Part shown: in pieces, positions 1-64,000 of the stretch
Numbering within the stretch: the stretch's first letter is position 1
How the letters are laid out: every line of letters begins with the position of its first letter
Assembly (NCBI GenBank): GCA_022563855.1
Contig: JADFMN010000002.1
Coordinates: 62,001 to 126,000, forward strand
DNA from: Armatimonadota bacterium
Lineage (GTDB): Bacteria > Armatimonadota > Fimbriimonadia > Fimbriimonadales > Fimbriimonadaceae
Reading direction: 5' to 3'
DNA length: 64,000 nt
The notes under the pieces: model-generated
Told to the model about the DNA's origin: nothing
The model's database searches: none
What the model saw: only the letters and a program-made list of their open reading frames with translations
Made by a program: the position numbers and the translations under genes

Positions 1-2298
1 GTCAACAGACCAGAAGGGTACACCGAGAATTACACCTACGATGGGAACGGCTGGCGCACGGTCACAGCGCTTCCGCTCGGCATCGTCAACACCACTTCGT
101 ACAACGCCTTCGGCCAAATCGAGACCGCCGAAGACCCCGAGGGCAACGTCACGACGTTCGAGTACGACTCCGACCTCAACCTGACCACGATCACCAACGC
201 TCTCAGCGAGACCACCACGATGTCGTACAACGCCGACCGCCTGATGACAGGCCGGACCGATGTGCGCGGCAACAAGGAGACGTTTACCTATAGCGCAGCC
301 GGTCTGAGGGAGACGGCCACCGACCAACGAGGGCTGACAACGACCACGGTCTACAACGCTGACGGCTTCGTCGAGGCTACCGTCGCTTCGGATGGCGGCA
401 GGACGAGCTTCACATACGATTCGCTGCAGAGGGTTGTGACCAGCAAAAACCCTCTCGGGCTGGTTACCACCTACACGTACGACGACGCGGACAACGTCAA
501 GACCGTCGAGAATCCGCTTAATGAGACAACCACGTATATTTATGACTCGTGCCTGCTGCAGGCGACGGTGAACCCGCTCGGCAACCGCACCACCAACACC
601 CACAACAGGTGGAGCAAAATCGCGACCACCGAGAACGCTCTCGGCAAGGTCACGACGTACAACTACGACAACATGGGGTACCTGACCGCGACCGAGAACC
701 CGCTCGGCAACCGCTGGACCTCGGTCTACAACGATGCCAAGCAGAAGACCGCCGACATCGATCCGCTAAGCAACCGCACGTCGTACAACTACGACGCTGC
801 AGGGCGGCCTGAATCGACGAAAGACGCACGGGACAACTTCACGACAACCGTCTACTTCAAAGATAGCGCGATCAAAGCGCACATTGACGCGCTGGGCAAC
901 CGTACGTCATACACTTACGATGCAATTAGACGCCAGACCACCACGAAGAACCCGCTGGGTAAAGTCTGGACCACGACCTACTTGTCGAACGGCGGAGTCG
1001 TCTTGAGCAAGAATCCGCTAAACAACGTCACGACCACGACCTACAACAAGGTCGGCGCTGTCGAAACGGTCAAGGATGCGCTAGACAACGTCGCCACTGT
1101 GGTCTACGAGAGCGATTCAAATCGACCTGAGGCGACGATAGACGCGCTCGGCAATCGCACGACGTCTGTGTTCAACGACGCGGATCAGTTGACCGAGACT
1201 GTCGACGCCGATGACGGCAGGATAACGTATACGTATGATGACGCGGGTCGGCAGGAGACGATCAAGAACCAGATAGGCAAGGTCACGACGTCCATTTACG
1301 ATGCCGCCGGACAGGTCACTGCGGCAATCATGCCCTCGGGAGACCGTCAAACGATGTCCTACGACGATGCGGGACAGCTTGCCAGCATCCTGTATGCCAG
1401 CGGCGACGTGTTGACCTTCGCCTACGATGCGGCAGGGCAGCAGACGACGATGGTCGACGACGAAGGCGACTGGGTGTGGGCGTTCGACAGTGCGGGCTAC
1501 AACACCAAAGTCACGCTCCCCGACAGCGACGTCATCACCTATGAGTACGACGCGGTCGGAAATCGCGATCTCATGATCGACCCCGACGCTGGACGGTTCA
1601 CGTATACGTATGACGCTGCGAACCAGCGCCTGACAGCGAAAGACCCGGATGACGACACCTATACGGCTGCCTACGACGCAGCCGGCCAGCGAACGACTCT
1701 TCTCATGGGCCTCGGGTCGAAGCGGCAGTACGAGTACGATGCAGCCGGCCAGCTGACCACGCAGATTGAGCTGAACGCGGCGGACGCTGAGATCATCACG
1801 ATGATCGACGGCTACGACGCAGTCGGCAACCGCCTGACGCGCGATCTGGACGGTACGCTGACGACCTGGACGTACGACAATGGCTACAGGCTGTCCGAGC
1901 AGGACGTCTCTGGAGCGGCTGCGACCTTCGCGTACGACAACGTCGGCAACATGACGGTGAAGAACCACGAAGGCTCCGACCCGATGAGCTTCACGTACAA
2001 CGCGTTCGGCCAGATCGTTACGATGCTGCAGGGCGCGGTGCTCACCACATACACCTACGATGACGACGGCAGCATGACGATCCAAAATGTCGGAGGCACC
2101 CTCACGACCAACACTTACGACGATGCCCAACGGCTAACGAACGTGAAGGCCGGATCGATATCGACGACCTACACCTACTCCGGTACGGGCCTGCGCCGCA
2201 CCGCACACGAGACCAATAGCGAGCAAGAGTCCGATGTGTCGACCACGTTCGTCTGGGACGGAGCCGACTACCTGACAGAAAAGACGGTGATTGCCTGA
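1..2298 (+). CDS. Rhs/YD-repeat protein core (5' end outside window)
   Basis: The frame is open from base 1 to the TGA at 2296-2298, so the gene begins upstream of the window; an internal ATG at 220 is not a credible start. The whole visible length is tandem YD repeats, with recurring cores such as TYDDADN, YNYDAAG and NPLGN every 20-21 residues. Rhs/YD repeats form a beta-cage shell that carries a C-terminal toxin or other cargo, usually at the cell surface or as a secreted effector. The frame stops just after the motif FVWDGADYL, where intact Rhs proteins continue into the conserved core end. That end is present 27 bases downstream in another frame (2325-3185). The gene is therefore either split or frameshifted. 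Family assignment is secure; function is inferred from the family. Confidence 0.93.
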   Translation, partial: VNRPEGYTENYTYDGNGWRTVTALPLGIVNTTSYNAFGQIETAEDPEGNVTTFEYDSDLNLTTITNALSETTTMSYNADRLMTGRTDVRGNKETFTYSAAGLRETATDQRGLTTTTVYNADGFVEATVASDGGRTSFTYDSLQRVVTSKNPLGLVTTYTYDDADNVKTVENPLNETTTYIYDSCLLQATVNPLGNRTTNTHNRWSKIATTENALGKVTTYNYDNMGYLTATENPLGNRWTSVYNDAKQKTADIDPLSNRTSYNYDAAGRPESTKDARDNFTTTVYFKDSAIKAHIDALGNRTSYTYDAIRRQTTTKNPLGKVWTTTYLSNGGVVLSKNPLNNVTTTTYNKVGAVETVKDALDNVATVVYESDSNRPEATIDALGNRTTSVFNDADQLTETVDADDGRITYTYDDAGRQETIKNQIGKVTTSIYDAAGQVTAAIMPSGDRQTMSYDDAGQLASILYASGDVLTFAYDAAGQQTTMVDDEGDWVWAFDSAGYNTKVTLPDSDVITYEYDAVGNRDLMIDPDAGRFTYTYDAANQRLTAKDPDDDTYTAAYDAAGQRTTLLMGLGSKRQYEYDAAGQLTTQIELNAADAEIITMIDGYDAVGNRLTRDLDGTLTTWTYDNGYRLSEQDVSGAAATFAYDNVGNMTVKNHEGSDPMSFTYNAFGQIVTMLQGAVLTTYTYDDDGSMTIQNVGGTLTTNTYDDAQRLTNVKAGSISTTYTYSGTGLRRTAHETNSEQESDVSTTFVWDGADYLTEKTVIA

Positions 2299-2301
2299 TC
2301 G

Positions 2302-2327
2302 AAAGGAGCTAAAGGAGCATAACAGTG
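2302..2327 (+). promoter_or_regulatory. Doubled Shine-Dalgarno-like sequence between the two Rhs frames
   Basis: AAAGGAG occurs at 2303-2309 and again at 2311-2317. The second copy lies 7 bases before the GTG at 2325 that opens the second Rhs frame. This spacing is good for reinitiation, so the second frame could be translated separately despite the stop at 2298. The same bases read in the third frame encode a Lys/Glu-rich linker, so the purine run may also be decayed coding sequence. Confidence 0.5.
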
Positions 2328-3185
2328 GCAACCAACAGATACACGGTCTTCGGCGGGGAGATCCTCGCAGAGAACAGGGCTGGCACGAAGCGGGACTACG
2401 TCCCCGACTCGCTCGGCTCTACTCGCGCGCTGCTGAACAGCAGCCAGACGCAGACCGACACCTACGACTACTGGCCGTACGGCGAGGAGAAGAGCCACAC
2501 CGGCGCATCTGTCACGCCGTTCACGTTCGTCGGCGCATACGGCTACTTCAGCGGTGACGCAGGCGGCACTTATGTCCGAGCGCGCTGGTACTCCGGCTCT
2601 CACGGGGCATGGACGACTTCAGACCCACTCTGGCCGAGCCTGCTGCCGTATCAGTATGCAAACGCGTCTCCGGAATCCTTGATAGATCCTCTAGGGCTAT
2701 CGTGCTGTGGCCAAGATCGATGGGGACTGGGCATTCCTAAACAGGATCCAAAGCCAAAAGAGGATCCAAAGCCAATTGACAACCCAAGAGATTGTGGAGC
2801 GAAATGCGTTAAAGACGGCTTCGATTCATACATCTACTGGGTATGTCCCGACGGGACGATAGTATGCAAATGCTGTGACGGTGTTATGGGCCAAGAGTTT
2901 ACAATTTGTCCGGGCCAGGTTTGCGAAGGCAAGCCTATCAAGAAGAAGTGTCCTAAGAGGCCGCCGCCGCCGCCTAATGAAGATTCGTTGGAGGATTGTA
3001 TTGAGAAATGCATTTTTGATTGCTCGAAGAACAGACCGACAGATTGGAGTTGCGTCTGGAGATGCGTATTGCTCAGATGCTTGATTTTTGGTGGCAAGGG
3101 CTTGGGTAAGCGCGGCGGCCTCACAATCACATACGCTGCAATTCCAGGTACTACTTGGGGAATCTCGTACGGTAGCCGTCGATGA
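2325..3185 (+). CDS. Rhs core end with Cys-rich variable C-terminal region
   Basis: Residues 1-125 are the conserved end of an Rhs core: GGEILAE, DSLGSTRAL, YDYWPYGEE, YVRARWYS and the terminal DPLG signature that marks the junction to the variable tail. The tail (about residues 126-286) is unlike the core. It has 17 Cys, a KPKEDPKP stretch and a poly-Pro run, and it matches no toxin fold that I recognise. In this family the region after DPLG is normally the cargo or toxin, so a disulfide-stabilised effector is plausible but inferred. GTG start with AAAGGAG 7 bases upstream. The gene lies 26 bases after the stop of the main repeat frame and in a different frame, so it is either a separately initiated module or the displaced end of a broken gene. 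Confidence 0.8.
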   Translation: MATNRYTVFGGEILAENRAGTKRDYVPDSLGSTRALLNSSQTQTDTYDYWPYGEEKSHTGASVTPFTFVGAYGYFSGDAGGTYVRARWYSGSHGAWTTSDPLWPSLLPYQYANASPESLIDPLGLSCCGQDRWGLGIPKQDPKPKEDPKPIDNPRDCGAKCVKDGFDSYIYWVCPDGTIVCKCCDGVMGQEFTICPGQVCEGKPIKKKCPKRPPPPPNEDSLEDCIEKCIFDCSKNRPTDWSCVWRCVLLRCLIFGGKGLGKRGGLTITYAAIPGTTWGISYGSRR

Positions 3186-3363
3186 GCATGGTCCTATACA
3201 CATAAGGTTGGCTTGACAGTCTTGAACATCACAATACGATTGTCATGACACAGCAAGCTCTTCAGGACATATGCTCCTCTTGCCTCAATTCCCATTGTAG
3301 CGATGCGGGGAAAACGTTTCCATTTGGTACATCATGCCGCTGTGAGGAAGGTATCCTGGCCAT

Positions 3364-3960
3364 ATGTTCATTCTAACTATATTGGGTTTCAGTTCGATCC
3401 TGTGTACACAGCAGTGGAGCCAGTCTGCGGAGGTTTCCACCTACGGGCCATCGACACTCTTCGGACTGCAGTCGGAATCGTCGGAATCTTGGCCTGAGCT
3501 TTGGGAAGTCGAGTTCAAGGTATCTCTTGATGGTGAAGGTGATGTTGAGCAACGGTCTGTTGCCTTAGGAGACGCAACGATGTACGTTCGTGAAGGTGAC
3601 GATTCGGTTGATTTTGTTTTGTCTAAAGATGGTGATACGCTAAGCGAGCTTCACGTTGCATCTACGTGGTCATGGATACCTGGTCTCGAAGGAGTAAAGG
3701 AGATTTCAGGACTCACGACGATTCTTGATGACGAGAAAGAGCGGATCGTTGCAGGGCAAGCTTGCTATTTGCAAGTGTGGGAACTTAAGGCAAGCGACAT
3801 TGTTGTCAAAATTTATGAATACATACCGATTGATGACACGTTGCGGAAAAGGTTCAAGATTTTAAAGCACATGGAATTTCGGGTGATCGATGACGTTGAG
3901 TGGTTTACACAGGGTTATGAAGTAACTTCAATAAGCGAACTTGCATTAATCAAGCACTAG
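3364..3960 (+). CDS. Small protein downstream of Rhs tail, candidate immunity or cargo protein
   Basis: 198 residues starting with a short hydrophobic stretch (FILTILGFSSILC) that could be a signal or lipoprotein leader. The rest is acidic and soluble, with predicted beta-rich segments such as VEFKVSL and EFRVIDDVEW. I recognise no family. It sits between the Rhs tail and an orphan Rhs fragment, the usual position of an immunity gene in Rhs loci. Its base composition is visibly more AT-rich than the Rhs repeats. ATG start; a GAGGAAGG lies upstream but farther than ideal. Confidence in coding is moderate; the immunity role is inference from position only. Confidence 0.6.
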   Translation: MFILTILGFSSILCTQQWSQSAEVSTYGPSTLFGLQSESSESWPELWEVEFKVSLDGEGDVEQRSVALGDATMYVREGDDSVDFVLSKDGDTLSELHVASTWSWIPGLEGVKEISGLTTILDDEKERIVAGQACYLQVWELKASDIVVKIYEYIPIDDTLRKRFKILKHMEFRVIDDVEWFTQGYEVTSISELALIKH

Positions 3961-4026
3961 AGTTGCCGAAAGCACTGCGTAAGAAACGCATATAGAGCAC
4001 ACAGAGCGGGCCAGAAGTCGATCCGA

Positions 4027-4380
4027 TATATCGCTAGCGGGCGTCAAGCAGACGTATACCTACGGCACGAGCGGCTGACTGGCCAGTTGCTCACTGGGGA
4101 ACGGGCGACGTTCACTTACGACAACCTCGGCAACATGACCCTGAAACATTAGGAGGGCGGCGAGCCGCTGACGTTCACGTACAACGCGTTCGGGCAGATC
4201 ACGACGCTGCAGGACGGCCCGACCCTCGTCACGTACACTTATGACGACAACGGTAACCAGACAACCGAGAACCGTGGCGGGGTCACAACGGGATATGTGT
4301 ATGATGACGACAACCACATGAAGAAGATAACTCACTCGGATGCGACGATCACGGCAGCGACCGGCGGCGTTCTCCACAGT
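4027..4380 (+). pseudogene. Orphan decayed Rhs repeat fragment
   Basis: Translated pieces show YD repeats (TFTYDNLGNMT, TFTYNAFGQIT, TYTYDDNGNQT) closely resembling the end of the main Rhs core at 1921-2090. The fragment is broken: an early frame ends in a TGA after QTYTYGTSG, and the main frame (from about 4075) has an in-frame TAG at 4150-4152. No start codon with a ribosome-binding site precedes it. It looks like a displaced Rhs tip left by recombination or duplication, as seen in Rhs loci that exchange tips. Confidence 0.85.
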
Positions 4381-4419
4381 GTCTTCCGTTTCGCCCCGGA
4401 CTCTAGCCTGGCACGTACT

Positions 4420-5272
4420 TTAGTCACTTGCGGGTACTTGTAGTTTGTAATTGAAGTGCGTAGTTCCGCCTGTCGTCAGATCCACTTTCAACGTATCGTT
4501 CGGATCTCTAGGTGCAAACTCTCCGTTGCCTACATAATCGAAAACCAGTGCGCCGGCAGGTGGCACGAGCACATATCGCCGCCTCGGAAGCAATGTCGTC
4601 AGCGACCAGATCTCTGGATCGCCGCTGGATTGTGCCAGCGGAAAGACACGGTCTCTCCGTCCTCGACCGCCACGAAGTTCTCGTCCGCCTCGACGATCTT
4701 AAAATCCGTCGTTAAATCGAACGTCCCCACCATCATGAAGCCAAACGTGGCGGAGACCATGTCGGAGACTGACTCAGCGTTCGACGATGCTTCTGGGAAC
4801 TCGCTCCAAAAGGAGGACGACGGGTCGGTCGGAGCCATAGATATGGTCTTTGGCGTCGAAGGTCTTATGAACAGCCTAGCGAGGTCGATGGAGAGAACTC
4901 CCGCGAGCTTTGCGGAGGTCGTCCCGTCCTGCCGCCCAAAGACCCTCGCCCCGACTCCGAGCGTGAACACGCCCGCCTGGATGCTGGGAAGAGGGTGTTC
5001 GTGTCGTCCGGAACCAGGCCGAACAGAATCCCTGCGTTGCTTCGAGGGAGCACCATGTTGACGCCGATGATGCGCTGGATCTGACCGTTTCCGATCAGGC
5101 CTCCTGTGAAGAGCCTCGCATTCTCGCTGTTGGCTAGAAGCGCCTCAGCGAAGGATTCCCCGACGTCGATGCCACCGACTATATCGAGGATCATCGATGT
5201 GCTGCTCGGGCTGACTTCGTTGGTCTCAAGGCCGCCCGACTCTGGGAGCGCGTCAAGCTCAGTCATCGTCAC
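4420..5272 (-). pseudogene. Frameshifted hypothetical gene
   Basis: Read on the minus strand, three consecutive frames carry protein-like sequence. Part 1 starts at the GTG at 5272 (LDALPESGGLETNE, then IIGVNMVLPRSNAGILFGLV) and breaks near 4985. Part 2 continues as FTLGVGARVFGRQDG to VAVEDGETVSFRWHNPA and breaks near 4625. Part 3 continues as PEIWSLTTLLPRRRYVLVPP to a TAA at 4420-4422. Two frame changes within 850 bases suggest a decayed gene, or two indel errors in the assembly. The sequence resembles a virion or secreted structural protein only vaguely, and I do not recognise the family. It lies 75 bases downstream of, and co-oriented with, the operon at 5348-7287. Confidence 0.65.
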
Positions 5273-5347
5273 TGCCGATCGCGTGCCTCGGACCGAGGAA
5301 TCTCAACGCTCACTGAAGGCGGCGAGGGGCAGGCATGGCCAAGAGAA

Positions 5348-6637
5348 CTATCTCAAGACAAATGTCTTCAACTCGGGAGAGATCGTCGTATCCAGTTTTC
5401 CTCGGAATCCCGTCGCCTTGTGGTACTGCCAAGTTAACTCCCGTCTGACGTCATCGAGCACTGGAACCACATTCGCGGCGGCTGAATCGACATCCTTTGT
5501 CAGGATGATGAAAGCGGTCTTGAACAAGCGTTGGGCAGCGGTGTGATCTGGATTCCGTGGGCCGTGCTCCCAAATTATGTTCTGGACAGATATTTCCTCG
5601 AGAGATCCATACACTGTCGGAGCACCGAGGGGCTGCGGATTCTTAATGATCCGCAGAGGCCCTACCTCATTAGGAGCCAATAGCCCCATGTTATAAAGGT
5701 CTAGATTGCAATAATAAAAGTCGTCGTTATCAATCGGGTGCATAGTGAATTCGTTGCTGCCCGCCTGCGTCCAATCTACGCCGTCATAGTCAACTGGCGA
5801 GTGAGCATTGTCGAAATAACGGCCCCAGTGATAGAGCCCTTGGCCGGACGAGCCGAGAAGGAGGTCGAAATGAGCGGTCGTTTCGGCCGCGTACTTTTTG
5901 AATCGCTCGAATGCGCTCCAATAATGGCCTACTTCCTGCAGAATGGTGCGCATATTGCCGGGCCAACTCCAGGCGCCGGTCGATATAACGTTGAATGCCA
6001 GCAATTTGTTGGTGCCCCAGGCGGCGCGGATGTTGAAACTACTGCCTGCATAGTAATTGATTCCTGACGTGGCATTGAAGATCGCACTATGAAATGAGCC
6101 CGTGAACGGCATTCCGGAGGCCGTGTCCGAAAAGAAAATCAGGAAGTCATAAACGTCGGGATGGGTGTCTCGAAAAATCTCGAACGCATGAATATAGTCA
6201 ATGTTGCCGCCGATGACGAGAGCGCCGTCGTCCACCACGACTGCGAGATTTCCGAAATCCGTGTGCTTCGGTGGATTTCGGGTCTTGGCCTTCTTGATAT
6301 TGGGAAGATTCTCGCGATGAATCTTGGCGAAATCGACGAACATCATATCGGAGTCGTCGTGGCCCTCCTGCTCGCGCTTTCCGAGCTCGACGACGTCCGT
6401 TTTTACGCCGTCGAACTTCGACGGTATTCGCTCTTTCGGATCAAGGGACCGAGGACTCTTCTTCCTTTTCACGAATACAACGATCGCTAACTCGCCGGTC
6501 GACTTGCCCTTCTTTTCCTTAAAGCCATAGCCGATGCCGAGCACGTTCGGGAGCTTTATCAGCTCCTTCCTCGCTCTTGCTAGAGCGTTGTCGAATTCGC
6601 GCGGATTAAGTACTACGCTTGGGTCGTTTAAGATCAT
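5348..6637 (-). CDS. Secreted-peptidase-like protein with altered HExxH motif
   Basis: 429 residues. The N-terminal ~80 residues (GIGYGFKEKKGKSTGELAIV, VFVKRKKSP, KFDGVKTDVVE) match the conserved opening found in Nal1-like trypsin-type proteins. The middle and C-terminal part resembles zinc-metallopeptidase-like proteins with an HEvGHxW helix and an LDLYxMGL element. Here the first metal His is Gln (ILQEVGHYWSAF, about residues 236-247), while HWGRYFDN and LDLYNMGLLAPNEV are kept. Catalysis is therefore doubtful. ATG start with GGAGGG five bases upstream. It overlaps the preceding small gene by 32 bases, indicating coupled translation, and has no obvious signal peptide. Function unknown. Confidence 0.7.
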   Translation of the reverse strand: MILNDPSVVLNPREFDNALARARKELIKLPNVLGIGYGFKEKKGKSTGELAIVVFVKRKKSPRSLDPKERIPSKFDGVKTDVVELGKREQEGHDDSDMMFVDFAKIHRENLPNIKKAKTRNPPKHTDFGNLAVVVDDGALVIGGNIDYIHAFEIFRDTHPDVYDFLIFFSDTASGMPFTGSFHSAIFNATSGINYYAGSSFNIRAAWGTNKLLAFNVISTGAWSWPGNMRTILQEVGHYWSAFERFKKYAAETTAHFDLLLGSSGQGLYHWGRYFDNAHSPVDYDGVDWTQAGSNEFTMHPIDNDDFYYCNLDLYNMGLLAPNEVGPLRIIKNPQPLGAPTVYGSLEEISVQNIIWEHGPRNPDHTAAQRLFKTAFIILTKDVDSAAANVVPVLDDVRRELTWQYHKATGFRGKLDTTISPELKTFVLR

Positions 6638-6851
6638 CTAGCCCTCCGTGTTTTGCTGCCCTGATCGACTTCACTGTTCCGTCTGTTTCGACAACATACT
6701 CGCCAGGAGAAAGCAGCGGTTTCACCTCGCGTGTGACTGACTCGTCAGAAAAGAGAACGATTCCTTCTGCGTCATAGACTTTAACGTACGTTTGACGCGA
6801 GACCTGTATGACTGCACTGTTATAACGTTTGCCGACTGTGAATTTCCTCAT
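6606..6851 (-). CDS. Small hypothetical protein (81 aa)
   Basis: ATG at 6851 is preceded by GGAGG with 8-base spacing, which decides this start over an upstream TTG in the same frame. The protein starts MRKFTVGKRYNSAVIQVS and is beta-rich, ending in a basic tail KHGGLDDLKRPKRST. No family recognised. It is the middle gene of a minus-strand trio (6865-7287, this gene, 5348-6637) and its 3' end overlaps the peptidase-like gene by 32 bases, so the three are probably made together. Confidence 0.65.
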   Translation of the reverse strand: MRKFTVGKRYNSAVIQVSRQTYVKVYDAEGIVLFSDESVTREVKPLLSPGEYVVETDGTVKSIRAAKHGGLDDLKRPKRST

Positions 6852-6864
6852 CCGGTGCACCTCC

Positions 6865-7287
6865 TCATCCAATCGGAGTCGCCTCGACCTTGATGTTGTA
6901 GACGTTTATTTCAATCCCGGGCCCGATAGCATAGGCGGCGAGGTCGTAGTGATGGTCGGTGGGATTTGTCACGTAGTACCCGCCTGCAGGTACGGCAGTG
7001 ACATCGAAGGGATTTCCGGAAGGGAACTGCTGAACGATGGGTTTGTTCCATTGTCCGTTGCTCACGTTGTGTTCCCAGATGCCTATGTAGCAGGTTCCGC
7101 CGGGGTTGCGCCCGGTCACTCGCAGGCTGGTTATCTTCTGGCTTCCGTTGAAGTGCAGAGGTATTATGCCAACAACGAAGCTGGCGACCGAGGCAGCCTT
7201 ATCGGACCTGGTCCAGTAGACGTTCCGAGTGAATTCAGCATAGGTCTTGAATTGCAGGAATACGGGCGGAATCGAAAGTAAGGCCAT
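6865..7287 (-). CDS. Hypothetical beta-sandwich-like protein (140 aa)
   Basis: First gene of the minus-strand trio. ATG at 7287 with AAGGGG upstream at suitable spacing. The sequence alternates hydrophobic beta strands with turns (SFVVGIIPLHFNG, SLRVTGRNPGGTCYIGIWEH, FDVTAVPAGGYYV, IEINVYNIKVEA), resembling a jelly-roll or carbohydrate-binding type fold. It has a short hydrophobic start (MALLSIPPVFLQF) but no clear cleavage site. I do not recognise the family. The TGA is 14 bases upstream of the next start, so the genes are co-transcribed. Confidence 0.6.
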   Translation of the reverse strand: MALLSIPPVFLQFKTYAEFTRNVYWTRSDKAASVASFVVGIIPLHFNGSQKITSLRVTGRNPGGTCYIGIWEHNVSNGQWNKPIVQQFPSGNPFDVTAVPAGGYYVTNPTDHHYDLAAYAIGPGIEINVYNIKVEATPIG

Positions 7288-7698
7288 GATCTATTCACCC
7301 CTTCGTCACGTGGCTTTCAGATGGGGTCGCGGTTTTTCGACCGCGATCTCGCTGCTTCTCGCTGATGTCGAAGCGTGCTTCAGTCATGGGGCGGCCGGTT
7401 GACTGACGCGAATCTCGATGTGGGTCGGCAAATCCGATATTTTCCATTTCGGTTGAGCCATCAACCGATCCAGGCTCACAGTGCTAATATTGTAACATAC
7501 TGCGTCATCCCAGTGTCTATCGCGTCGTGATTTCCGGACATTCTAATCATTACTGCCACGATTTCAGGGTAATTTCATGATGCCATTAGGATTCTAGGCT
7601 TTGCTCGAATGTTCACGTGTAGAATGCAGAGGAGGGGCGGGCAGCAAGCGCAGACCAACTTATCAGGCCGTAGTGCTGATGGCCCCGAGGAGATAGAG
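7288..7698. other. Divergent intergenic region
   Basis: About 410 bases between two divergent genes, so it should hold both promoters. A perfect 7-bp hairpin (TCGCGGT / ACCGCGA, loop TTTTCG) lies at 7327-7346. The 17-mer at 7464-7480 recurs with one mismatch at 10409-10425, upstream of another minus-strand gene. No promoter could be assigned with confidence. Confidence 0.5.
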
Positions 7699-8691
7699 AT
7701 GCAGGAAAACGAGAACATGGAAAGCGGAGCAATTGAATCGACAGGTGGTGGCAGGGATAAGCCGTCGAAAGACAAGAAGGACGTGTGGGATATCATTGGT
7801 GCCCTCGGAAGGTTAGCCGGCTCACTTGTTGCGACCGCTGCTACAATTGTCGTGTGGCACTTCGGTAACCAGATCAGTGTACGCACCGAAGTCTGGGAGA
7901 ACGAGATGGAGCTTGCAAGGCAAAGGACGCGCGAAATAGAGCTCTTCTCCAATCGTGAGTCGGCCGCGAATCAGACCCGCAGTGCAGTGTTTGCTGCCTT
8001 CGGCGAGTACATGCTGCCACAGCTTGAAGGGGATGACCAAAAAGTCGCGCTTTTGGCCGCTCTTCACAGCAACTTCAGCGAGGTGTTCGACACGCGACCA
8101 GTCTTCGAAGCATTTACCAGATCGATACCGATCGAAAACCATGATGCCAGGCATGAATTGAGGCGGCTCGCGAAGCGTGTGGCTAGGAGGCAAGCAGAAT
8201 TCATTGCATCGCACGGCGGAACCAAAGCCGAGATGACATTGCGTTGGGTCGCGGACGAAGACCCAGAGCCGACTCACATCAATCTTGCTGGGCACGACAT
8301 TTATGTGACCATTATGTCGAGGCCCAATGTAATCAGTGACCGCCGCACGAGCTATCTGGCCGACGGAACCCAGGTGATTGACGACGTAGCGGATGTTGTA
8401 GAGATCATAGTTCGGAACTTGCAGGTGCCCGAAGAGAGCGAGGAGGCTCCACCAGCATTCGAATTATCTTATATGGACGCTCCATATATTGACAACATCT
8501 GGTTTCAACATGAACCTGGAGAAATTCATAGGCTCGCCTTTGTGCTGAAATACATCGACAAGGTGGAGGATGACTACGAAGTGACTGTGGAAGCAATTCA
8601 CTTTTCGGACGATTTCTTGCTACCACTGGAGTTAGTGCGTGAGAAGGACATAGCTTCGAGACCCCCCTCGAACGCCGAACAGGCTCGCTGA
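7699..8691 (+). CDS. Membrane-anchored hypothetical protein
   Basis: ATG at 7699 has GAGGAG 6-7 bases upstream and is preferred to an in-frame ATG at 7609 with no such site; this gives 330 residues. An acidic N-terminus is followed by one transmembrane helix at about residues 36-60 (IIGALGRLAGSLVATAATIV), a charged, possibly coiled segment (ENEMELARQRTREIE) and a soluble C-terminal domain rich in Asp/Glu. No family recognised. It stands alone between a divergent operon and an opposite-strand hydrolase and is followed by a strong terminator. Confidence 0.75.
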   Translation: MQENENMESGAIESTGGGRDKPSKDKKDVWDIIGALGRLAGSLVATAATIVVWHFGNQISVRTEVWENEMELARQRTREIELFSNRESAANQTRSAVFAAFGEYMLPQLEGDDQKVALLAALHSNFSEVFDTRPVFEAFTRSIPIENHDARHELRRLAKRVARRQAEFIASHGGTKAEMTLRWVADEDPEPTHINLAGHDIYVTIMSRPNVISDRRTSYLADGTQVIDDVADVVEIIVRNLQVPEESEEAPPAFELSYMDAPYIDNIWFQHEPGEIHRLAFVLKYIDKVEDDYEVTVEAIHFSDDFLLPLELVREKDIASRPPSNAEQAR

Positions 8692-8802
8692 TGTAGACTC
8701 ACCGAATGATCTCAGCACTGATGCTGAGCTTGTTTGCATCTAGCGGCGAATTGGACTGCTACGGATACGGCCCCTGCGCCAACGGTGTGCCGAAGCCAGA
8801 GT

Positions 8803-8840
8803 CGCCCCTCGGTTATGGCCGGGGGGCGCTTTTTCTGTTT
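8803..8840 (+). terminator. Rho-independent terminator
   Basis: CGCCCCTCGG (8803-8812) pairs with CCGGGGGGCG (8819-8828) through a 6-base loop with a single T-G wobble, followed by CTTTTTCTGTTT. It lies about 110 bases after the stop of the plus-strand gene at 8691 and before the convergent gene ending at 8933. Confidence 0.85.
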
Positions 8841-8932
8841 GTCTGGGCCGTGGCGAGTAACGATCATGGGTTACTTTGCATGCGGGCCAAGGATTACTCA
8901 GCCTGGGACTCCTCTGAACCGGTCGCTTGTGG

Positions 8933-10345
8933 TCACGTGTCAAGTAGATTTAGGGCATTTCGAAGTTCATCGATGTGACTCGCGGTGTGGGTGCTAGACC
9001 CGGGATTCCAGTAGAGCGTGTGGCTGAAGAATCCGAGACGCTTGTGGGTCGAGACGGGAACGTCACGCACTCCGCGCCCAAAGATCCTGGAAACAGGACC
9101 GCCAATCTGATCGCCGTGAATGACGAAGTGCGTAGGAAAGTAGAGGTTCGTCCAGCGGGTAAGGCCAAAGACAGCGGCGTGGTGGGGCGCGCGATGAGCC
9201 TGCCCAGGTGGTTTGTACGAAAACCTGCCGTCCTCGAGCACCGGAGGGCAGATAGGAAACTCGCGATCGTTCTGCTTTCGGTCCAGGTCCTCTCCATGCT
9301 TGGCCATGAGGATCTCAGCATGAGCAAGCGGACTGCCCAACGTGACAAAATCGGTCACTCGCCAAGTCAGACCGTTCTCGGTCAGCTCTCTCAACACTTC
9401 TCGCTGTCGAATCTGATACTTCACGGCGTTGAACTCTCCGGCCACCGGGTCCTGCTCCAATTTGTCCAGGACTACTCGCTCCCGAGCCTTATAGTCGCCA
9501 GGCTTGAATTTACCGGCATCCTGGTCAAGCTTCAACTGGTCTAAGGCCTTACTCCGCCTATCCTCATACGCGTCAGACCGGAACTTGCGAGCTGCCAGGT
9601 CGCTCTCTAGCGCTCCGAGCTTTGGGTGATCCTTGTCCTTGTCTGCAGTGCGATTGTGGAGTGCCCACGCATACGTCAGAATGTCGTAACCGATGACGCT
9701 CCCAAGACTGTGACCGACGACGATGACGCGCTTGTAGCCGGCCTCGTGGAGCTTTTGCAGCAGGTCCACACCCTTCGTTCTGATCTCCTGTCGTCTCTTG
9801 ATATTGCCTGGCGTTGCGTTGAGGTAGCGGGCAGCGTCTCCGACAACCTTCTTAATGACTGGTACGACGACCAAGGCCACCAGCGCACTAACGACTCTGG
9901 CCGACGACTCACGGAGGATTTCGAATTGCAAGTGTTCCGGGAGCGATCTCATGAAGACGAGGTAGGCGAAAACCAAGATCAGACCTACGATCAGGGTCCA
10001 GGTCAGGACGAGATGGCCGGGCAATTTCCAGGGCCAGCGGAGAAGGATGATCCTCGCCCAAGCAATAACATGGGCAGCCGACGTGCCCTCCATCATGTGC
10101 GCCCAATAAAACTCAAAGAAGTCGGTTCTGACGCCGTCCGCGTTTTGACCGGTGGTTAACCGTCGTAGCTCGAAACTGTCGGAAATCGTGTCCGGCTTGC
10201 TCCACACCGTGTCGACTCCGTACGGGTGGTGCACCGATTCGTCATCGGACCATACGGTCTTCACGAAGCCGCGCAGAGTCTCCATCGGGCGTTGTTCTCC
10301 TACCCCGTGGATCAGGAGAACAGCCTGCTTGTCTTTGTTGTCCAT
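8933..10345 (-). CDS. Alpha/beta-hydrolase (lipase-like) with membrane segments
   Basis: 470 residues. It opens with VLLIHGVGEQRP, the oxyanion-hole strand of many PGAP1/lipase-type hydrolases, and has the nucleophile elbow VVGHSLGSVIGYDIL (Ser about residue 220). Between them lie one or two hydrophobic spans (about residues 117-135 and 148-165) that probably anchor it in the membrane. A long charged insert (about 245-320) follows, with repeated KF(K/R)xxxYxxR-type helices. A late VTLGSPLAH and a C-terminal FSHTLYW could supply the remaining triad residues. Substrate unknown; an esterase or lipase acting at the membrane is the family expectation. It stands alone on the minus strand. Confidence 0.82.
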   Translation of the reverse strand: MDNKDKQAVLLIHGVGEQRPMETLRGFVKTVWSDDESVHHPYGVDTVWSKPDTISDSFELRRLTTGQNADGVRTDFFEFYWAHMMEGTSAAHVIAWARIILLRWPWKLPGHLVLTWTLIVGLILVFAYLVFMRSLPEHLQFEILRESSARVVSALVALVVVPVIKKVVGDAARYLNATPGNIKRRQEIRTKGVDLLQKLHEAGYKRVIVVGHSLGSVIGYDILTYAWALHNRTADKDKDHPKLGALESDLAARKFRSDAYEDRRSKALDQLKLDQDAGKFKPGDYKARERVVLDKLEQDPVAGEFNAVKYQIRQREVLRELTENGLTWRVTDFVTLGSPLAHAEILMAKHGEDLDRKQNDREFPICPPVLEDGRFSYKPPGQAHRAPHHAAVFGLTRWTNLYFPTHFVIHGDQIGGPVSRIFGRGVRDVPVSTHKRLGFFSHTLYWNPGSSTHTASHIDELRNALNLLDT

Positions 10346-10787
10346 AGCTTAGATTAACTCAAGGTTTCTCAGAGTAAACTGATACGATTCGTCGGGCTTG
10401 GATCTGAAACCGATCTAGGCTCACAACGCCTTGATCATAGCAGGCCCTGCACCTCAGGGAGCCTTTCACTCAGTGATTTGTTGCCACTGTCATTCTTGCA
10501 GTCCACAATTCATGATAATTTAAGGTTAGGCTGTGAAGTATCCATAATGATTTAGTGGCATTGTTACCACTGGAATCCTTGATGAAGGCCTTCCTGCTTC
10601 AGTACTTCGGCACTCGCCGATGCCTGTACTTTTCTCCAGGCATTCAGCATTTTGGCCGACTGAGGATCGCATGTGCGGGGCATCTATAGACAATCGGCGG
10701 TGGCAACGCGAGACGCGCTCATGACCGGCTATCTCCGGTGTGAGAGGCCGAGCTGATCGAGGGCTTAAAGCGCCAGTCGGCTCGTTC
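10346..10787. other. Intergenic region, no gene seen
   Basis: About 440 bases without a credible gene. It contains the second copy of a 17-mer (10409-10425) shared with 7464-7480, 64 bases upstream of the hydrolase start. A loosely palindromic AT-rich stretch lies at 10500-10580. No terminator or RNA gene recognised. Confidence 0.4.
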
Positions 10788-12056
10788 TTAGGACGGAGCC
10801 GAAACTACGGGTCTCTTCACGTCAGGCAACGGGATACGAAACCAGATCGGCATATGGTCACTGACTTTGTGCTCGAATCGCTTGACGAACGCCTTCTGAT
10901 CTGCCTCGGACAACTGCTCGAACGGTTTGCCTTTCAGCGCTTCGCTAAACAGGTTGACGAAGTCGAACACGCCATAATCCTGCCCTCGCTCGGTCGATCC
11001 TGCCTCTTCGTTCTTGAGTTGCTTGAGCCGCTCGTCTCGCGAGAAGAAGCCGATTTGGTCGAAGGTCTCCTTCAAGCGAGCGTTGGTTCGCAACAGCCTT
11101 CCGTCGCTACCCATAAACTGCTGGCCTTCACGCCTAGGGTGCGAATGGAGGAACGGAAAGTAAACGTTTACCTCTCTGCCTCCTTTCCTGTTCAGCTCGT
11201 CGATCAACTCTATGATCCGCCGGCGATCGTTTTCCGGTTTGTCGAAATCCAGATTTAAGTCGCCCAACAGCAAGATGTTCAGCGAGTCGTTGACGTCTCC
11301 CTGCTGCACGCGGCCCATGATCCAGGCCATCAAGGCCTCGAACTCTTGGCGACGGTCTTCAATATAGGTTCCGAAGAACAGGTGCGCGTTTATCGCCATG
11401 AAGGTGTAACATTCAGCGCCTGGATGACCGCGAATTTCAAACATCACGCCGAATGGCGTGCGGATGAACGAGACGAACACCGGCATCTTTATCGGAAAAA
11501 CGGGTTTCCTCGGCGCACTGCCGCCATCAGTCTTGAATTTGTCAAACAACTCGTTATACTTTTTAAGCTTTTTGACGTATTTCTTGTCCTTCTTCGCTTT
11601 TTCCACGGCTTGGTGGATGGACTGCTCATTTTCTCCGATGATCTGCAGAACCTTGGAACGATCATAAGTAACGTCCGTTACCATTTCCTTGCGGTTCACG
11701 ATTGTCCAGTTGAATATGAACGCCAATCGTTCGGCCAATCCACCTTCGTTCGGAAATGAGCCCGTAGTGTCTGATATCACCATTCCAAATTCGTCGCCCA
11801 TCAATTGCTTGAGGTGGCGCAGGCCGTCAACTTTTTCCAGCACCTCCTGCACTGCCAGCAAGTCGAAGTGCCGAAACACGTCCGCGAAGAATTGCCAAGT
11901 GTGAGCGTCACGCTTGCTTTTAGCCCCCAGCTTGCGGATGTTGGCGGAGGCAACGACGGCCGACCCATAGACGCGGGCCGGTATTCCATAACGTTGCGGA
12001 TCGGCGTTGAGTCTAACGCGAATCTTCTGCCATTCGGTCGCTGTGAATTTTGCCAT
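10788..12056 (-). CDS. Endonuclease/exonuclease/phosphatase-family protein
   Basis: 422 residues with the ordered EEP (DNase I-like) motifs: ASANIRKLG (substrate Asn), FDLLAVQEV (metal-binding Glu), AINAHL (catalytic His), LLLGDLNLDF (Asp/Asn pair) and the terminal SDHMPIWF (catalytic Asp-His). A Lys-rich insert at about residues 155-185 (KAKKDKKYVKKLKKYNEL) is extra relative to minimal family members and may bind nucleic acid. No signal peptide. ATG start with GGAG nine bases upstream. All catalytic residues appear intact, so it should be an active phosphodiesterase or nuclease; the substrate cannot be told. It stands alone between long intergenic regions. Confidence 0.85.
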   Translation of the reverse strand: MAKFTATEWQKIRVRLNADPQRYGIPARVYGSAVVASANIRKLGAKSKRDAHTWQFFADVFRHFDLLAVQEVLEKVDGLRHLKQLMGDEFGMVISDTTGSFPNEGGLAERLAFIFNWTIVNRKEMVTDVTYDRSKVLQIIGENEQSIHQAVEKAKKDKKYVKKLKKYNELFDKFKTDGGSAPRKPVFPIKMPVFVSFIRTPFGVMFEIRGHPGAECYTFMAINAHLFFGTYIEDRRQEFEALMAWIMGRVQQGDVNDSLNILLLGDLNLDFDKPENDRRRIIELIDELNRKGGREVNVYFPFLHSHPRREGQQFMGSDGRLLRTNARLKETFDQIGFFSRDERLKQLKNEEAGSTERGQDYGVFDFVNLFSEALKGKPFEQLSEADQKAFVKRFEHKVSDHMPIWFRIPLPDVKRPVVSAPS

Positions 12057-12439
12057 CTCAGTGTCTCCAGCGAAGTTAACTCAGTCCCAAGCCCAACAGG
12101 AGAACAATGATTCTACACGGACTTGCAGGTGTAAAGAATCTTCTGCATTTCATTTCATGGAATTTTCATCCTGGAACTCCTGCCGGAGCCGGTGCCGTTC
12201 CGGGGCAACGCTCATGGATCAGGGGGAAGTTTGGTGGAACTCTGGTACTCTGTAGAAAGGAGGCTTGACAGCGTGGGGAACCTGCAGGAAAGGTCGTATA
12301 TGCGAGGGGTTTATCGGTCTCCTTGGCCTAGCGAGGCCGGGACGCCTGGCAGAGGCCATAGGTCGGCTTCGGCGGACGGCCGTTTTGATGCGCTCCGCCT
12401 GTCCCCCTTCCATGCCCTGACTGACAGGCGGGTGTACGA
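12057..12439. other. Divergent intergenic region upstream of the Liv operon
   Basis: About 380 bases separating the minus-strand EEP gene from the plus-strand Liv operon; it should contain both promoters. A short hairpin GGCCT/AGGCC lies near 12325-12338. No riboswitch fold or clear promoter boxes could be assigned. Confidence 0.4.
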
Positions 12440-13612
12440 ATGAGCGCAACCGTAAAACGCCGGGCCCCTTGGGCCGTCATCATCGTCGCCGCCTTTATCG
12501 TCGTCGCGGCCATCGCGTACTTTGCGACGCGACGCACAGCAGACCCCAACGAGCGAGATGTTTTGAAAGTGGGCGTAATCCTACCGCTAACCGGCAGCCT
12601 TGCGGAAGGCGGACGGCAGGCGCTACGGGGGCTCGAATTGGCCGTTGACAGATATAACGAAACCGCCGACACGTACCGCATTAAGTTGATCGTTGAGGAC
12701 TCAAGGTCCGAGCCGAGGGACGGGGTAACCGCGTTTCAGAAACTAGTGGCCGTGGACGGCGTAAAAGTCGTCGTGGGCGGTTTAATGAGTTCTGTCACCT
12801 TGGCAATAGCGCCAATCGCTGAACGCGAACAAGTGATTGTCCTGTCTCCAGGCTCCTCAAATCCCAAGGTAAGAGACGCAGGCGATTACATCTTTCGGAA
12901 TTGGGCCTCCGACGACTATGATGGGCGTGTTATGGCAGCTTACGCATTCGAGTCTCTGAACAAGCGAAGAGCGGCCGTCCTTTACATTAACAATGATTAT
13001 GGACTAGGCCTTGCTGAGGCATTCAGAATCACATTCGAGGAGCTTGGTGGCGAGGTTTCTCTTATGGAACCCTATGCGCAGGGTCAGTCAGACTTCAGAC
13101 CGCTTTTGGCCAAAGTGAGCGACTACGTAGTTGATTGCATATTCTTTCCCGGTCAGCCCAGCGAAAATGGGACGATTGTGAGACAGTGCCGCGAACTGGA
13201 TATCGTGGCAACCCTATTGGCCAATCTGTCCGTCGAGTCCCCAGATTTCGTCACCGCAGCTGCGGGGACACAGGCGGGAGTCATCTATAGCACACCTGCC
13301 TTTGACCCATCCTCAGACGAACCTACAGTCAAGGAGTTCGTCCGTGCCTTTAGCGACCAATACGGTGACCCCCCTGGCATTGTGGCTGGGCATGCCTTTG
13401 ACGCTGGAAACATACTCATCGAAGCCTTACGGCGAGCTGATTTTGACCTCGCCAGACTCAAACAGGAGCTCTATGGGATTGCAAACTTCGATGGAGTGAC
13501 AGGCGTAACGACATTTGACGAAAGAGGCGACGTTCACAAGGATGTCATGATCAAAGTGATCCAGCCAGACCTCAGTACGAGCGTGTTGCAGAGGTATTCA
13601 CCGCATTCGTGA
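12440..13612 (+). CDS. Liv-type ABC transporter substrate-binding protein
   Basis: 390 residues. An N-terminal membrane helix (AVIIVAAFIVVAAIAYFAT, about residues 11-29) serves as signal anchor, then a periplasmic-binding-protein type I fold. Family hallmarks: KVGVILPLTGSLAEGGRQAL, VVVGGLMSSVTLAIAPIAE, VIVLSPGSSNPKVRDA, FRNWASDDYDG, AVLYINNDYGLGLAEAF and a late GVTGVTTFDERGD. These resemble leucine/isoleucine/valine or amide-binding proteins. It heads an operon with an HD/methyltransferase fusion, two permeases and two ATPases, so it supplies ligand to that importer. The ligand cannot be read from the sequence. Confidence 0.9.
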   Translation: MSATVKRRAPWAVIIVAAFIVVAAIAYFATRRTADPNERDVLKVGVILPLTGSLAEGGRQALRGLELAVDRYNETADTYRIKLIVEDSRSEPRDGVTAFQKLVAVDGVKVVVGGLMSSVTLAIAPIAEREQVIVLSPGSSNPKVRDAGDYIFRNWASDDYDGRVMAAYAFESLNKRRAAVLYINNDYGLGLAEAFRITFEELGGEVSLMEPYAQGQSDFRPLLAKVSDYVVDCIFFPGQPSENGTIVRQCRELDIVATLLANLSVESPDFVTAAAGTQAGVIYSTPAFDPSSDEPTVKEFVRAFSDQYGDPPGIVAGHAFDAGNILIEALRRADFDLARLKQELYGIANFDGVTGVTTFDERGDVHKDVMIKVIQPDLSTSVLQRYSPHS

Positions 13613-13629
13613 TGAAATGCTAAGGGCTT

Positions 13630-13645
13630 AGGAGCCGTAATTATG
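13630..13645 (+). promoter_or_regulatory. Strong ribosome-binding site and ATG out of frame with the following gene
   Basis: AGGAG at 13630-13634 is 8 bases before the ATG at 13643. Read straight through, this ATG encodes only about 24 residues before a TAG. One base added (or two removed) in the adjacent C run joins it to the long HD/methyltransferase frame. Confidence 0.75.
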
Positions 13646-13652
13646 ACCTCGA

Positions 13653-13661
13653 CCCCCCCCC
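13653..13661 (+). repeat. Homopolymer of nine C inside the gene start, candidate phase-variation tract
   Basis: The C9 run lies three codons after the ATG at 13643. With ten C, the ATG runs through Pro codons directly into the open frame that begins at 13675. With nine it is out of frame. Poly-C or poly-G tracts of this length next to a start are classical slipped-strand switch sites, but a homopolymer miscount in the assembly would look the same. Confidence 0.6.
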
Positions 13662-13674
13662 TGTTACTTCCGGT

Positions 13675-15621
13675 TTGGACGTATTCAAGAAAACTCTCAG
13701 TGGCCATTCCGAGCTAGGCCGCGGGTACGAAGACTTATGGGACACAGCGTACGACCATTGGACCAGGTTTGTACAAGCTGGCAATAAGAAGGACATATCG
13801 CAAGGGTGGGATCACTGCAGGAGGGTTGAACTGAACCTGTGGCGCCTTCTGCGGAAACACTGGGACCAATTTTCTTGGGAGTCCCTTTATATTCTTACTG
13901 CATGTGCTGCACTCCACGATATTGGCAAGCTGGGTTGCGAGATACCGGATCACGGCAAACTGGCCTACCAGATCATTCGGAAAGACGATAAGGGATTTTT
14001 CCACGATGTAGCAACGCGTGAAATCGTCGCCGGCATCGCCCTGTATCACTCAGGAGGTGACACCTCCCAGTTGGAGGACAGCGTGGAACTGGGAAGAACC
14101 GCAATGCTGGTTCACCCAATGGCGTTAGCCGCCATTTTCAGAATGGCAGACATGATGGACACCACGATGGATAGAGTGTCCGTACGCCTCATAGAGGAGA
14201 AAATCCCCGGAATAGAAAAGTATACACCCGTCGCTGAAATCAGGAGTGCGATAGCGCGCATTGAGATTCACCCACAGTACCCAACAGTAGTCAAAGTCGT
14301 TTGCGATTCAGAGGATAAACGCCTAGTGGATCTTGTCTTCAAATACGTTGTAAAGATGAACGCAGAACTGGGAGACGATCATAAGAGACTCATGCTAAAC
14401 GTTCCCACCACGTACATGCACGGGAAAACACTGCGGACGGACAGAATATTGTTACCTCACGAGTTCCTCCTGGAACGAAGGGGAGAATCGAACGACTTTG
14501 ATTTGGAGACACCGGTGAAAGCACGCTCCACAAAGCGAAAAGTCAGCAAACGTGGCTCTGGAGCCACTAAGTCCGGTGACGGCAAACAGCGCACAAGAGA
14601 CAGGCGTGAGCCAGAAGAAGCCTCTGCTGGCTGGGGAGTACTTAGTTTCCCCGATCTGCGTCGGACCTCTTTTTACTACAAGCAGCATCTCTGCGAACAG
14701 TTGGAGAGGTCCGACGAGATTGATCACCGGTATCTATACTGGGGGTTGGAAGGAGCAGAGGCGTGGTTAAAAGTCACCAACGATCGCCGATACGAGCTGG
14801 CGAGGCTCACGTACGATCAGGTGCACAATGCGCTGGACTCCCTGCTTGACGATATTGTGGATGACACACTACCGGGCATGGATTACGTGAGCCTTGGCCC
14901 GGGTGACGGTGAAAAGGATGCACTAATGCTGGAGGGACTGTATCGCAGGCTTGGTAGCTCTCGAACGTGTACGTACTATCCCGTCGACTTCAGCTACCAT
15001 CTTGTTCGTTGGACATTGGCCTATCTGGAAACGCACATGGTGGGGGGAAGCATAGGTGACTGGTACACCCATAAAGTAGACAAGCGCCCTTTCCTGTGTG
15101 ACTTCCTACAACTTCCAGACTCTGATCACGGTTTTTGGAACACAGGATGGCCCAAGCTGTTTGCGCTCTTAGGGAGCACACTAGGCAATTTTGCCGAACT
15201 GAAATTACTTCGGGCCATTGCCCATGCAATGTCCGAAAATGACTGGTTGCTCATAGACGCCGAACTGCACGCTGACCGTACTGATGACGAGCTGTTACAA
15301 CAGTATTCGGACACTGGGAAGCTAATGACCTTTCTATCGACTCCATTCCATTATTTAGAAGGTGCTACACCTCCCGATGGGGAGAAGTTGCGAGCTACCG
15401 TCGAAGATGGCTTTAGTGATATTGATGGGTCGAAGAGTGTAGTAGTCCGGTACGAGTTCGACAGCAGGGATATCGTGCTGACGAAAACAACTAAGTATGA
15501 CGCCGATAGGCTGAAGATACGGCTGTGGGATTCTGGCTTTCAGGTGACCCGCGAATTCGGCGACGGCGGCCGCTGTTTGCTGTGGCTGCTAAAGACGCGC
15601 TCAACGGGCAGCGGGCAGTAG
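13675..15621 (+). CDS. HD-domain / EgtD-like SAM methyltransferase fusion
   Basis: At least 648 residues; the likely true start is the ATG at 13643, joined across the C9 tract, because the TTG at 13675 has no ribosome-binding site. N-terminal HD phosphohydrolase domain (about 45-165) with H47, the H81-D82 pair (ALHDIGKLG), H125 (LYHSGGD) and D159 (FRMADMMD). A basic linker (about 280-320) follows. The C-terminal domain (about 325-645) matches EgtD-like histidine N-methyltransferases: SLGPGDGEKD (SAM site, about 405), LLGSTLGNF (about 498) and LIDAELHAD. Known EgtD makes hercynine; the substrate here is unknown. The gene lies between the binding protein and permeases of a Liv-type importer and only 21 bases before the permease. 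The domain pairing is unusual. Confidence 0.8.
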   Translation: MDVFKKTLSGHSELGRGYEDLWDTAYDHWTRFVQAGNKKDISQGWDHCRRVELNLWRLLRKHWDQFSWESLYILTACAALHDIGKLGCEIPDHGKLAYQIIRKDDKGFFHDVATREIVAGIALYHSGGDTSQLEDSVELGRTAMLVHPMALAAIFRMADMMDTTMDRVSVRLIEEKIPGIEKYTPVAEIRSAIARIEIHPQYPTVVKVVCDSEDKRLVDLVFKYVVKMNAELGDDHKRLMLNVPTTYMHGKTLRTDRILLPHEFLLERRGESNDFDLETPVKARSTKRKVSKRGSGATKSGDGKQRTRDRREPEEASAGWGVLSFPDLRRTSFYYKQHLCEQLERSDEIDHRYLYWGLEGAEAWLKVTNDRRYELARLTYDQVHNALDSLLDDIVDDTLPGMDYVSLGPGDGEKDALMLEGLYRRLGSSRTCTYYPVDFSYHLVRWTLAYLETHMVGGSIGDWYTHKVDKRPFLCDFLQLPDSDHGFWNTGWPKLFALLGSTLGNFAELKLLRAIAHAMSENDWLLIDAELHADRTDDELLQQYSDTGKLMTFLSTPFHYLEGATPPDGEKLRATVEDGFSDIDGSKSVVVRYEFDSRDIVLTKTTKYDADRLKIRLWDSGFQVTREFGDGGRCLLWLLKTRSTGSGQ

Positions 15622-15642
15622 ATCCTCGCCTTACTGCCCGGG

Positions 15643-16542
15643 TTGGGCTACACTGTACGAAACATCGTGGTACAGATCCTGGGAAATGGGTTAAGCGCGG
15701 GCTCCGCATTTGCGCTGCTCGCCCTGGGCTTCGCGCTCATCTTTCAAACGACCCGTTTCTTCCACTTCGCCCACGGGGCGGTGGTGACGGCGGGGGCGTA
15801 TCTGACGTTCCTATTCGCCGTGATTCTCGGCTGGCCGCTGTGGGTTGCGGCGGTGTTGGCGATCATCCTGGCCGGTGTGTTGGGCGTGTTGATGGAGCTG
15901 GGCGTCTTTCGGCCGATGCGAAAGAAGGGGGCGACGCCGTTCGTGCTGTTGCTAGCGTCCCTGGGGTTGTTCGTGGTCATTCAGAACGTCATCTCAATGA
16001 TCTTCGGCGACGGCGTGAAGACCTTGAGATCCGGAGTCGTTCAAGAAGGCATCCCGATCCTCGGCGCGCGCATCACGCCTATTCAGATCTGGACCATCGC
16101 CATCGCGGTCATACTGTTCGTCGCGGTAAGCCTCTTCCTGTCCCGAACTCGCATGGGAAAAGCGATGCGCGCGGTGGCGAACGACCCCGAGTTAGCGTAC
16201 GTTTCCGGCATCGGGAGCGACCGGATCATCCTGTGTACCTTCTTCATCGGCTCCTGCCTGGCTGCGGTGGCGGCCATCCTGATCGCCCTGGACGTTGACA
16301 TGACGCCGACCATGGGGATGAACGCGCTGTTGATGGGCGTGGTGGCGGTCATCATCGGCGGCGTGGGCAGCGTGCCCGGCGCGGCACTGGGGGGGCTGTT
16401 GCTGGGCCTGGCGCGCAGTTTCGGCGTGTGGCAAATCAACTCCGCGTGGCAGGACGCGATTGCATTCGGCATCCTGCTGCTGTTCCTGCTGTTTCGGCCC
16501 CAGGGCTTCTTCGGCAAGCCGCTACGGAAGGCGCAGGTATGA
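15643..16542 (+). CDS. livH: Liv-type ABC transporter permease (LivH-like)
   Basis: 299 residues with about eight transmembrane helices and the LivH pattern: GNGLSAGSAFALLALGFALI at the N-terminus, HFAHGAVVTAGAY, the cytoplasmic loop RTRMGKAMRAVANDPELAYV (coupling to the ATPase) and GGVGSVPGAALGGLLLG near the end. Together with the next gene it forms the inner-membrane pore. The start is uncertain: TTG at 15643 or GTG at 15667, neither with a clear ribosome-binding site, so translation may depend on coupling to the fusion gene 21 bases upstream. Confidence 0.9.
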   Translation: MGYTVRNIVVQILGNGLSAGSAFALLALGFALIFQTTRFFHFAHGAVVTAGAYLTFLFAVILGWPLWVAAVLAIILAGVLGVLMELGVFRPMRKKGATPFVLLLASLGLFVVIQNVISMIFGDGVKTLRSGVVQEGIPILGARITPIQIWTIAIAVILFVAVSLFLSRTRMGKAMRAVANDPELAYVSGIGSDRIILCTFFIGSCLAAVAAILIALDVDMTPTMGMNALLMGVVAVIIGGVGSVPGAALGGLLLGLARSFGVWQINSAWQDAIAFGILLLFLLFRPQGFFGKPLRKAQV

Positions 16543-17414
16543 ACTACCTGCTCCACGTCCTCATCCTGATCTGCATCTACATCATCCTTGCCGTTTCGCT
16601 GAACATCATCTCCGGTTACGGCGGGCTTCTTTCACTGGCACACGCCGCTTTCTTCGGTGTGGGTGCCTACACCGCCGCGCTGCTTTCGTTGCACTACGGC
16701 ACCCAGTTTCTGGCCAACATCGTCGCTGCCATCGTTCTTGCGGCGCTTTTGGGCGCGGTCGTCGGCGCGCCGTCGCTGAGGCTGCATGGCGATTACTTCA
16801 TCCTGGCGACGTTCGCCTTGCAGATCATCATATTTTCGGTCATGAACAACTGGATAGATTTAACCGGCGGCCCAATGGGTCTGCCCGGAATTCCGCAACC
16901 GAACCTGTTTGGGTGGGAGGTGAACACACACGCGGAGTTCTTAGCGCTGAGCCTTGGGCTGGCGGCACTTACGTTTCTGTTCGCCCACCGGCTGGTCAGC
17001 TCGCCGTTCGGCCGCGTGCTGAAGGCGATCCGCGAGGACGAAGTGTTCGCGCAGTCGCTGGGCAAGAACGTGGCGAAGTATAAGTTGGTCGTGTTTGCAA
17101 CCGGGGCGGCGCTGGCGTCGGTGGCCGGCGTGCTCTACGCGCAGTACATCACATTCATCGACCCGACGAGTTTCACCCTAATGGAGTCCATCTTCATTCT
17201 CTCTGTGGTCATCATCGGCGGCGCTGGGAACCTGTGGGGATCGGTGGTGGGTGCCGTTATGCTTGTGGCGATTCCCGAGCTGCTACGATTCGTAGGCATG
17301 CCGAGCGACATCGCGGCGAACATGCGGCAGATTCTGTATGGCGCGCTTCTGATGTTGTTCATGATGTATCGGTCGCAGGGAATAATAGGAGAGCACTCAT
17401 TCAGACAGAGATAG
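16539..17414 (+). CDS. livM: Liv-type ABC transporter permease (LivM-like)
   Basis: ATG at 16539 overlaps the upstream TGA by four bases (ATGA), so translation is coupled; a longer upstream frame from 16428 is rejected. 291 residues, with LivM signatures NIISGYGGLLSLAHAAFFGV, the RLHGDYFILATFA substrate-path segment, GRVLKAIREDEVFAQSLG (ATPase coupling loop) and GGAGNLWGSVVGA. It pairs with the LivH-like protein. Confidence 0.92.
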   Translation: MNYLLHVLILICIYIILAVSLNIISGYGGLLSLAHAAFFGVGAYTAALLSLHYGTQFLANIVAAIVLAALLGAVVGAPSLRLHGDYFILATFALQIIIFSVMNNWIDLTGGPMGLPGIPQPNLFGWEVNTHAEFLALSLGLAALTFLFAHRLVSSPFGRVLKAIREDEVFAQSLGKNVAKYKLVVFATGAALASVAGVLYAQYITFIDPTSFTLMESIFILSVVIIGGAGNLWGSVVGAVMLVAIPELLRFVGMPSDIAANMRQILYGALLMLFMMYRSQGIIGEHSFRQR

Positions 17415-17417
17415 GTT

Positions 17418-18179
17418 GTGCAGGAAGAACTGGTCTTGACGGTTGAGCGGGTGTCGAAGGCGTTCGGCGGAGTCCGCGCGCTTCAGGACTTCTCGTGCCG
17501 GATCGAGCCGCGAACCATCGTCGGCCTCATCGGGCCGAACGGCGCCGGCAAAACCACCCTTTTCAACGTCATCACAGGCTTCATCGCTCCCGACGCAGGA
17601 AGCGTGTCGCTGGACGGCAGAGAACTGACACGCCACGCCCCTTTCCGAATCGCACGAATGGGCATTAGCCGCACCTTCCAAGACCTACGGTTGCTGCGGC
17701 AGATGACGGTGCTTGACAACCTGCTCCTTGCCGGTACAGGCGGGCTGGGAGAAGGTCTCTGGTCTCCGTTCTTTTCTCCGCGCTGGCTGGCTGACCGGCG
17801 ACGGAGAAACGAACCGAGGGCGATGGACCTTCTGGAGTTCGTCGGGCTCGCTGACCAGGCGAACCACCTGGGCTCTGAACTCTCTTACGGCCAGCAGAAA
17901 CTGGTGGCATTGGCGTGCTGCCTGGCGACCGACCCGGATTTGCTCATGCTCGACGAGCCAGTCTCAGGCATCCATCCGGCACTTGTCGAGAAGATTCTCG
18001 AGATGATGCAAGGCTTCCCTAAGCAGGGGAAGACGGTCGTATTCATCGAGCACAACCTGGAAGCCGTTATGGAAGTGGCGGACAAAGTGATAGTAATGGA
18101 CGAGGGAAAGAAACTTACGGAAGGGGCACCGAGCATCATCAGAGACGACCCGCGAGTGATCGAGGCCTATTTGGAATGA
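17418..18179 (+). CDS. livG: Liv-type ABC transporter ATPase (LivG-like)
   Basis: 253 residues from a GTG three bases after the LivM stop. Walker A GPNGAGKTT, the LivG-specific GISRTFQDLRLL, signature motif LSYGQQKLVALA, Walker B LLMLDEPVSGIHP and H-loop VVFIEHNLEAV. The signature is YGQQ rather than SGGQ, common in LivG. It powers the importer with the LivF-like partner. The end overlaps the next start by four bases. Confidence 0.95.
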   Translation: MQEELVLTVERVSKAFGGVRALQDFSCRIEPRTIVGLIGPNGAGKTTLFNVITGFIAPDAGSVSLDGRELTRHAPFRIARMGISRTFQDLRLLRQMTVLDNLLLAGTGGLGEGLWSPFFSPRWLADRRRRNEPRAMDLLEFVGLADQANHLGSELSYGQQKLVALACCLATDPDLLMLDEPVSGIHPALVEKILEMMQGFPKQGKTVVFIEHNLEAVMEVADKVIVMDEGKKLTEGAPSIIRDDPRVIEAYLE

Positions 18180-18910
18180 CACAGGTAGATAGCACCGCTC
18201 AGCCGCTGCTCGAAGTCCGGAACCTTGAAACAGGCTATGGGAATCTAAAGGTGCTGCACGGCATATCTTTGGACGTTGGGCAACAGGATATCGTAGCCCT
18301 CGTCGGGCCGAACGGAAGTGGCAAATCCACCATGCTGAAGGCGATCTTCGGCTTGCTGCCCGCGTGGTCTGGAACCGTAAGTTTCGACGGCACCGAGACC
18401 CAGGGCCGCAACCCCATTCTGAATGTCGAAGACGGCCTCTGTTACGTACCACAAGGCAGCCGGGTCTTCACAGACATGACGGTGCAGGAGAATCTGGAGA
18501 TGGGCGCCTACACACTCCAGAACGGAAACGAGGTCGGGCGGCGACTGCAACGCGCATATTCGCTCTTCCCTCGGCTCGAGGAACGGAAGCGACAACTCGC
18601 CGGCAAACTGAGCGGCGGCGAGAAGCAGATCCTTGCGCTTGCCCGGGCCTTAATGGTCGAACCGAGGCTACTTCTCCTGGACGAACCGTCCCTCGGCCTC
18701 TCACCTCAGTTGGCCAAGGTCGCGCTCGAAACCGTCATGCAGATCAACCGAGAACTGGGCACCGCAATTCTCATTGTCGAGCAGAACGTCAAGGAAGTGC
18801 TCACCATCGCGCAGCGTGTATACGTTCTGAGACTAGGCCGCATCGCCTTGCACGACACGCCGGAGAGACTCGCCAAAAAGGGTGAGCTACGCAAGTTATT
18901 CCTAGGTTGA
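18176..18910 (+). CDS. livF: Liv-type ABC transporter ATPase (LivF-like)
   Basis: 244 residues; ATG overlaps the LivG TGA. Motifs: GPNGSGKST (Walker A), YVPQGSRVFTDMTVQENLEMG (typical LivF Q-loop region), LSGGEKQILALARAL (signature), LLLLDEPSLGLSP (Walker B), IVEQNVKEVL (H-loop). Last gene of the operon; no hairpin terminator seen after it. Confidence 0.95.
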   Translation: MTQVDSTAQPLLEVRNLETGYGNLKVLHGISLDVGQQDIVALVGPNGSGKSTMLKAIFGLLPAWSGTVSFDGTETQGRNPILNVEDGLCYVPQGSRVFTDMTVQENLEMGAYTLQNGNEVGRRLQRAYSLFPRLEERKRQLAGKLSGGEKQILALARALMVEPRLLLLDEPSLGLSPQLAKVALETVMQINRELGTAILIVEQNVKEVLTIAQRVYVLRLGRIALHDTPERLAKKGELRKLFLG

Positions 18911-19074
18911 GTCACTTCAACTACGGGTCTGGCCCAAAAGCGTCCTCGGCTGCTGCCGCGCGTATACGGTGCCCGCAGGGATGTTTGCAAAGGTTGTCAC
19001 AAACAAGCCAAACCGAAAGTCCGGTATCTTTCCAGATGGACATAGCTACCGGTTGACGTTTAAGGATCAAGCCC

Positions 19075-19827
19075 GTGCCTAGACAATCGAGCATCGAATG
19101 GACGCTTTGGACGTGGAACCCGGTCACTGGCTGCACCAAGGTCAGCCAGGGGTGCAAGAACTTCTATGCGGAGCGGTTGGCAAAGCGGCTAAAGGCTATG
19201 CGTTCACCCCGATAACGGGACGGCTTCAAGGTGTCAGTGCACCACGATCTTGTCGACGAGCCAAAGCGGTGACGTAAAGGTCGGCTGATCTTCGTTAACA
19301 GCATGTCAGATATCATCCATGAAGACGTGCCGCTGAGTTTCATTCGGAAGGTCTTCAAAACAATTGAAGAGTGTGACCACCACATCTTCCAGGTGCTGAC
19401 GAAACGAAGTGCACGCCTTGCGGAGCTGGCGGACGAACTTCCTTGGCCGTCAAACGTTTGGATGAGGGTCAGCGTCGAGGACGAGCGCGTCGTTCACCGC
19501 ATTGACGATCTTCGTACAACTCCTGCCCAAGTCAAGTTCCTCTCGCTAGAGCCCCTGATTGGTCCTCTCGATAATCTCAACCTTGATGGCATTCAGTGGG
19601 TGATTGTGGGCGGCGAGTCCGGACCTCGCTCGCGACCGATTGAAAAAGATTGGGTGCGGAGTAGTCGCACACAGTGCGAAACGGGCGACGTTGCTTTCTT
19701 TTTCAAGCAGTGGGGCGGTGTGCGCAAGCATGTTACAGGTCGTGAGTTGGATGGACGAACGTGGGATGAGTTTCCAACGATGCCGGGGGTGTCTGCGCAA
19801 CGTGCCCTGAGGCAGGCTGGTTCGTAG
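19075..19827 (+). pseudogene. DUF5131 (phage Gp37/Gp68-like) gene with two in-frame stops
   Basis: From GTG 19075 (AAGGA 8 bases upstream) one frame reads [18 protein letters not shown] through [59 protein letters not shown] and FFFKQWGG, the full landmark set of the DUF5131 family (a radical-SAM-like family often in phage and defence regions). It is interrupted by TAA at 19213-19215 (where members have Tyr before RDGFK) and by TGA at 19270-19272 (where members have Trp). The Cys cluster is also altered: the third Cys of [12 protein letters not shown]-type sequence is Phe. The gene is therefore dead unless the stops are errors. A 3' part open from 19303 is not a separate gene. Confidence 0.88.
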
Positions 19828-20092
19828 CCTTTACCTCTGATACATCTGAATCAGATTCCCGCAAGTGTTCTTTCTCGCGCATGGCTTGGCGAAGTCGTCA
19901 TGGAGGATGACCGGTGCTTGCTGAAGCCTGCTGAACAAAGCGTCGCTGAAGCGCTCCAACTCCAGTATACGTCGTGACCATCTCTCCGGCGAATTGTCTG
20001 ACCAACTTCGCCTCAACGTTAGTGGTCATGCCTTGTAAGTCAAGGTAGAGGATGCAGCGGTTCCGCGCCCGTTTGAGCAGCGGTAGAACTAG
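19828..20092. other. Gap between DUF5131 pseudogene and the defence operon
   Basis: Contains no intact gene. One minus-strand frame reads a short hydrophobic strand (CILYLDLQGM) that could be residue of a partner gene (DUF5131 genes often neighbour tcmP-type genes), but it is too short to call. Confidence 0.3.
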
Positions 20093-21100
20093 CTACCAAA
20101 CATCATCGAGCGTTTTGGCGTTCTCAAGGTCGGCGCGCGTGGTGTACCGCATGTTCTGAAGGTGCTTCACGCGACCTTTTGAAACGTACTTGATCGGGCC
20201 GATCTCCGTTGCCGGGCTGACGAAATTCAACACGTACTTATTCGTGTCTTGCCAGGGCTCGATCGACGCGACCTCGGCAATGTGTGTGATCGCCGAGACT
20301 GGCGCCGTTCGGTAGGCAGCAATGTACTTGATCTGGGAGCGCATCGTTCCGCCAATCCTGATCTGGTACCAGCGATCCTCGCCGAGGAAAGTTTCTTGGA
20401 AGCCGTCTTCATGCGCAGGGACGACGACGGTGTCGATGTCGCCGACTTCGTATTTCTTGGCGGTTGGCTCGCTTGATCGAGTTGGCGTCGGCGCAACTTC
20501 TGCAAGGAACGGCGTAAACCTATAGCAGACCTCGTTGTCAGGATTTGCGTACCGAGCAAGCTCGAGAATGTCCACGCTGAACTTGAACTTCTCGGTCAGG
20601 CTTCGTTCCAGGCCGTCGGGGATCTGATCGATGATTACAAGCACCCGGAACGGTTCATCATGGATCGCCGTGTGTAGCACGTGGTCGATGTTGCGAAAGC
20701 CGCTCTTCTCTGCGTAATCCTCGATCAGGTCAAGTTGCTGTTGGAATTGTAGCGTTTCATGGACGATGCGCTGGACGGCGTTGCGGCTGTCGTCGAATGC
20801 CATAGAAAATTGGAGGAGCTGGACGGCGATGTGACGAAGAGGGTCGTGGCTTGCAAGCTCATTTTCAACTACGTAAAGTCGTGGGCGATGGCCAGAAAGA
20901 TCGACGAGGTATCCATCAGGAATGCTTCCTTTGCCATGGCTCGCGCTGATTTTCTTCTTGGTGTCGACGTAAATGCGATCTGGCCCGAACAATTCACGGG
21001 ATAGCTTGATGATCGACTCCTCCAGGTCGGCCTCCACTTTGAAGTCGACGCGTGAGAACAATGCTCCTGTAGTCCGTACGATCTCAGTGCCTTCAGACAT
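20093..21100 (-). CDS. PD-(D/E)XK-like nuclease candidate, last gene of the defence operon
   Basis: 335 residues. An N-terminal block has GSIPDGYLVDL followed by PRLYVVENELASHD, fitting the Asp...Glu-x-Glu/Lys pattern of restriction-like nucleases. The rest contains LLQFSMAFDD, VLVIIDQIPDGL and, at the C-terminus, YVSKGRVKHLQNMRYTTRAD. I do not recognise a named family, so nuclease activity is inferred from the motif. It is transcribed 47 bases after the AAA+ gene and ends the seven-gene run. Possible effector of the system. Confidence 0.6.
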   Translation of the reverse strand: MSEGTEIVRTTGALFSRVDFKVEADLEESIIKLSRELFGPDRIYVDTKKKISASHGKGSIPDGYLVDLSGHRPRLYVVENELASHDPLRHIAVQLLQFSMAFDDSRNAVQRIVHETLQFQQQLDLIEDYAEKSGFRNIDHVLHTAIHDEPFRVLVIIDQIPDGLERSLTEKFKFSVDILELARYANPDNEVCYRFTPFLAEVAPTPTRSSEPTAKKYEVGDIDTVVVPAHEDGFQETFLGEDRWYQIRIGGTMRSQIKYIAAYRTAPVSAITHIAEVASIEPWQDTNKYVLNFVSPATEIGPIKYVSKGRVKHLQNMRYTTRADLENAKTLDDVW

Positions 21101-21147
21101 AGTTCTTCTTCAGATCAGTCTAGCCTAGGCGTTCGAGCTTCAGCGGA

Positions 21148-22293
21148 TTATTCGCGCTTGTTTGTGAGGTCGAATCCGATCTTCCGGTATTCCTCCTCGT
21201 CAAATTTCGGCTTTCGGCGACCTAGAGCAATTAAGACGTCGTCCGTTCGGATCTTACGTTCATCTAAAACTACTGAATGTGCCGCCTCGCTGCATGTGAC
21301 TTCGATATCAGCACAGGTCAGACCCTCAGACTGTTCTGCCATCTTTTTGTAATCGAGCTCATCGATCGGGCGTTCATCGAGATGGACGTGGAAGAGTTCT
21401 TCCCGAGCCTCGAAATCTGGCAGGCCGACAAAGATGAGTTTGTCAAACCGGCCTGGACGGATCGCAGCTGGATCGAGCGAGTCGAGATTATTCGTTGCTC
21501 CTACCACGAGAATTCTATCTTCTGCAGCCTTGTTTAGTTGCGTTAGGAATTCGCTGACCTCGCCAACAGCGTGTTGGTGTACATCAGTTCGTCTAGGAAT
21601 CATTGAGTCGATCTCATCCAAGAAGATCATGCTTGGCGCCGCTTCCCGCGCGTCATCGAAGAGCTTCTTTATCTTGCCCTGGGTGCCGTGTATGTATATG
21701 CTCCCGAGATCGGAGGGCTTGACGTCGAAGAACTCAAACTCAAGGATCTTCGCCAGCCTGTTCGCGATGAATGTCTTTCCACAGCCCGGCGGTCCGTAGA
21801 GTATCACGCCGTTGGGAAGAGCGAGCTTGAACTTGTTGAAGAGAGCTGGTTGGCGTAGCGGAAGGATTACACTGGATTCGAGTTCGACCTTTAGTTCGCG
21901 CATTCCTGCGACGCCGTGCCAGATCCCGCTATCGGTAGATTCTCTCGTACGCGAACTTTCCCAGTGTGGAATTTCTTCGTAGCCCAGGTCTTCCTTGAGT
22001 TCGATTTTCATTGCTTGAGCGGTCACGTTTTCCGGGTGGATCTCACATTCTAACAACGTCCATGCAAGTGCCTCCCGGACTTTATTCTTAGATCGCAAGA
22101 CGTCAATCTTGAACAGCCACGCCTTTTGTCTTTCGATCCCATCTTGATCGAACAAATTGTACTGGGGCTCCCGCGCGATCTTGTCGAGGAGATTGAGTGC
22201 TCGTTGAACGCGTCCTTGTTGTAGGAGCCTCCGAACCCTTTCCTGCCACTTCAGGCTCTTGACTTTACGCAGATCATCCGTACTTCTTCTCAT
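21148..22293 (-). CDS. AAA+ ATPase of the classic AAA clade
   Basis: 381 residues. A helical, TPR-like N-terminal part (about 1-110) precedes one AAA domain: Walker A GPPGCGKT (about 167-174), Walker B MIFLDEID (about 222-229), the second region of homology ATNNLDSLDPAAIRPGRFD with arginine finger, and a C-terminal lid (GLTCADIEVTCSEAA). This is the clade of Cdc48, SpoVK and FtsH, which form hexamers that remodel proteins. In the operon it is 11 bases after the small helical gene. A regulatory or remodelling role in defence is inferred from context. Confidence 0.88.
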   Translation of the reverse strand: MRRSTDDLRKVKSLKWQERVRRLLQQGRVQRALNLLDKIAREPQYNLFDQDGIERQKAWLFKIDVLRSKNKVREALAWTLLECEIHPENVTAQAMKIELKEDLGYEEIPHWESSRTRESTDSGIWHGVAGMRELKVELESSVILPLRQPALFNKFKLALPNGVILYGPPGCGKTFIANRLAKILEFEFFDVKPSDLGSIYIHGTQGKIKKLFDDAREAAPSMIFLDEIDSMIPRRTDVHQHAVGEVSEFLTQLNKAAEDRILVVGATNNLDSLDPAAIRPGRFDKLIFVGLPDFEAREELFHVHLDERPIDELDYKKMAEQSEGLTCADIEVTCSEAAHSVVLDERKIRTDDVLIALGRRKPKFDEEEYRKIGFDLTNKRE

Positions 22294-22303
22294 TGGATCG
22301 AGC

Positions 22304-22612
22304 CTAAGGTGAGTAGTCGTATTGCTTTAGCCAACGCCGGGCAGTGTCGAGTTCGGTCTCCGTGAAGAGGGGCCAGAACTTCTCGTTCGCAAGTATCTGG
22401 GCTTCGACGGTGAGGTCGATTCGCTTGCGCATGTAGAGTTCGACAAAGCCGTGTGAAACTTCCGGTGCCCGTAGTAGGATGTGCGCCGTTTCCAGGCCTT
22501 GGTGCTCCTCCAGCATCCTCATGAAGCGCGTCGCGTTGTACTTGCATTCTGACTTCGCTCGATCGTAGATCGAACGCATCAAAACGTGGAATTCTGCTTC
22601 GAGTTCAGTCAT
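22304..22612 (-). CDS. Small helical protein of the defence operon
   Basis: 102 residues, predicted all-alpha (FHVLMRSIYDRAKSECKYNA, LETAHILLRAP, FTETELDTARRWLKQYDYS). I recall similar small proteins beside restriction and defence genes but cannot give a family name. It sits 15 bases after the PIN gene and 11 before the AAA+ gene, so it is co-translated with them and may be a partner or antitoxin of the PIN protein. Confidence 0.65.
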   Translation of the reverse strand: MTELEAEFHVLMRSIYDRAKSECKYNATRFMRMLEEHQGLETAHILLRAPEVSHGFVELYMRKRIDLTVEAQILANEKFWPLFTETELDTARRWLKQYDYSP

Positions 22613-22627
22613 GGTCTGTTCCGGTGT

Positions 22628-23299
22628 TCATACGAATATGTTTGCAGCTGAATGGGCGGGATCCGTAGGGTTATGACAATTGGGGAGTTCGGCGCAACAC
22701 TTATTGATTCCAGTTATTAGCGTCGTGTCCATCGTCACGATGAACAGGCGTTCCTTGGGGATGTCGTAGTAGTCCATCAAGTATCTGCCGGTAGAAGCTA
22801 GAATCAGGTCTGGTAGGCCCACGTTCAACCACCTCGGCCTTTGCTTTAGAAAGGCCTCGTGAAACCGGTCGACGCCGATGATAATTTCTCTATCAGACTG
22901 AACATCGTGAACGTGGACCTTGCGCCGCGTCGCCTTCATTTTCTTGTGTGACATCGAAACCAGATCGCGTAGCCGCGCTCGTGACTTCTGATACCCGTCA
23001 GAGGAAGTCCACCAGCATCCGGTTGCCTTGTAGTAGTTCTTGGCCAAAGCCTTGAATGCCTCGGCGACACATATGTCGGGCACGTAAACACGGGCTTTAT
23101 TGACCTTCATTTGTGATTCAATCTCGCTCCACCAGAGTCGACAAGCCTTGATCCGGTCGCGGTCTGCTTGGGGGCGATTCGCAGGGGTCGTTCGGTGTTG
23201 GTTAAATGGTAGGGCGTAGTTTGCTAGGAAGCACGCATCGACCAAGTAGTAATTTTTTCCTCTGGCGGGATTTCGCTCTATCTTGCGGACACGTGCCAT
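22628..23299 (-). CDS. PIN-domain protein
   Basis: 223 residues with the spaced acidic residues of a PIN ribonuclease: YYLVDACFLANYAL (Asp about 21), VPDICVAEAFKALAK (Glu about 79), VGLPDLILASTGRYL (Asp about 166) and RLFIVTMDTTLI (Asp about 192). PIN domains cleave RNA and often act as toxins in toxin-antitoxin or abortive-infection systems. The start lies one base after the AlbA_2 gene stop, so translation is coupled. Longer than typical VapC (about 130 aa) because of a basic insert at about 110-145. Activity is inferred. Confidence 0.78.
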   Translation of the reverse strand: MARVRKIERNPARGKNYYLVDACFLANYALPFNQHRTTPANRPQADRDRIKACRLWWSEIESQMKVNKARVYVPDICVAEAFKALAKNYYKATGCWWTSSDGYQKSRARLRDLVSMSHKKMKATRRKVHVHDVQSDREIIIGVDRFHEAFLKQRPRWLNVGLPDLILASTGRYLMDYYDIPKERLFIVTMDTTLITGINKCCAELPNCHNPTDPAHSAANIFV

Positions 23300-23300
23300 T

Positions 23301-24185
23301 CTAGTCTTCCCGCCTGTCGCGGAGCCACCCCTCTAGCTTCTGCCCTTCGATGGCTTCAGTTGAATTGCCGAAGCGGATGTAAACCGTTCCGTCGAGGTAG
23401 TGGGTCGCGGGCTTGGCAGGTACGTCGATACGGCAGACCGTCTTGCCGTCGATCGTGACGCACTGCGGGTCTATGTCGTGGAATAGCGGAGTGATCCGCT
23501 TCTTGACTAGGTCGGTGAGATTGAGCTGGAAGCCGTCCCAGTCCTGCTTGTTTCCGCACAGAGTGTAGTCGGGCTCGATGCCGACCGGGCCGTCGGTGTC
23601 GTGGACGCCGATCAGGAGCGCGCCGCCATTGCTGTTGAGGAAGGCGACGATCGTCTTGAGTGCGGAGTGGACGACGCCCTTCCTGTCCTCGGCGATCAGC
23701 TGCGACTTGCGGTCGTCGGGGACCTTCGCGTACTTGCCGTGCGCCGAGTCGATGTACTCCAGGCTCTGCTTGAACTCCACCCGCGCGCTCGCGCCACCGG
23801 AAACCAGTTCTCCCGTGCTCGGCAATGCTGGAGCAGTGACTGGCGCAGCGCGAAAGTCATCAGATTGATCGCGGCCAAGGAGTGACGACAGCATTTCAAT
23901 TTCTTGCTCGTCTGCGGGTCTGCGGTCTCGCCAAGCATTCAAGAACGTAAGGACGACTTCCCGTTGCCTCTTGGACGATTCCCGCAACATTAGCTCACTG
24001 ATCGCGTCGAGTAGCTGTGCCTTCGATGCGCCCTTTGCAGGGAGTTGGCGTTGTTGCAGGTGGGTGAGTTCGTGAATCGGGAGCCCGGCTTTGCCCGCAA
24101 TGTCCTTTAGATCGGCAAAGGTGAAACGCTCTTTGATGTCACCGCGAGACCTGTTCCAAACAGAGAGTGCCCTCTCGCTGACCAT
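23301..24185 (-). CDS. AlbA_2/Schlafen-type domain protein
   Basis: 294 residues. The N-terminal half (1-120) is helical and unrecognised. The C-terminal half (about 140-294) is an AlbA_2 putative DNA-binding domain: RVEFKQSLEY, TIVAFLNSNGGALLIGVHD, GIEPDYTLCGNKQDWDGF, YLDGTVYIRFGNSTEAI. This half is strikingly similar to the C-terminus of the methyltransferase encoded just upstream, with shared blocks such as LKTIVAFLNS, LIGVHD, GIEPDY and DGKTVCRID, so it probably arose by duplication. Its ATG overlaps the methyltransferase stop by one base (TAATG). Confidence 0.85.
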   Translation of the reverse strand: MVSERALSVWNRSRGDIKERFTFADLKDIAGKAGLPIHELTHLQQRQLPAKGASKAQLLDAISELMLRESSKRQREVVLTFLNAWRDRRPADEQEIEMLSSLLGRDQSDDFRAAPVTAPALPSTGELVSGGASARVEFKQSLEYIDSAHGKYAKVPDDRKSQLIAEDRKGVVHSALKTIVAFLNSNGGALLIGVHDTDGPVGIEPDYTLCGNKQDWDGFQLNLTDLVKKRITPLFHDIDPQCVTIDGKTVCRIDVPAKPATHYLDGTVYIRFGNSTEAIEGQKLEGWLRDRRED

Positions 24186-27100
24186 TATCCTTTGTCCTCG
24201 CGATCGCGAAGCCAGTCTTCAAGCTCTCTGCCTTCGAGCGCGATCGTCTCACCAGCAAGTCGAATGTAGAGTACGCCATCGAGGTACCGAGGGGTCTTGC
24301 TTGGCTCGATATCTATGCGGCAAACAGTTTTGCCGTCGAGCCGCACGCGCAGTGGCTCTAACTCGTGATAGAGCGGCGCTATTCGATCCTTGACCAAAGC
24401 GACGAGCTTCTGAACGAAGCCGTCCCAGTCTTGGCGTTGACCACAGAGCTTGTAGTCGGGCTCGATGCCTGGGATGGTTCCGTTGTCGTGGACCCCGATC
24501 AGCAGAGTGCCGCCCTTACTGTTGAGGAAGGCGACGATTGTCTTGAGAACACCATGAACGCAATCTGCTTGCTTCTTGCTGCGCCACTGAGCAAGCGCCT
24601 CGCCAGTAACGCCCTTTGGGGGCCGGTCGACGAACTCCAGGGTCTCTTTGAGCTCAACTTGCTTGCCCTCGTGCTCCTTGATCAAAGCGCGGGTGTCCTG
24701 CTCTAATCTGTGCTTCTCAGTCTTGAGATGCTCCTGCCAGGCCTCGAAGGTGTCGAACTCGTCTTGGTGGAAGTAGAGGTACTCGACGCGCCTATCGATC
24801 TTGGCCTCATGATCGCTGACGTCGGCGTCAATAAGAGCTGATTTTGCATCGAGGCACTTCTGTACGAGATCCGATATTGCCTTTCGGTCCTTTTCGCCTG
24901 CTTTCGGAACAGGAATCGGTTCGAGATAGGCTCGCTTGAACCTATAGAACCCATTTTGAATCTGTGGCACAAAAATATCGACCAGCGAGAGGAAGAGCAG
25001 ACTGTTTGTGATGCCGACCAGATAGAGATCTTCCAGGACAATCATGAAAGACGTGTCGTTGATCATCAAGCCAGGAGGGGCAAAAGCAAACCTTGCTTCC
25101 TTAGCAATATCAGGGAAGACGATACGCGGCTTATCGAATTCGCGGTAGTACTCTGCACCCCAGCGTTGTAGGGCGTACCACTCATAACGGATGCCCGTCT
25201 CAGCCTGGTTGCGAGCTTCAAGGCCGGCACGATGAGACTTGAGATACTTGTAGACTGCGGGGTAGGTCTTTGCAAACTCCTTCTCAGCACCCTTTGAGGC
25301 ACCTGAAATACTTTTTTCGTGTTGCCAGGGGCAGTGCCAGGGAATGAATAGAACCCACTGATCTTCTCTCGACACGACCCACCGACGAATGTCTTTTCCA
25401 AACGCCAACGGTCTAATGAGATCGGCGCTCTTTGGATCACTGGCTATCAACTGGTCGCGCCTAGCATCATCGATCATGAATGCCTTGTTGTATCCGGTAA
25501 GAATTCCTCGATAGATATTGCCTTTCACGTATTTGCCAAGCGGTATACCGACTTGCTCCATCCGCCGCAACTTTGAAAGGGATTCTTTGTCTGCCAGCCT
25601 CCATACCGAGCCCTGAATCGCGTCGGTCGGAAGCAGGAATCCTTCCATTTCGACCAACGCTTTCACGTCCGGGTAAGGCGGATCGAGGGTGCGTACCAAG
25701 GTGAGTATTGTGGACTGGACCTCGATCGACTCTTTCCGTGCAACAAAGATCATCGGGTAGGCAGTTGCTGTAAACACGGGAAGATCGCCGAAGTTAGTTA
25801 TAGATCGAATGCTGGTCTGGCTCGCTAGAAAACCACGCAGCTCTTCGCCATACACAGCCTTAAACCACTTATTGCTGCTGATAAAGGAGAGCATTCCGCC
25901 AGTTCGCAAGAGCTGTACGGCACGGCAGTAGAAATACGTGTACAGATCTGCAGTGCCTGAATAGAACTCCCCGTAGACACTCTTCAGGTAGGGCTTGATG
26001 TCCTTGATCAGCTCCTGGCGAACATAAGGTGGGTTTGCGATGACGATGTCAAAACCGTCACGGTTTGCATCGCCTGTCTCGAAAACTTCACAGAACTCTG
26101 CCAGCCAGTAGAACGGCTTCTCCCCACCGACATTCGGCATATCGGACTTAGCCTTGTCGATCATCTCACGGATTTCAGATTCGAGAGCGTCCTGATCCTC
26201 TGGATCGGCCTTCATGAACTGGGCCTTCTTCTTCGTGATCTCTTCCAGTTTGTCGTCACCAAGTGCGAGCTGTCCAATAGCTTCTGGAGAGGGGCCAAGG
26301 AGGGCGTCGCCTGTTTCAATCTTAAAGTCTAGGTTAGGCAAGGGAGGTGGGTTTTTGCCCCGGAACTCGACCGCCAGCGACAGCCACATACGTAGACGTG
26401 CGATGTTGACCGCGAAGTCCTTCAGGTCGACTCCGTAGATCGAGTTCTTGATGATGTTGAGTTTGCGCTGGTATTCGTCGTGTGGCTCAAGCGGCTCGAA
26501 CCGGTGCTCAAGTGCCTCGATCAATGTGATGATCTCGTGGAGCATGCCGACGAGGTACGCGCCCGAACCGCATGCCGGATCGACGACCCGGACTCTGGCA
26601 AGCGCTTGTAGGAGCGGCCTGAAGTCCTTCGGGTCGAAGCCAGCCGGTTCGCGCTCAGCGACTAGCCTAAGCGTGGCGTCATTTTCGAAGCCTTCGGTCT
26701 CCAGGTAGCCGCGCAAAGCCTCCTGGCACATGAAAGCGACGATAGGTCGCGGGGTGTAGTACGAGCCGCCGTCGTGGCGGTCGGTGACAAGCTCTTCAAA
26801 GATCTTGCCGAGCATCTCGGGATCGACAGCGACGTCCTGATCCGTCTCGTCGTAGTTCTCGATCGCCGTGAAATTGTACTGCCGGAAAAGGCCCTTCTCG
26901 CCAAGGAGGTCTTCGAATAGTTCGTCAGGCGGGATCGCAAGGCCGTCGCTATCCCACTTTGATTCGTCTTCGTGCGCTTCCTCGTGGAACAGGCCACCGT
27001 TCAGGTAGGGGCCGTTTCCGACGATCGGTTCGACTGTCGCCCTCTTTGCATCATCAGGCTCGTTGAGGACATTGAAGAAGAGAACGCGCAGAACCTGGAA

Positions 27101-27868
27101 GAAGGTCCGACCCTGCGGGTCAGCCTTCCAACGGTCGTAGAGGTGGAAGAGATAGTCGGGCTTGTGCCCGTCAACTTCGAGCCAGCGCTTCTTCTGTAGG
27201 AACGCAAGGAACAGTAGGCGGTTCGTAATCCTCTGGAGGAACAGCGTTCGCTGTTCGCCAGCAGGCATCTTCTTGGGCTTACCTTTGCCCTTGTTCCGGT
27301 CGATAACGACGTCTTCTTCGTGCGCCTCAAATATGTCGCGAAACCGCGTGTAGAAGTTCCTGACGACGCGCTTGACGTCCCACGCTTTGTGCCATTCATC
27401 CTGCTTGTTCCAGTCGAGACCGGCGAGGTTAAATTCGACAACCGTCCTTGAGTGGCGTGGATCGTCCCATCCGAACGTTTCCAATTTCGCCTTGTTGCGG
27501 GTGCCTGAATATCGTGCGAACGTCCAGTGGTCGTTCTCCGAGCGACAGATGAACAGGATCGTCTCGATCGGCCACGTCGGCCACGGGCGGTTTTCTCTGG
27601 CTTTTTCCGCCAGAGCCTTGAGAGCTTTCCCCAGGCCTTTGCGCTCGAGTTTCTCCTCCCCGAAATCAGCGAGAAAGATGCCCCATTCTTGTCCTTTGAG
27701 GTTGATCGCGGAGAGCGAATGAAGGTTACCGAGGTCGTTCAAACCGTACAGGTCTTCGATCCGAAATTCGTCCCACGGGCCTTCAGGCCAGTCGAGTTCT
27801 CGGTTCAGCACCAGGGCCAATGACTCGTATGAGCCGATTGTCTGCAAGTCTTCCGGGCTTAGTGGCAT
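24185..27868 (-). CDS. Eco57I-type N6-adenine methyltransferase with C-terminal AlbA_2 domain
   Basis: 1,227 residues. Motif I VVDPACGSGAYL (about 428) and motif IV ANPPYV (about 611) mark an N6-adenine DNA methyltransferase of the Eco57I/type IIG class. GGSYYTPRPIVAFM precedes motif I as in type I HsdM and PglX-like enzymes. A target-recognition-like region follows (about 760-1000: LGKYVKGNIYRGILTGYNKA, RWGAEYYREFDKPRIV). Residues about 1070-1227 are AlbA_2 (VELKETLEFV, TIVAFLNSKGGTLLIGVHD). No PD-(D/E)XK nuclease motif is obvious in the N-terminus. Six bases separate it from the helicase gene. It probably marks self DNA while the partner helicase and nucleases restrict unmarked phage DNA; this is inferred by analogy with DISARM, BREX and Pgl. 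Confidence 0.88.
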   Translation of the reverse strand: MPLSPEDLQTIGSYESLALVLNRELDWPEGPWDEFRIEDLYGLNDLGNLHSLSAINLKGQEWGIFLADFGEEKLERKGLGKALKALAEKARENRPWPTWPIETILFICRSENDHWTFARYSGTRNKAKLETFGWDDPRHSRTVVEFNLAGLDWNKQDEWHKAWDVKRVVRNFYTRFRDIFEAHEEDVVIDRNKGKGKPKKMPAGEQRTLFLQRITNRLLFLAFLQKKRWLEVDGHKPDYLFHLYDRWKADPQGRTFFQVLRVLFFNVLNEPDDAKRATVEPIVGNGPYLNGGLFHEEAHEDESKWDSDGLAIPPDELFEDLLGEKGLFRQYNFTAIENYDETDQDVAVDPEMLGKIFEELVTDRHDGGSYYTPRPIVAFMCQEALRGYLETEGFENDATLRLVAEREPAGFDPKDFRPLLQALARVRVVDPACGSGAYLVGMLHEIITLIEALEHRFEPLEPHDEYQRKLNIIKNSIYGVDLKDFAVNIARLRMWLSLAVEFRGKNPPPLPNLDFKIETGDALLGPSPEAIGQLALGDDKLEEITKKKAQFMKADPEDQDALESEIREMIDKAKSDMPNVGGEKPFYWLAEFCEVFETGDANRDGFDIVIANPPYVRQELIKDIKPYLKSVYGEFYSGTADLYTYFYCRAVQLLRTGGMLSFISSNKWFKAVYGEELRGFLASQTSIRSITNFGDLPVFTATAYPMIFVARKESIEVQSTILTLVRTLDPPYPDVKALVEMEGFLLPTDAIQGSVWRLADKESLSKLRRMEQVGIPLGKYVKGNIYRGILTGYNKAFMIDDARRDQLIASDPKSADLIRPLAFGKDIRRWVVSREDQWVLFIPWHCPWQHEKSISGASKGAEKEFAKTYPAVYKYLKSHRAGLEARNQAETGIRYEWYALQRWGAEYYREFDKPRIVFPDIAKEARFAFAPPGLMINDTSFMIVLEDLYLVGITNSLLFLSLVDIFVPQIQNGFYRFKRAYLEPIPVPKAGEKDRKAISDLVQKCLDAKSALIDADVSDHEAKIDRRVEYLYFHQDEFDTFEAWQEHLKTEKHRLEQDTRALIKEHEGKQVELKETLEFVDRPPKGVTGEALAQWRSKKQADCVHGVLKTIVAFLNSKGGTLLIGVHDNGTIPGIEPDYKLCGQRQDWDGFVQKLVALVKDRIAPLYHELEPLRVRLDGKTVCRIDIEPSKTPRYLDGVLYIRLAGETIALEGRELEDWLRDREDKG

Positions 27869-27874
27869 GTCTCC

Positions 27875-30800
27875 CTAAATCTCCATCCAGCAAACGAGCT
27901 TGTCCTTGTACCCTTGCGGAATCTGAGCGGTGAAGCGGTGCTTGGCTATGTCGCCCTCTTCGACGCTTTTGCGAAGTTTCGTTCGCTCTTCTTTCGGAAC
28001 GTTCAAGTCGCGGGGTGTGCCTTCGGCGCACTGGATCACTTCGTGGATCTTCGCCATGTCCTCGGTGACATCGCCTGTCTTGCGATCGACCATGTACCAC
28101 TTCGTGTCGTAGACCGGGGTCTTCTCTTCAGCATCGGGCTCGAAGCCTGCGACGACGCGGTAGCAGAGGAAGAGGTACCTCTTCTCTCCTGGCTTGCCTG
28201 TGTAGATCCGGTTCGGGTAGTCGGCAGCCTTGCTCCAAATCTCGGGGTGGTCGCGCTCTAGCTTCGCGGCTTCACGCCTGAGAGTCTCGGCAACGGACAT
28301 CTTGCCCTCGCCAAGGTTTAGGTAGAAGTCTACGACCTGAGTTTCGTCGGTCGGATCGAGAACCGGAGCCTCGATGCCGAGCGCACGGTTGATTTGGGCG
28401 AGCTTGCCGGTCAGCCGGTGATGCAGGCCGATCAAGCGCTCAAGCTCGTCCGGTGGCAGGAAATTGTAGACGTAGACCTTATCGTAATCGACCGGTATGT
28501 CCGGGTCCATGCGCCGATCCACTCTGCCGATTCGTTGCATCAGGCGGACAGGGTTCCAGTGGAGGTCGTAGTTTACGATGATGTTCGCGTCTTGCAGGTT
28601 GAGGCCTTCGCTGAGAACGTCGGTCGATACGAGAATGCGAATCGGGTCTTCGAGCGCCTGTGACAACTCATCGTCGCTGTCGCAGTTGTAATAGGGGGCA
28701 AAACGCTTGATGACCTTCTCTCTGTCGCTGACGTGCCGGCCGCTATCGACTTCGACGATCGCCTCGTCTGGGAAGGCGAGCTTTAGCTGCTCTTCGAGAT
28801 AACGCGCTGTGTCCTTGAACTCCGTGAAGACGACGAACTTGTCGGTCATCAATCTCGGCGTGGCCTTGATCTTCTTGATGAATGCTTGGAGCTTGGCGTC
28901 GTTCTCGGGATGGATTGCGTCATGAAGGTGCGAGAGGATGCGCGAAAGGGTGCGCATATCCCGCTCTAGCGTATCGACCCACTCTTCCTCGTGCTTGCCG
29001 AAGAGTTTGATGTCCTCCTTGATTTCTTCGAGCTTCTTGAGTTCGTAGCTCGTGAGCGGGAGTTCGTCTTCCTCTTCGTCGTCATCCCGACTGGGCTGAT
29101 CTTCCCGGTGGGCCTTCATACGCTCGAACAGATCGAGGTTCTCAGCGATCCAGGCCTCGTGTTTCAGGGGTCTGAGTTCTTGAATGAGGGCGACGTGCTT
29201 CCAGAGCAGGCTCTCGACCGAGGCTTCCAAAGCTTTCTCACTCGACTCAAGTCGTTTGAGGAGCATCGTTCTGATCAGGCTGGTTACGTTCGACTGGAAG
29301 TCGAGGGTGTCCTTGTCCTGGTTCTCCTCTTTCTTGAATTTCTCTGTTTCGTAGATGACAAGGTTGAGTTCTGGCTTTTGGGGATGGAGCGCGTTGAACA
29401 GCTCGGGGAGCAGGTCGCCGTAGACCTCTCCAAGCGAATACTCGATGACGACAGGGAGCTGGCGCTGAGGGAACTTGATCGTCTCGTCGATGTCCTTTTC
29501 AAGGCTCTTGACATAGACGCGAGACCGTTGGACGAGAATGTGCTTGAGGAATTCGTGGAAGGTCGATTCGCCACTGAGGTCAAGCTTGAGCCGCTCCTGG
29601 TCGATTTCGCCCATGTGGGCGGCGAACCAGCCGCGGAGGTTTGCGACGCCCTTCTCTTGAAAATGGTCTTTGCGATCCTGTGCGATGTAGTTGATCAAGA
29701 CATAGAGGTCTAGCAGGCTATTGTTGATTGGGGTCGCGGTGAGCAAGAAAGTCTTGCGTCCCTTTGTCAGAGCCTTGAGCTTCTTGCTCCGATTGCGGTG
29801 AGTGTTCCGGAAGTGATGTGCTTCATCGATGATGATCATCTGATAGCGACTCCGCAGTTTCTCGATCTGCTCATCCGTCACACCGCCTTCTCGTCCGAGG
29901 TCCGTGTGGGCGAGAATCCTGATGTCGTCGGTGAACTTGCCAAAGTCGTCGGGAAAGAAGCGCTTGAGGTTCCGCTCCCAAACCGAGGGGATTGCCGCCT
30001 TTGGGGCGATGACGAGCACCTTCTCGCGGTTGCTGATCGCCTGTTCAATCAACATGAGGCCGACGTGGGTCTTGCCAAGGCCGACACCGTCGCAAAGCAG
30101 TCCGCCACCCCATTTTTCGCCCATGTACTTGAGATCGAAGTAAGCATCGCGCTGATACTTGGCCAGCACGGGGTATACACGGCTCTCTGTGGCCTCCCAG
30201 CTTGTGCCGTCGGCTTCCATGCCGTGGAAGCGCTCTCGCATCGCTTTGACGTAAACCTCGAAGGGAAAGTACTCGCGGACATGCGGCTCAATGATGGCGA
30301 GGAGTTCCGCTTTGAGATCCTCTGCCTCATCCCATGATCTCTGGAACCACTCTTCGAGCAAGGCGAGGTGAGCGGGATCGCTTGTGAAGAGATTGAGCTC
30401 GATGTTTTGCGTCAGGCCGGGTCGCGTGAAGTTTGACGATCCGACGAGTCCGTGGTTTACGACACCGGTAGTGTGAAAGTGCATTGCCTTGGCATGGAAT
30501 TTGGCCTTTGTGTACACCCTGGTCTCGATCGCGTCTGCGATTATTCCTGCCTTGATAGCTGCGAGCCCTTCCAGCGCGCGCCAGTCGTCCTCCTCCTGCT
30601 GGCGCTCGATTCCGTTCTTGTCCTTCTCTCGTAGCGCCTCGACCATTGCAGACTTTGTGCGCTTAGTCACTTCGTCGCCCATGAGCAAGCGAATCTTGCG
30701 AACGGTTTGCCAATCGCCGTCCAGATCGAGAAGGGAGCCGACCTCGAAGTATCCAGATGCGATGTCGAGTCGTTGTGTGCTGGGCAGTAGCAGCCGAACG

Positions 30801-30895
30801 GCGTCGAGCATCGTGTTGCCTGGTCGATTGTCAATCCAGGTCTGAAGCTCGGAACTGCTGATCGCTGTTCCGCCTACTTGCGAACCCTTCGCCAT
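27875..30895 (-). CDS. PLD-domain/SNF2-like helicase
   Basis: 1,006 residues from the ATG at 30895; the frame extends 180 bases further but the extra sequence is Arg-rich and unlike protein. The N-terminal phospholipase-D-like domain has KFHAKAMHF (HxK) and VGSSNFTRPGL. SNF2-type helicase motifs: DGVGLGKTHVG (I), MIIIDEAHHFRN (II), LLTATPINN (III), FVVFTEFKDTARYL, STDVLSEGLNLQDA (V) and MQRIGRVDRRM (VI). The same architecture occurs in DISARM-like and related restriction systems next to an adenine methylase, as here. It heads the seven-gene minus-strand operon and should translocate on DNA; whether the PLD part cuts DNA is unknown. Confidence 0.88.
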   Translation of the reverse strand: MAKGSQVGGTAISSSELQTWIDNRPGNTMLDAVRLLLPSTQRLDIASGYFEVGSLLDLDGDWQTVRKIRLLMGDEVTKRTKSAMVEALREKDKNGIERQQEEDDWRALEGLAAIKAGIIADAIETRVYTKAKFHAKAMHFHTTGVVNHGLVGSSNFTRPGLTQNIELNLFTSDPAHLALLEEWFQRSWDEAEDLKAELLAIIEPHVREYFPFEVYVKAMRERFHGMEADGTSWEATESRVYPVLAKYQRDAYFDLKYMGEKWGGGLLCDGVGLGKTHVGLMLIEQAISNREKVLVIAPKAAIPSVWERNLKRFFPDDFGKFTDDIRILAHTDLGREGGVTDEQIEKLRSRYQMIIIDEAHHFRNTHRNRSKKLKALTKGRKTFLLTATPINNSLLDLYVLINYIAQDRKDHFQEKGVANLRGWFAAHMGEIDQERLKLDLSGESTFHEFLKHILVQRSRVYVKSLEKDIDETIKFPQRQLPVVIEYSLGEVYGDLLPELFNALHPQKPELNLVIYETEKFKKEENQDKDTLDFQSNVTSLIRTMLLKRLESSEKALEASVESLLWKHVALIQELRPLKHEAWIAENLDLFERMKAHREDQPSRDDDEEEDELPLTSYELKKLEEIKEDIKLFGKHEEEWVDTLERDMRTLSRILSHLHDAIHPENDAKLQAFIKKIKATPRLMTDKFVVFTEFKDTARYLEEQLKLAFPDEAIVEVDSGRHVSDREKVIKRFAPYYNCDSDDELSQALEDPIRILVSTDVLSEGLNLQDANIIVNYDLHWNPVRLMQRIGRVDRRMDPDIPVDYDKVYVYNFLPPDELERLIGLHHRLTGKLAQINRALGIEAPVLDPTDETQVVDFYLNLGEGKMSVAETLRREAAKLERDHPEIWSKAADYPNRIYTGKPGEKRYLFLCYRVVAGFEPDAEEKTPVYDTKWYMVDRKTGDVTEDMAKIHEVIQCAEGTPRDLNVPKEERTKLRKSVEEGDIAKHRFTAQIPQGYKDKLVCWMEI

Positions 30896-31068
30896 CCTTG
30901 GAGTCAAGTATACGGAATCGGGGCAGATCGGGCAGCCCCGGATCGGTCGAATTCTGCGGATCCAAGCAGCGATTCTTACTGAATCAGCGATATCGGTGCA
31001 CAAACACCTTGTTACTGATCTATCAATCGAGTGTGCCTGTGCACGACGGCGCACCGAGGACAACAAAT

Positions 31069-31251
31069 ATGGCAAGCCGATTATTGAAAATCAAGGAAGT
31101 CGTCGAAGAGACTGGAATAAGCCGGTCGAAGCTACACCAATTCATCCGTCGCGGGGATCTTCGTACTGTGTACGTTGGCAAGTCGCCCCGTATTCGGCCC
31201 GAAGATCTCGAAGACTTCATTGAACGGTTGGGCGACGATTGCGAAAGATGA
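31069..31251 (+). CDS. Excisionase/MerR-like helix-turn-helix protein
   Basis: 60 residues from an ATG with GAGGA 8 bases upstream. MASRLLKIKEVVEETGISRS followed by LHQFIRRGDLRTVYVGKSPR and IRPEDLEDFIERLG is the layout of the HTH_17/excisionase family (winged helix that reads the DNA groove). Such proteins act as phage or integron excisionases or small repressors. It is divergent from the defence operon, 173 bases away, so it could repress that promoter or be a relic of the island's mobility. Confidence 0.85.
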   Translation: MASRLLKIKEVVEETGISRSKLHQFIRRGDLRTVYVGKSPRIRPEDLEDFIERLGDDCER

Positions 31252-32015
31252 AGGCGCGTGATCGGATCGACCCAACGGAGACGCAGGAAATCCTGACTGC
31301 TGCTCGCAAGGCCTCGTGTGAAGGGCATGCAAGAGACTGGCTAGCGTCAGCCAGCCCTGCGTCATGGGAGATTCGAGCGGCGGCTCGGCTGTTTGCGTGC
31401 GCTCACTTTCTAAAAAAGCATCGCGAGGGGCTGACGTTCGACTTGAGCGGTTTTCTGCTGGTCCGGTTCGCGATTGCGGACGCCGACGGCGATCTTAGGG
31501 ATCGGTTCGAGCAGCCGGTACTGATTGAGACTCTGCAACAGCCGCTAGAGCAGGCGCTAATCTTGATCTCCACGGGCGCGCATGAGTTTGAATGCGAAGT
31601 GACGGATGAACTCGTGGAGGTCGAGCTGTTGGCACAACTGGAAAATGTCCGCACTCCGGCCGGATTCCTGCCGTTTTGTGCCGCGGCTAGCAAGGCGAGT
31701 GTGGCTCGGGAAGCAAAGCGGCTCGTACCGCCTCTAAAACCGATTTGCGCGTTGCTGTTCGCTATATGTCAGGAGATGCATCTGCGGTTAGAGGATGACG
31801 GCACGTTCATGATTCCAATGTCGACCGCCGTCGCGAAAGTCCTTGGTGTCGGGCGAACGAATGTCCACCGACTTATCAACAAGCTGGTCAAACTAGAAAT
31901 TCTGGAAGTCGCCGACTCATACTACAGCTTCGCAAAAGGGATCGGCAAGAAGTACCGGCTCATCAAGACGATCGACGAGTACCTGGCTGACCGGAGTGAT
32001 ACAAGTAGTCAGTAG
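31248..32015 (+). CDS. Winged-helix-containing hypothetical protein
   Basis: ATG at 31248 overlaps the HTH gene's TGA (ATGA), so the pair is one operon; 255 residues. The N-terminal half is helical (EILTAARKASCEGHA, IRAAARLFACAHFLKKHREG). The C-terminal third contains PMSTAVAKVLGVGRTNVHRL, INKLVKLEILEV and YRLIKTIDEYLAD, which reads as a winged-helix DNA-binding domain. Similar two-gene HTH modules control mobile or defence regions. Likely a regulator or replication-initiator-like protein; not assigned to a named family. Confidence 0.65.
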   Translation: MKARDRIDPTETQEILTAARKASCEGHARDWLASASPASWEIRAAARLFACAHFLKKHREGLTFDLSGFLLVRFAIADADGDLRDRFEQPVLIETLQQPLEQALILISTGAHEFECEVTDELVEVELLAQLENVRTPAGFLPFCAAASKASVAREAKRLVPPLKPICALLFAICQEMHLRLEDDGTFMIPMSTAVAKVLGVGRTNVHRLINKLVKLEILEVADSYYSFAKGIGKKYRLIKTIDEYLADRSDTSSQ

Positions 32016-32324
32016 TTGTAGTAGTCGGAACTCTCGGTAAGCAGCACAATGCTCTCGGCGACCAGCAATCCCGTTCATGGTCGTTCTGCGACGGTCTTCC
32101 GGGGCGAATTATGTAGCGGGTGAGCGATCGACCCCTTGTTACAACGAGAAATCACGTGCCAGGGGGCATCGATTGAATCTGGGCGCAAGCGGACATCGCT
32201 GTCCCCTCGCGCGCGCGACCCGGCGGATAACCTGACATTTAGTCTGACATCGGTTTATCTACGCCGCGCATTATTGACTGAGCTACACACAGCTTATAAG
32301 TTCAAGCCGAACCTGAAGAGGGAG
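32016..32324. other. Gene-free stretch at the island edge
   Basis: About 310 bases between the winged-helix gene and tRNA-Asn with no credible frame. CTGACAT is repeated directly at 32232-32238 and 32244-32250 and is flanked by GATAACC and GGTTTATC, a partly symmetrical arrangement that could be a protein-binding or core recombination site. I found no integrase and could not find a second copy of the tRNA 3' end in the window. Confidence 0.3.
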
Positions 32325-32400
32325 TGGCTGCCGCAGTAGGACTCGAACCTACGACCCGCTGATTAACAGTCAGCTGCTCTACCAACTGAGCTATGCGGCA
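32325..32400 (-). tRNA. tRNA-Asn (GTT)
   Basis: 76 bases on the minus strand. The acceptor stem TGCCGCA/TGCGGCA is perfect and followed by G and an encoded CCA. The anticodon loop CTGTTAA is closed by GCTGA/TCAGC, giving anticodon GTT at 32365-32367. The T arm contains GTTCGAGTC. It borders the defence island, and tRNA genes are common integration points. Confidence 0.97.
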
Positions 32401-32478
32401 GCTTGAACCGATTTTACCTAAGATGTTCGGTCGATCAGGACGTTTCATCAGGGTTGAATCGAGGTCGCACCGACAGCC

Positions 32479-33978
32479 TTATCGCAGCTTGGCTGGCCGC
32501 ATTTCTCGGTCGATCTCCTGGCCCAGACGCTGGGCGACGGTGATGGCGGCGAGCGCGTCGGCGAGTTGCGTGCGGAAATTGACGACGCAGGCGCGCAGAA
32601 GATAGTCGTCCTCTGAAACGGCGTTGGAGACGAACACCTCGCCGCCCGCCTGCATACGCCGCAAAATCTCCTCGTTCAATTCGTTCAGGTAAGACTTGGT
32701 CGATTCGCCCGGCTGAAGATCCGTTGGCACGTACCGATAGACGACGATGCTCAACCTCTGCGACCGGAACTCGATGTCGGGTGCTTGCTCGGCGGCTTCA
32801 CCCATCGCCTTGGCAAGCGCGATGTCCTGGCGGATCGACTCTACGTAACCGTTTCTCCCGACTTGCTGCAGCGCCAGCCAAACTTTGAGCGCGCGAAATC
32901 CACGGGAGTTCTGTATCCCGAGCTCGAAAAAGTTCACATATTCGCCAGACTTATGCTCGTCGAAGCGGTAGTACGGCGGACGGAACAGGAAAGCGTCGTA
33001 CAAGAGCTGTCGATCGCGCACCAGCGCGCAGCCGGCTTCCATCGGCGCGTAGAGCCACTTGTGCGGATCGAGCGCGATCGAATCCGCCAATGAGAGCGCC
33101 TTGAGATCAGGGTCGGCCTCCGGGAGGGCGGCCGCGAACGCGCCGTAAGCACCGTCGACGTGCAGCCATAGCCCCTTCTCTTTGCACAACTCACTGGTTT
33201 CTATGATCGGGTCCACCGCTCCGGTGCTCACCGTACCGCCCGACGCGACGACTATGAACGGCTCGGCACCGGCTGCGACATCTTGCTCGATCATCCGTCG
33301 CAGGTCATCGACGTCCATGCGTTCGTCGTCTCCGACCTTCACCATGCGGACCGTATCGGTTCCGAGTCCCGAGAGGTCGCTCGCCTTTTGCAGCCACGTG
33401 TGAGTCGCCGAGGATGCGTACGCCGTGAGCCGCCGATCGCCTGTTCCTCTTTGTCGAATTCCTGCCCCGAACTTCCAACGTCGCGCCGCCCAGAAGCAGA
33501 GCATGTTGGCGACGTTGCCGCCGCTGCACAGCAGCCCGCCGCACGGAGTCGGGTAGCCGATCAGTTGGGCGATCCAGTCAACCGTCTGCAGTTCGATCGC
33601 GCTGGCGGTCGGCGAAAGCGGCCACCCGCCGACGTTCGGGTTGATCCCCGCCGCCAGCAGGTCGCCCAATATCCCGATCGGCGCCGCCGACGCGGTGATG
33701 TAGCCGAAGAACTTAGGGTGGCCGTTGAGCAAAGACCCGTCGCGGAGAACCTCGAACGCTTGCTTCACGATCTCGTTCGCCGGGCGGCCGTCCTCCGGCA
33801 AATCGCGCGCTACGAGCCGCTGCCAGACCGCAGACGGATCGTCGCCGGACGTCACCGGTCTGTCGCGAACGCCATCCAGGAGATCCGCGAGATCGTCGAT
33901 GAGATCGTGCCCGGCCCGGCGGAACTCGTCCGCAGACAGGTCGATAGGGGAGACGCGGCCCGTTAGATACTCACTCAT
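32479..33978 (-). CDS. PLP-dependent aromatic-L-amino-acid/group II decarboxylase
   Basis: 499 residues from the ATG at 33978; an in-frame extension upstream is not protein-like. Group II decarboxylase marks: HPKFFGYITASAAPIGILGD, WPLSPTASAIELQTVDWIAQ, HTWLQKASDLSGLG, HVDGAYGAFAA (Asp contacting the PLP ring nitrogen) and LDPHKWLYAP (Lys forming the Schiff base). It resembles tryptophan/DOPA-type rather than glutamate decarboxylases; exact substrate is not readable. Lies divergent to glpX. Confidence 0.92.
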   Translation of the reverse strand: MSEYLTGRVSPIDLSADEFRRAGHDLIDDLADLLDGVRDRPVTSGDDPSAVWQRLVARDLPEDGRPANEIVKQAFEVLRDGSLLNGHPKFFGYITASAAPIGILGDLLAAGINPNVGGWPLSPTASAIELQTVDWIAQLIGYPTPCGGLLCSGGNVANMLCFWAARRWKFGAGIRQRGTGDRRLTAYASSATHTWLQKASDLSGLGTDTVRMVKVGDDERMDVDDLRRMIEQDVAAGAEPFIVVASGGTVSTGAVDPIIETSELCKEKGLWLHVDGAYGAFAAALPEADPDLKALSLADSIALDPHKWLYAPMEAGCALVRDRQLLYDAFLFRPPYYRFDEHKSGEYVNFFELGIQNSRGFRALKVWLALQQVGRNGYVESIRQDIALAKAMGEAAEQAPDIEFRSQRLSIVVYRYVPTDLQPGESTKSYLNELNEEILRRMQAGGEVFVSNAVSEDDYLLRACVVNFRTQLADALAAITVAQRLGQEIDREMRPAKLR

Positions 33979-34104
33979 TTCGATCACTCTGACACCTCGC
34001 CTATGAACTATAGGGCCGGGTCTGAGCAGGTAGAGGACGTTTGGCCGGCATTGTGCTGTAAACTGCCCACATGTCGTTGTAGCTGAGGAGGCGCGCGAAC
34101 AGTC

Positions 34105-35043
34105 ATGGACGGGTACAAACACTTAGATTTCTTGCAGGTGACCGAGGCGGCGGCGCTCGCGTCTTCGCGCTGGGTCGGCAAGGGCAAGCGCGACGAAGCA
34201 GACGAGGCCGCATGTTCGGCGATGCGCGAGAAGCTCAACAAGATGGAGATGTGCGCGACGATCGTCATCGGCGAGGGCGAGCGCGACGAGGCGCCGATGC
34301 TGTACATCGGCGAGAAGCTCGGCCAGGGCGACGGCCCGAACATCCAGATCGCCGTCGATCCGCTCGAAGGAACTAACCTGTGCGCCAACGGCACCCCGAA
34401 CGCGATCGCAGTGCTGGCCGCGGCGGTCGAGGGCGAGGGGTTCCTCATGCACGCCCCGGACTGCTACATGGACAAGCTGGTCGTCGGGCCAGAGTGTCAG
34501 GGAGTTGTCGATATCACTCTTCCGCCGCGCGTGAACGTGCGACTGATGTCGAAGGCGCTCGGCAAAGACGTCGACGAGTGCATCATCGGCATTTTGGATC
34601 GTCCGCGACACGACGCGCTGATACAGGAGTTGCGCGACGCAGGGTGCCGCGTACATTTGGTACCAGACGGCGACCTGTCCGTCGCGATCGCGGCTCTCGA
34701 TCCTGATTCCGGCGTTGACGGATTGATGGGCATCGGCGGCGCGCCGGAGGGAGTGCTGACGGCGGCGGCGGTGCTCTGCTCCGGCGGCGGAATGCAGGCG
34801 AGGTTCGCGTTCAAGGACGATGCCGAGCGCGCACGGGCAGAGAGCATGGTCGAAGGCGACGTCGACCGCGTGTTCAACACAGAGGAGATGGCTTCGGGGA
34901 GCGTCGTGTTCTCCGCGACCGGCGTTACGTCCGGCGACCTGCTGAAGGGCGTGATGTACAAGCGCGGCTACGCGCAGACCGAGTCGATCGTCATGCGCTC
35001 GTCCGGCATCATCCGCCGGATCGAGACGATCCACATAGATTGA
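34105..35043 (+). CDS. glpX: Class II fructose-1,6-bisphosphatase
   Basis: 312 residues, normal length. GlpX signatures: KGKRDEADEAA, VIGEGERDEAPMLYIGEKLG (metal-binding Glu), IAVDPLEGTNLCANG (Asp/Glu metal ligands, sugar-phosphate site), HLVPDGDLS, GIGGAPEGVL and YAQTESIVMRSSG. It hydrolyses fructose-1,6-bisphosphate in gluconeogenesis, and some members also take sedoheptulose-1,7-bisphosphate. GAGGAGG precedes the ATG at a rather long spacing. Confidence 0.97.
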   Translation: MDGYKHLDFLQVTEAAALASSRWVGKGKRDEADEAACSAMREKLNKMEMCATIVIGEGERDEAPMLYIGEKLGQGDGPNIQIAVDPLEGTNLCANGTPNAIAVLAAAVEGEGFLMHAPDCYMDKLVVGPECQGVVDITLPPRVNVRLMSKALGKDVDECIIGILDRPRHDALIQELRDAGCRVHLVPDGDLSVAIAALDPDSGVDGLMGIGGAPEGVLTAAAVLCSGGGMQARFAFKDDAERARAESMVEGDVDRVFNTEEMASGSVVFSATGVTSGDLLKGVMYKRGYAQTESIVMRSSGIIRRIETIHID

Positions 35044-35069
35044 TCTGCTGGCAACCGGCAAGGGAATAC

Positions 35070-35105
35070 AAGTCCTATAAGTCTTATAGGTCGTATAAGA
35101 CCTAT
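35070..35105. repeat. Four-copy 9-bp tandem repeat
   Basis: Four consecutive 9-mers, AAGTCCTAT, AAGTCTTAT, AGGTCGTAT and AAGACCTAT, fill the gap between the convergent glpX and VOC genes. Because the unit is partly self-complementary, the array also forms overlapping palindromes (CCTATAAG/CTTATAGG). The exact reverse complement of the first unit recurs at 60176-60184. Confidence 0.8.
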
Positions 35106-35137
35106 TCTTCGCACCGCTGAGCTTTGGGCGATGCTCG

Positions 35138-35566
35138 CTACTTGTCGGGCAGATCGTAGTCGTTACGCTCGGCTGGGTCGTCGCTGAAGTACTGCACGAA
35201 TTCCCAGTCGTTGCCCTCGGGGTCGTGAAAGTAAACGCGCATGCGGTGAGGGTGGTTGTTCGGCGGGGTCGACTCGCTGTATCCGGCGGCGAGCATCCGC
35301 TCCCGCAGCGCAGTCGCGTCGTCGACGACGTACGCGAGATGGTTTACTCCCGGCGCGCCGGAGTACGGCTTCCACGTCTTGTCGGTGTCCTGTGTCGCGG
35401 GGCTCAGCGCGATGTAAGTGTCGTCGGTGCCGAGGTGCATCCAGGTGCGGTCGCCGCTCGTCGTCTTGCCCTCTCCGCGCACCCGAAACTCCGGGAAGGC
35501 GGTCTGCAAGAACTTCACGATCGCGTCCACATTCCGGACGCAGATGTTCGCATGCTCAAGTGTCAT
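35138..35566 (-). CDS. VOC-family (glyoxalase/dioxygenase fold) protein
   Basis: 142 residues: LEHANICVRNVDAIVKFLQT at the N-terminus (first metal His), GVNHLAYVVDDATALRERM (second His), then RVYFHDPEGNDWEFVQYF (Glu ligand). This is the classic paired beta-alpha-beta-beta-beta metal-binding fold. Members include glyoxalases, fosfomycin-resistance enzymes and isomerases; which applies is not clear. Convergent with glpX. Confidence 0.9.
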   Translation of the reverse strand: MTLEHANICVRNVDAIVKFLQTAFPEFRVRGEGKTTSGDRTWMHLGTDDTYIALSPATQDTDKTWKPYSGAPGVNHLAYVVDDATALRERMLAAGYSESTPPNNHPHRMRVYFHDPEGNDWEFVQYFSDDPAERNDYDLPDK

Positions 35567-35585
35567 ATAACTACACCATAAAGGG

Positions 35586-38225
35586 TCACCGACGGTCCTT
35601 TAGCCTAGCCCAGTACTTGTCGCGGAAGTACGTGTGCCGACTCACCAGCGGCACCGGCTGCCCGGCGATAAAGACGTACTTCATGTTCGTCGTCAGCTCG
35701 AACGGGTCGCCGTCGGTGATGATGAAGTTCGCCGCTTTGCCGACCTCGATCGAGCCGAGCCGGTCGGCGACGCCGAACATCTCGGCGGGCCAGATCGTCA
35801 GCGCCTTGATCGCGTCATCGTGCGAAAGTCCGTACGCGCAGCTCATGCCGACGCGGAACGGAAGCATCATCGACGTCGCGTTCCCGCCGCTCTCGAAGCC
35901 GAACTTGACGCCAGCCTTTGCTAGCAGATACGGCACAACGTACGGCGTGTCGTACGGGTCGTATTCGTTGGTCGTGTTGTTCGCAGAAAGAGTCGAGCGA
36001 CCGGCTGGCGGAATCAGCACCGGGATGTTCTCGCGCGCCAGCATTTCGGCCTCGCGCCACGCCTCCGCCGCACCCGCGAGGATCACCCTGAGGTTGTTCC
36101 GCTTGGCGAAGTCCACCGCCGCGCGGATCGTCGCGGCGCTTCGCACGCGCAGCAGCACCGGCTTCTGGCCGGTCACATACGGGATCATCGCTTCGAGCTG
36201 CAGGTCTCGCTCCGACGGACGGTTCTTCGCGTATTCGAGTGCCTTCTGGAAGTACTCATCCAGCGCCTTGATCCGCCTCGGCAGTTCGCGCTCTTGCTCT
36301 TCTTGAGTCGGGAAAACCGTGTCGTGATCGTGCTCGCTCGGCGGGGGAATGAGACCGTCGAGCCACTCCAGCCCGATGCTCGCCCAGTCGTCTGCGTCGC
36401 AGCAAAGCTGATTGAACAGACTCAACTTCGGGTACCTCGACGTGTTGGGGAAGTTGACGACGAGCGCGGCGTCCGGCTGCATCGCGATCTGCTCGGTGGT
36501 CAGGCCGTGGTGCTGGATGAGCGCGCCCTGACCGGAAATAGTGCCGCCGCTGGGGCGCGTGAACGAGTGGGTCACGCCGGCGTAGCGGTCGGTCCCCATG
36601 TACGCGCTCTCTACGTAAAGCGCCGTCGATGCGCGCAGGTCCGGCTGGTGAGTGCCGAGCTCTCGACCGTCGTTCGTCTGTCTGATTCCAGACACCTCGA
36701 CGAGTCCGATCTGCGTGCCGCCGTCGATGAATCCCGGATAGACGTGCATTCCCGTGGCGTCAATGACCGTTCCATCCGGTCCGACTTCGAACGAGTCGGC
36801 GAACGCTTGTATCTTGCCGTTGCTAACGATCAGATACTTGCCGTCGATGACTCCGCCAGTGACCGTGTGTATCGTCGCGCCGACTATCACATAAGTATCT
36901 GCACTTGCGGGCACATTCGGCTCGCGTTCGTAGTTAACAGGCGGCAGGTTCTTAACGGTTGGAGTGATGCCGTCAACACCAAAAGCATCGCGTCTTTCGA
37001 AGTACACGACGCCCTCGATCATCGTCATGATCGGCTTTGAATAAACGGAGAGCGGATGGCCGTCCCATAGGGCGAGATCGGCGTCCTTTCCGACCTCGAT
37101 GCTGCCGGTTCGGTGATCGATTCCCAGTTGCGAAGCTGGGTTGATCGTGAGCATCTTCAGCGCTTCGTTCGCCGGCACTCCGCCAAACCTCATCACCTTC
37201 GCGGCGTCGATGTTCAGTGCGCTCGTGCCGCTCAATCCGTCCGTGTTGATCGAGACGGTCATGCCCGCGTGGTAGCAGATCGCGGCGTTGAACGGGATCG
37301 CGTCGTAAGCCTCGATCTTGTAACCCCAGTGATCGGCGAACATCCCTGCGCCGACTCCAGCAGCCGCCATTTCCGGGGCGATCTTGTACGCTTCGAGAGC
37401 GTGTTGCATCGCGCCGATCTTGAACCCGAACTCCTGGCTCAGCCGGACCATCATCAGCATTTCGTCCGCTCGGTAGCTGTGGCAGTGCACCCACACCTTT
37501 CCGGCCAGGATGTCGGCGAGCGTCTCCAGCCGGACATCCATCGCGACCTCCTCTCCGGCGTCCTGCTTTGCGCGATATGCGCGTGCTTGCTCGAACGCGC
37601 GGCGGTAGACGGCCTCGACGCCCATGCGCGTCGACGGGAAGCGCCTGTTGCTCGTGGAGCTCTTGCGCGTGACGTTTTCGCCGAGTGCAAACTTGATCAT
37701 TCGCGGCGCGTCGGGGATCAGGAAATCTTCGACCGACGTGTTGTACTTGTACTTGACGACGACGCTCTCGCCGCCGATCGGATTTGCGCTGCCGTGCAGC
37801 AGCAGGCCGGCGGTGTGGCCGCTGGCCAGCGCTTGCCAAATCGACTTCGCGGTCGGGTTGATCACGTCTTGCATGCGGACTTCGGCGACGATCGACTCGG
37901 ACCCCTCGTTCGTGCCGTCGATCCCTCGGTGCGAGTGGGTGTCCACGATGCCGGGCATGAGGTGTTTCCCAGTCGCGTCGATGACGACGAACCCGCTTGG
38001 CGCAGACAAACTGCGGCCGATCTCCGCGATCTTGCCGTCGCGAATCAGCACGTCGGTCGATTCCAAATCGCCGTTCGTGACCGTCAACACGGTCGCGTTT
38101 CTTATGAGTGCGTTGCCGTTGGTGACGGTCTTCGGAACCCTGTGTTCCGGAAGCTCGAACGGCCCGCTCTGTTGAAGCGGTCCGGTGGCCGATAGCGCCA
38201 AAACGAGTGCTGCTGCGTTGATCAC
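35586..38225 (-). CDS. Double-domain amidohydrolase, secreted
   Basis: 879 residues with two tandem amidohydrolase (imidazolonepropionase-like) units. Unit 1 (about 40-425) keeps metal ligands: PGIVDTHSHRGIDG, VWVHCHSYRADEM, MSINTDGLSG-type Asp and TINPASQLGI. Unit 2 (about 450-860) has the same frame (IVGATIHTVTGGVIDGKYLI, VYPGFIDGGTQIGL, LTIWPAEMFGVADRLGSIEVG) but HxH is replaced by GGTQ, so it is probably not catalytic. The N-terminus is a signal-like peptide (AAALVLALSATGP). GTG start overlaps the TGA of the next gene upstream (GTGA), so translation is coupled. Probably a periplasmic or surface hydrolase. Confidence 0.88.
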   Translation of the reverse strand: MINAAALVLALSATGPLQQSGPFELPEHRVPKTVTNGNALIRNATVLTVTNGDLESTDVLIRDGKIAEIGRSLSAPSGFVVIDATGKHLMPGIVDTHSHRGIDGTNEGSESIVAEVRMQDVINPTAKSIWQALASGHTAGLLLHGSANPIGGESVVVKYKYNTSVEDFLIPDAPRMIKFALGENVTRKSSTSNRRFPSTRMGVEAVYRRAFEQARAYRAKQDAGEEVAMDVRLETLADILAGKVWVHCHSYRADEMLMMVRLSQEFGFKIGAMQHALEAYKIAPEMAAAGVGAGMFADHWGYKIEAYDAIPFNAAICYHAGMTVSINTDGLSGTSALNIDAAKVMRFGGVPANEALKMLTINPASQLGIDHRTGSIEVGKDADLALWDGHPLSVYSKPIMTMIEGVVYFERRDAFGVDGITPTVKNLPPVNYEREPNVPASADTYVIVGATIHTVTGGVIDGKYLIVSNGKIQAFADSFEVGPDGTVIDATGMHVYPGFIDGGTQIGLVEVSGIRQTNDGRELGTHQPDLRASTALYVESAYMGTDRYAGVTHSFTRPSGGTISGQGALIQHHGLTTEQIAMQPDAALVVNFPNTSRYPKLSLFNQLCCDADDWASIGLEWLDGLIPPPSEHDHDTVFPTQEEQERELPRRIKALDEYFQKALEYAKNRPSERDLQLEAMIPYVTGQKPVLLRVRSAATIRAAVDFAKRNNLRVILAGAAEAWREAEMLARENIPVLIPPAGRSTLSANNTTNEYDPYDTPYVVPYLLAKAGVKFGFESGGNATSMMLPFRVGMSCAYGLSHDDAIKALTIWPAEMFGVADRLGSIEVGKAANFIITDGDPFELTTNMKYVFIAGQPVPLVSRHTYFRDKYWARLKDRR

Positions 38226-39511
38226 TGTTGTTCCTCCTGCTCGATATCGTGCTGCTCCCCTGCGACGAAGACCGTGCGAACTTCCGAGGTGTCCAACGCG
38301 AAATCGCCGGTGAAGATTGCAAGGTTTGCGATCTTGCCCGCCTCGATCGTGCCGACGTCGTCGGAGACGCCGAGAATCGCCGCGGCTCCGATCGTCAGGG
38401 CGCGGAGCGCTGCCTCACGCGGGAGTCCTCGCCCGATGTGCCAGCGGACGTTTTCCAGCAATGCGTCCCTGTCGGAGTCTCCCGTAAACGCGAACGGCAC
38501 GCCCGATTCGTAAAGCTTGACCACGTACTGCGACTCCTCTTCCCACTCTGCGTGGCGGGCTTGCATTACCTCGATCGGAGGATCGTTCAACCGGCGAACC
38601 GGATCTTCGTTCAACTCTGTCGATGGCTCCCTGTTCGGCTCGACGTCGAGGATGACCGCAATGCGTCGTGCCAGGAGTTCATCCGCCTTCATCCACGCTT
38701 CGTCCCCACCGACGATGATAGTTTTCAGGCCAAAATCGTCGGTCACGGCGAGCACGCGGTGGATGTCCCGCGCCGATCGACCGGCGAAGAGAGTCGGCAC
38801 GAATCTCGACGTCGCGTCTGTAAGCGCTGCGAGCACCGGGTTCTCGTCGCCAGTCGGTCGGTACGCCCCAGCGTCGATCAGCAGCTGTCTCATCAGCGCC
38901 GTTCGCGCCATGAGGCTTCCGGGATATCCCGATCCGCTGCTCGATGCCAGGCTGAAGTACTGGCCAGACTTCGCGCGGAGGATTACCTCGGACTCGTCAG
39001 AGGTGAGGTTGATGATCGCGGAGTATCCGCCGAACGCCGCCCGTCCCGACGATACTTGGACCGTGGTGATGCCTTGACCCCAAAACTCATCGTCAAAACC
39101 CTCGGCGTCGACGTGCTCAGCAGCGACCAGTTCGGGGAACACGCCCTTTCGGTTCTCGTGCCAGAACGTCGCTGGCGCCGTCGCCACTGAATCCGGCGGA
39201 TCGTCGTTTTCGGGCGACTTTGGCAGATCCAAGAACGCCCTGGTGTAGGCGTCGATGAACCCCGGATAGACGGTCATGCCTGCGGCGTCCACGACGCGGT
39301 ACTCAGCTTCGTCGAAGCTCAAGTCGGCTCCGACGGCTTCTATGCGCGAGCCATCGAGCAAGATAGAACCGCGCTCGATGATCGAGCCGTTGCCGATCTC
39401 GATCCGAGCGTTGACGATCGCCACCTTCTCTGCCGCAGCAAAGGAGGATATCAGCGCAACGGTGACGACTACGAGAGCCGAGCGCAAACCAAATCCAGGT
39501 ATCGATTTCAT
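38222..39511 (-). CDS. Amidohydrolase-like protein lacking HxH, secreted
   Basis: 429 residues from ATG 39511, chosen because it opens with a signal peptide (SALVVVTVALISSFAAAE, cleavage after AAA). Amidohydrolase composite-domain pattern: VAIVNARIEIGNGSIIERGS, VYPGFIDAYTRAFLD (the HxH position is YTR), FALTGDSDRDAL and LTIGAAAILGVSDDVGTIEAG. The metal ligands are missing, so catalysis is doubtful; a scaffold or partner of the overlapping 879-residue protein is suggested by the 4-base overlap. Confidence 0.85.
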   Translation of the reverse strand: MKSIPGFGLRSALVVVTVALISSFAAAEKVAIVNARIEIGNGSIIERGSILLDGSRIEAVGADLSFDEAEYRVVDAAGMTVYPGFIDAYTRAFLDLPKSPENDDPPDSVATAPATFWHENRKGVFPELVAAEHVDAEGFDDEFWGQGITTVQVSSGRAAFGGYSAIINLTSDESEVILRAKSGQYFSLASSSGSGYPGSLMARTALMRQLLIDAGAYRPTGDENPVLAALTDATSRFVPTLFAGRSARDIHRVLAVTDDFGLKTIIVGGDEAWMKADELLARRIAVILDVEPNREPSTELNEDPVRRLNDPPIEVMQARHAEWEEESQYVVKLYESGVPFAFTGDSDRDALLENVRWHIGRGLPREAALRALTIGAAAILGVSDDVGTIEAGKIANLAIFTGDFALDTSEVRTVFVAGEQHDIEQEEQQ

Positions 39512-39695
39512 GTAATCTCCAGCGGATAACGGATCGGCAAGATTCTGGCACATCGAGAATCGGGCGTGAGAATCAGGCGAATTCGGGAACTTCCGCCGCG
39601 CCAAACCGTACTATCGCTGGAATGCCAATCAGGACCTCGCTGAACATTCGCCGCTCAGGTTCGTTTCAACCTTCCATGACCTGGAGCGAGAACAG

Positions 39696-41270
39696 GTGAT
39701 CGACGACGTCAAAGTACGCGCCAAGGAAGGGCAGAGCACCGACAACGGACGACTAGGACTTGAATTCGTAGATTTGGACGAGGTGAAGCCTCAGTCCGAG
39801 GCGCTCGACATGGTGTCGGGCGACTTCGCGCTGAACCATCAGGTGCTGCCTCTTCGGCTGGAAGGAGATACGTTGGTCGTCGCGATAGGCGGGATAGACT
39901 CGTTGCGCGCGGCTGATGATCTCGGCGTCCTGACCGGCAAGCCGATCCAGCCAGTGCTGGCCGACCCAATCCTGATCAGGCAGCGCATCGAGGATCGATT
40001 CCTCGAGGGCATGATCGCCGACCTGCCTGGAGACGAGGCTGGCGTGATCGACGTCGACGAGACGACCGACCTCGCTGATCTCCAGAAGATGGCCGGCGAG
40101 GCCGCAGTCGTGCAGCTCGTCAATCTGGTGTTCGCGCAAGCGGTCAGAGACGGCGTGAGCGACGTCCACATCGAGCCGTACGAGAGGGAAGTGAAGATTC
40201 GGTTCAGGGTTGACGGCATCCTGTCCGACGCGTTCACTCCGCCGAAGCGCATGCACGCGGCGATCGTCTCGCGCATCAAGATTCTCGCCGAGATGAACAT
40301 CGCCGAGCGGCGGTTGCCGCAGGACGGTCGCATCAAGATTACGATCGCCGGTCGGCAGATCGACGTGCGCGTCTCTATCATCCCGACGGTGCTGGGCGAG
40401 CGGGCGGTCATGCGAATCCTCGACAAGACGACCGCCATGCTCGGCCTGAGACAGTTGGGCATGTCGGGCTCCACGCTCAAGGTGTTCGAGCGCATCATCA
40501 ACGTGCCGTACGGAATGCTCCTCGTGACGGGCCCGACCGGCTCCGGCAAGTCGACGACGCTCTATGCGGCGATGCAGCAGATCTATTCGCCGGCGCTCAA
40601 CATCCTCACGATCGAGGATCCGGTCGAGTACCAGGTGGCGGGCATCGGACAGATCCAGGTCCGGCCGAACATCGGCCTCACGTTTGCAAACGGTTTGAGG
40701 AGTATTGTGCGCCAGGATCCGGACGTGATCATGGTCGGCGAAATCCGCGACCACGAGACCGCTGACATCGCGATTCACGCTGCGTTGACCGGGCACCTGG
40801 TCTTCAGCACGCTCCACACCAACGACGCGGCGTCGGCCATCACTCGCTTGCTCGATATGGGCATCGAGCCGTATCTTGCAGCGTCCTCTATCGTCGGAGT
40901 ACTCGCTCAGAGGCTTGTCCGCGTAATCTGCCCGAACTGCAAAGAGCGCGCGCCAAAGGACGAGGATCAAATGTACGCTCTCGGAATCGACCGTTCAGAA
41001 TTCGACAAGGTCGAGTTCATGCGGGGCGCAGGCTGCGACAAGTGCGGCGACACTGGATATCGGGGCAGGCAGGGCGTATTCGAGCTGCTCATAGTGGATG
41101 AAGAGGTGCGTCACATGACGGTGGAGCGCGAACCGTCGAGCTATATCAAGCGCCACGCTTTGAAGAATCAGGGAATGACGACCCTGCTGGCGGATGGCCG
41201 CGCCAGGGCGCTGGCGGGCATCACCTCGCCGCAAGAGGTTCTGCGCGTATGCCAGAGGGACGATGTCTAG
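39696..41270 (+). CDS. gspE: Type II secretion / type IV pilus assembly ATPase
   Basis: 524 residues. A shortened N-terminal MshEN/GspE_N segment is followed by the secretion ATPase: GPTGSGKSTT (Walker A), IRQDPDVIMVGEIRD (Walker B), HLVFSTLHTNDA (His box) and a zinc motif pair CPNC...CDKC. It is a cytoplasmic hexamer that drives pseudopilus growth. First gene of an 11-gene run (gspE to gspD plus a Spy-like protein). The start at 39696 (TTG or nearby codon) is uncertain, since the frame begins with VKVRAKEGQ rather than a clear ribosome-binding site. Confidence 0.94.
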   Translation: MIDDVKVRAKEGQSTDNGRLGLEFVDLDEVKPQSEALDMVSGDFALNHQVLPLRLEGDTLVVAIGGIDSLRAADDLGVLTGKPIQPVLADPILIRQRIEDRFLEGMIADLPGDEAGVIDVDETTDLADLQKMAGEAAVVQLVNLVFAQAVRDGVSDVHIEPYEREVKIRFRVDGILSDAFTPPKRMHAAIVSRIKILAEMNIAERRLPQDGRIKITIAGRQIDVRVSIIPTVLGERAVMRILDKTTAMLGLRQLGMSGSTLKVFERIINVPYGMLLVTGPTGSGKSTTLYAAMQQIYSPALNILTIEDPVEYQVAGIGQIQVRPNIGLTFANGLRSIVRQDPDVIMVGEIRDHETADIAIHAALTGHLVFSTLHTNDAASAITRLLDMGIEPYLAASSIVGVLAQRLVRVICPNCKERAPKDEDQMYALGIDRSEFDKVEFMRGAGCDKCGDTGYRGRQGVFELLIVDEEVRHMTVEREPSSYIKRHALKNQGMTTLLADGRARALAGITSPQEVLRVCQRDDV

Positions 41271-41273
41271 ACG

Positions 41274-42497
41274 ATGACGACTTTCGCATACACAGCCGTT
41301 GAGCCGAGCGGTCGCAAGAAGAGCGGATTCATCGAGGCGATGGACGCCACTTCGGCCATCGCAGCCGTCACCGCTGCCGGCCGGCAGGTCCTTGACATCC
41401 GCGAGCAAGATGGCGGAACAAAGAAGGGACCGCAGTCCAAATCGATCGCGTTGTTCGCCCGCCGGGCCTCGAAGGCCGATCTAGCGCTGTTCTCAAGGCG
41501 ACTGTCCGATCTCACGGGAGCTGGCTTGCCGATCGATCGCGTCCTTCAGGTCCTTGGTGAACAGTCCGAGAGCCCAGTGCTCGTCGAGGTGGCTGCGGCA
41601 GCGCTGATTGACGTGAAAGAGGGGCTTCCGCTCAGCCAGGCTCTCGCAAAGTTCCCAAAGCTGTTCCCGCAGATTTACACGCAGACGCTGCGGGCTGGAG
41701 AGCAGTCCGGTCAGTTTTCAGAATCCGCAGACAGGCTTGCTGACTTGCAGGAGAACGAAGTTGCTCGTCACAGCCAGATCATTTCGGCGCTCATATATCC
41801 GATGGTCTTGACGTTCGTTGCGATCATCGTCGTCATTGTCCTCCTGACGTTCGTAATCCCGAAGCTGTCGGGCGTATTTGCGGATCAAGGCGAGGCCCTT
41901 CCGCTGGCGACGAAGATTTTGCTAGGCACGTCAGGGTTCATGATCGCGAATTGGCTGCCGATCGTCATCGTTACCGCAGCTGTGATCGTTTTGGGCCGTA
42001 TCTGGCTCTCCTCCGATGTGGGCAGGTTGGCCAGGGACACGTTTGCGCTGCGCGCGCCTGGTTTCGGCAAGTTATTGCGAAAGGCGATCATTGCGCGCTA
42101 CTCGCGAGTTCTAGGTACGCTGATCAAGGGCGGCGTGCCGATCTTGGACAGTATCAAACTGGCTGGGCTTGCGGCCGGCAACAAGGTTTTCGAAGCGAAG
42201 AACAAGCTGGTAGCGGACGATATTCGTGAGGGGAAGACGATTGCTGCCGCGCTCGTGGACGCTGACGAATTCCCGCCCGTTCTGACGCACATGGTGGCGA
42301 TCGGTGAGGAGACGGGCGACCTGCCGAAGATGCTAGGCCGCGTCGCTGACAGCTTGGATTTCGAAGTGGAACAGGGGCTCCGACGTCTTACATCGATGGT
42401 CGAGCCCATAATCGTCGTGGGGATGGGCGCGTTCGTGGCATTCATCGTGCTCTCGATCATGCTGCCGATCTTCCAGGCGCAAGAACTGATCAGATAA
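41274..42497 (+). CDS. gspF: Type II secretion inner-membrane platform protein
   Basis: 407 residues, starting three bases after gspE. Two T2SSF repeats: FSRRLSDLTGAGLPIDRVLQ...LRAGEQSGQF and YSRVLGTLIKGGVPILDSIK...MVAIGEETGDLP, each followed by a membrane helix (MVLTFVAIIVVIVLLTFVIP; VVGMGAFVAFIVLSIMLPIF). It anchors the ATPase and pseudopilus assembly. Confidence 0.96.
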   Translation: MTTFAYTAVEPSGRKKSGFIEAMDATSAIAAVTAAGRQVLDIREQDGGTKKGPQSKSIALFARRASKADLALFSRRLSDLTGAGLPIDRVLQVLGEQSESPVLVEVAAAALIDVKEGLPLSQALAKFPKLFPQIYTQTLRAGEQSGQFSESADRLADLQENEVARHSQIISALIYPMVLTFVAIIVVIVLLTFVIPKLSGVFADQGEALPLATKILLGTSGFMIANWLPIVIVTAAVIVLGRIWLSSDVGRLARDTFALRAPGFGKLLRKAIIARYSRVLGTLIKGGVPILDSIKLAGLAAGNKVFEAKNKLVADDIREGKTIAAALVDADEFPPVLTHMVAIGEETGDLPKMLGRVADSLDFEVEQGLRRLTSMVEPIIVVGMGAFVAFIVLSIMLPIFQAQELIR

Positions 42498-42517
42498 TGA
42501 TCATGCGAGACAGAACA

Positions 42518-42943
42518 ATGAAAAATAATCGGAAACGGATCGGCTTCACGCTCATCGAGCTGGTTGTCGTGATCCTGATTCTCGGCGTACTCGCGGCGAT
42601 GATCGTCCCTCGGGTGATCGGGCGAGCCGACGACGCCAAGGTTGCAGCGGCGAAGAGCGATCTTGCAATGTTGGCTGATATGGTCGATCGGTTCAGACTC
42701 GATACCGGGCGGTTCCCAACAGATGAGGAGGGTCTGTACGCTCTGGTCGAAGAGCCGCAGGACGTTGATGGTTGGCGCGGACCGTACTCTCGCAAGTTAG
42801 AAATTCCGCTGGATCCGTGGGGCTTCGAATACCTGTACGAGTATCCCGGCGTGACTGACGACAGCTTCTTGCTCATGTCGTTTGGCAAGGACGGTGCTCC
42901 GGAAGGTGATGGACCGAGCGAAGACTTGATTGGAAGTGAATAG
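42518..42943 (+). CDS. gspG: Major pseudopilin
   Basis: 141 residues from ATG 42518 (an ATG-type start at 42497 is also in frame). Prepilin cleavage site IGF-TLIELVVV with a +5 Glu, a long hydrophobic helix, then the GspG C-terminal block TGRFPTDEEGLYALVEEP, GWRGPY and DPWGFEYLYEYPG, including the calcium-loop region. It polymerises into the pseudopilus. Confidence 0.96.
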   Translation: MKNNRKRIGFTLIELVVVILILGVLAAMIVPRVIGRADDAKVAAAKSDLAMLADMVDRFRLDTGRFPTDEEGLYALVEEPQDVDGWRGPYSRKLEIPLDPWGFEYLYEYPGVTDDSFLLMSFGKDGAPEGDGPSEDLIGSE

Positions 42944-43460
42944 ACGAGGCTTTACCCTGATCGAAGTCGCGGTCGTCATCACTTTGGTAGCGATCTTGGC
43001 GACGCTCGTCATCCCGAGCGTATTCGCGGCAAAACGGTCGCAAGACGCCCAGGCTGTGCGGCAGGACGTGTTCGGCTTCTTTACAGCCGCCCGCGTCGAG
43101 GCGATCGGTTCGGGCCGAATAGTCGTCGTCCGATTTGACAACAGCGGCAGTCAACTGGTGGCCGAGAGCTTCGATCCAGTTACCGAGCAGCAGGTGGAGC
43201 TGAACGTGTACGAGGTTCCGGACTTCGTCGCGGCTGAGAGCTTCCTATTGGGCGACGAACTGGTGTCTTCCGTCGAGTGGGAAGTGAGGTTCTATCCTGA
43301 CGGCAGCTGTGACGCTGCCGAGTTCGAGATGCTCGACGGCTCCCTTGTCGTCTTAGTAACGCTCGATCCGGCGACGGGCCGCGTGACGGTCGGCGAGGAG
43401 TTGGAAGAGGAGGAGGTCGATGACTCTTGGCCTGCCGGGGAGCTTGAAATACGTGCATAA
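42936..43460 (+). CDS. gspH: Minor pseudopilin, GspH-like
   Basis: Starts MNRRGFTLIEVAVVITLVAI: prepilin peptidase site G-FTLIE and a hydrophobic helix, then a GspH-like beta domain (AARVEAIGSGRIVVVRFDNS). GTG at 42936 is preferred to TTG at 42930 and overlaps gspG. The C-terminus is very acidic (EELEEEEVDDSWP). Assignment to GspH is by position and helix type. Confidence 0.8.
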   Translation: MNRRGFTLIEVAVVITLVAILATLVIPSVFAAKRSQDAQAVRQDVFGFFTAARVEAIGSGRIVVVRFDNSGSQLVAESFDPVTEQQVELNVYEVPDFVAAESFLLGDELVSSVEWEVRFYPDGSCDAAEFEMLDGSLVVLVTLDPATGRVTVGEELEEEEVDDSWPAGELEIRA

Positions 43461-43839
43461 GCGCGGACTGACGCTCGTCGAAGTGCTCGTGGCGATCGTT
43501 TTGGTCGGCGTCGGCTTGGCGTCGCTGGTCGCGGGGCTTGGGTCGCTGACGCGCAGCTACTCGAGCGCACAGGAGCGCGAGATCATGCACAGGCTCGCGC
43601 ACGAGAAGTACGAGGATCTGCTGGCGACCGGCGACTGGATCACGGTCTCTGACGGCGACTTCGAAGACGTTCGGTACGCGAAGTACGAGTGGGAGGTTGA
43701 GACCTCGACGACGGAGGTCGAGGACCTCGAATCGCTGCGCGTTATAGTCCGGGTTATTGACGCCGGAGACAACGCGGCCGTCGTCGCCGAGGGGCTCGTC
43801 TACCGGCCACTGGTGGCCAGCGAGGGCGGCGCACAGTGA
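43420..43839 (+). CDS. gspI: Minor pseudopilin, GspI-like
   Basis: 139 residues, overlapping the previous gene by 41 bases; KYVHKRG-LTLVEVLVAIVLV gives the cleavage site and helix. GspI-like short globular part with RLAHEKYEDLLATGDW and a paired beta hairpin (YEWEVETSTTEV). It is thought to help nucleate the pseudopilus tip with GspJ and GspK. Confidence 0.78.
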   Translation: MTLGLPGSLKYVHKRGLTLVEVLVAIVLVGVGLASLVAGLGSLTRSYSSAQEREIMHRLAHEKYEDLLATGDWITVSDGDFEDVRYAKYEWEVETSTTEVEDLESLRVIVRVIDAGDNAAVVAEGLVYRPLVASEGGAQ

Positions 43840-44540
43840 AGCGTCGAGGTCTGACCCTCATCGAGCTGCTGGTCGTGCTCGGCATCAACGGCTTGCTCGT
43901 CACCGCGATCGTCGCCGCTTACCAGGTCGGCATGCAGTTCCAGCAGAACGTTCCTCAGGCGGAGGTGCGGTTTCAGGCAGACCTGGACTTCGAGCGCAGA
44001 CTCGAAACTCTGTTCAAGGCCGCGTATCTCAGCAGCGACGACGCCGACTTCACGACGTACTTCTTGATGTACGCGAGCGGAGGAAACCTGGCGGAGCCGG
44101 ACACGCTCGTGATGACCTGCGTCGGGATACCGCCGATCGGCGCGTTCCTCAATTCCGAAGAGGAGTTCGAAGACCTGAACGACCAGTTTGGGCCGCAAGG
44201 GGGCATAGTGGAGATCTCCATTTCGACGTATCCAGTCGGCGACGCGCCGGTCGATCAAGGCGTGTTCCTGCGCGTTCAATCTCCGTCGGACGGCGACTTT
44301 ACGCAGGGCGGATATGAATCCGTGTTGCGCGAAGACATCATCGAGTTCCGCGTTTACTTCTTCGACGGCGTCGAGTGGATCGAGGAGTGGGACACGTTCA
44401 CCGGTCAGCGGCGAATCCCAGCCGCGATTCTTGTCGAGTATCAGCTCGAAGATGAAGAGGACCTTCGCTCGTTCATCGTCAGGCTTCCGAACAGCGACGT
44501 GACGGCTGACGATCCGTTGACTCAGGAGATCATCCAATGA
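43836..44540 (+). CDS. gspJ: Minor pseudopilin, GspJ-like
   Basis: 234 residues; GTG start overlaps gspI by 4 bases. MKRRG-LTLIELLVVLGING is the type III signal. The C-terminal DIIEFRVYFFDGVEWIEEWD and IPAAILVEYQLEDEE are typical of GspJ. Strongly acidic globular domain. Confidence 0.8.
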   Translation: MKRRGLTLIELLVVLGINGLLVTAIVAAYQVGMQFQQNVPQAEVRFQADLDFERRLETLFKAAYLSSDDADFTTYFLMYASGGNLAEPDTLVMTCVGIPPIGAFLNSEEEFEDLNDQFGPQGGIVEISISTYPVGDAPVDQGVFLRVQSPSDGDFTQGGYESVLREDIIEFRVYFFDGVEWIEEWDTFTGQRRIPAAILVEYQLEDEEDLRSFIVRLPNSDVTADDPLTQEIIQ

Positions 44541-45769
44541 GGCAGCGGGGAAGCGCGTTCATCATGGCTCTAGTCGCGATCGTCGTGCTTGCCGCCGTTC
44601 TGGCGTCAGCGGCAGCGAATACGCGCACGATGTTGAAGGGCCAGGCGCACCGAATCGACGAGCAGCGAGCCGAGCGAATGGCAGAAGCCGCAATTCAGTT
44701 TGCGATCGCCCAGATGCTGACCGTCGATACCGCTACGGTCACATTCGATGACGATTGGGCGCTCATAGGCGAGGCCGGAGACGAAGCGATCTACGTTGGC
44801 GACGGATACTTTCGAGTCGAGATTATCGACGCAGGATCGCGGGTCAATCTCAATTTGGCGACCCGAGAGCAGTTCGAGATCCTAGGCCTCCTTCCAGACC
44901 AGATCGACTCCATCCTCGATTGGCGCGAGCCCGACTTGCAACCGCGCATCGAGGGCGCAAAGGACGAGTACTACAACGCTCTGACAGATCCGTACAACGT
45001 CAAGCTGGCCGACTTCGACACCGTAGACGAACTGCTGATGGTCAAGGGTATCGATGCGCAGACGCTGTACGAACCGCCGACCGAGACCAGCGGAGCGCTG
45101 ACCCTTCTCGGTGGCGCGGTCGAGGACTTGCCCCCGCTGTACGATATCTTCACCGTCGATTCCGAGTCGCCGAACGTGACGCCTTCAGGACAGCCGAAGC
45201 TGAACGTGAACACGGGCGCCGAGAACGAAATGGTCGACCTCGGCATACCGGAGGATTTGGCCGACGCCATCACCGATCGGCGGCGCGACGAAGGAACGTT
45301 TGCGTCGTGGGCCGAACTGTTTCAAGTTCCGGGCGTAACGCTGCAGAACGTCGACGTACTATTAGATATCTTGACGTTTGCGACGACTAACGAATCACGC
45401 GGGATGATCAACGTCAACACCGCGACCGAAGCGACGCTGTTCTCCATCCCGGGGCTGACTTCGGACATCATCCAAGCGATTCTCGACCGCCAAGGCACGT
45501 TCATCACGCTAGGCGACCTGGCGGGTATCCCCGGCATAACCCTTGACGCCCTCGGTGGGATCGCTGGCATGACAACGACCGGCTCCCAGTCGTTCGTGAT
45601 TCGCGCGATGGGCGTTTTCGGCGGCAGGTCGGTAGCCTTGCAGGCGTTTGTCGTGCTGGGCGAATTCGGCCCAGAAATCCGTCGCACAGTCCGGTTTCCG
45701 TTTGCTGACGTGGCGTTTCGCTGGGGCTGGAATGAGGAGGCCGGCTTCGATTCCGAGCTGATCAACTGA
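44537..45769 (+). CDS. gspK: Minor pseudopilin / tip protein, GspK-like
   Basis: 410 residues, overlapping gspJ by 4 bases. N-terminal RGSAFIMALVAIVVLAAVLA lacks the +5 Glu, as usual for GspK. Then the GspK region INLNLATREQFEILGLLP, DSILDWREPD, DELLMVKGID and helix-hairpin-helix blocks (NVNTATEATLFSIPGLT, LGDLAGIPGIT). It caps the pseudopilus. Confidence 0.9.
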   Translation: MRQRGSAFIMALVAIVVLAAVLASAAANTRTMLKGQAHRIDEQRAERMAEAAIQFAIAQMLTVDTATVTFDDDWALIGEAGDEAIYVGDGYFRVEIIDAGSRVNLNLATREQFEILGLLPDQIDSILDWREPDLQPRIEGAKDEYYNALTDPYNVKLADFDTVDELLMVKGIDAQTLYEPPTETSGALTLLGGAVEDLPPLYDIFTVDSESPNVTPSGQPKLNVNTGAENEMVDLGIPEDLADAITDRRRDEGTFASWAELFQVPGVTLQNVDVLLDILTFATTNESRGMINVNTATEATLFSIPGLTSDIIQAILDRQGTFITLGDLAGIPGITLDALGGIAGMTTTGSQSFVIRAMGVFGGRSVALQAFVVLGEFGPEIRRTVRFPFADVAFRWGWNEEAGFDSELIN

Positions 45770-45771
45770 CT

Positions 45772-47049
45772 ATGAGGGCTGACCAACCGATTCCCGTCAT
45801 TGAGTGGTCTCAGAACGGCGTACGGGCGTACGATCCGCTCGCCGATCAGACCGTCGTCGGTGCCGATGTCCGGGAGGCGCTGGCAAAGATCGGTTCGCCG
45901 CCGGTTGTTGGGCTTTGCCTCGGCAGACGCGCGTCCTTCGTGCGGGAGTTCTACACTCCGAACGTGTCGCGCCAAGACGCACGCACTGTTATTCAGCTCC
46001 AGCTCAAGCAGCTGTTCCCGCTTGATCCAGCGGACGTCGCGTTCGACTTTTGGCCCAGCGAAGAGCTGACGTCCGAAGGCAGAATCACGACGGTCGCCGC
46101 TGCATCGGGCGAAACGTTGCGCGCGGCGCGCAAGGCCGTCGAAGAGGCGGGGGCAAAGATCGCGTGGAGCGCTCCTTCCGCAGTCGGCTCTGCCAGCCTA
46201 GCTGGAGACAGCGCTGAAGCGGTGATCGTTGACGCGCACAACGGCGACCTGACGTTGGACGTCGTCAAGCGCGGGAAGGTCGTGCACAGCAGGATCGTCA
46301 CTGATCCCGGAGACGTCGATGGGCGAAATGCCGAGTTGGAGCGCACTATCGCGGCAGCTAGCCTCAATGGTGCTACTGTGCTCGTCGCATCCGGTGTCGA
46401 CCTTGGAAGCGATACCACCCGGACGGATAGCAGCGCGTTGAAGGCGATGGCGTCGCACTCTGCGGGCTTGCTCGACATCGAGCTGCCCGAGCACTATGCC
46501 AAGCGGGTCAAACGATCGATCCAAAACCGGGCGCGCCTCGCGGTTTTTTCTTGGGCCGCCGTGTTGATCGTCGGGACGTTCTTCTATTTAGGCCGGTACG
46601 ACGCGGCAAAGGTCATCTCCGACGCGACCGTAGTTGCGAACAGGCGCCAGTCGAGCGCCGAGAGTGCGCTCGCCGGCAGGCGGGATAGCCTCAACTCCGC
46701 GACGCGCAAGGTCAGCGTGCTGAATCAGGCGTTCGCTCCGTCGCAGCCGGCGGTCGATGTTCTGACGCTGGTGTCGAACTCGATGCCGGAAGGAGCATGG
46801 CTGACCGGCCTGACCTGGGAGAGGGGCAAGCCCATCCAGATTCGCGGCACCGCGCTGAACAGGGATCTCGTGTCCGGGCTGATCGCCAGCCTCGCCTTGA
46901 ACGAGCGATTGCGCGATGTTGAGCTGCAGTATGCGAACGACGGCGAAATAGAAACCACACCGGTCGTGCAGTTCAACGTGACCGCGCACGTCGTCGGCAA
47001 CCTGCCGCTCGCCGAGACGACGAGGAAAGCTAGGAGGACGCGACGATGA
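45772..47049 (+). CDS. gspL: GspL/PilM-PilN-like fusion
   Basis: 425 residues. The N-terminal actin-like part (about 1-235: VVGLCLGRRASFVREFYTP, QLQLKQLFPLDPADVAFDF, EAVIVDAHNGDLTLDVVKRG) resembles PilM or the cytoplasmic part of GspL. One membrane helix (about 253-272: LAVFSWAAVLIVGTFFYLGR), then a periplasmic coiled coil and PilN-like fold (VLTLVSNSMPEGAWLTGLTW, IQIRGTALNRDLVSGLIASL). So L/PilM and PilN are in one chain. It links the ATPase to the periplasm. Confidence 0.85.
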   Translation: MRADQPIPVIEWSQNGVRAYDPLADQTVVGADVREALAKIGSPPVVGLCLGRRASFVREFYTPNVSRQDARTVIQLQLKQLFPLDPADVAFDFWPSEELTSEGRITTVAAASGETLRAARKAVEEAGAKIAWSAPSAVGSASLAGDSAEAVIVDAHNGDLTLDVVKRGKVVHSRIVTDPGDVDGRNAELERTIAAASLNGATVLVASGVDLGSDTTRTDSSALKAMASHSAGLLDIELPEHYAKRVKRSIQNRARLAVFSWAAVLIVGTFFYLGRYDAAKVISDATVVANRRQSSAESALAGRRDSLNSATRKVSVLNQAFAPSQPAVDVLTLVSNSMPEGAWLTGLTWERGKPIQIRGTALNRDLVSGLIASLALNERLRDVELQYANDGEIETTPVVQFNVTAHVVGNLPLAETTRKARRTRR

Positions 47050-47573
47050 TGCCAAAAGCCAAGATGTATAGCCTCGCGACGATTGCGGCGGCAGTCGTCC
47101 TCGTTGTCGTCGTGGCGGCCGAGGTCCTCGTGTCGAAGCCGGTGGCCGAAATCGACGACGGCTCGCGCGCCGCAGATCTGCAAAAAACAGGACGTGACAC
47201 GGAGAACCTGCAGGCAGATCTCGTCGATGCGACTGCTGAGGTTTCGAAGCTCACCTGGTATCTGACGGTTGACGAGATCGCTCCCGCTGCGATGAAATGG
47301 GTGACCGAGCACGCGGGCGAGCACTTCATCGAAGTCAGCTCGTTCAGGCCGCAGAGAAGGACGGACGTCGACGGCCTTGTCCAACTCAACTACCTCGTGA
47401 TCGCCGAGGGCGCTTTTCCCGACATGATGGATTTCGTGCGGGCGTTCGAGGATGAAGATAGCCTCATGGCCGTGAAGCTGGTGCAGCTCTCCGGCGTCGA
47501 TGGGGTCACGGACAGGGTCAGGGCGACGATCGGCATCGCCACGTTCGTCGAGGGAGCGACCGATGAAAAGTAA
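47046..47573 (+). CDS. gspM: GspM/PilO-like protein
   Basis: 175 residues, overlapping the previous gene by 4 bases. One N-terminal helix (ATIAAAVVLVVVVAAEVLV), a coiled-coil segment (DLQKTGRDTENLQADLVDA) and a ferredoxin-like part (IEVSSFRPQRR, LNYLVIAEGAFPDMMDFVRA). PilO/GspM partner of the preceding protein. Confidence 0.8.
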   Translation: MMPKAKMYSLATIAAAVVLVVVVAAEVLVSKPVAEIDDGSRAADLQKTGRDTENLQADLVDATAEVSKLTWYLTVDEIAPAAMKWVTEHAGEHFIEVSSFRPQRRTDVDGLVQLNYLVIAEGAFPDMMDFVRAFEDEDSLMAVKLVQLSGVDGVTDRVRATIGIATFVEGATDEK

Positions 47574-48207
47574 GTACACGAGGCCGCTTGTCTGGCTGGG
47601 AGTGCTGGTTATCGCCGCCCTCGGCTTGTGGCTCACGAGAAATACTGGGACGGACGGTTTGACGGCCAAATCCCGCACCGCTTCCAGCGCCAACAGCGAC
47701 CTGCCGGATGGCTTCACGCAGGAAGATTTCGATGCTAGGTTCGAAAGACTGAACGAAGAGCTGAAGAATGCGTTCTACCCGGTAGTAGCGCGGGCAGGAT
47801 CGGGCTTTGGCGGCGGGCTGGCGCCGAACGAGATTCCGGCGTCGTATACTGGCGGTGAGGCTGGCTGGTTCTATACAGGCTCGTTTTACGTGGACGGCGT
47901 TCCCCTTGCCGTACTCGAGAACCTGGCGACGGACGAGGGACTGTACCTATATGTGGGCGAAAAAGTGAAGGAAGCGACGATAACGAAGATCGCGCCTTCG
48001 TACATAGAGATACGGGGAATTGGCGGTCAGGAGAAGCGGTTGAACCTGATGGGCGGCCCGGACGAGTCCGACGACCTCTTTGAGGGAGCGATTATTGAGC
48101 CCGTGAGGCCGGACGTTGCCGGTTTTCTTGGGACAGACGAATTGAACGGTGTAAACTTTGAACTCGAATCGGGTTCGGACAGAATTGAGGATACTAATGA
48201 GAACTAA
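47563..48207 (+). CDS. GspC/PilP-like protein
   Basis: 214 residues from ATG 47563, overlapping gspM by 11 bases. Signal-anchor helix PLVWLGVLVIAALGLWL, a flexible linker, then a small beta domain (AGWFYTGSFYVDGVPLAVLE, GLYLYVGEKVKEATITKIAP, YIEIRGIGGQEKRLNLMGG) of the GspC HR/PilP type, which docks to the secretin N0 domain. The secretin follows directly. Confidence 0.75.
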   Translation: MKSKYTRPLVWLGVLVIAALGLWLTRNTGTDGLTAKSRTASSANSDLPDGFTQEDFDARFERLNEELKNAFYPVVARAGSGFGGGLAPNEIPASYTGGEAGWFYTGSFYVDGVPLAVLENLATDEGLYLYVGEKVKEATITKIAPSYIEIRGIGGQEKRLNLMGGPDESDDLFEGAIIEPVRPDVAGFLGTDELNGVNFELESGSDRIEDTNEN

Positions 48208-50527
48208 GTTGATGTTGTTGCTGCTGGCGTTGGCCGTCTTTGTGCCGATGCAGGCCCTCGCCCAGTTTGGCGATGGCGGGAACATGCAAGGCACTCCCGT
48301 GTGGGAGCAGTTCGAACTGGACAAAGATAAGCGGATCACGATGAACTTCCGCAAGGCGAGCGTAGACAGCGTAATCCTGCTGTTGGCCCGCGAATCGGGC
48401 GTCACGATCGTCAAGGATCCGAAGCTGACTGAAAAGGTGACTCTGATCACTCCTAAGCCAGTCTCGCTCGCAGAGGCGTTCGCAACGCTGAACGCCCAGC
48501 TCAAGCTGATGAACTACGAACTCGCCAAGGATGAGGGCGTCATGGTGATCCGGGCGCGTCAGCAGCGCGGCGGCGGGATGGACGAAGACGCGATCCGTCG
48601 CATGATCGAAGGTGCTGGTCAGAACCGCGACAACAACGTGCTCAAGGTGTATCGCATTCAGTACGCCAACGCGAGCGCGGTCGCACGCGTGGTCAACGAC
48701 GTCTTCCTCCAGCAGGATCAGACCAATCCGTTCGTTCAGATGTTTAGCCGAGGTCGCGGCGGTCGCGGCGGTCGCGGGGGCTTCTCGTTCCGCGGCCAGA
48801 GTTCCGGTTCGCAGACTGGCGCGACGGTTCGCGCATCGTCAGACGACTTCAGCAACACCGTAATCGTCAACGCTCCGCGCGACAAGCAGCTAGAAGTCGA
48901 GGCGCTGATCGAGGAGATCGATCAGCAGACCGAGACTCCGCAGACCGTCAAGGTTTATCCGCTTGAGTTCGCGCTGGCAGAGAACGTCGTGCCGACGATC
49001 CAGAGCGTCATGGCGGCGAATGAGACAACCGGGCGGGGCGGACAGTCGGGGAACGCGGACTTTTTCAGCCGGATCAGCAGATTGCGCAGCGGCGTGACGG
49101 CAGGCGGTTCGGTCATCGCCGACGTGCGCACGAACTCGCTCATCATCACGGCGACCGACCAGAACCATGAGACGCTGGCCCAGGTCATCAGCGAGTTGGA
49201 CCACGACGTGCCATACGTCGCCACGACGTTCGTATTCCCGCTCGACAATGCGCGGGCGGACGATGTCGCAGAGCTTCTGAACCAGGCGTTCCAGCAGCAG
49301 CGCGGCGGGAACCGTGGAGGAACAAACCGCGGCACCACGAATCGTGGAACCCAAAGCAACCGAAACAACCGAAACCAAGGTAATCGCGGTGGTGGCGGAG
49401 GCGGTCGGGGAGTGGAAGGCTCGAACTCGCTCGAGTACGAGTTGGAAGACCCCGATCTCGACTACGGCGAGCTGCTGACGATGGTCACATACGGTGGCGG
49501 AGGCGGATTCGGCCAGGCGCAGAACCAGGGCGGAGTCGGGAGAGGGCTCGGCGGGCAGGTTATCAACACGTTGCAGGCGCAGGGCCAGGTCACGATCATC
49601 GCAGACCCAAACACCAACAGCCTGATCGTCATCGGCTCGCCCGAAATCGCAGAGATGGTCCGCAACCTGCTGTCCCAGCTCGACAGAATCCCCGAGCAGG
49701 TGATGATCGAGACGATCATTGTCGAGGCAACCCTCGACGAGAGCACGAAGCTCGGAGTCGAGTGGAGCTTGGTCAGCGGCAACTTCCTGGGCAGCGGTGC
49801 CACCGGCCTTGGCGAGACCGACTTCGGGCTCGGCAACCAGAATCCGCCCGCACAAGGGTTCCGCTACACCGTTACTGGCGGTAATTTGGGCGTTTTCCTG
49901 AACGCGCTGCAGACCGATGAGAAGTTCAAGGTGCTGTCCACTCCGCGCATCTTCACGTCGAACAACGTCGAGGCCGAGATCAACATCAGCCAGAGCGTGC
50001 CGTTCATCGTGAGCCAGCGCGTGGACGTCAACGGCAACTTCATATTCAACTACTCCTTCCAAGACGTTGGAATCGTTCTGACGGTCACTCCGCACATCTC
50101 CGCCAACGGCATGGTGACGCTCGACGTGGTCCAGACGGCCAACGATCTGCAGGGCTTCACCGACTTCAACGCTCCGATCGTCAATCAGCGAATGGCAAGA
50201 ACGACTGTCAGCGTAATGGACGGCGAGACGATCATTCTTGGCGGCATCATGCGCAGCCAAGTGCGGACGACCGTCAAGAAGATTCCGATCCTCGGCGACA
50301 TTCCGATCCTCGGTCAACTGTTCAGATCGACGGACAAGCGGGAAGAGATGACCGAACTGATCGTCTTCCTGACGCCGCGCGTGGTTCGCAGCCCTGAGGA
50401 CGCCGAGCGATTGAGGAGGGATTCGGTCGACAGGCTTTCCGATCAGTCGAAATCTGATTATAACAAGGTGCGCCCGCCGAAGACGGGCGGCGACGACAAG
50501 AAAACAGGCAACGGAAATGGCAACTAA
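48197..50527 (+). CDS. gspD: Secretin
   Basis: 776 residues from ATG 48197 with signal peptide LMLLLLALAVFVPMQALAQ; a longer in-frame start is rejected. N0/N-domain repeats (ASVDSVILLLARESGVTIVK, VYRIQYANASAVARVVNDVF, VYPLEFALAENVVPTIQSVM, TFVFPLDNARADDVAELLNQ). The secretin core has VQRV-type beta regions (LSTPRIFTSNNVEAEINISQ, VGIVLTVTPHI, GGIMRSQVRTTVKKIPILGD, LTELIVFLTPRVV-like). Two low-complexity inserts, RG-rich at about 195-215 and RG/N-rich at about 370-430, are unusual. It forms the outer-membrane channel. Confidence 0.95.
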   Translation: MRTKLMLLLLALAVFVPMQALAQFGDGGNMQGTPVWEQFELDKDKRITMNFRKASVDSVILLLARESGVTIVKDPKLTEKVTLITPKPVSLAEAFATLNAQLKLMNYELAKDEGVMVIRARQQRGGGMDEDAIRRMIEGAGQNRDNNVLKVYRIQYANASAVARVVNDVFLQQDQTNPFVQMFSRGRGGRGGRGGFSFRGQSSGSQTGATVRASSDDFSNTVIVNAPRDKQLEVEALIEEIDQQTETPQTVKVYPLEFALAENVVPTIQSVMAANETTGRGGQSGNADFFSRISRLRSGVTAGGSVIADVRTNSLIITATDQNHETLAQVISELDHDVPYVATTFVFPLDNARADDVAELLNQAFQQQRGGNRGGTNRGTTNRGTQSNRNNRNQGNRGGGGGGRGVEGSNSLEYELEDPDLDYGELLTMVTYGGGGGFGQAQNQGGVGRGLGGQVINTLQAQGQVTIIADPNTNSLIVIGSPEIAEMVRNLLSQLDRIPEQVMIETIIVEATLDESTKLGVEWSLVSGNFLGSGATGLGETDFGLGNQNPPAQGFRYTVTGGNLGVFLNALQTDEKFKVLSTPRIFTSNNVEAEINISQSVPFIVSQRVDVNGNFIFNYSFQDVGIVLTVTPHISANGMVTLDVVQTANDLQGFTDFNAPIVNQRMARTTVSVMDGETIILGGIMRSQVRTTVKKIPILGDIPILGQLFRSTDKREEMTELIVFLTPRVVRSPEDAERLRRDSVDRLSDQSKSDYNKVRPPKTGGDDKKTGNGNGN

Positions 50528-51338
50528 AACTATTGTAATCGTCGCGATGATCGCGGCTCTGTTGATGACGGCAACGGCGTTCGCCCAGCGCGGCGGTGAC
50601 CGTGGTCAGCGACGCGGCGGCGATCAGGGCGGTCGCATGCGCGGCGGCAACTTCCAGATGATGGGTCAAAGAGGAATGAGGAGCGAGGCGGAGCTTCTCA
50701 ACCGCTCAGATGTGCAGAAGGACATCAAATTGACCGCCGACCAGAAGACCAAGTTGGAAGCCCTGCGCGAGGAGCTAGGAGAAGCGATGCGCGCTCGCTT
50801 CGCTGGCGGGCGCGGCGGTCGCGATGGCGGCGGCAGCGGCGGCGGTACCTTCGATAGGGAGGCGATGCGAGAGGAGATGGACGCCGTCCGCAAGGAGGTC
50901 AACGAAAAGACGAAGGCCATCCTCACCGATGAGCAGTGGACTCGCCTCGGTCAGATCAGGATTCAGCTGGCCAGCGTTAGAGCCGTGATGGATCCTGAGA
51001 TCGAAAAGAAGCTTGGCCTGAAGGCTACGCAGAAGATCGAGATCAACAAGCTCAACGAAGCGTTGAACCAAGCCAACGGGCAGATTCGCAGCAACGGCCG
51101 TGAAAACGGCATCGATTCGGCGCAGATTAACGCCGAAATTGCCAAGAACAACGAGATCATGAACGCTGAGATCGACAAGGTCTTGACGAAAGAGCAGCTT
51201 GCGATCTGGAGCGAAATGAAGGGCAAGCCGTTCGAGGCCGATCCGAACATCCAGACAAGGGGTGGTGCCGGGTTCGGTCGCGGAGGCGATCGGACAGGCG
51301 GCGGCGGTCGCGGTGGCGGCTCCACCGGCGGCGGATAG
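50517..51338 (+). CDS. Spy/LTXXQ-like periplasmic protein, RGG-rich
   Basis: 273 residues; ATG overlaps the gspD stop by 11 bases. Signal peptide KTIVIVAMIAALLMTATAFA. Helical LTXXQ-type repeats: KLTADQKTKLEALREE, AILTDEQWTRLGQIRIQL, VLTKEQLAIWSEMKG, as in Spy/CpxP chaperone-like proteins. It has three Gly-Arg-rich blocks (about 22-45, 95-110, 250-273) like those in the secretin encoded just before. Last gene of the secretion operon; its role may be to assist secretion, which is inferred from position. Confidence 0.75.
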   Translation: MATKTIVIVAMIAALLMTATAFAQRGGDRGQRRGGDQGGRMRGGNFQMMGQRGMRSEAELLNRSDVQKDIKLTADQKTKLEALREELGEAMRARFAGGRGGRDGGGSGGGTFDREAMREEMDAVRKEVNEKTKAILTDEQWTRLGQIRIQLASVRAVMDPEIEKKLGLKATQKIEINKLNEALNQANGQIRSNGRENGIDSAQINAEIAKNNEIMNAEIDKVLTKEQLAIWSEMKGKPFEADPNIQTRGGAGFGRGGDRTGGGGRGGGSTGGG

Positions 51339-51361
51339 TCTTCGCAACTACTGCTCTGGGA

Positions 51362-51398
51362 AGCCTCACCGCTTAGTGCCGTGAGGCTGCTTGTTTTT
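51362..51398 (+). terminator. Rho-independent terminator of the secretion operon
   Basis: AGCCTCAC (51362-51369) pairs with GTGAGGCT (51381-51388) across an 11-base loop and is followed by GCTTGTTTTT. It lies 24 bases after the stop of the last gene in the gspE-gspD operon. Confidence 0.85.
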
Positions 51399-51499
51399 GG
51401 TGCGCCGAGCTCCTTGCGGTCGATGACTTGATTGAGCAGACGGGCACGCCTAACGCGAGGAACTCGCTTTCGTGCGCCCAGGCCGTTTGCTCGCGGGGA

Positions 51500-52906
51500 T
51501 CATCCGGCGCGACGCTGTAAATTCGCTTGGGTATTGTCAGAGTACTCTGCCATGAGCTCCTCGATTTCTGGAAGTATCTCCAAGAAATGTTCGACGAGCT
51601 GCGGATCGAGGTGGATGCCAGCGAGGTTCCTTAGTTCTTTCACGGCCTCATCGACGCCCCATGCCTGCTTGTAGGGACGGGAGGATACAAGCGCATCGAA
51701 GACGTCGCAGACCGCGCAAATGCGGCCGGACAACGGGATGTCGCTTTCCCTTAAGCCACTCGGATAGCCGGTGCCGTTCCACTTTTCGTGATGGGTCAAC
51801 GCGATCTGCTCGGCCATTTCGATGAGAGAGTGATCGCTGCCGGCGAGAATGTTGGCGCCTATGATCGGGTGCTTTCTAATGATCGCAAGCTCCTCATCGC
51901 TCAATTTGCCGGGTTTAAGAAGAATTTTGTCAGGGATGCCGATCTTCCCTATGTCGTGCATCGGACTGGCCTGACGCAACAGCTTGCATTCCTCTGTTGC
52001 TAGGCCAACCGCCCGCCCGAGCGCCTCACAGAAGAGGCTTATTCGTATGATATGGAAACCGGTCTTATCGTCGCGACACTCTACAGCGCGGACAAGTCGA
52101 TCTATCAATTCAGACTTGCTTTTCTCCAGCTGTTCCTCGGCGTGCACCCTCTCCGTTATGTCCTCGACTAAGACGAGATACCGGCTCTCTTTCCAACGGG
52201 ATTCTAAGGTGCTAGACCAGAACCATCTCGAGTGTCCAGGCGACCCATTTGTGCCCTCGCTCCGAGAGTGGTGTACCGCACATGAAGCGTCTCCTTTTCC
52301 CAGCTGTTCTAAGACCTTTTTCGCCTCGTTGCTGTCGTCGTCCCCAAAAAATATGCCAGGAAGGTCGAACAAGTTCTTTCCGACCACCTCTTCGCCTCCG
52401 AATCCGAAGATTGACTCGGCAGAGCCAGCCCAGATCCGAATTTCGAAGTCGTCATACATTTCGATGACTCCGAGCGGTGTGTTGCCCAGATGATTCTGCA
52501 GCGTCTCTGCGGTGCGGTTGACCTTGTTGCGCAACGCTCCTGCCATGATGCCGAGAACCGGAGCGGCAGTAGCAAGGAACACCGCATGCACGCAGATCAA
52601 CGCGTCCGTGTCGTGTTGCGGGTGCCGGCTAGCTACCATGAATAAGGCGTACGCCACGGCGATCAAACTGCTGAGCACGCCTGACTCGAGGCCTGCAACG
52701 AAACCCGAGACGATGACTGCCACCAGAACGATGGGCGCAGCTTCCGGATATCCGGAAAACGTGGTAGTGAGAACCTCTACTATCGCGACGCCAACCAGCA
52801 CGGCGATCGGTGCGAGCACCTTGCGCCACAGAGCGCGACCTTTGCCCCTAGACATAAAGCCATCGCGCGGCCGGATCGACCTTCCGTCAAAAACCCTTGA
52901 ATTCAT
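51500..52906 (-). CDS. Membrane PAS/HD-GYP cyclic-di-GMP phosphodiesterase
   Basis: 468 residues. About four membrane helices at the N-terminus (APIAVLVGVAIVEVLTT, APIVLVAVIVSGFVAG, GVLSSLIAVAYALFMVA, AVFLATAAPVLGIMAG), a PAS-like domain (about 145-255: GVIEMYDDFEIRIWAGSAES, VLVEDITERVHAEEQLEKS) and an HD-GYP domain with HDIGKIGIPD, KHPIIGANIL, HHEKWNGTGYP and VFDALVSSRPYK. The key GYP is intact, so it should degrade c-di-GMP in response to a signal. It stands alone, convergent with the secretion operon. Confidence 0.93.
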   Translation of the reverse strand: MNSRVFDGRSIRPRDGFMSRGKGRALWRKVLAPIAVLVGVAIVEVLTTTFSGYPEAAPIVLVAVIVSGFVAGLESGVLSSLIAVAYALFMVASRHPQHDTDALICVHAVFLATAAPVLGIMAGALRNKVNRTAETLQNHLGNTPLGVIEMYDDFEIRIWAGSAESIFGFGGEEVVGKNLFDLPGIFFGDDDSNEAKKVLEQLGKGDASCAVHHSRSEGTNGSPGHSRWFWSSTLESRWKESRYLVLVEDITERVHAEEQLEKSKSELIDRLVRAVECRDDKTGFHIIRISLFCEALGRAVGLATEECKLLRQASPMHDIGKIGIPDKILLKPGKLSDEELAIIRKHPIIGANILAGSDHSLIEMAEQIALTHHEKWNGTGYPSGLRESDIPLSGRICAVCDVFDALVSSRPYKQAWGVDEAVKELRNLAGIHLDPQLVEHFLEILPEIEELMAEYSDNTQANLQRRAG

Positions 52907-53254
52907 AACAGAGAAGAGCTCCGATGATTATTATCGGACGTTACTCCACTGTCTATTAGGGAAATGATACGTCCAGGCTCGCACTGAGCCTGCCGATTGT
53001 CAGCTTTGACCGACCTTCCACCCGCAAGCGCAGGCATCGGAGGGGCGGCCAGACGCACCCGTGTACTACGGTCTATCCGCTCTGGCCTGCCAAGAAAGCC
53101 CGAGCAGCCGATAACGAGAAGGTCCATAGGAAGGAGGGTGCCTGCGGCGACGGTGCGCCGCCGAGAGTCCGGCCCGTTTCCCGCTCGGCTGGCAAATTCG
53201 ACGGAATCTCACCCTTATCAGGGCACCGCGAGTGTCAGCCTGCAGGCGTCAGGG
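52907..53254. other. Intergenic region before repeat copy A
   Basis: No credible gene. It includes the HD-GYP promoter region and a stretch with short GTGTCAGCC-type units near 53230, related to the repeat that follows at 53255. Confidence 0.4.
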
Positions 53255-53425
53255 AACCGCGCGACAGTTCCCAAGTCCCTCCCCCGGCCTGTCAGCTTCC
53301 GACGCCGACCACCTCCGTGGCCGGGGGAGGTTAGGTGGGGGCCACACCCCTTTTTTAACTGGCAGAACCCCACGCGTGTCAGCCCCCGCGTGTCAGCTCC
53401 CGGCGAACGTCAGTCCCCGCGCGAC
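53255..53425. repeat. Stem-loop repeat element, copy A
   Basis: About 170 bases that align with 55161-55330 in the same orientation. A perfect 12-bp inverted repeat (CCTCCCCCGGCC, 53278-53289; GGCCGGGGGAGG, 53319-53330) is followed by tandem GTGTCAGCCCCCGCG-like units. The right end enters the DUF4091 gene: the stop and final codons (SRGD) of that gene lie in the repeat. Confidence 0.8.
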
Positions 53426-55083
53426 AGCCCCTCGATCGCCTCTGCGATCTGTAGCCGGTGCCCTTCAAGCAGCCGAACGTCGCGCGAGTAATCGTTCAAC
53501 GCCTTGACGAGCTTTTCGGGAACTGTCAGCAAAGCTTCGGCGCTCTCAAGCCGCGCATCAGGTACGCCCCGCTCCCGAGCGGCGGCGATCGCTTTCTCCA
53601 ACAGGACGTAGTACTCGTAGTCTTCGATGCCGTCGCGAAAGTTCTCGAACCGTATCGTCGTCAGCGGCCCGTCCGGGCCGGGACAGATTATGCTCCCGTC
53701 ACCATTGCTCACCCCGGTAAAGGGGTTCCAGTCCGTGTACGGCCCCTTGGTGATCGGGCTGTCATTTCCGAACCACCAATCACTCGCCCAATAGCCAAAG
53801 CCGTCCGGTTTGTACTTCTGCGTCATCGCGCCCAAGAGGAGACGAATCCCGACTGCGTCGTGTTCAACTTGGAAGTCCGGGTACGGATAGCCCGGCCAGA
53901 AAGTGGTATACCACGTGACTCGGTTACCGTTTGCACGGGCCGCTTTGATCTTCGGGATGTACTCCTCGGAATCAAATGCAAATATGGGTGTTATCCATAC
54001 GTCGATCACTTCGGACAGACCATTTTCAGTGCCGTAGTTTGGATCGCGGGCTGATGTGAGCGTGCGCACTCCGGGCAGAGCTTCACGGACACGTTTGGCC
54101 ACGTCCATGAGAGTGTCGAACAGGTCCTCGCGCACTTCGTCGAACATGTATATGTAGCAAAGATCCGCCGCACCGGCCTTCTTGAAAACCTCGTATGCCG
54201 CCTTTGCTTCTTCGATGCCTCTTGTGACATATTCGTCGTAGCCCGCGATTTCTTCGCCACTGTCGCTATCAGCGGTCTTGGGCTGCCGGATATAGCGCAG
54301 GCACCACGAATCAAGCCCGCTGGCAACCAACCTCTTGACAAATTCAACCGTCGGCGGTTCCTCGTTCTGACGATAGGCGTTGTTCATGTTGACCCGATGC
54401 GCCTGCAGGAAGTCAACGTACCGCCAGTACATGTCCTGGTTCCAGGCGTCACCATGAAGGCGCTCAAGTTCATTCTCGAAAGTGGCAATCATGAAGGGAA
54501 AGCTTCGCTCTTTCGGTATGTCGAAGCCGAACACCCGGACCTCGACCGGTATCGTCTGCTCCGCCGCGTTAGCCGGCGAGACGGTCACGCGCCCCCGATA
54601 CACCCCCGCGCTCTGCCCGGCAGGGCAAGTGACGCTCAGCCAAAGGCTCTGAACCTTGCCCGCCTCCACGTCGAATCGCTCGACGAAGGGAAGGATCGGA
54701 TCGGGAAACCAGCCCGTACGCTCATACGGAAACACTATCCTCTCATCAACCTTCGTCAGCACATAGCCCATGACCGAGAGCGTTACTGCCGATTCCGGTA
54801 GCACGACCCCGTCCGGGCCCTTGAGCTCCGAGACGGAGAACTCGACGTCGCGCAACGGCTCCGTCCCGGCCGCGATGACGATCTGCCCGGCCTCCACCTC
54901 CCCTCCCGCGACCGCGAATTTGACCGTCTCTCTGTGCGGGCCATCTGTGAGCGGAACGTCGGGCAAGACCTTCACCATCGACGACTCGGCGACCAGCAGG
55001 TACGTGTTGCCTGTTGAAGGCCCCGCAGCCACGCCATCGAACGCAAAAAGGAGAAACGCTATCTGCAAAGAACTGATCATCAT
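53410..55083 (-). CDS. DUF4091 glycoside-hydrolase-like secreted protein
   Basis: 557 residues from ATG 55083, chosen for its signal peptide (LQIAFLLFAFDGVAAG). Beta-sandwich N-terminal part (about 25-190), then a TIM-barrel-like region with FPFMIATFENELERLHGD, CYIYMFDEVRED, DVWITPIFAFDSEEY and GFGYWASDWWFGN, ending in ICPGPDGPLTTIRFENFRDG and IEDYEYYVLLEKA. The last block is the DUF4091 hallmark seen near GH123-like enzymes. The FDEVRED acidic pair is a likely catalytic site. Probably a periplasmic sugar hydrolase. Flanked on both sides by copies of the same repeat. Confidence 0.85.
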   Translation of the reverse strand: MMISSLQIAFLLFAFDGVAAGPSTGNTYLLVAESSMVKVLPDVPLTDGPHRETVKFAVAGGEVEAGQIVIAAGTEPLRDVEFSVSELKGPDGVVLPESAVTLSVMGYVLTKVDERIVFPYERTGWFPDPILPFVERFDVEAGKVQSLWLSVTCPAGQSAGVYRGRVTVSPANAAEQTIPVEVRVFGFDIPKERSFPFMIATFENELERLHGDAWNQDMYWRYVDFLQAHRVNMNNAYRQNEEPPTVEFVKRLVASGLDSWCLRYIRQPKTADSDSGEEIAGYDEYVTRGIEEAKAAYEVFKKAGAADLCYIYMFDEVREDLFDTLMDVAKRVREALPGVRTLTSARDPNYGTENGLSEVIDVWITPIFAFDSEEYIPKIKAARANGNRVTWYTTFWPGYPYPDFQVEHDAVGIRLLLGAMTQKYKPDGFGYWASDWWFGNDSPITKGPYTDWNPFTGVSNGDGSIICPGPDGPLTTIRFENFRDGIEDYEYYVLLEKAIAAARERGVPDARLESAEALLTVPEKLVKALNDYSRDVRLLEGHRLQIAEAIEGLSRGD

Positions 55084-55160
55084 TTGATTGCCCGAATCGA
55101 GGGCAAGCTTTGGCGAGGATCGACGCCAGCGCAACTCAGCCTCGGGGCCATATTACTCAA

Positions 55161-55330
55161 CCCGGCGCGACAGCTGCCAAGTCCCTCTCCCGGCCTGCAA
55201 TCTTCCTATGCCGACGACCTCTGTGGCCGGGGAAGGCTAGGAGGGGGCCAAATCTCTTTCACAACTGGAAGAACCCCACCCAAGTCAGCCCGCGAGTGTC
55301 AGTCCCCGCGAATCAGCGAAGCGCGCGACC
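55161..55330. repeat. Stem-loop repeat element, copy B
   Basis: Diverged direct copy of 53255-53425, with the stem CCTCTCCCGGCC (55184-55195)/GGCCGGGGAAGG (55225-55236), the shared GAACCCCAC block and GTGTCAGTCCCCGCG-like units. It lies upstream of the DUF4091 gene, so the two copies bracket it about 1.9 kb apart. The short stretch 55084-55160 between the DUF4091 start and the repeat should hold the promoter. Confidence 0.8.
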
Positions 55331-55334
55331 CCAA

Positions 55335-55368
55335 AGTTAAAGGCCCCCGTCCGCAAGCGGAGGGGGCC
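55335..55368 (-). terminator. Terminator of the sulfur operon
   Basis: On the minus strand GGCCCCCTCCGC / GCGGACGGGGGCC forms a long GC stem with a short loop, followed by TTTAACTTT. It lies about 30 bases after the stop at 55398 of the MBL/rhodanese gene. Confidence 0.75.
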
Positions 55369-55397
55369 GTGTGTGTGGGAGGAGGAAGTAAAAACGT

Positions 55398-56828
55398 CTA
55401 TGCCAGCGCGGGTTCCTGAACCCGCAACCCCGCCTCTACATATTCGTCGAACCCGCCCGTCAGGTTGCAGACATCTTGAAAACCGTTGTTCTTTAGGATG
55501 CTGGCAGCGGTGCAAGACCGAACTCCACCGGCACAATGGACGATGACACGCTTGCCCTTCGGGAGTTCGTCGAGCCGACTTTCAAGGTAGCCGAGCGGAA
55601 TGTGCAGGCTGCCAGGCACGAAACCTTCCTCGCGCTCCGTCGCGCTTCGCACATCCAGGATCACGGTATTTCCGCTCGCCGCCATATCCGCCATCTCGCT
55701 AGCCCTAGTCTGTTCGACGGTCATGAGCTCGCCGTTGTTGCTGGCGTAGGACTGAATCTCCTCCGGGCCGTACCAGCCACGAACGTCGTCGAGACCGATT
55801 GTCACCAGGTCTCGCACCGCTTGCGACACCTGTTGTTCGCTCTCCGCGAGGAAGTAGATCGGCTTGTCGTACGGGACGAGCCAGCCAGCCCAATTCGTGA
55901 ATCCCTTGGCCATTGCAATGTGGACGCTTCCGGGCAACAGCCCTGCCATTACCTTGCCAGAGTCTCTAATGTCGACGACCGTGTTCTCGCCGCTCAGTAC
56001 ATCGGTCAGGCTTTCAGCCGACTGGCGAGCCGGTTTGGCCACCTCACCCAGGACTGCCGGACCCTCCTTGTTCAGCTTCTTCATCATCGCGAAGTACGTC
56101 GGCGGCTCAGGCTGGCCTTTCAGGATCTCATCGACGAAAGCGTCGCTGTCCGTAGACTTCAGTGCCCAATTGGAGACCCTCTCGTAGCCTAGCGAACTGA
56201 CTGGGACTCCTCCCAGGCTTTTGCCGCATGCGGAGCCCGAGCCGTGCCCGGGCCAAATGATCATGCCGTCTTTGAACGGTTTGAGCTTCTGGACGGACTC
56301 GTACTGTTGTTTCGCGCCGATTACCATCGTGCCCTTAATGTTCGCCGCGCGCTCGAGCAGATCAGGCCGCCCGACGTCGCCTACGAAGACAAAGTCGCCG
56401 GTGAATGCGCCAAGCGGGACTTCGCTGGTCGCCTCATCGGTGAGTATGAACGCGATGTGCTCAGGCGTATGGCCTGGCGTCGCCATGACGTCTAACCGAG
56501 CGGGGCCGACCCGGATGGTGTCTCCGTCGCGCACGAGGGTCACTAATGGTTCGTTAGAGAACCCATACTTCCAGTCGATGTCTCCTTCGTCGCTCAGATA
56601 CATCCGCGCGCCTGTCCTGTTGGAGAGCTCGCGAATCCCGCTCAGGAAGTCGGCGTGGATGTGCGTCTCTGTCACCGCCGTGATCTTGAGGCGTTCCTTC
56701 TTCGCTGCCTCCAAATACTGGTCGATGTTGCGGCTAGGGTCGATGACGATCGCTTCGCCAGCGGCCGGACACCCGATCATGTAGCTCGCCTGCGCGAGCT
56801 TCTCGTCATAGAACCGTTTTACAATCAC
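55398..56828 (-). CDS. Persulfide-dioxygenase-like MBL protein with two rhodanese domains
   Basis: 476 residues from GTG 56828 (GGGAG nine bases upstream), two bases after the membrane rhodanese stop. MBL fold (about 1-240): ETHIHADFLSG in place of the classic HxHxDH, PGHTPEHI, FTGDFVFVGDVGRPDL and IIWPGHGSGSACG. Two rhodanese domains follow; the first (about 265-350, DIRDSGKVMAG) lacks a catalytic Cys loop, the second (about 375-470) has VIVHCAGGVRSCTAA with active Cys. ETHE1-like enzymes oxidise glutathione persulfide; the rhodanese part passes sulfur. Detoxification of sulfide or persulfide is the likely role. Confidence 0.9.
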   Translation of the reverse strand: MIVKRFYDEKLAQASYMIGCPAAGEAIVIDPSRNIDQYLEAAKKERLKITAVTETHIHADFLSGIRELSNRTGARMYLSDEGDIDWKYGFSNEPLVTLVRDGDTIRVGPARLDVMATPGHTPEHIAFILTDEATSEVPLGAFTGDFVFVGDVGRPDLLERAANIKGTMVIGAKQQYESVQKLKPFKDGMIIWPGHGSGSACGKSLGGVPVSSLGYERVSNWALKSTDSDAFVDEILKGQPEPPTYFAMMKKLNKEGPAVLGEVAKPARQSAESLTDVLSGENTVVDIRDSGKVMAGLLPGSVHIAMAKGFTNWAGWLVPYDKPIYFLAESEQQVSQAVRDLVTIGLDDVRGWYGPEEIQSYASNNGELMTVEQTRASEMADMAASGNTVILDVRSATEREEGFVPGSLHIPLGYLESRLDELPKGKRVIVHCAGGVRSCTAASILKNNGFQDVCNLTGGFDEYVEAGLRVQEPALA

Positions 56829-56830
56829 TT

Positions 56831-57400
56831 TTAGCTGCTCCCGTCTCCGCACTGTACCTGCGGTTTTCGCGGTCTGTTCCAGGGCAGCAGGGCGAACAGG
56901 CTCGACATTCCGCAGATTCCGGTGAGTCCGGCAAACGTCAGCCCAGCGCCGACCCCCAGGGCGACGAAAATCCACCCGGACGCCACCGTCAGCGCGAGTA
57001 TCGTTCCCAAGAGGATCAGCAGACCTGCGACCAGGCGAACTTGCCGCTCCAGCGGCCATCGAGCCGACTGCGACTGCACGGTGATGCAATCTGCAGCGCT
57101 CCATGCGTCTAGCCCTCCTTCCAAAACCAGTACTCGCGGCTTGCCCGCGCCGATGAGATCGCGGGACATCGCAGCCCGCCCTCCGGTCTGGCAGACGAGC
57201 ACAACCTCGCATCGTTCGCTCAAGTCGTCCATCCGAAGCTCGATCTGGTCGAGAGGCACGTTGATCGACCCAGGCAGATGCCCTGCGTCGTACTCGCCTC
57301 TCGACCGAACGTCGACTAATTGCAAGCGGTCGCCTGAATCCAGTCGGCCCCTCAGACCCCCCGCGTCGATTCTGCCGTGACTGCTTTTTGTCATCTCCAT
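56831..57400 (-). CDS. Membrane rhodanese (rhodanese + DUF2892-type helices)
   Basis: 189 residues from ATG 57400 with GAGGAA upstream; an in-frame upstream extension overlaps the sigma gene and is rejected. Rhodanese domain (about 10-105): LQLVDVRSRGEYDAGHLPGS, VVLVCQTGGRAAMS (active Cys in CQTGGR). C-terminal pair of hydrophobic helices (VRLVAGLLILLGTILALTVA, GVGAGLTFAGLTGICGMSSL) typical of DUF2892. It delivers or accepts sulfane sulfur at the membrane and is followed at once by the persulfide-dioxygenase-like gene. Confidence 0.9.
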   Translation of the reverse strand: MEMTKSSHGRIDAGGLRGRLDSGDRLQLVDVRSRGEYDAGHLPGSINVPLDQIELRMDDLSERCEVVLVCQTGGRAAMSRDLIGAGKPRVLVLEGGLDAWSAADCITVQSQSARWPLERQVRLVAGLLILLGTILALTVASGWIFVALGVGAGLTFAGLTGICGMSSLFALLPWNRPRKPQVQCGDGSS

Positions 57401-57468
57401 GGATGTTTCCTCGTCATACGGTCCAGAGCATCGCTCGTCGCGATAGGGTTCACGATTGCAACTACGAC

Positions 57469-57990
57469 CTAGGCCAAGCTGCCGCACAGAGAGTTGTCCA
57501 GCCCTTCGCGAACCAGCTTTCTTGCCCGATGGAGCCTCGATTTCACAGCAGGAACGGAAATGCCGAGAGTCTCGGCGGTCGCAATCGCTGATTCGCCGTT
57601 TATCTCGCGCAGGTCGTAGACGTCCCGGTACATCTCCGGCAGACTGTCCAGCACCTCAACGATGCAGTCGTGCATCTCGGCTTGCGCGAGCTGCGCGGCC
57701 CCCTCCAGCCCTGGCGACGTTGGCACGGGCATCCCGGCTTCAACTAGCGCATCTAGGCTGAGCAACGCGCCTGACTTCCTGGACGTCCGCAAGCGAATGC
57801 AAGCCCTGCTGGCAATGCTCGTCAGCCAGCTACGGAACGCGGTCGCTTCTTTGAGCTGGTCGCTCGCGCGGAACGCGCTGATGAGCGCCTCCATCAGCAC
57901 GTCTTCGGCGTCATCTGCATCGCCGCATAGGCGTACCATCTGGCGGTAGACGGCGTCTTTGTGCCTGGCGATCTCCCTCTCGATGTCCAT
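57469..57990 (-). CDS. Sigma-70 family (ECF-type) RNA polymerase sigma factor
   Basis: 173 residues. Region 2 (about 8-70: AVYRQMVRLCGDADDAEDVL, AFRSWLTSIASRACI) and region 4 (about 110-165: LPEMYRDVYDLREINGESAI, VPAVKSRLHRARKLV). No anti-sigma gene is visible next to it. It lies 68 bases before the membrane rhodanese and probably heads the sulfur operon; it may control those genes and/or the metal pump upstream. Confidence 0.9.
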   Translation of the reverse strand: MDIEREIARHKDAVYRQMVRLCGDADDAEDVLMEALISAFRASDQLKEATAFRSWLTSIASRACIRLRTSRKSGALLSLDALVEAGMPVPTSPGLEGAAQLAQAEMHDCIVEVLDSLPEMYRDVYDLREINGESAIATAETLGISVPAVKSRLHRARKLVREGLDNSLCGSLA

Positions 57991-57993
57991 CTG

Positions 57994-58013
57994 TCTTCTA
58001 GGATATCAGAAGA
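57994..58013. promoter_or_regulatory. Inverted repeat at the sigma gene 5' end
   Basis: TCTTCT (57994-57999) and AGAAGA (58008-58013) form 6-bp arms with an 8-base gap, lying between the P-type ATPase stop and the sigma start (57990). In RNA it could hide the ribosome-binding site; as DNA it could be an operator. Both are guesses. Confidence 0.3.
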
Positions 58014-58032
58014 ACCTTCGGACGGGCAGGGG

Positions 58033-60108
58033 TCAGCGCCGCTTTTCGAATCCGAGCAGGCGCATCCCGTTGAAAACGACCATCAGGCTGACGCCCATGT
58101 CTGCGAACACGGCCATCCAGAGAGTCGCGAGCCCCATGAAGTCGAGCACGATGAACGCGGCCTTGATCGCGATGCTCGCTATTATGTTCTGCCACAGAAT
58201 CGACCACGTCGCGCGGCTCAGGCGGAGGAAGCGGGGAAGGGCGGAGAGGTCGTCCTTCATCAGTGCGACGTCGGCGGTCTCGAGCGCGGCGTCCGTGCCG
58301 GCGGCGCCCATGGCGATGCCGACGTTAGCCCTGGCGAGGGCAGGCGTGTCGTTGATCCCGTCGCCGACCATGGCGATGATCTTTCCTTCACCGACCAAAT
58401 TGTCGATCCACTCGAGCTTGTCCTCGGGGAGCATCTCCGCGTACTGATTGGTGATGCCTGCCTGCCCTGCGATTGCAGCGGCGGTCGTGGCGTTGTCGCC
58501 GGTGAGGAGGTGGGTCTCGATGCCGAGTTTGTGCAACTCTTCTATTGCCAACTTGGACGAATCCCTGAGCGCATCAGCGACTGCGATCAGAGCGACCGGC
58601 CCTCTGTCGCCCCACAGGACGACGACCGTGCGGCCTTGCTCTTCGTGCCTCTGGAGCTTTTGTTCCAGCTCGTCCGAACAGAGCCCGTGCTCATGGATCC
58701 AGCGGTGATTGCCGATCCGGTACCGCTTGCCCTGGACGGTCGCCTCGGCGCCTCGGCCGGGTACCGATAGGAATTCAGTCGCCGTCGTGCGACGATCGGC
58801 CGCAGCGACGATCGCCTGGGCGACCGGGTGCTCGGACCGCGCCTCAACGGCGGCCGCCACCCTAAGCGCGTCTTCGCTGGCTATCTCCATCAATGTTTCG
58901 ACGGCGACGACGCGCGGCTTGCCTTCGGTAAGAGTTCCTGTTTTGTCGAGCGCAACGTCGGTGACGCCGCGCGCGGTCTCGATGTGCATGCCGCCCTTGA
59001 TGAGGATGCCCATCTTGGCCGCGCGGGTAAGGGCGCTGACCAGAGCGACGGGGGTCGAGATCACTAGCGCGCAGGGGCACGCGATCACGAGCAGGACGAG
59101 CGCCTTGTACAGCCACTCCCTGAACGGCTCGCCCATCAGTGGAGGGACGGTCGCGACGAGCACCGCCAGCAGTACGACGGACGGCGTGTACCACCTTGCG
59201 AACTTGTCGACCAGCCGTTGCACGGGTGCGCGCTTGCCCTGTGCGTCCTGCACCGTCGCAACGATGCGGTCGAGCGTCGTATCGCCGGTCGTGTGCTCGA
59301 CTCGAAAGTCGATGGAGCCGGCACCGTTCACGGTCCCTGCAAACACGACGTCGCCTTTCTCTTTCGGCAGCGGCATGCTCTCGCCAGTAATGGAAGACTG
59401 ATCGACGTCCGAATGCCCCGACACGACCTCGCCGTCAAAAGGAATGCGCTCGCCAGGCCTGACTCGTACGACGGCGCCGACTTCGACGTCCCCCGTCATC
59501 GCAGTGTAGAACTCGCCGTCGTCGCCTTGCACGAGCGCTTCGCTCGGCGCGAGGTCCATGAGAGAGCGCGTCGCGTCGCGCGCGCGGTCGAGCGAGTGCG
59601 ACTCGATCATCTCGGCTATGGCGAAGAGCACGATGACCATCGCCGCCTCCGCCCACGCACCGATCGCCAGCGCGCCGACCGTCGCCAGGGCCATGAGAAA
59701 GTTGATGTTGAGCGTGAACGTCCGGACGGAGATGAGCGCTTTTTTCAGAACGGGCACGCCCCCGAGCGCGATCGCGACCAGCGACATGGCGATGGTCACG
59801 CCCTCATAGTTTCCCCTTGTCAGTTGGTGGAACACCTCCGCACCGATTGCGAGAGCCAGCGCGACGCCGACCAGGAGGTTCTTGTAGCGATTCTTGTCGC
59901 CGCCTTCGTCAGCCGGCCCCATGCCGACGGATTTCAAGGCCGCTAAGATCGTGTGGTCTTTGCCCAGCGAGTGCTCTACCGTCAGGATTCGATTGACCAG
60001 GTCGAACTCCAACTCGCCCACGCCGTCGATGGTCTTGAGACGGTTGCGGATGATCTGCTCTTCGGTGGGGCAGTCCATCTGCTGAATACTGTATTTAGTG
60101 GTTGGCAT
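58033..60108 (-). CDS. Heavy-metal P1B-type ATPase
   Basis: 691 residues. An N-terminal metal-binding-like domain (YSIQQMDCPTEEQIIRNRLK) is followed by about eight helices. CPCALVISTPVALVSALT is the P1B transmembrane metal site in the Zn/Cd/Pb style. DKTGTLTEGK (phosphorylated Asp), ARSEHPVAQAI (His of the P1B nucleotide domain) and MVGDGINDTPALARA are intact. It exports soft divalent metals from the cytoplasm; exact metal not readable. 42 bases before the sigma gene, so they may be co-transcribed. Confidence 0.95.
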   Translation of the reverse strand: MPTTKYSIQQMDCPTEEQIIRNRLKTIDGVGELEFDLVNRILTVEHSLGKDHTILAALKSVGMGPADEGGDKNRYKNLLVGVALALAIGAEVFHQLTRGNYEGVTIAMSLVAIALGGVPVLKKALISVRTFTLNINFLMALATVGALAIGAWAEAAMVIVLFAIAEMIESHSLDRARDATRSLMDLAPSEALVQGDDGEFYTAMTGDVEVGAVVRVRPGERIPFDGEVVSGHSDVDQSSITGESMPLPKEKGDVVFAGTVNGAGSIDFRVEHTTGDTTLDRIVATVQDAQGKRAPVQRLVDKFARWYTPSVVLLAVLVATVPPLMGEPFREWLYKALVLLVIACPCALVISTPVALVSALTRAAKMGILIKGGMHIETARGVTDVALDKTGTLTEGKPRVVAVETLMEIASEDALRVAAAVEARSEHPVAQAIVAAADRRTTATEFLSVPGRGAEATVQGKRYRIGNHRWIHEHGLCSDELEQKLQRHEEQGRTVVVLWGDRGPVALIAVADALRDSSKLAIEELHKLGIETHLLTGDNATTAAAIAGQAGITNQYAEMLPEDKLEWIDNLVGEGKIIAMVGDGINDTPALARANVGIAMGAAGTDAALETADVALMKDDLSALPRFLRLSRATWSILWQNIIASIAIKAAFIVLDFMGLATLWMAVFADMGVSLMVVFNGMRLLGFEKRR

Positions 60109-60175
60109 TGCAGTCTTGAGATTCTGACTAATGAAAAGCTCGCGCTAATTTGGGGGGATGCAGCAGATTCCAGTT

Positions 60176-60193
60176 ATAGGACTTATATGTCCA
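60176..60193. repeat. Two further 9-bp repeat units
   Basis: ATAGGACTT (60176-60184) is the exact reverse complement of the first unit of the array at 35070 and is followed by a diverged ATATGTCCA. It lies in the 99-base gap between the P-type ATPase start and the pruA stop. Confidence 0.55.
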
Positions 60194-60207
60194 ATAGCTG
60201 CGTGCGT

Positions 60208-61839
60208 TCACTCCCCATCCATAAACGGGTACCGGTAGTCGGTCGGTGGGACGAACGTCTCTTTGACCGTGCGCGCGCTGAGCCATCGGTAGAGGTTGAG
60301 CATCGATCCTGCCTTGTCGTTAGTGCCGCTTCCGCGCGCGCCGCCGAACGGCTGCTGGCCGACCACCGCGCCGGTGCACTTGTCGTTGATGTAGAAGTTG
60401 CCCGCAGCGTTCTGGAGACGCTTCGTTGCAAAGTCGACCGCGGCGCGGTCAGTTGCTATGACCGCTCCGGTGAGGGCGTATTCGGAGGTCGAATCAACGA
60501 GATCAAGACAGCCCTCGAAGTCCTCGGCGTCGTAGACGTAGAACGTCAAGACTGGGCCGAATATCTCCTCGCACATGGTCGTCGATTTAGGGTTTTTGCT
60601 CTCGATGATCGTCGGTTCGATAAAGTATCCGTCGCTCTTGTCTCCTTTTCCGCCGGCAAGTATCTCGCAGTCGCAGTCGCACTTGACGCCCTCGATGTAG
60701 CCCATGATGTTCTCGTAGCTCTTCTCGTCGATCACGGCGTTCACAAAGTTCGAGAAGTCCTCGACCGAACCCGTTTTAAGGCCCTTGGTCGTCTCGACGA
60801 GCTTGGCTCTGATCTCGTCGGCGAGGTTGCTGGGGATGTAGACGCGGCTCGCGGCGGAGCACTTCTGGCCCGCGTACTCGAACGCGCCGCGGATGATCGC
60901 GGTGACGACAACGTCGGGGTCCGCGCTCTTGTGCGCGACGATGAAGTCCTTGCCGCCGGTCTCTCCGACGATGCGCGGGTAAGACTTGTAGTTGGCGATG
61001 TTCGCGCCCATCGTGCGCCACATGTGCTGGAACGTGCCCGTTGAGCCGGTGAAGTGAACGCCCGCGAAGTCCGGGTGGCTAAACGTGGTGTCTCCCACCG
61101 TCGGGCCGTCCGTGTAGATCAGGTTGATGACCCCTGGCGGAAGTCCGGCTTCCTGGAAGATCCTCATCGTCATGTGCGCGCTGTAGACCTGTGTCGAGGA
61201 GGGCTTCCAGACAACGACGTTGCCGCACATTGCGGGCGCGCTGCTCAGATTCCCGCCGATCGCGGTGAAGTTGAACGGCGAGATCGCGAGCACGAACCCT
61301 TCGAGCGGGCGGTACTCGGTGCGGTTGTGCACGCCTGGGCCGCTGACCGGCTGCTGGCGGTAAATCTCGCTGAGGAAGTGGACGTTGAACCGCAGGAAGT
61401 CGGCGAGTTCGCAGGCGGCGTCGACCTCGGCCTGAAAGACGTTCTTGCTCTGACAGAGCATCGTTGTGGCGTTGATGTCGTCGCGGTACTTCGTGGCGAT
61501 CAGCTCGGCTGCGCGCAGGAAGATCGCGGCGCGCTCTTGCCAGGGCGTGTCGCCCCATGACTCCCTCGCCTGTAGAGCTGCGTCGATCGCGGCGGTGACG
61601 TGGCTCTTGTCGCCCTTGTGGTAGTGGCCGAGCGTGTGGGCCGTCTCGTGCGGAGGGTGGATGGAGACTGTGTTCCCCGTGCGAACGTCTTCGCCGTTGA
61701 TGACCATCGGGATGTCCGCCTGGTGCGACTTAAGCTCGGCGAGCTTTGCTTTCAGAGAGGCACGCTCCGGCGAACCGGGGGCGTAGCTCTTGATCGGCTC
61801 GTTGGCCGGGACGGGGTACCTAAAATAGCCTCGATCCAT
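60208..61839 (-). CDS. pruA: L-glutamate gamma-semialdehyde (P5C) dehydrogenase
   Basis: 543 residues, the normal length of stand-alone P5C dehydrogenase. It has ISPFNFTAIGGNLSSAPAMC (Asn for oxyanion), VVWKPSSTQVYSA, HFTGSTGTF, PRIVGETGGKDFIVAHKSAD (Glu), RGAFEYAGQKCSAASRVYIP (catalytic Cys), and IFGPVLTFYVYDAEDFE. It oxidises glutamate semialdehyde to glutamate with NAD, the second step of proline catabolism. No proline dehydrogenase is in the window. Confidence 0.97.
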   Translation of the reverse strand: MDRGYFRYPVPANEPIKSYAPGSPERASLKAKLAELKSHQADIPMVINGEDVRTGNTVSIHPPHETAHTLGHYHKGDKSHVTAAIDAALQARESWGDTPWQERAAIFLRAAELIATKYRDDINATTMLCQSKNVFQAEVDAACELADFLRFNVHFLSEIYRQQPVSGPGVHNRTEYRPLEGFVLAISPFNFTAIGGNLSSAPAMCGNVVVWKPSSTQVYSAHMTMRIFQEAGLPPGVINLIYTDGPTVGDTTFSHPDFAGVHFTGSTGTFQHMWRTMGANIANYKSYPRIVGETGGKDFIVAHKSADPDVVVTAIIRGAFEYAGQKCSAASRVYIPSNLADEIRAKLVETTKGLKTGSVEDFSNFVNAVIDEKSYENIMGYIEGVKCDCDCEILAGGKGDKSDGYFIEPTIIESKNPKSTTMCEEIFGPVLTFYVYDAEDFEGCLDLVDSTSEYALTGAVIATDRAAVDFATKRLQNAAGNFYINDKCTGAVVGQQPFGGARGSGTNDKAGSMLNLYRWLSARTVKETFVPPTDYRYPFMDGE

Positions 61840-61897
61840 TCTGAGATCAGTGTACCGAGGGCTGTGAATCTCCGTGAGGAGATTGGCTGGCGAACGT

Positions 61898-63412
61898 CTA
61901 GTCTATGGCCCTGGCAGGCTTAGTCTTAGCAATGAAGATCATTCCTGCGTACATCTGACCGGGCGTAATCTCGCCCCAATACGAGTCAGCCTGGGCCTCG
62001 TTGTTCACCGCCCCGTAGTTTCTTGTCGAGTGCAGCTGCGAGGCCCATTTCCGACCCGTTTCGTCGAGTTGTCCAAAGTCAATGAAAAACTGACAGTATC
62101 CGACCCTTTTGAATGCCTCGTCGATAGATCCTTTCCTAGCCGCTGGAACGCTCCAAGCTTTCAACTTCCCATCGGTTCCAACAGCCCGGAACCCGCCTTC
62201 GTAGAACGAGAACCCGACTGGGAAGTATTTTTCGCCGAGCGATTCAGCGAGGAACGCCCCGGTCATCATCGGCTTGTCGTTTACGAGGAGCCTGCTTACG
62301 TGATAGTTATGCGCCCAAAGCATGACCTTCGCTCCGGGCAAATACGTGTCTTGTATCCAGAGCAAGTTTTCCGCCATGCTTTGATCTCTGTGTGCCGAAA
62401 CGTTCAGCCCAGACATGCCTTGCGCGAGCGCGAGGAACTCTAAAACCTCTGCGCAACGTGTGTACGCCTGCGCTTTGTCGCCCTGTGAATTCGCGTACTT
62501 TCTTATTGCCAGCGCACGTTTCATAAAGCTATCTTTGTCGACGCTCTCTTCTGCGACTCTCCTGTTCTCGTGCTCTACCAAGAACGACAGGCCTGCTTCG
62601 ACACCATCTGGCATGTTCCTTGAGCCTTGCATCAGGTTCTCGACGGATTTGAACGTTTCAGCAAGATGTGGGAGCGCCTTGCTTCTGGCCCAGATGAAGT
62701 GCTTGATCCTATTGTTGTCGACAGCCTGCTTGTACACGACGACCATACGCTCATAGAGCCTCGCGGCGTCCTCGCCGACCTTCTCCCTTACGACAGGTAA
62801 GTCGCGCGAAACAATGTCTGCGAACTCTGACATCTGCTCGTCCGTCGGATCATCCCAACTCATCTCTTCCCAAAACTGCGCCTGACCATCGCTGTTCAAT
62901 ATTCGACAAATCTTCTGAAAGTAGAGCGTGCACGTGGCTTGGTTCTGCATGTCGATTCCGACCACCCTGAGTTTCTGAAGATGCTCTGGGTCTGTGTTAT
63001 ACGTTCGCATCCATTCGAGCAGATCGACGATCTCCTCGGTCGACCACGTCCAGAATCCCTGTGCCCTAGCGGCCTCTTGTACGGATCCCTCACCGTAGAG
63101 GACATAGCGATCCAGAGCAACTGTATCCGACATGTTGGACTCTAGCGCGAACACGGTAAAGCCATGGTTCTCGACGAGGTATTCGAACATGCGGTGCTTC
63201 ATCTGGAACACCTCACGAGAGCCGTGCGTCGGCTCGCCCATTCCAACGACCTCGACACCTTGAAGCGACTTTGCCATCAGTGCCATGTCGTCGAACCCAT
63301 TTCCAGCGACGACAGTCTTCAATGGCAGAGAGGCCCTACTCAGTGACTCGATCAGCAGGTCGTCCGATAATTGCGTCTGACAGAGCAGCGCGGCTATAGT
63401 AAGGGCCAACAT
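61898..63412 (-). CDS. Erythromycin-esterase-family protein, secreted
   Basis: 504 residues. A short signal-like start (LALTIAALLCQTQ) is followed by the Ere-family pattern: VVGMGEPTHGSREVFQMKHR (the active His/Glu region), FTVFALESNMSD, RAQGFWTWSTEEIVDLLEWM, VVGIDMQNQ, AENLLWIQDTYLPGAKVMLW and AHNYHVSR. Family members hydrolyse macrolide lactones, and many others act on unknown substrates. Activity on erythromycin cannot be claimed from this alone. Confidence 0.9.
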   Translation of the reverse strand: MLALTIAALLCQTQLSDDLLIESLSRASLPLKTVVAGNGFDDMALMAKSLQGVEVVGMGEPTHGSREVFQMKHRMFEYLVENHGFTVFALESNMSDTVALDRYVLYGEGSVQEAARAQGFWTWSTEEIVDLLEWMRTYNTDPEHLQKLRVVGIDMQNQATCTLYFQKICRILNSDGQAQFWEEMSWDDPTDEQMSEFADIVSRDLPVVREKVGEDAARLYERMVVVYKQAVDNNRIKHFIWARSKALPHLAETFKSVENLMQGSRNMPDGVEAGLSFLVEHENRRVAEESVDKDSFMKRALAIRKYANSQGDKAQAYTRCAEVLEFLALAQGMSGLNVSAHRDQSMAENLLWIQDTYLPGAKVMLWAHNYHVSRLLVNDKPMMTGAFLAESLGEKYFPVGFSFYEGGFRAVGTDGKLKAWSVPAARKGSIDEAFKRVGYCQFFIDFGQLDETGRKWASQLHSTRNYGAVNNEAQADSYWGEITPGQMYAGMIFIAKTKPARAID

Positions 63413-63471
63413 GAAGTACTCCTTCGAAGGGAATTATACGCGTTCTGTCGCACCGTGATTTTGAAATGAGT

Positions 63472-63545
63472 TGGCTGGCGGACTAAGATTCGAACTTAGA
63501 TAGCTACCACCAAAAAGTAGAGTCCTGCCATTAGACGATCCGCCA
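63472..63545 (-). tRNA. tRNA-Gln (TTG)
   Basis: 74 bases on the minus strand. Acceptor TGGCGGA/TCCGCCA is perfect, then G and encoded CCA. The anticodon arm CTACT/GGTAG closes a loop TTTTGGT, giving anticodon TTG at 63511-63513. T arm GTTCGAATC. Confidence 0.95.
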
Positions 63546-63607
63546 ACATCCCGCATTATACAGCCTAGCCGAGAGCAGCGTGAGCCCGTGCCATACTCGT
63601 CGTTACG

Positions 63608-64000
63608 ATGTCTACTGGCGTGATGAAGGGCAGCAGGCTGGCGCGGCTTGCGGACGTTCTGAAGAGCGAGGGCGTGGATGCGCTGGTGCTGAGCAGTACC
63701 GTAAACATGGGGTATCTGCACGGCTTCACCGAGGGCGGGGGCGAGCGGTTCCTGACGCTCAGCATCCGTAGCGACGGGAGCGTGCGGATGATCTGCCCGT
63801 CGCTGAGCGAGAACCAGGCGCGGCGCTGCGGGATCGAGGACGTGCGGACGTGGAAGGACGGGGAAGACCCTATGGCGCACTACCGGCAGTTGGTCGAAGA
63901 CTGGGGGCTGGCGGACGCGACCGTCGCGGTCGACGACGAGATGCCCGCGCAGTACCTGTTGCCGATGCAGGCCGTCGCGCCCGGTGCAAAGTATCGCAAG
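63608..64000 (+). CDS. Creatinase/Xaa-Pro-peptidase N-terminal domain, 3' end outside window
   Basis: The frame runs 131 codons from ATG 63608 to the window edge (an in-frame ATG at 63622 is possible). SRLARLADVLKSEGVDALVL, TVNMGYLHGFTEGGGERFL, VRMICPSLSENQARRCGIED and WKDGEDPMAHYRQLVEDW match the N-terminal domain of Xaa-Pro aminopeptidase/creatinase proteins. The catalytic pita-bread domain must lie beyond the edge. Confidence 0.85.
   Translation, partial: MSTGVMKGSRLARLADVLKSEGVDALVLSSTVNMGYLHGFTEGGGERFLTLSIRSDGSVRMICPSLSENQARRCGIEDVRTWKDGEDPMAHYRQLVEDWGLADATVAVDDEMPAQYLLPMQAVAPGAKYRK

Follow-up and report, generated by a model that had tools for sequence, protein, structure and literature searches.

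Does a run of nine cytosines near the start of a gene for an HD/methyltransferase protein act as a frame switch, and has the assembly caught this gene in its OFF state? The run lies in a 64-kb stretch of DNA (the whole stretch that we analysed, called the window below), which comes from a draft genome of a member of the Fimbriimonadaceae, a family that belongs to the Armatimonadota (3.18 Mb in 22 contigs, 96% complete). In our estimate the chances are about even that the ATG at position 13643 is the native start codon and that the C tract behind it is a slippage-prone frame switch, seen here in the OFF position.

A C9 tract separates a well-placed ATG from a long intact reading frame

Between positions 13630 and 13680 the sequence has the order AGGAG-CCGTAATT-ATG-ACCTCGA-CCCCCCCCC-TGTTACTTCCGGT-TTG. 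On re-reading it, we found the Shine-Dalgarno-like AGGAG at 13630-13634 (plus strand), an 8-nt spacer and then the ATG at 13643, as the first-pass annotation had described. A tract of exactly nine C (13653-13661, plus strand) begins 7 nt past the ATG codon, that is, at the 5' end of the coding sequence, as in homopolymer phase-variable genes. In the sequence as assembled, the frame of this ATG (13643-13717, plus strand) encodes a mere 24 residues (MTSTPPLLLPVWTYSRKLSVAIPS) before it ends with the TAG at 13715-13717, and the same annotation was therefore right to call the ATG out of frame, with an early stop. When the tract was set in silico to C7, C8, C9, C10, C11 or C12, the predicted products had 658, 47, 24, 659, 48 and 25 residues, respectively. 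A change of one unit thus toggles between a full-length and a truncated product (659 aa with C10 and 24 aa with C9; 658 aa with C7 and 47 aa with C8). Its prediction that C10 or C7 reads into the 648-residue frame also held; the ATG joins this frame with C7, C10 or C13 only. The frame itself (13675-15621, plus strand; delimited by Pfam searches, a start scan and translations) begins at a TTG which lacks a Shine-Dalgarno sequence, and it is intact, with 648 open codons and both encoded domains above their Pfam gathering scores. The probability that such a frame stays open by chance is about 3e-14.

The C9 tract is the sole mononucleotide run of at least 8 in the whole window. Dinucleotide shuffling of the window gives an expectation of 0.27 C9 runs, and 19 of 100 shuffles contained one, so the run by itself is compositionally unremarkable and it is its placement after AGGAG and ATG that matters.

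In the switch that we propose, the HD/methyltransferase gene would have its native start at ATG 13643, with AGGAG driving initiation, and the C tract, three codons in, would be prone to slippage, its length setting the reading frame. C10 (or C7, or C13) would then give a protein of 659/658 residues with an MTSTPPPVTSG- tail, and C9 or C8 would give a stub of 24-47 residues, to which TTG 13675 would add weak expression at best. On this view the gene, intact in other respects, was assembled in its OFF state. We infer that cells differ in tract length, that expression switches accordingly and that the permease genes downstream are affected.

The gene encodes an HD domain joined to a methyltransferase domain

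The N-terminal part of the protein (residues about 44-175) matches the HD-CE domain PF24391 with 27.8 bits, barely above the cut-off of 27, and residues about 339-549 match Methyltransf_33 (PF10017) with 52.2 bits against a cut-off of 23. The HD motif AALHDIGKLG and the SAM motifs VSLGPGDGEKD and LLGSTLGNF are intact and common to distant relatives. The PF10017 score above the gathering threshold and the GPGDG and LGSTLGN motifs place the protein near the Methyltransf_33/EgtD-type SAM methyltransferases. However, it differs from the EgtD type in carrying an N-terminal HD domain, and its identity as EgtD itself was rejected, as the NCBI equivalog model TIGR03438 gave 40.4 bits, far under its cut-off of 290.9. 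By its PF24391 score, just over the gathering value, it also resembles HD-CE proteins, including the conflict-type fusions of HD with an nSTAND NTPase, but it has no NTPase module and carries a methyltransferase instead. Among HD relatives in the phylum there are some of the conflict type; one of them, at locus L012, is fused to an nSTAND1 NTPase.

The gene matched no entry of PADLOC or PHROG. No close homologue with which tract lengths might be compared was found in 201 relatives, 291 genomes of the phylum (the collection holds one genome per species), genome contigs, viral contigs, plasmids or PDB chains. A profile search with the methyltransferase half found nothing in viral contigs and a single, distant relative in Fimbriimonadaceae ACE_ARM7 (G070), which belongs to the window's own family. 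Literature searches for HD-CE yielded nothing relevant.

Homopolymers elsewhere in the genome support the assembled tract length

The count of nine C at 13653-13661 comes from one draft assembly, and homopolymers are sites of sequencing and assembly miscounts (PMC8808543). It might thus be argued that the true tract is C10 and that the gene is simply ON from ATG 13643, all the more since this draft is split into 22 contigs, of which three ends fall at C15-C17 runs. The source genome contains 12 C/G runs of at least 8, about six C/G runs of at least 9 and two A/T runs of at least 9, which makes runs of this last length very rare in it and speaks for a switch. The six are C17, C15 and G17 at contig ends, a C11 between genes, a G11 in a 589-aa ORF, and the C9 at 13653-13661. 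Elsewhere in the genome, tracts inside coding sequences leave the reading frames open (G11 in the 589-aa ORF, C8 in ORFs of 594 and 505 aa), and the assembled tract lengths therefore look trustworthy. That these C8-C11 coding runs of the same assembly are in frame speaks against a miscount, as does the lack of any other obviously frameshifted gene in the window; moreover, most short-read data can resolve a run as short as C9. We consider a miscount unlikely.

The G11 tract deserves a separate mention. Located at L013 1498-1508 (reverse strand; about 94445-94455 of G000:C1), it falls in frame at codon 262 of a gene whose product is a repeat protein of 589 residues with a start that resembles a signal peptide; one base more or less would truncate the product to 269-292 residues. 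Judged by its sequence, this gene is a candidate for a second switch in the source genome, assembled ON. A C11 after an ATG at L022 was also considered as a second switch, ahead of a gene which we take, from our reading of its sequence, to encode homogentisate dioxygenase. It was rejected because the likely start lies well downstream, so that the run is probably intergenic. The contig ends at C15-C17 runs are those at L019, L020 and L023, and the first and last of these have the flank TGTTCTAATCAAG in common.

TTG 13675 as an alternative start

The open stretch comprises 665 codons, and its first 120 codons hold one start codon, TTG 13675, without a Shine-Dalgarno-like motif; it is the frame's only other start ahead of the HD motif. 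The earlier claim that no start other than the ATG has a ribosome-binding site is thereby confirmed. Still, TTG 13675 could be an ordinary start, in which case AGGAG, ATG and C9 would be incidental upstream sequence or encode a short leader peptide. As many genes of the window likewise have no obvious Shine-Dalgarno sequence, the missing one is weak evidence against the TTG, and the adjoining livH gene also seems to use a TTG of this kind. In addition, the poly-C pattern is not enriched in the window's family (see below), and TTG 13675 would put the Met almost exactly at the first helix common with an HD relative encoded in L034. On the other hand, this explanation needs an ideally spaced AGGAG-ATG and the window's only long homopolymer to have come into a 63-nt gap by accident, and the livK stop, 63 nt off, is far for coupling. 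The L034 relative can be read both ways. It starts MSPPNATSQPGS, followed by the helix that matches LDVFKK of the HD/methyltransferase protein, and the 12-residue Pro/Ser-rich tail ahead of this helix resembles MTSTPPPVTSG. Thus, a Pro/Ser/Thr-rich tail of ~11 residues, as in the C10 reading, would be natural, though the relative's own ATG is without a clear Shine-Dalgarno sequence. Taking both sides together, we find an ordinary start at the TTG rather improbable.

The gene is part of an accessory liv operon

The HD/methyltransferase gene stands second in an accessory liv operon with the order livK, HD/methyltransferase, livH, livM, livG, livF, all on the plus strand. A livK-like periplasmic binding protein (Peripla_BP_6 in the domain search) is encoded upstream at 12440-13612; the livH (15643-16542) and livM (16536-17414) permeases and the livG (17418-18179) and livF (18176-18910) ATPases follow downstream. 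The TTG start of livH at 15643 has no Shine-Dalgarno sequence and sits 21 nt past the HD/methyltransferase stop, in the same frame. Because of this arrangement a polar effect is plausible, in which translation of the enzyme gene would gate livH through translational coupling. In the OFF state, 1.9 kb would stay untranslated and the coupling would be lost, and livH-livF would probably be lowered too.

GC3 is 0.59 in livK and 0.58 in the enzyme gene, as opposed to 0.70-0.84 in livH-livF, which makes the operon look mosaic. In an accessory liv operon of another genome of the same family (G017, L082 6386-12893), livK and livH are separated by a short-chain dehydrogenase gene and an unknown gene, so the gap between these two may host variable, exchangeable genes. 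Downstream of the operon, at 19303-22293, there are a DUF5131 gene matching PADLOC PDC-M41B and a gene for an AAA ATPase matching IetA models, a neighbourhood which resembles a defence island.

Comparison with known phase-variable genes

With the poly-C/poly-G contingency genes of Neisseria, Campylobacter and Bordetella the locus shares a G/C run near the start codon, an intact downstream ORF and a frame that is predicted to decide between full-length and truncated product. It differs in its product, an intracellular HD/methyltransferase encoded in a transporter operon, and in its host, an uncultured member of the Armatimonadota. It is also similar to the 5' homopolymeric tracts that were described as a general means of gene inactivation (Orsi et al. 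2010, PMC2831843), where a frameshift in a tract at the 5' end likewise leads to a very short peptide, except that poly(A) and poly(T) tracts were overrepresented there and the tract of the window gene is poly(C). Full-text literature searches returned no paper with both 'phase variation' and Armatimonadetes or Armatimonadota. If the switch is real, it is a known mechanism in a new place. Homopolymer phase variation of the classic kind, which has mostly been described in host-associated bacteria, would then occur in a largely uncultured environmental phylum. Its target would be unusual as well: not a surface structure but an enzyme of the cell interior, coupled to an ABC transporter.

Poly-C tracts at gene starts in other Armatimonadota

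We searched 291 Armatimonadota genomes for a Shine-Dalgarno sequence and an ATG with C9 within 24 nt. The search returned 77 raw matches, spread over 42 genomes, and the reversed pattern returned 29. With poly-G in place of poly-C the counts were 63 and, reversed, 37 (table sums made by hand), so the phylum-wide excess is modest, and a claim of phylum-wide enrichment was scaled back, as poly-G in this arrangement is also common (63 versus 77 for poly-C). In the 85 genomes of the window's family, the 9 raw matches (6 genomes) to the C9 pattern were not above those to the reversed (15 in 6 genomes) or poly-G (17 in 7 genomes) patterns. The signal for such tracts at gene starts is pronounced in members of families f12 and f8 and stays at control level in the window's family. 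In G119, 7 of the 19 tracts of C9 or longer lie within about 35 nt past an ATG preceded by a Shine-Dalgarno sequence and gate ORFs of 110-512 residues; in G185, 4 of 24 tracts are at such starts. The respective chances, about 7e-9 (at a rough 1.5% per tract) and 4e-4, are orders of magnitude only, since these genomes were picked for having matches and the model (one gene per kb, a 30-nt sense-strand target) ignores paralogy among tracts.

Two orthologues from G153 and G185 have C9 and C10, with 40 nt upstream 100% identical and 300 nt downstream 93% identical. A one-base difference in the tract was also found between G228 and G165, between G129 and G185, between two copies in G119 and between two copies in G275. 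The C10/C9 pair of G275 was rejected as a single polymorphic locus, because the upstream sequences diverge past about 100 nt and the two are hence paralogues. The gated frames are mixed, e.g. in frame at G129:C66 and out of frame at G129:C2. As far as sequences can tell, such length differences between orthologues and copies, together with mixed frames, are the picture that frame switches prone to slippage would present in a set of related genomes. A decoding slip of RNA polymerase or ribosome on the C run, giving a fixed in-frame fraction from unchanged C9 DNA, would agree with the finding that most of the poly-C-gated genes in four Armatimonadota genomes have been assembled out of frame, as if the DNA frame mattered little, but the in-frame share in these genomes also fits one in three, A/T runs are the best-known sites of efficient slippage and a stimulatory element is not evident here, which makes it a very improbable explanation.

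How, then, does the slipped-strand switching that the first-pass annotation had suggested fare? It is supported in part. The local anatomy is complete: a Shine-Dalgarno sequence and an ATG are followed by a C tract and, one base off, by a long intact frame, there is no good alternative start, and the C9/C10 orthologues and mixed frames in other families agree with it. The window's own family offers no such agreement. Its counts are at control level, and the chance that one of the six tracts of the source genome falls in such a position is about 0.09. The argument for a switch thus rests on the local anatomy and on precedent elsewhere in the phylum, and not on the family. It also counts against a switch that most other poly-C-gated genes encode secreted proteins and the window gene a cytosolic enzyme; in addition, a C9 tract is among the shortest for which high slippage rates would be expected. 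We propose only tentatively that poly-C tracts placed directly behind start codons serve Armatimonadota as a recurrent switch, chiefly of secreted proteins, and that here such a switch has come to lie on the HD/methyltransferase gene of a liv operon, one tract toggling enzyme and transporter jointly.

In most of the gated proteins a signal-peptide-like stretch comes at the beginning, after the proline run. Tracts of C9-C13 just past the start codons of secreted-protein gene families, in mixed frames, were seen in other Armatimonadota genomes at L096, L097, L110, L111, L112, L116, L117, L118, L121, L122, L123, L158, L170 and L191. On sequence grounds these families form a candidate contingency system, for which our literature search found no paper. 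Poly-C runs also occur away from gene starts, where a short context recurs around them, TCTA-Cn-GTGGTTGGCGTC or TTCTACTCTGT-Cn-GTGTCAATA (L150, L175, L190 and L192 in G119; L196, L197, L209 and L211 in G129 and G185). These repeated contexts possibly mark a mobile or repeat element that bears the run.
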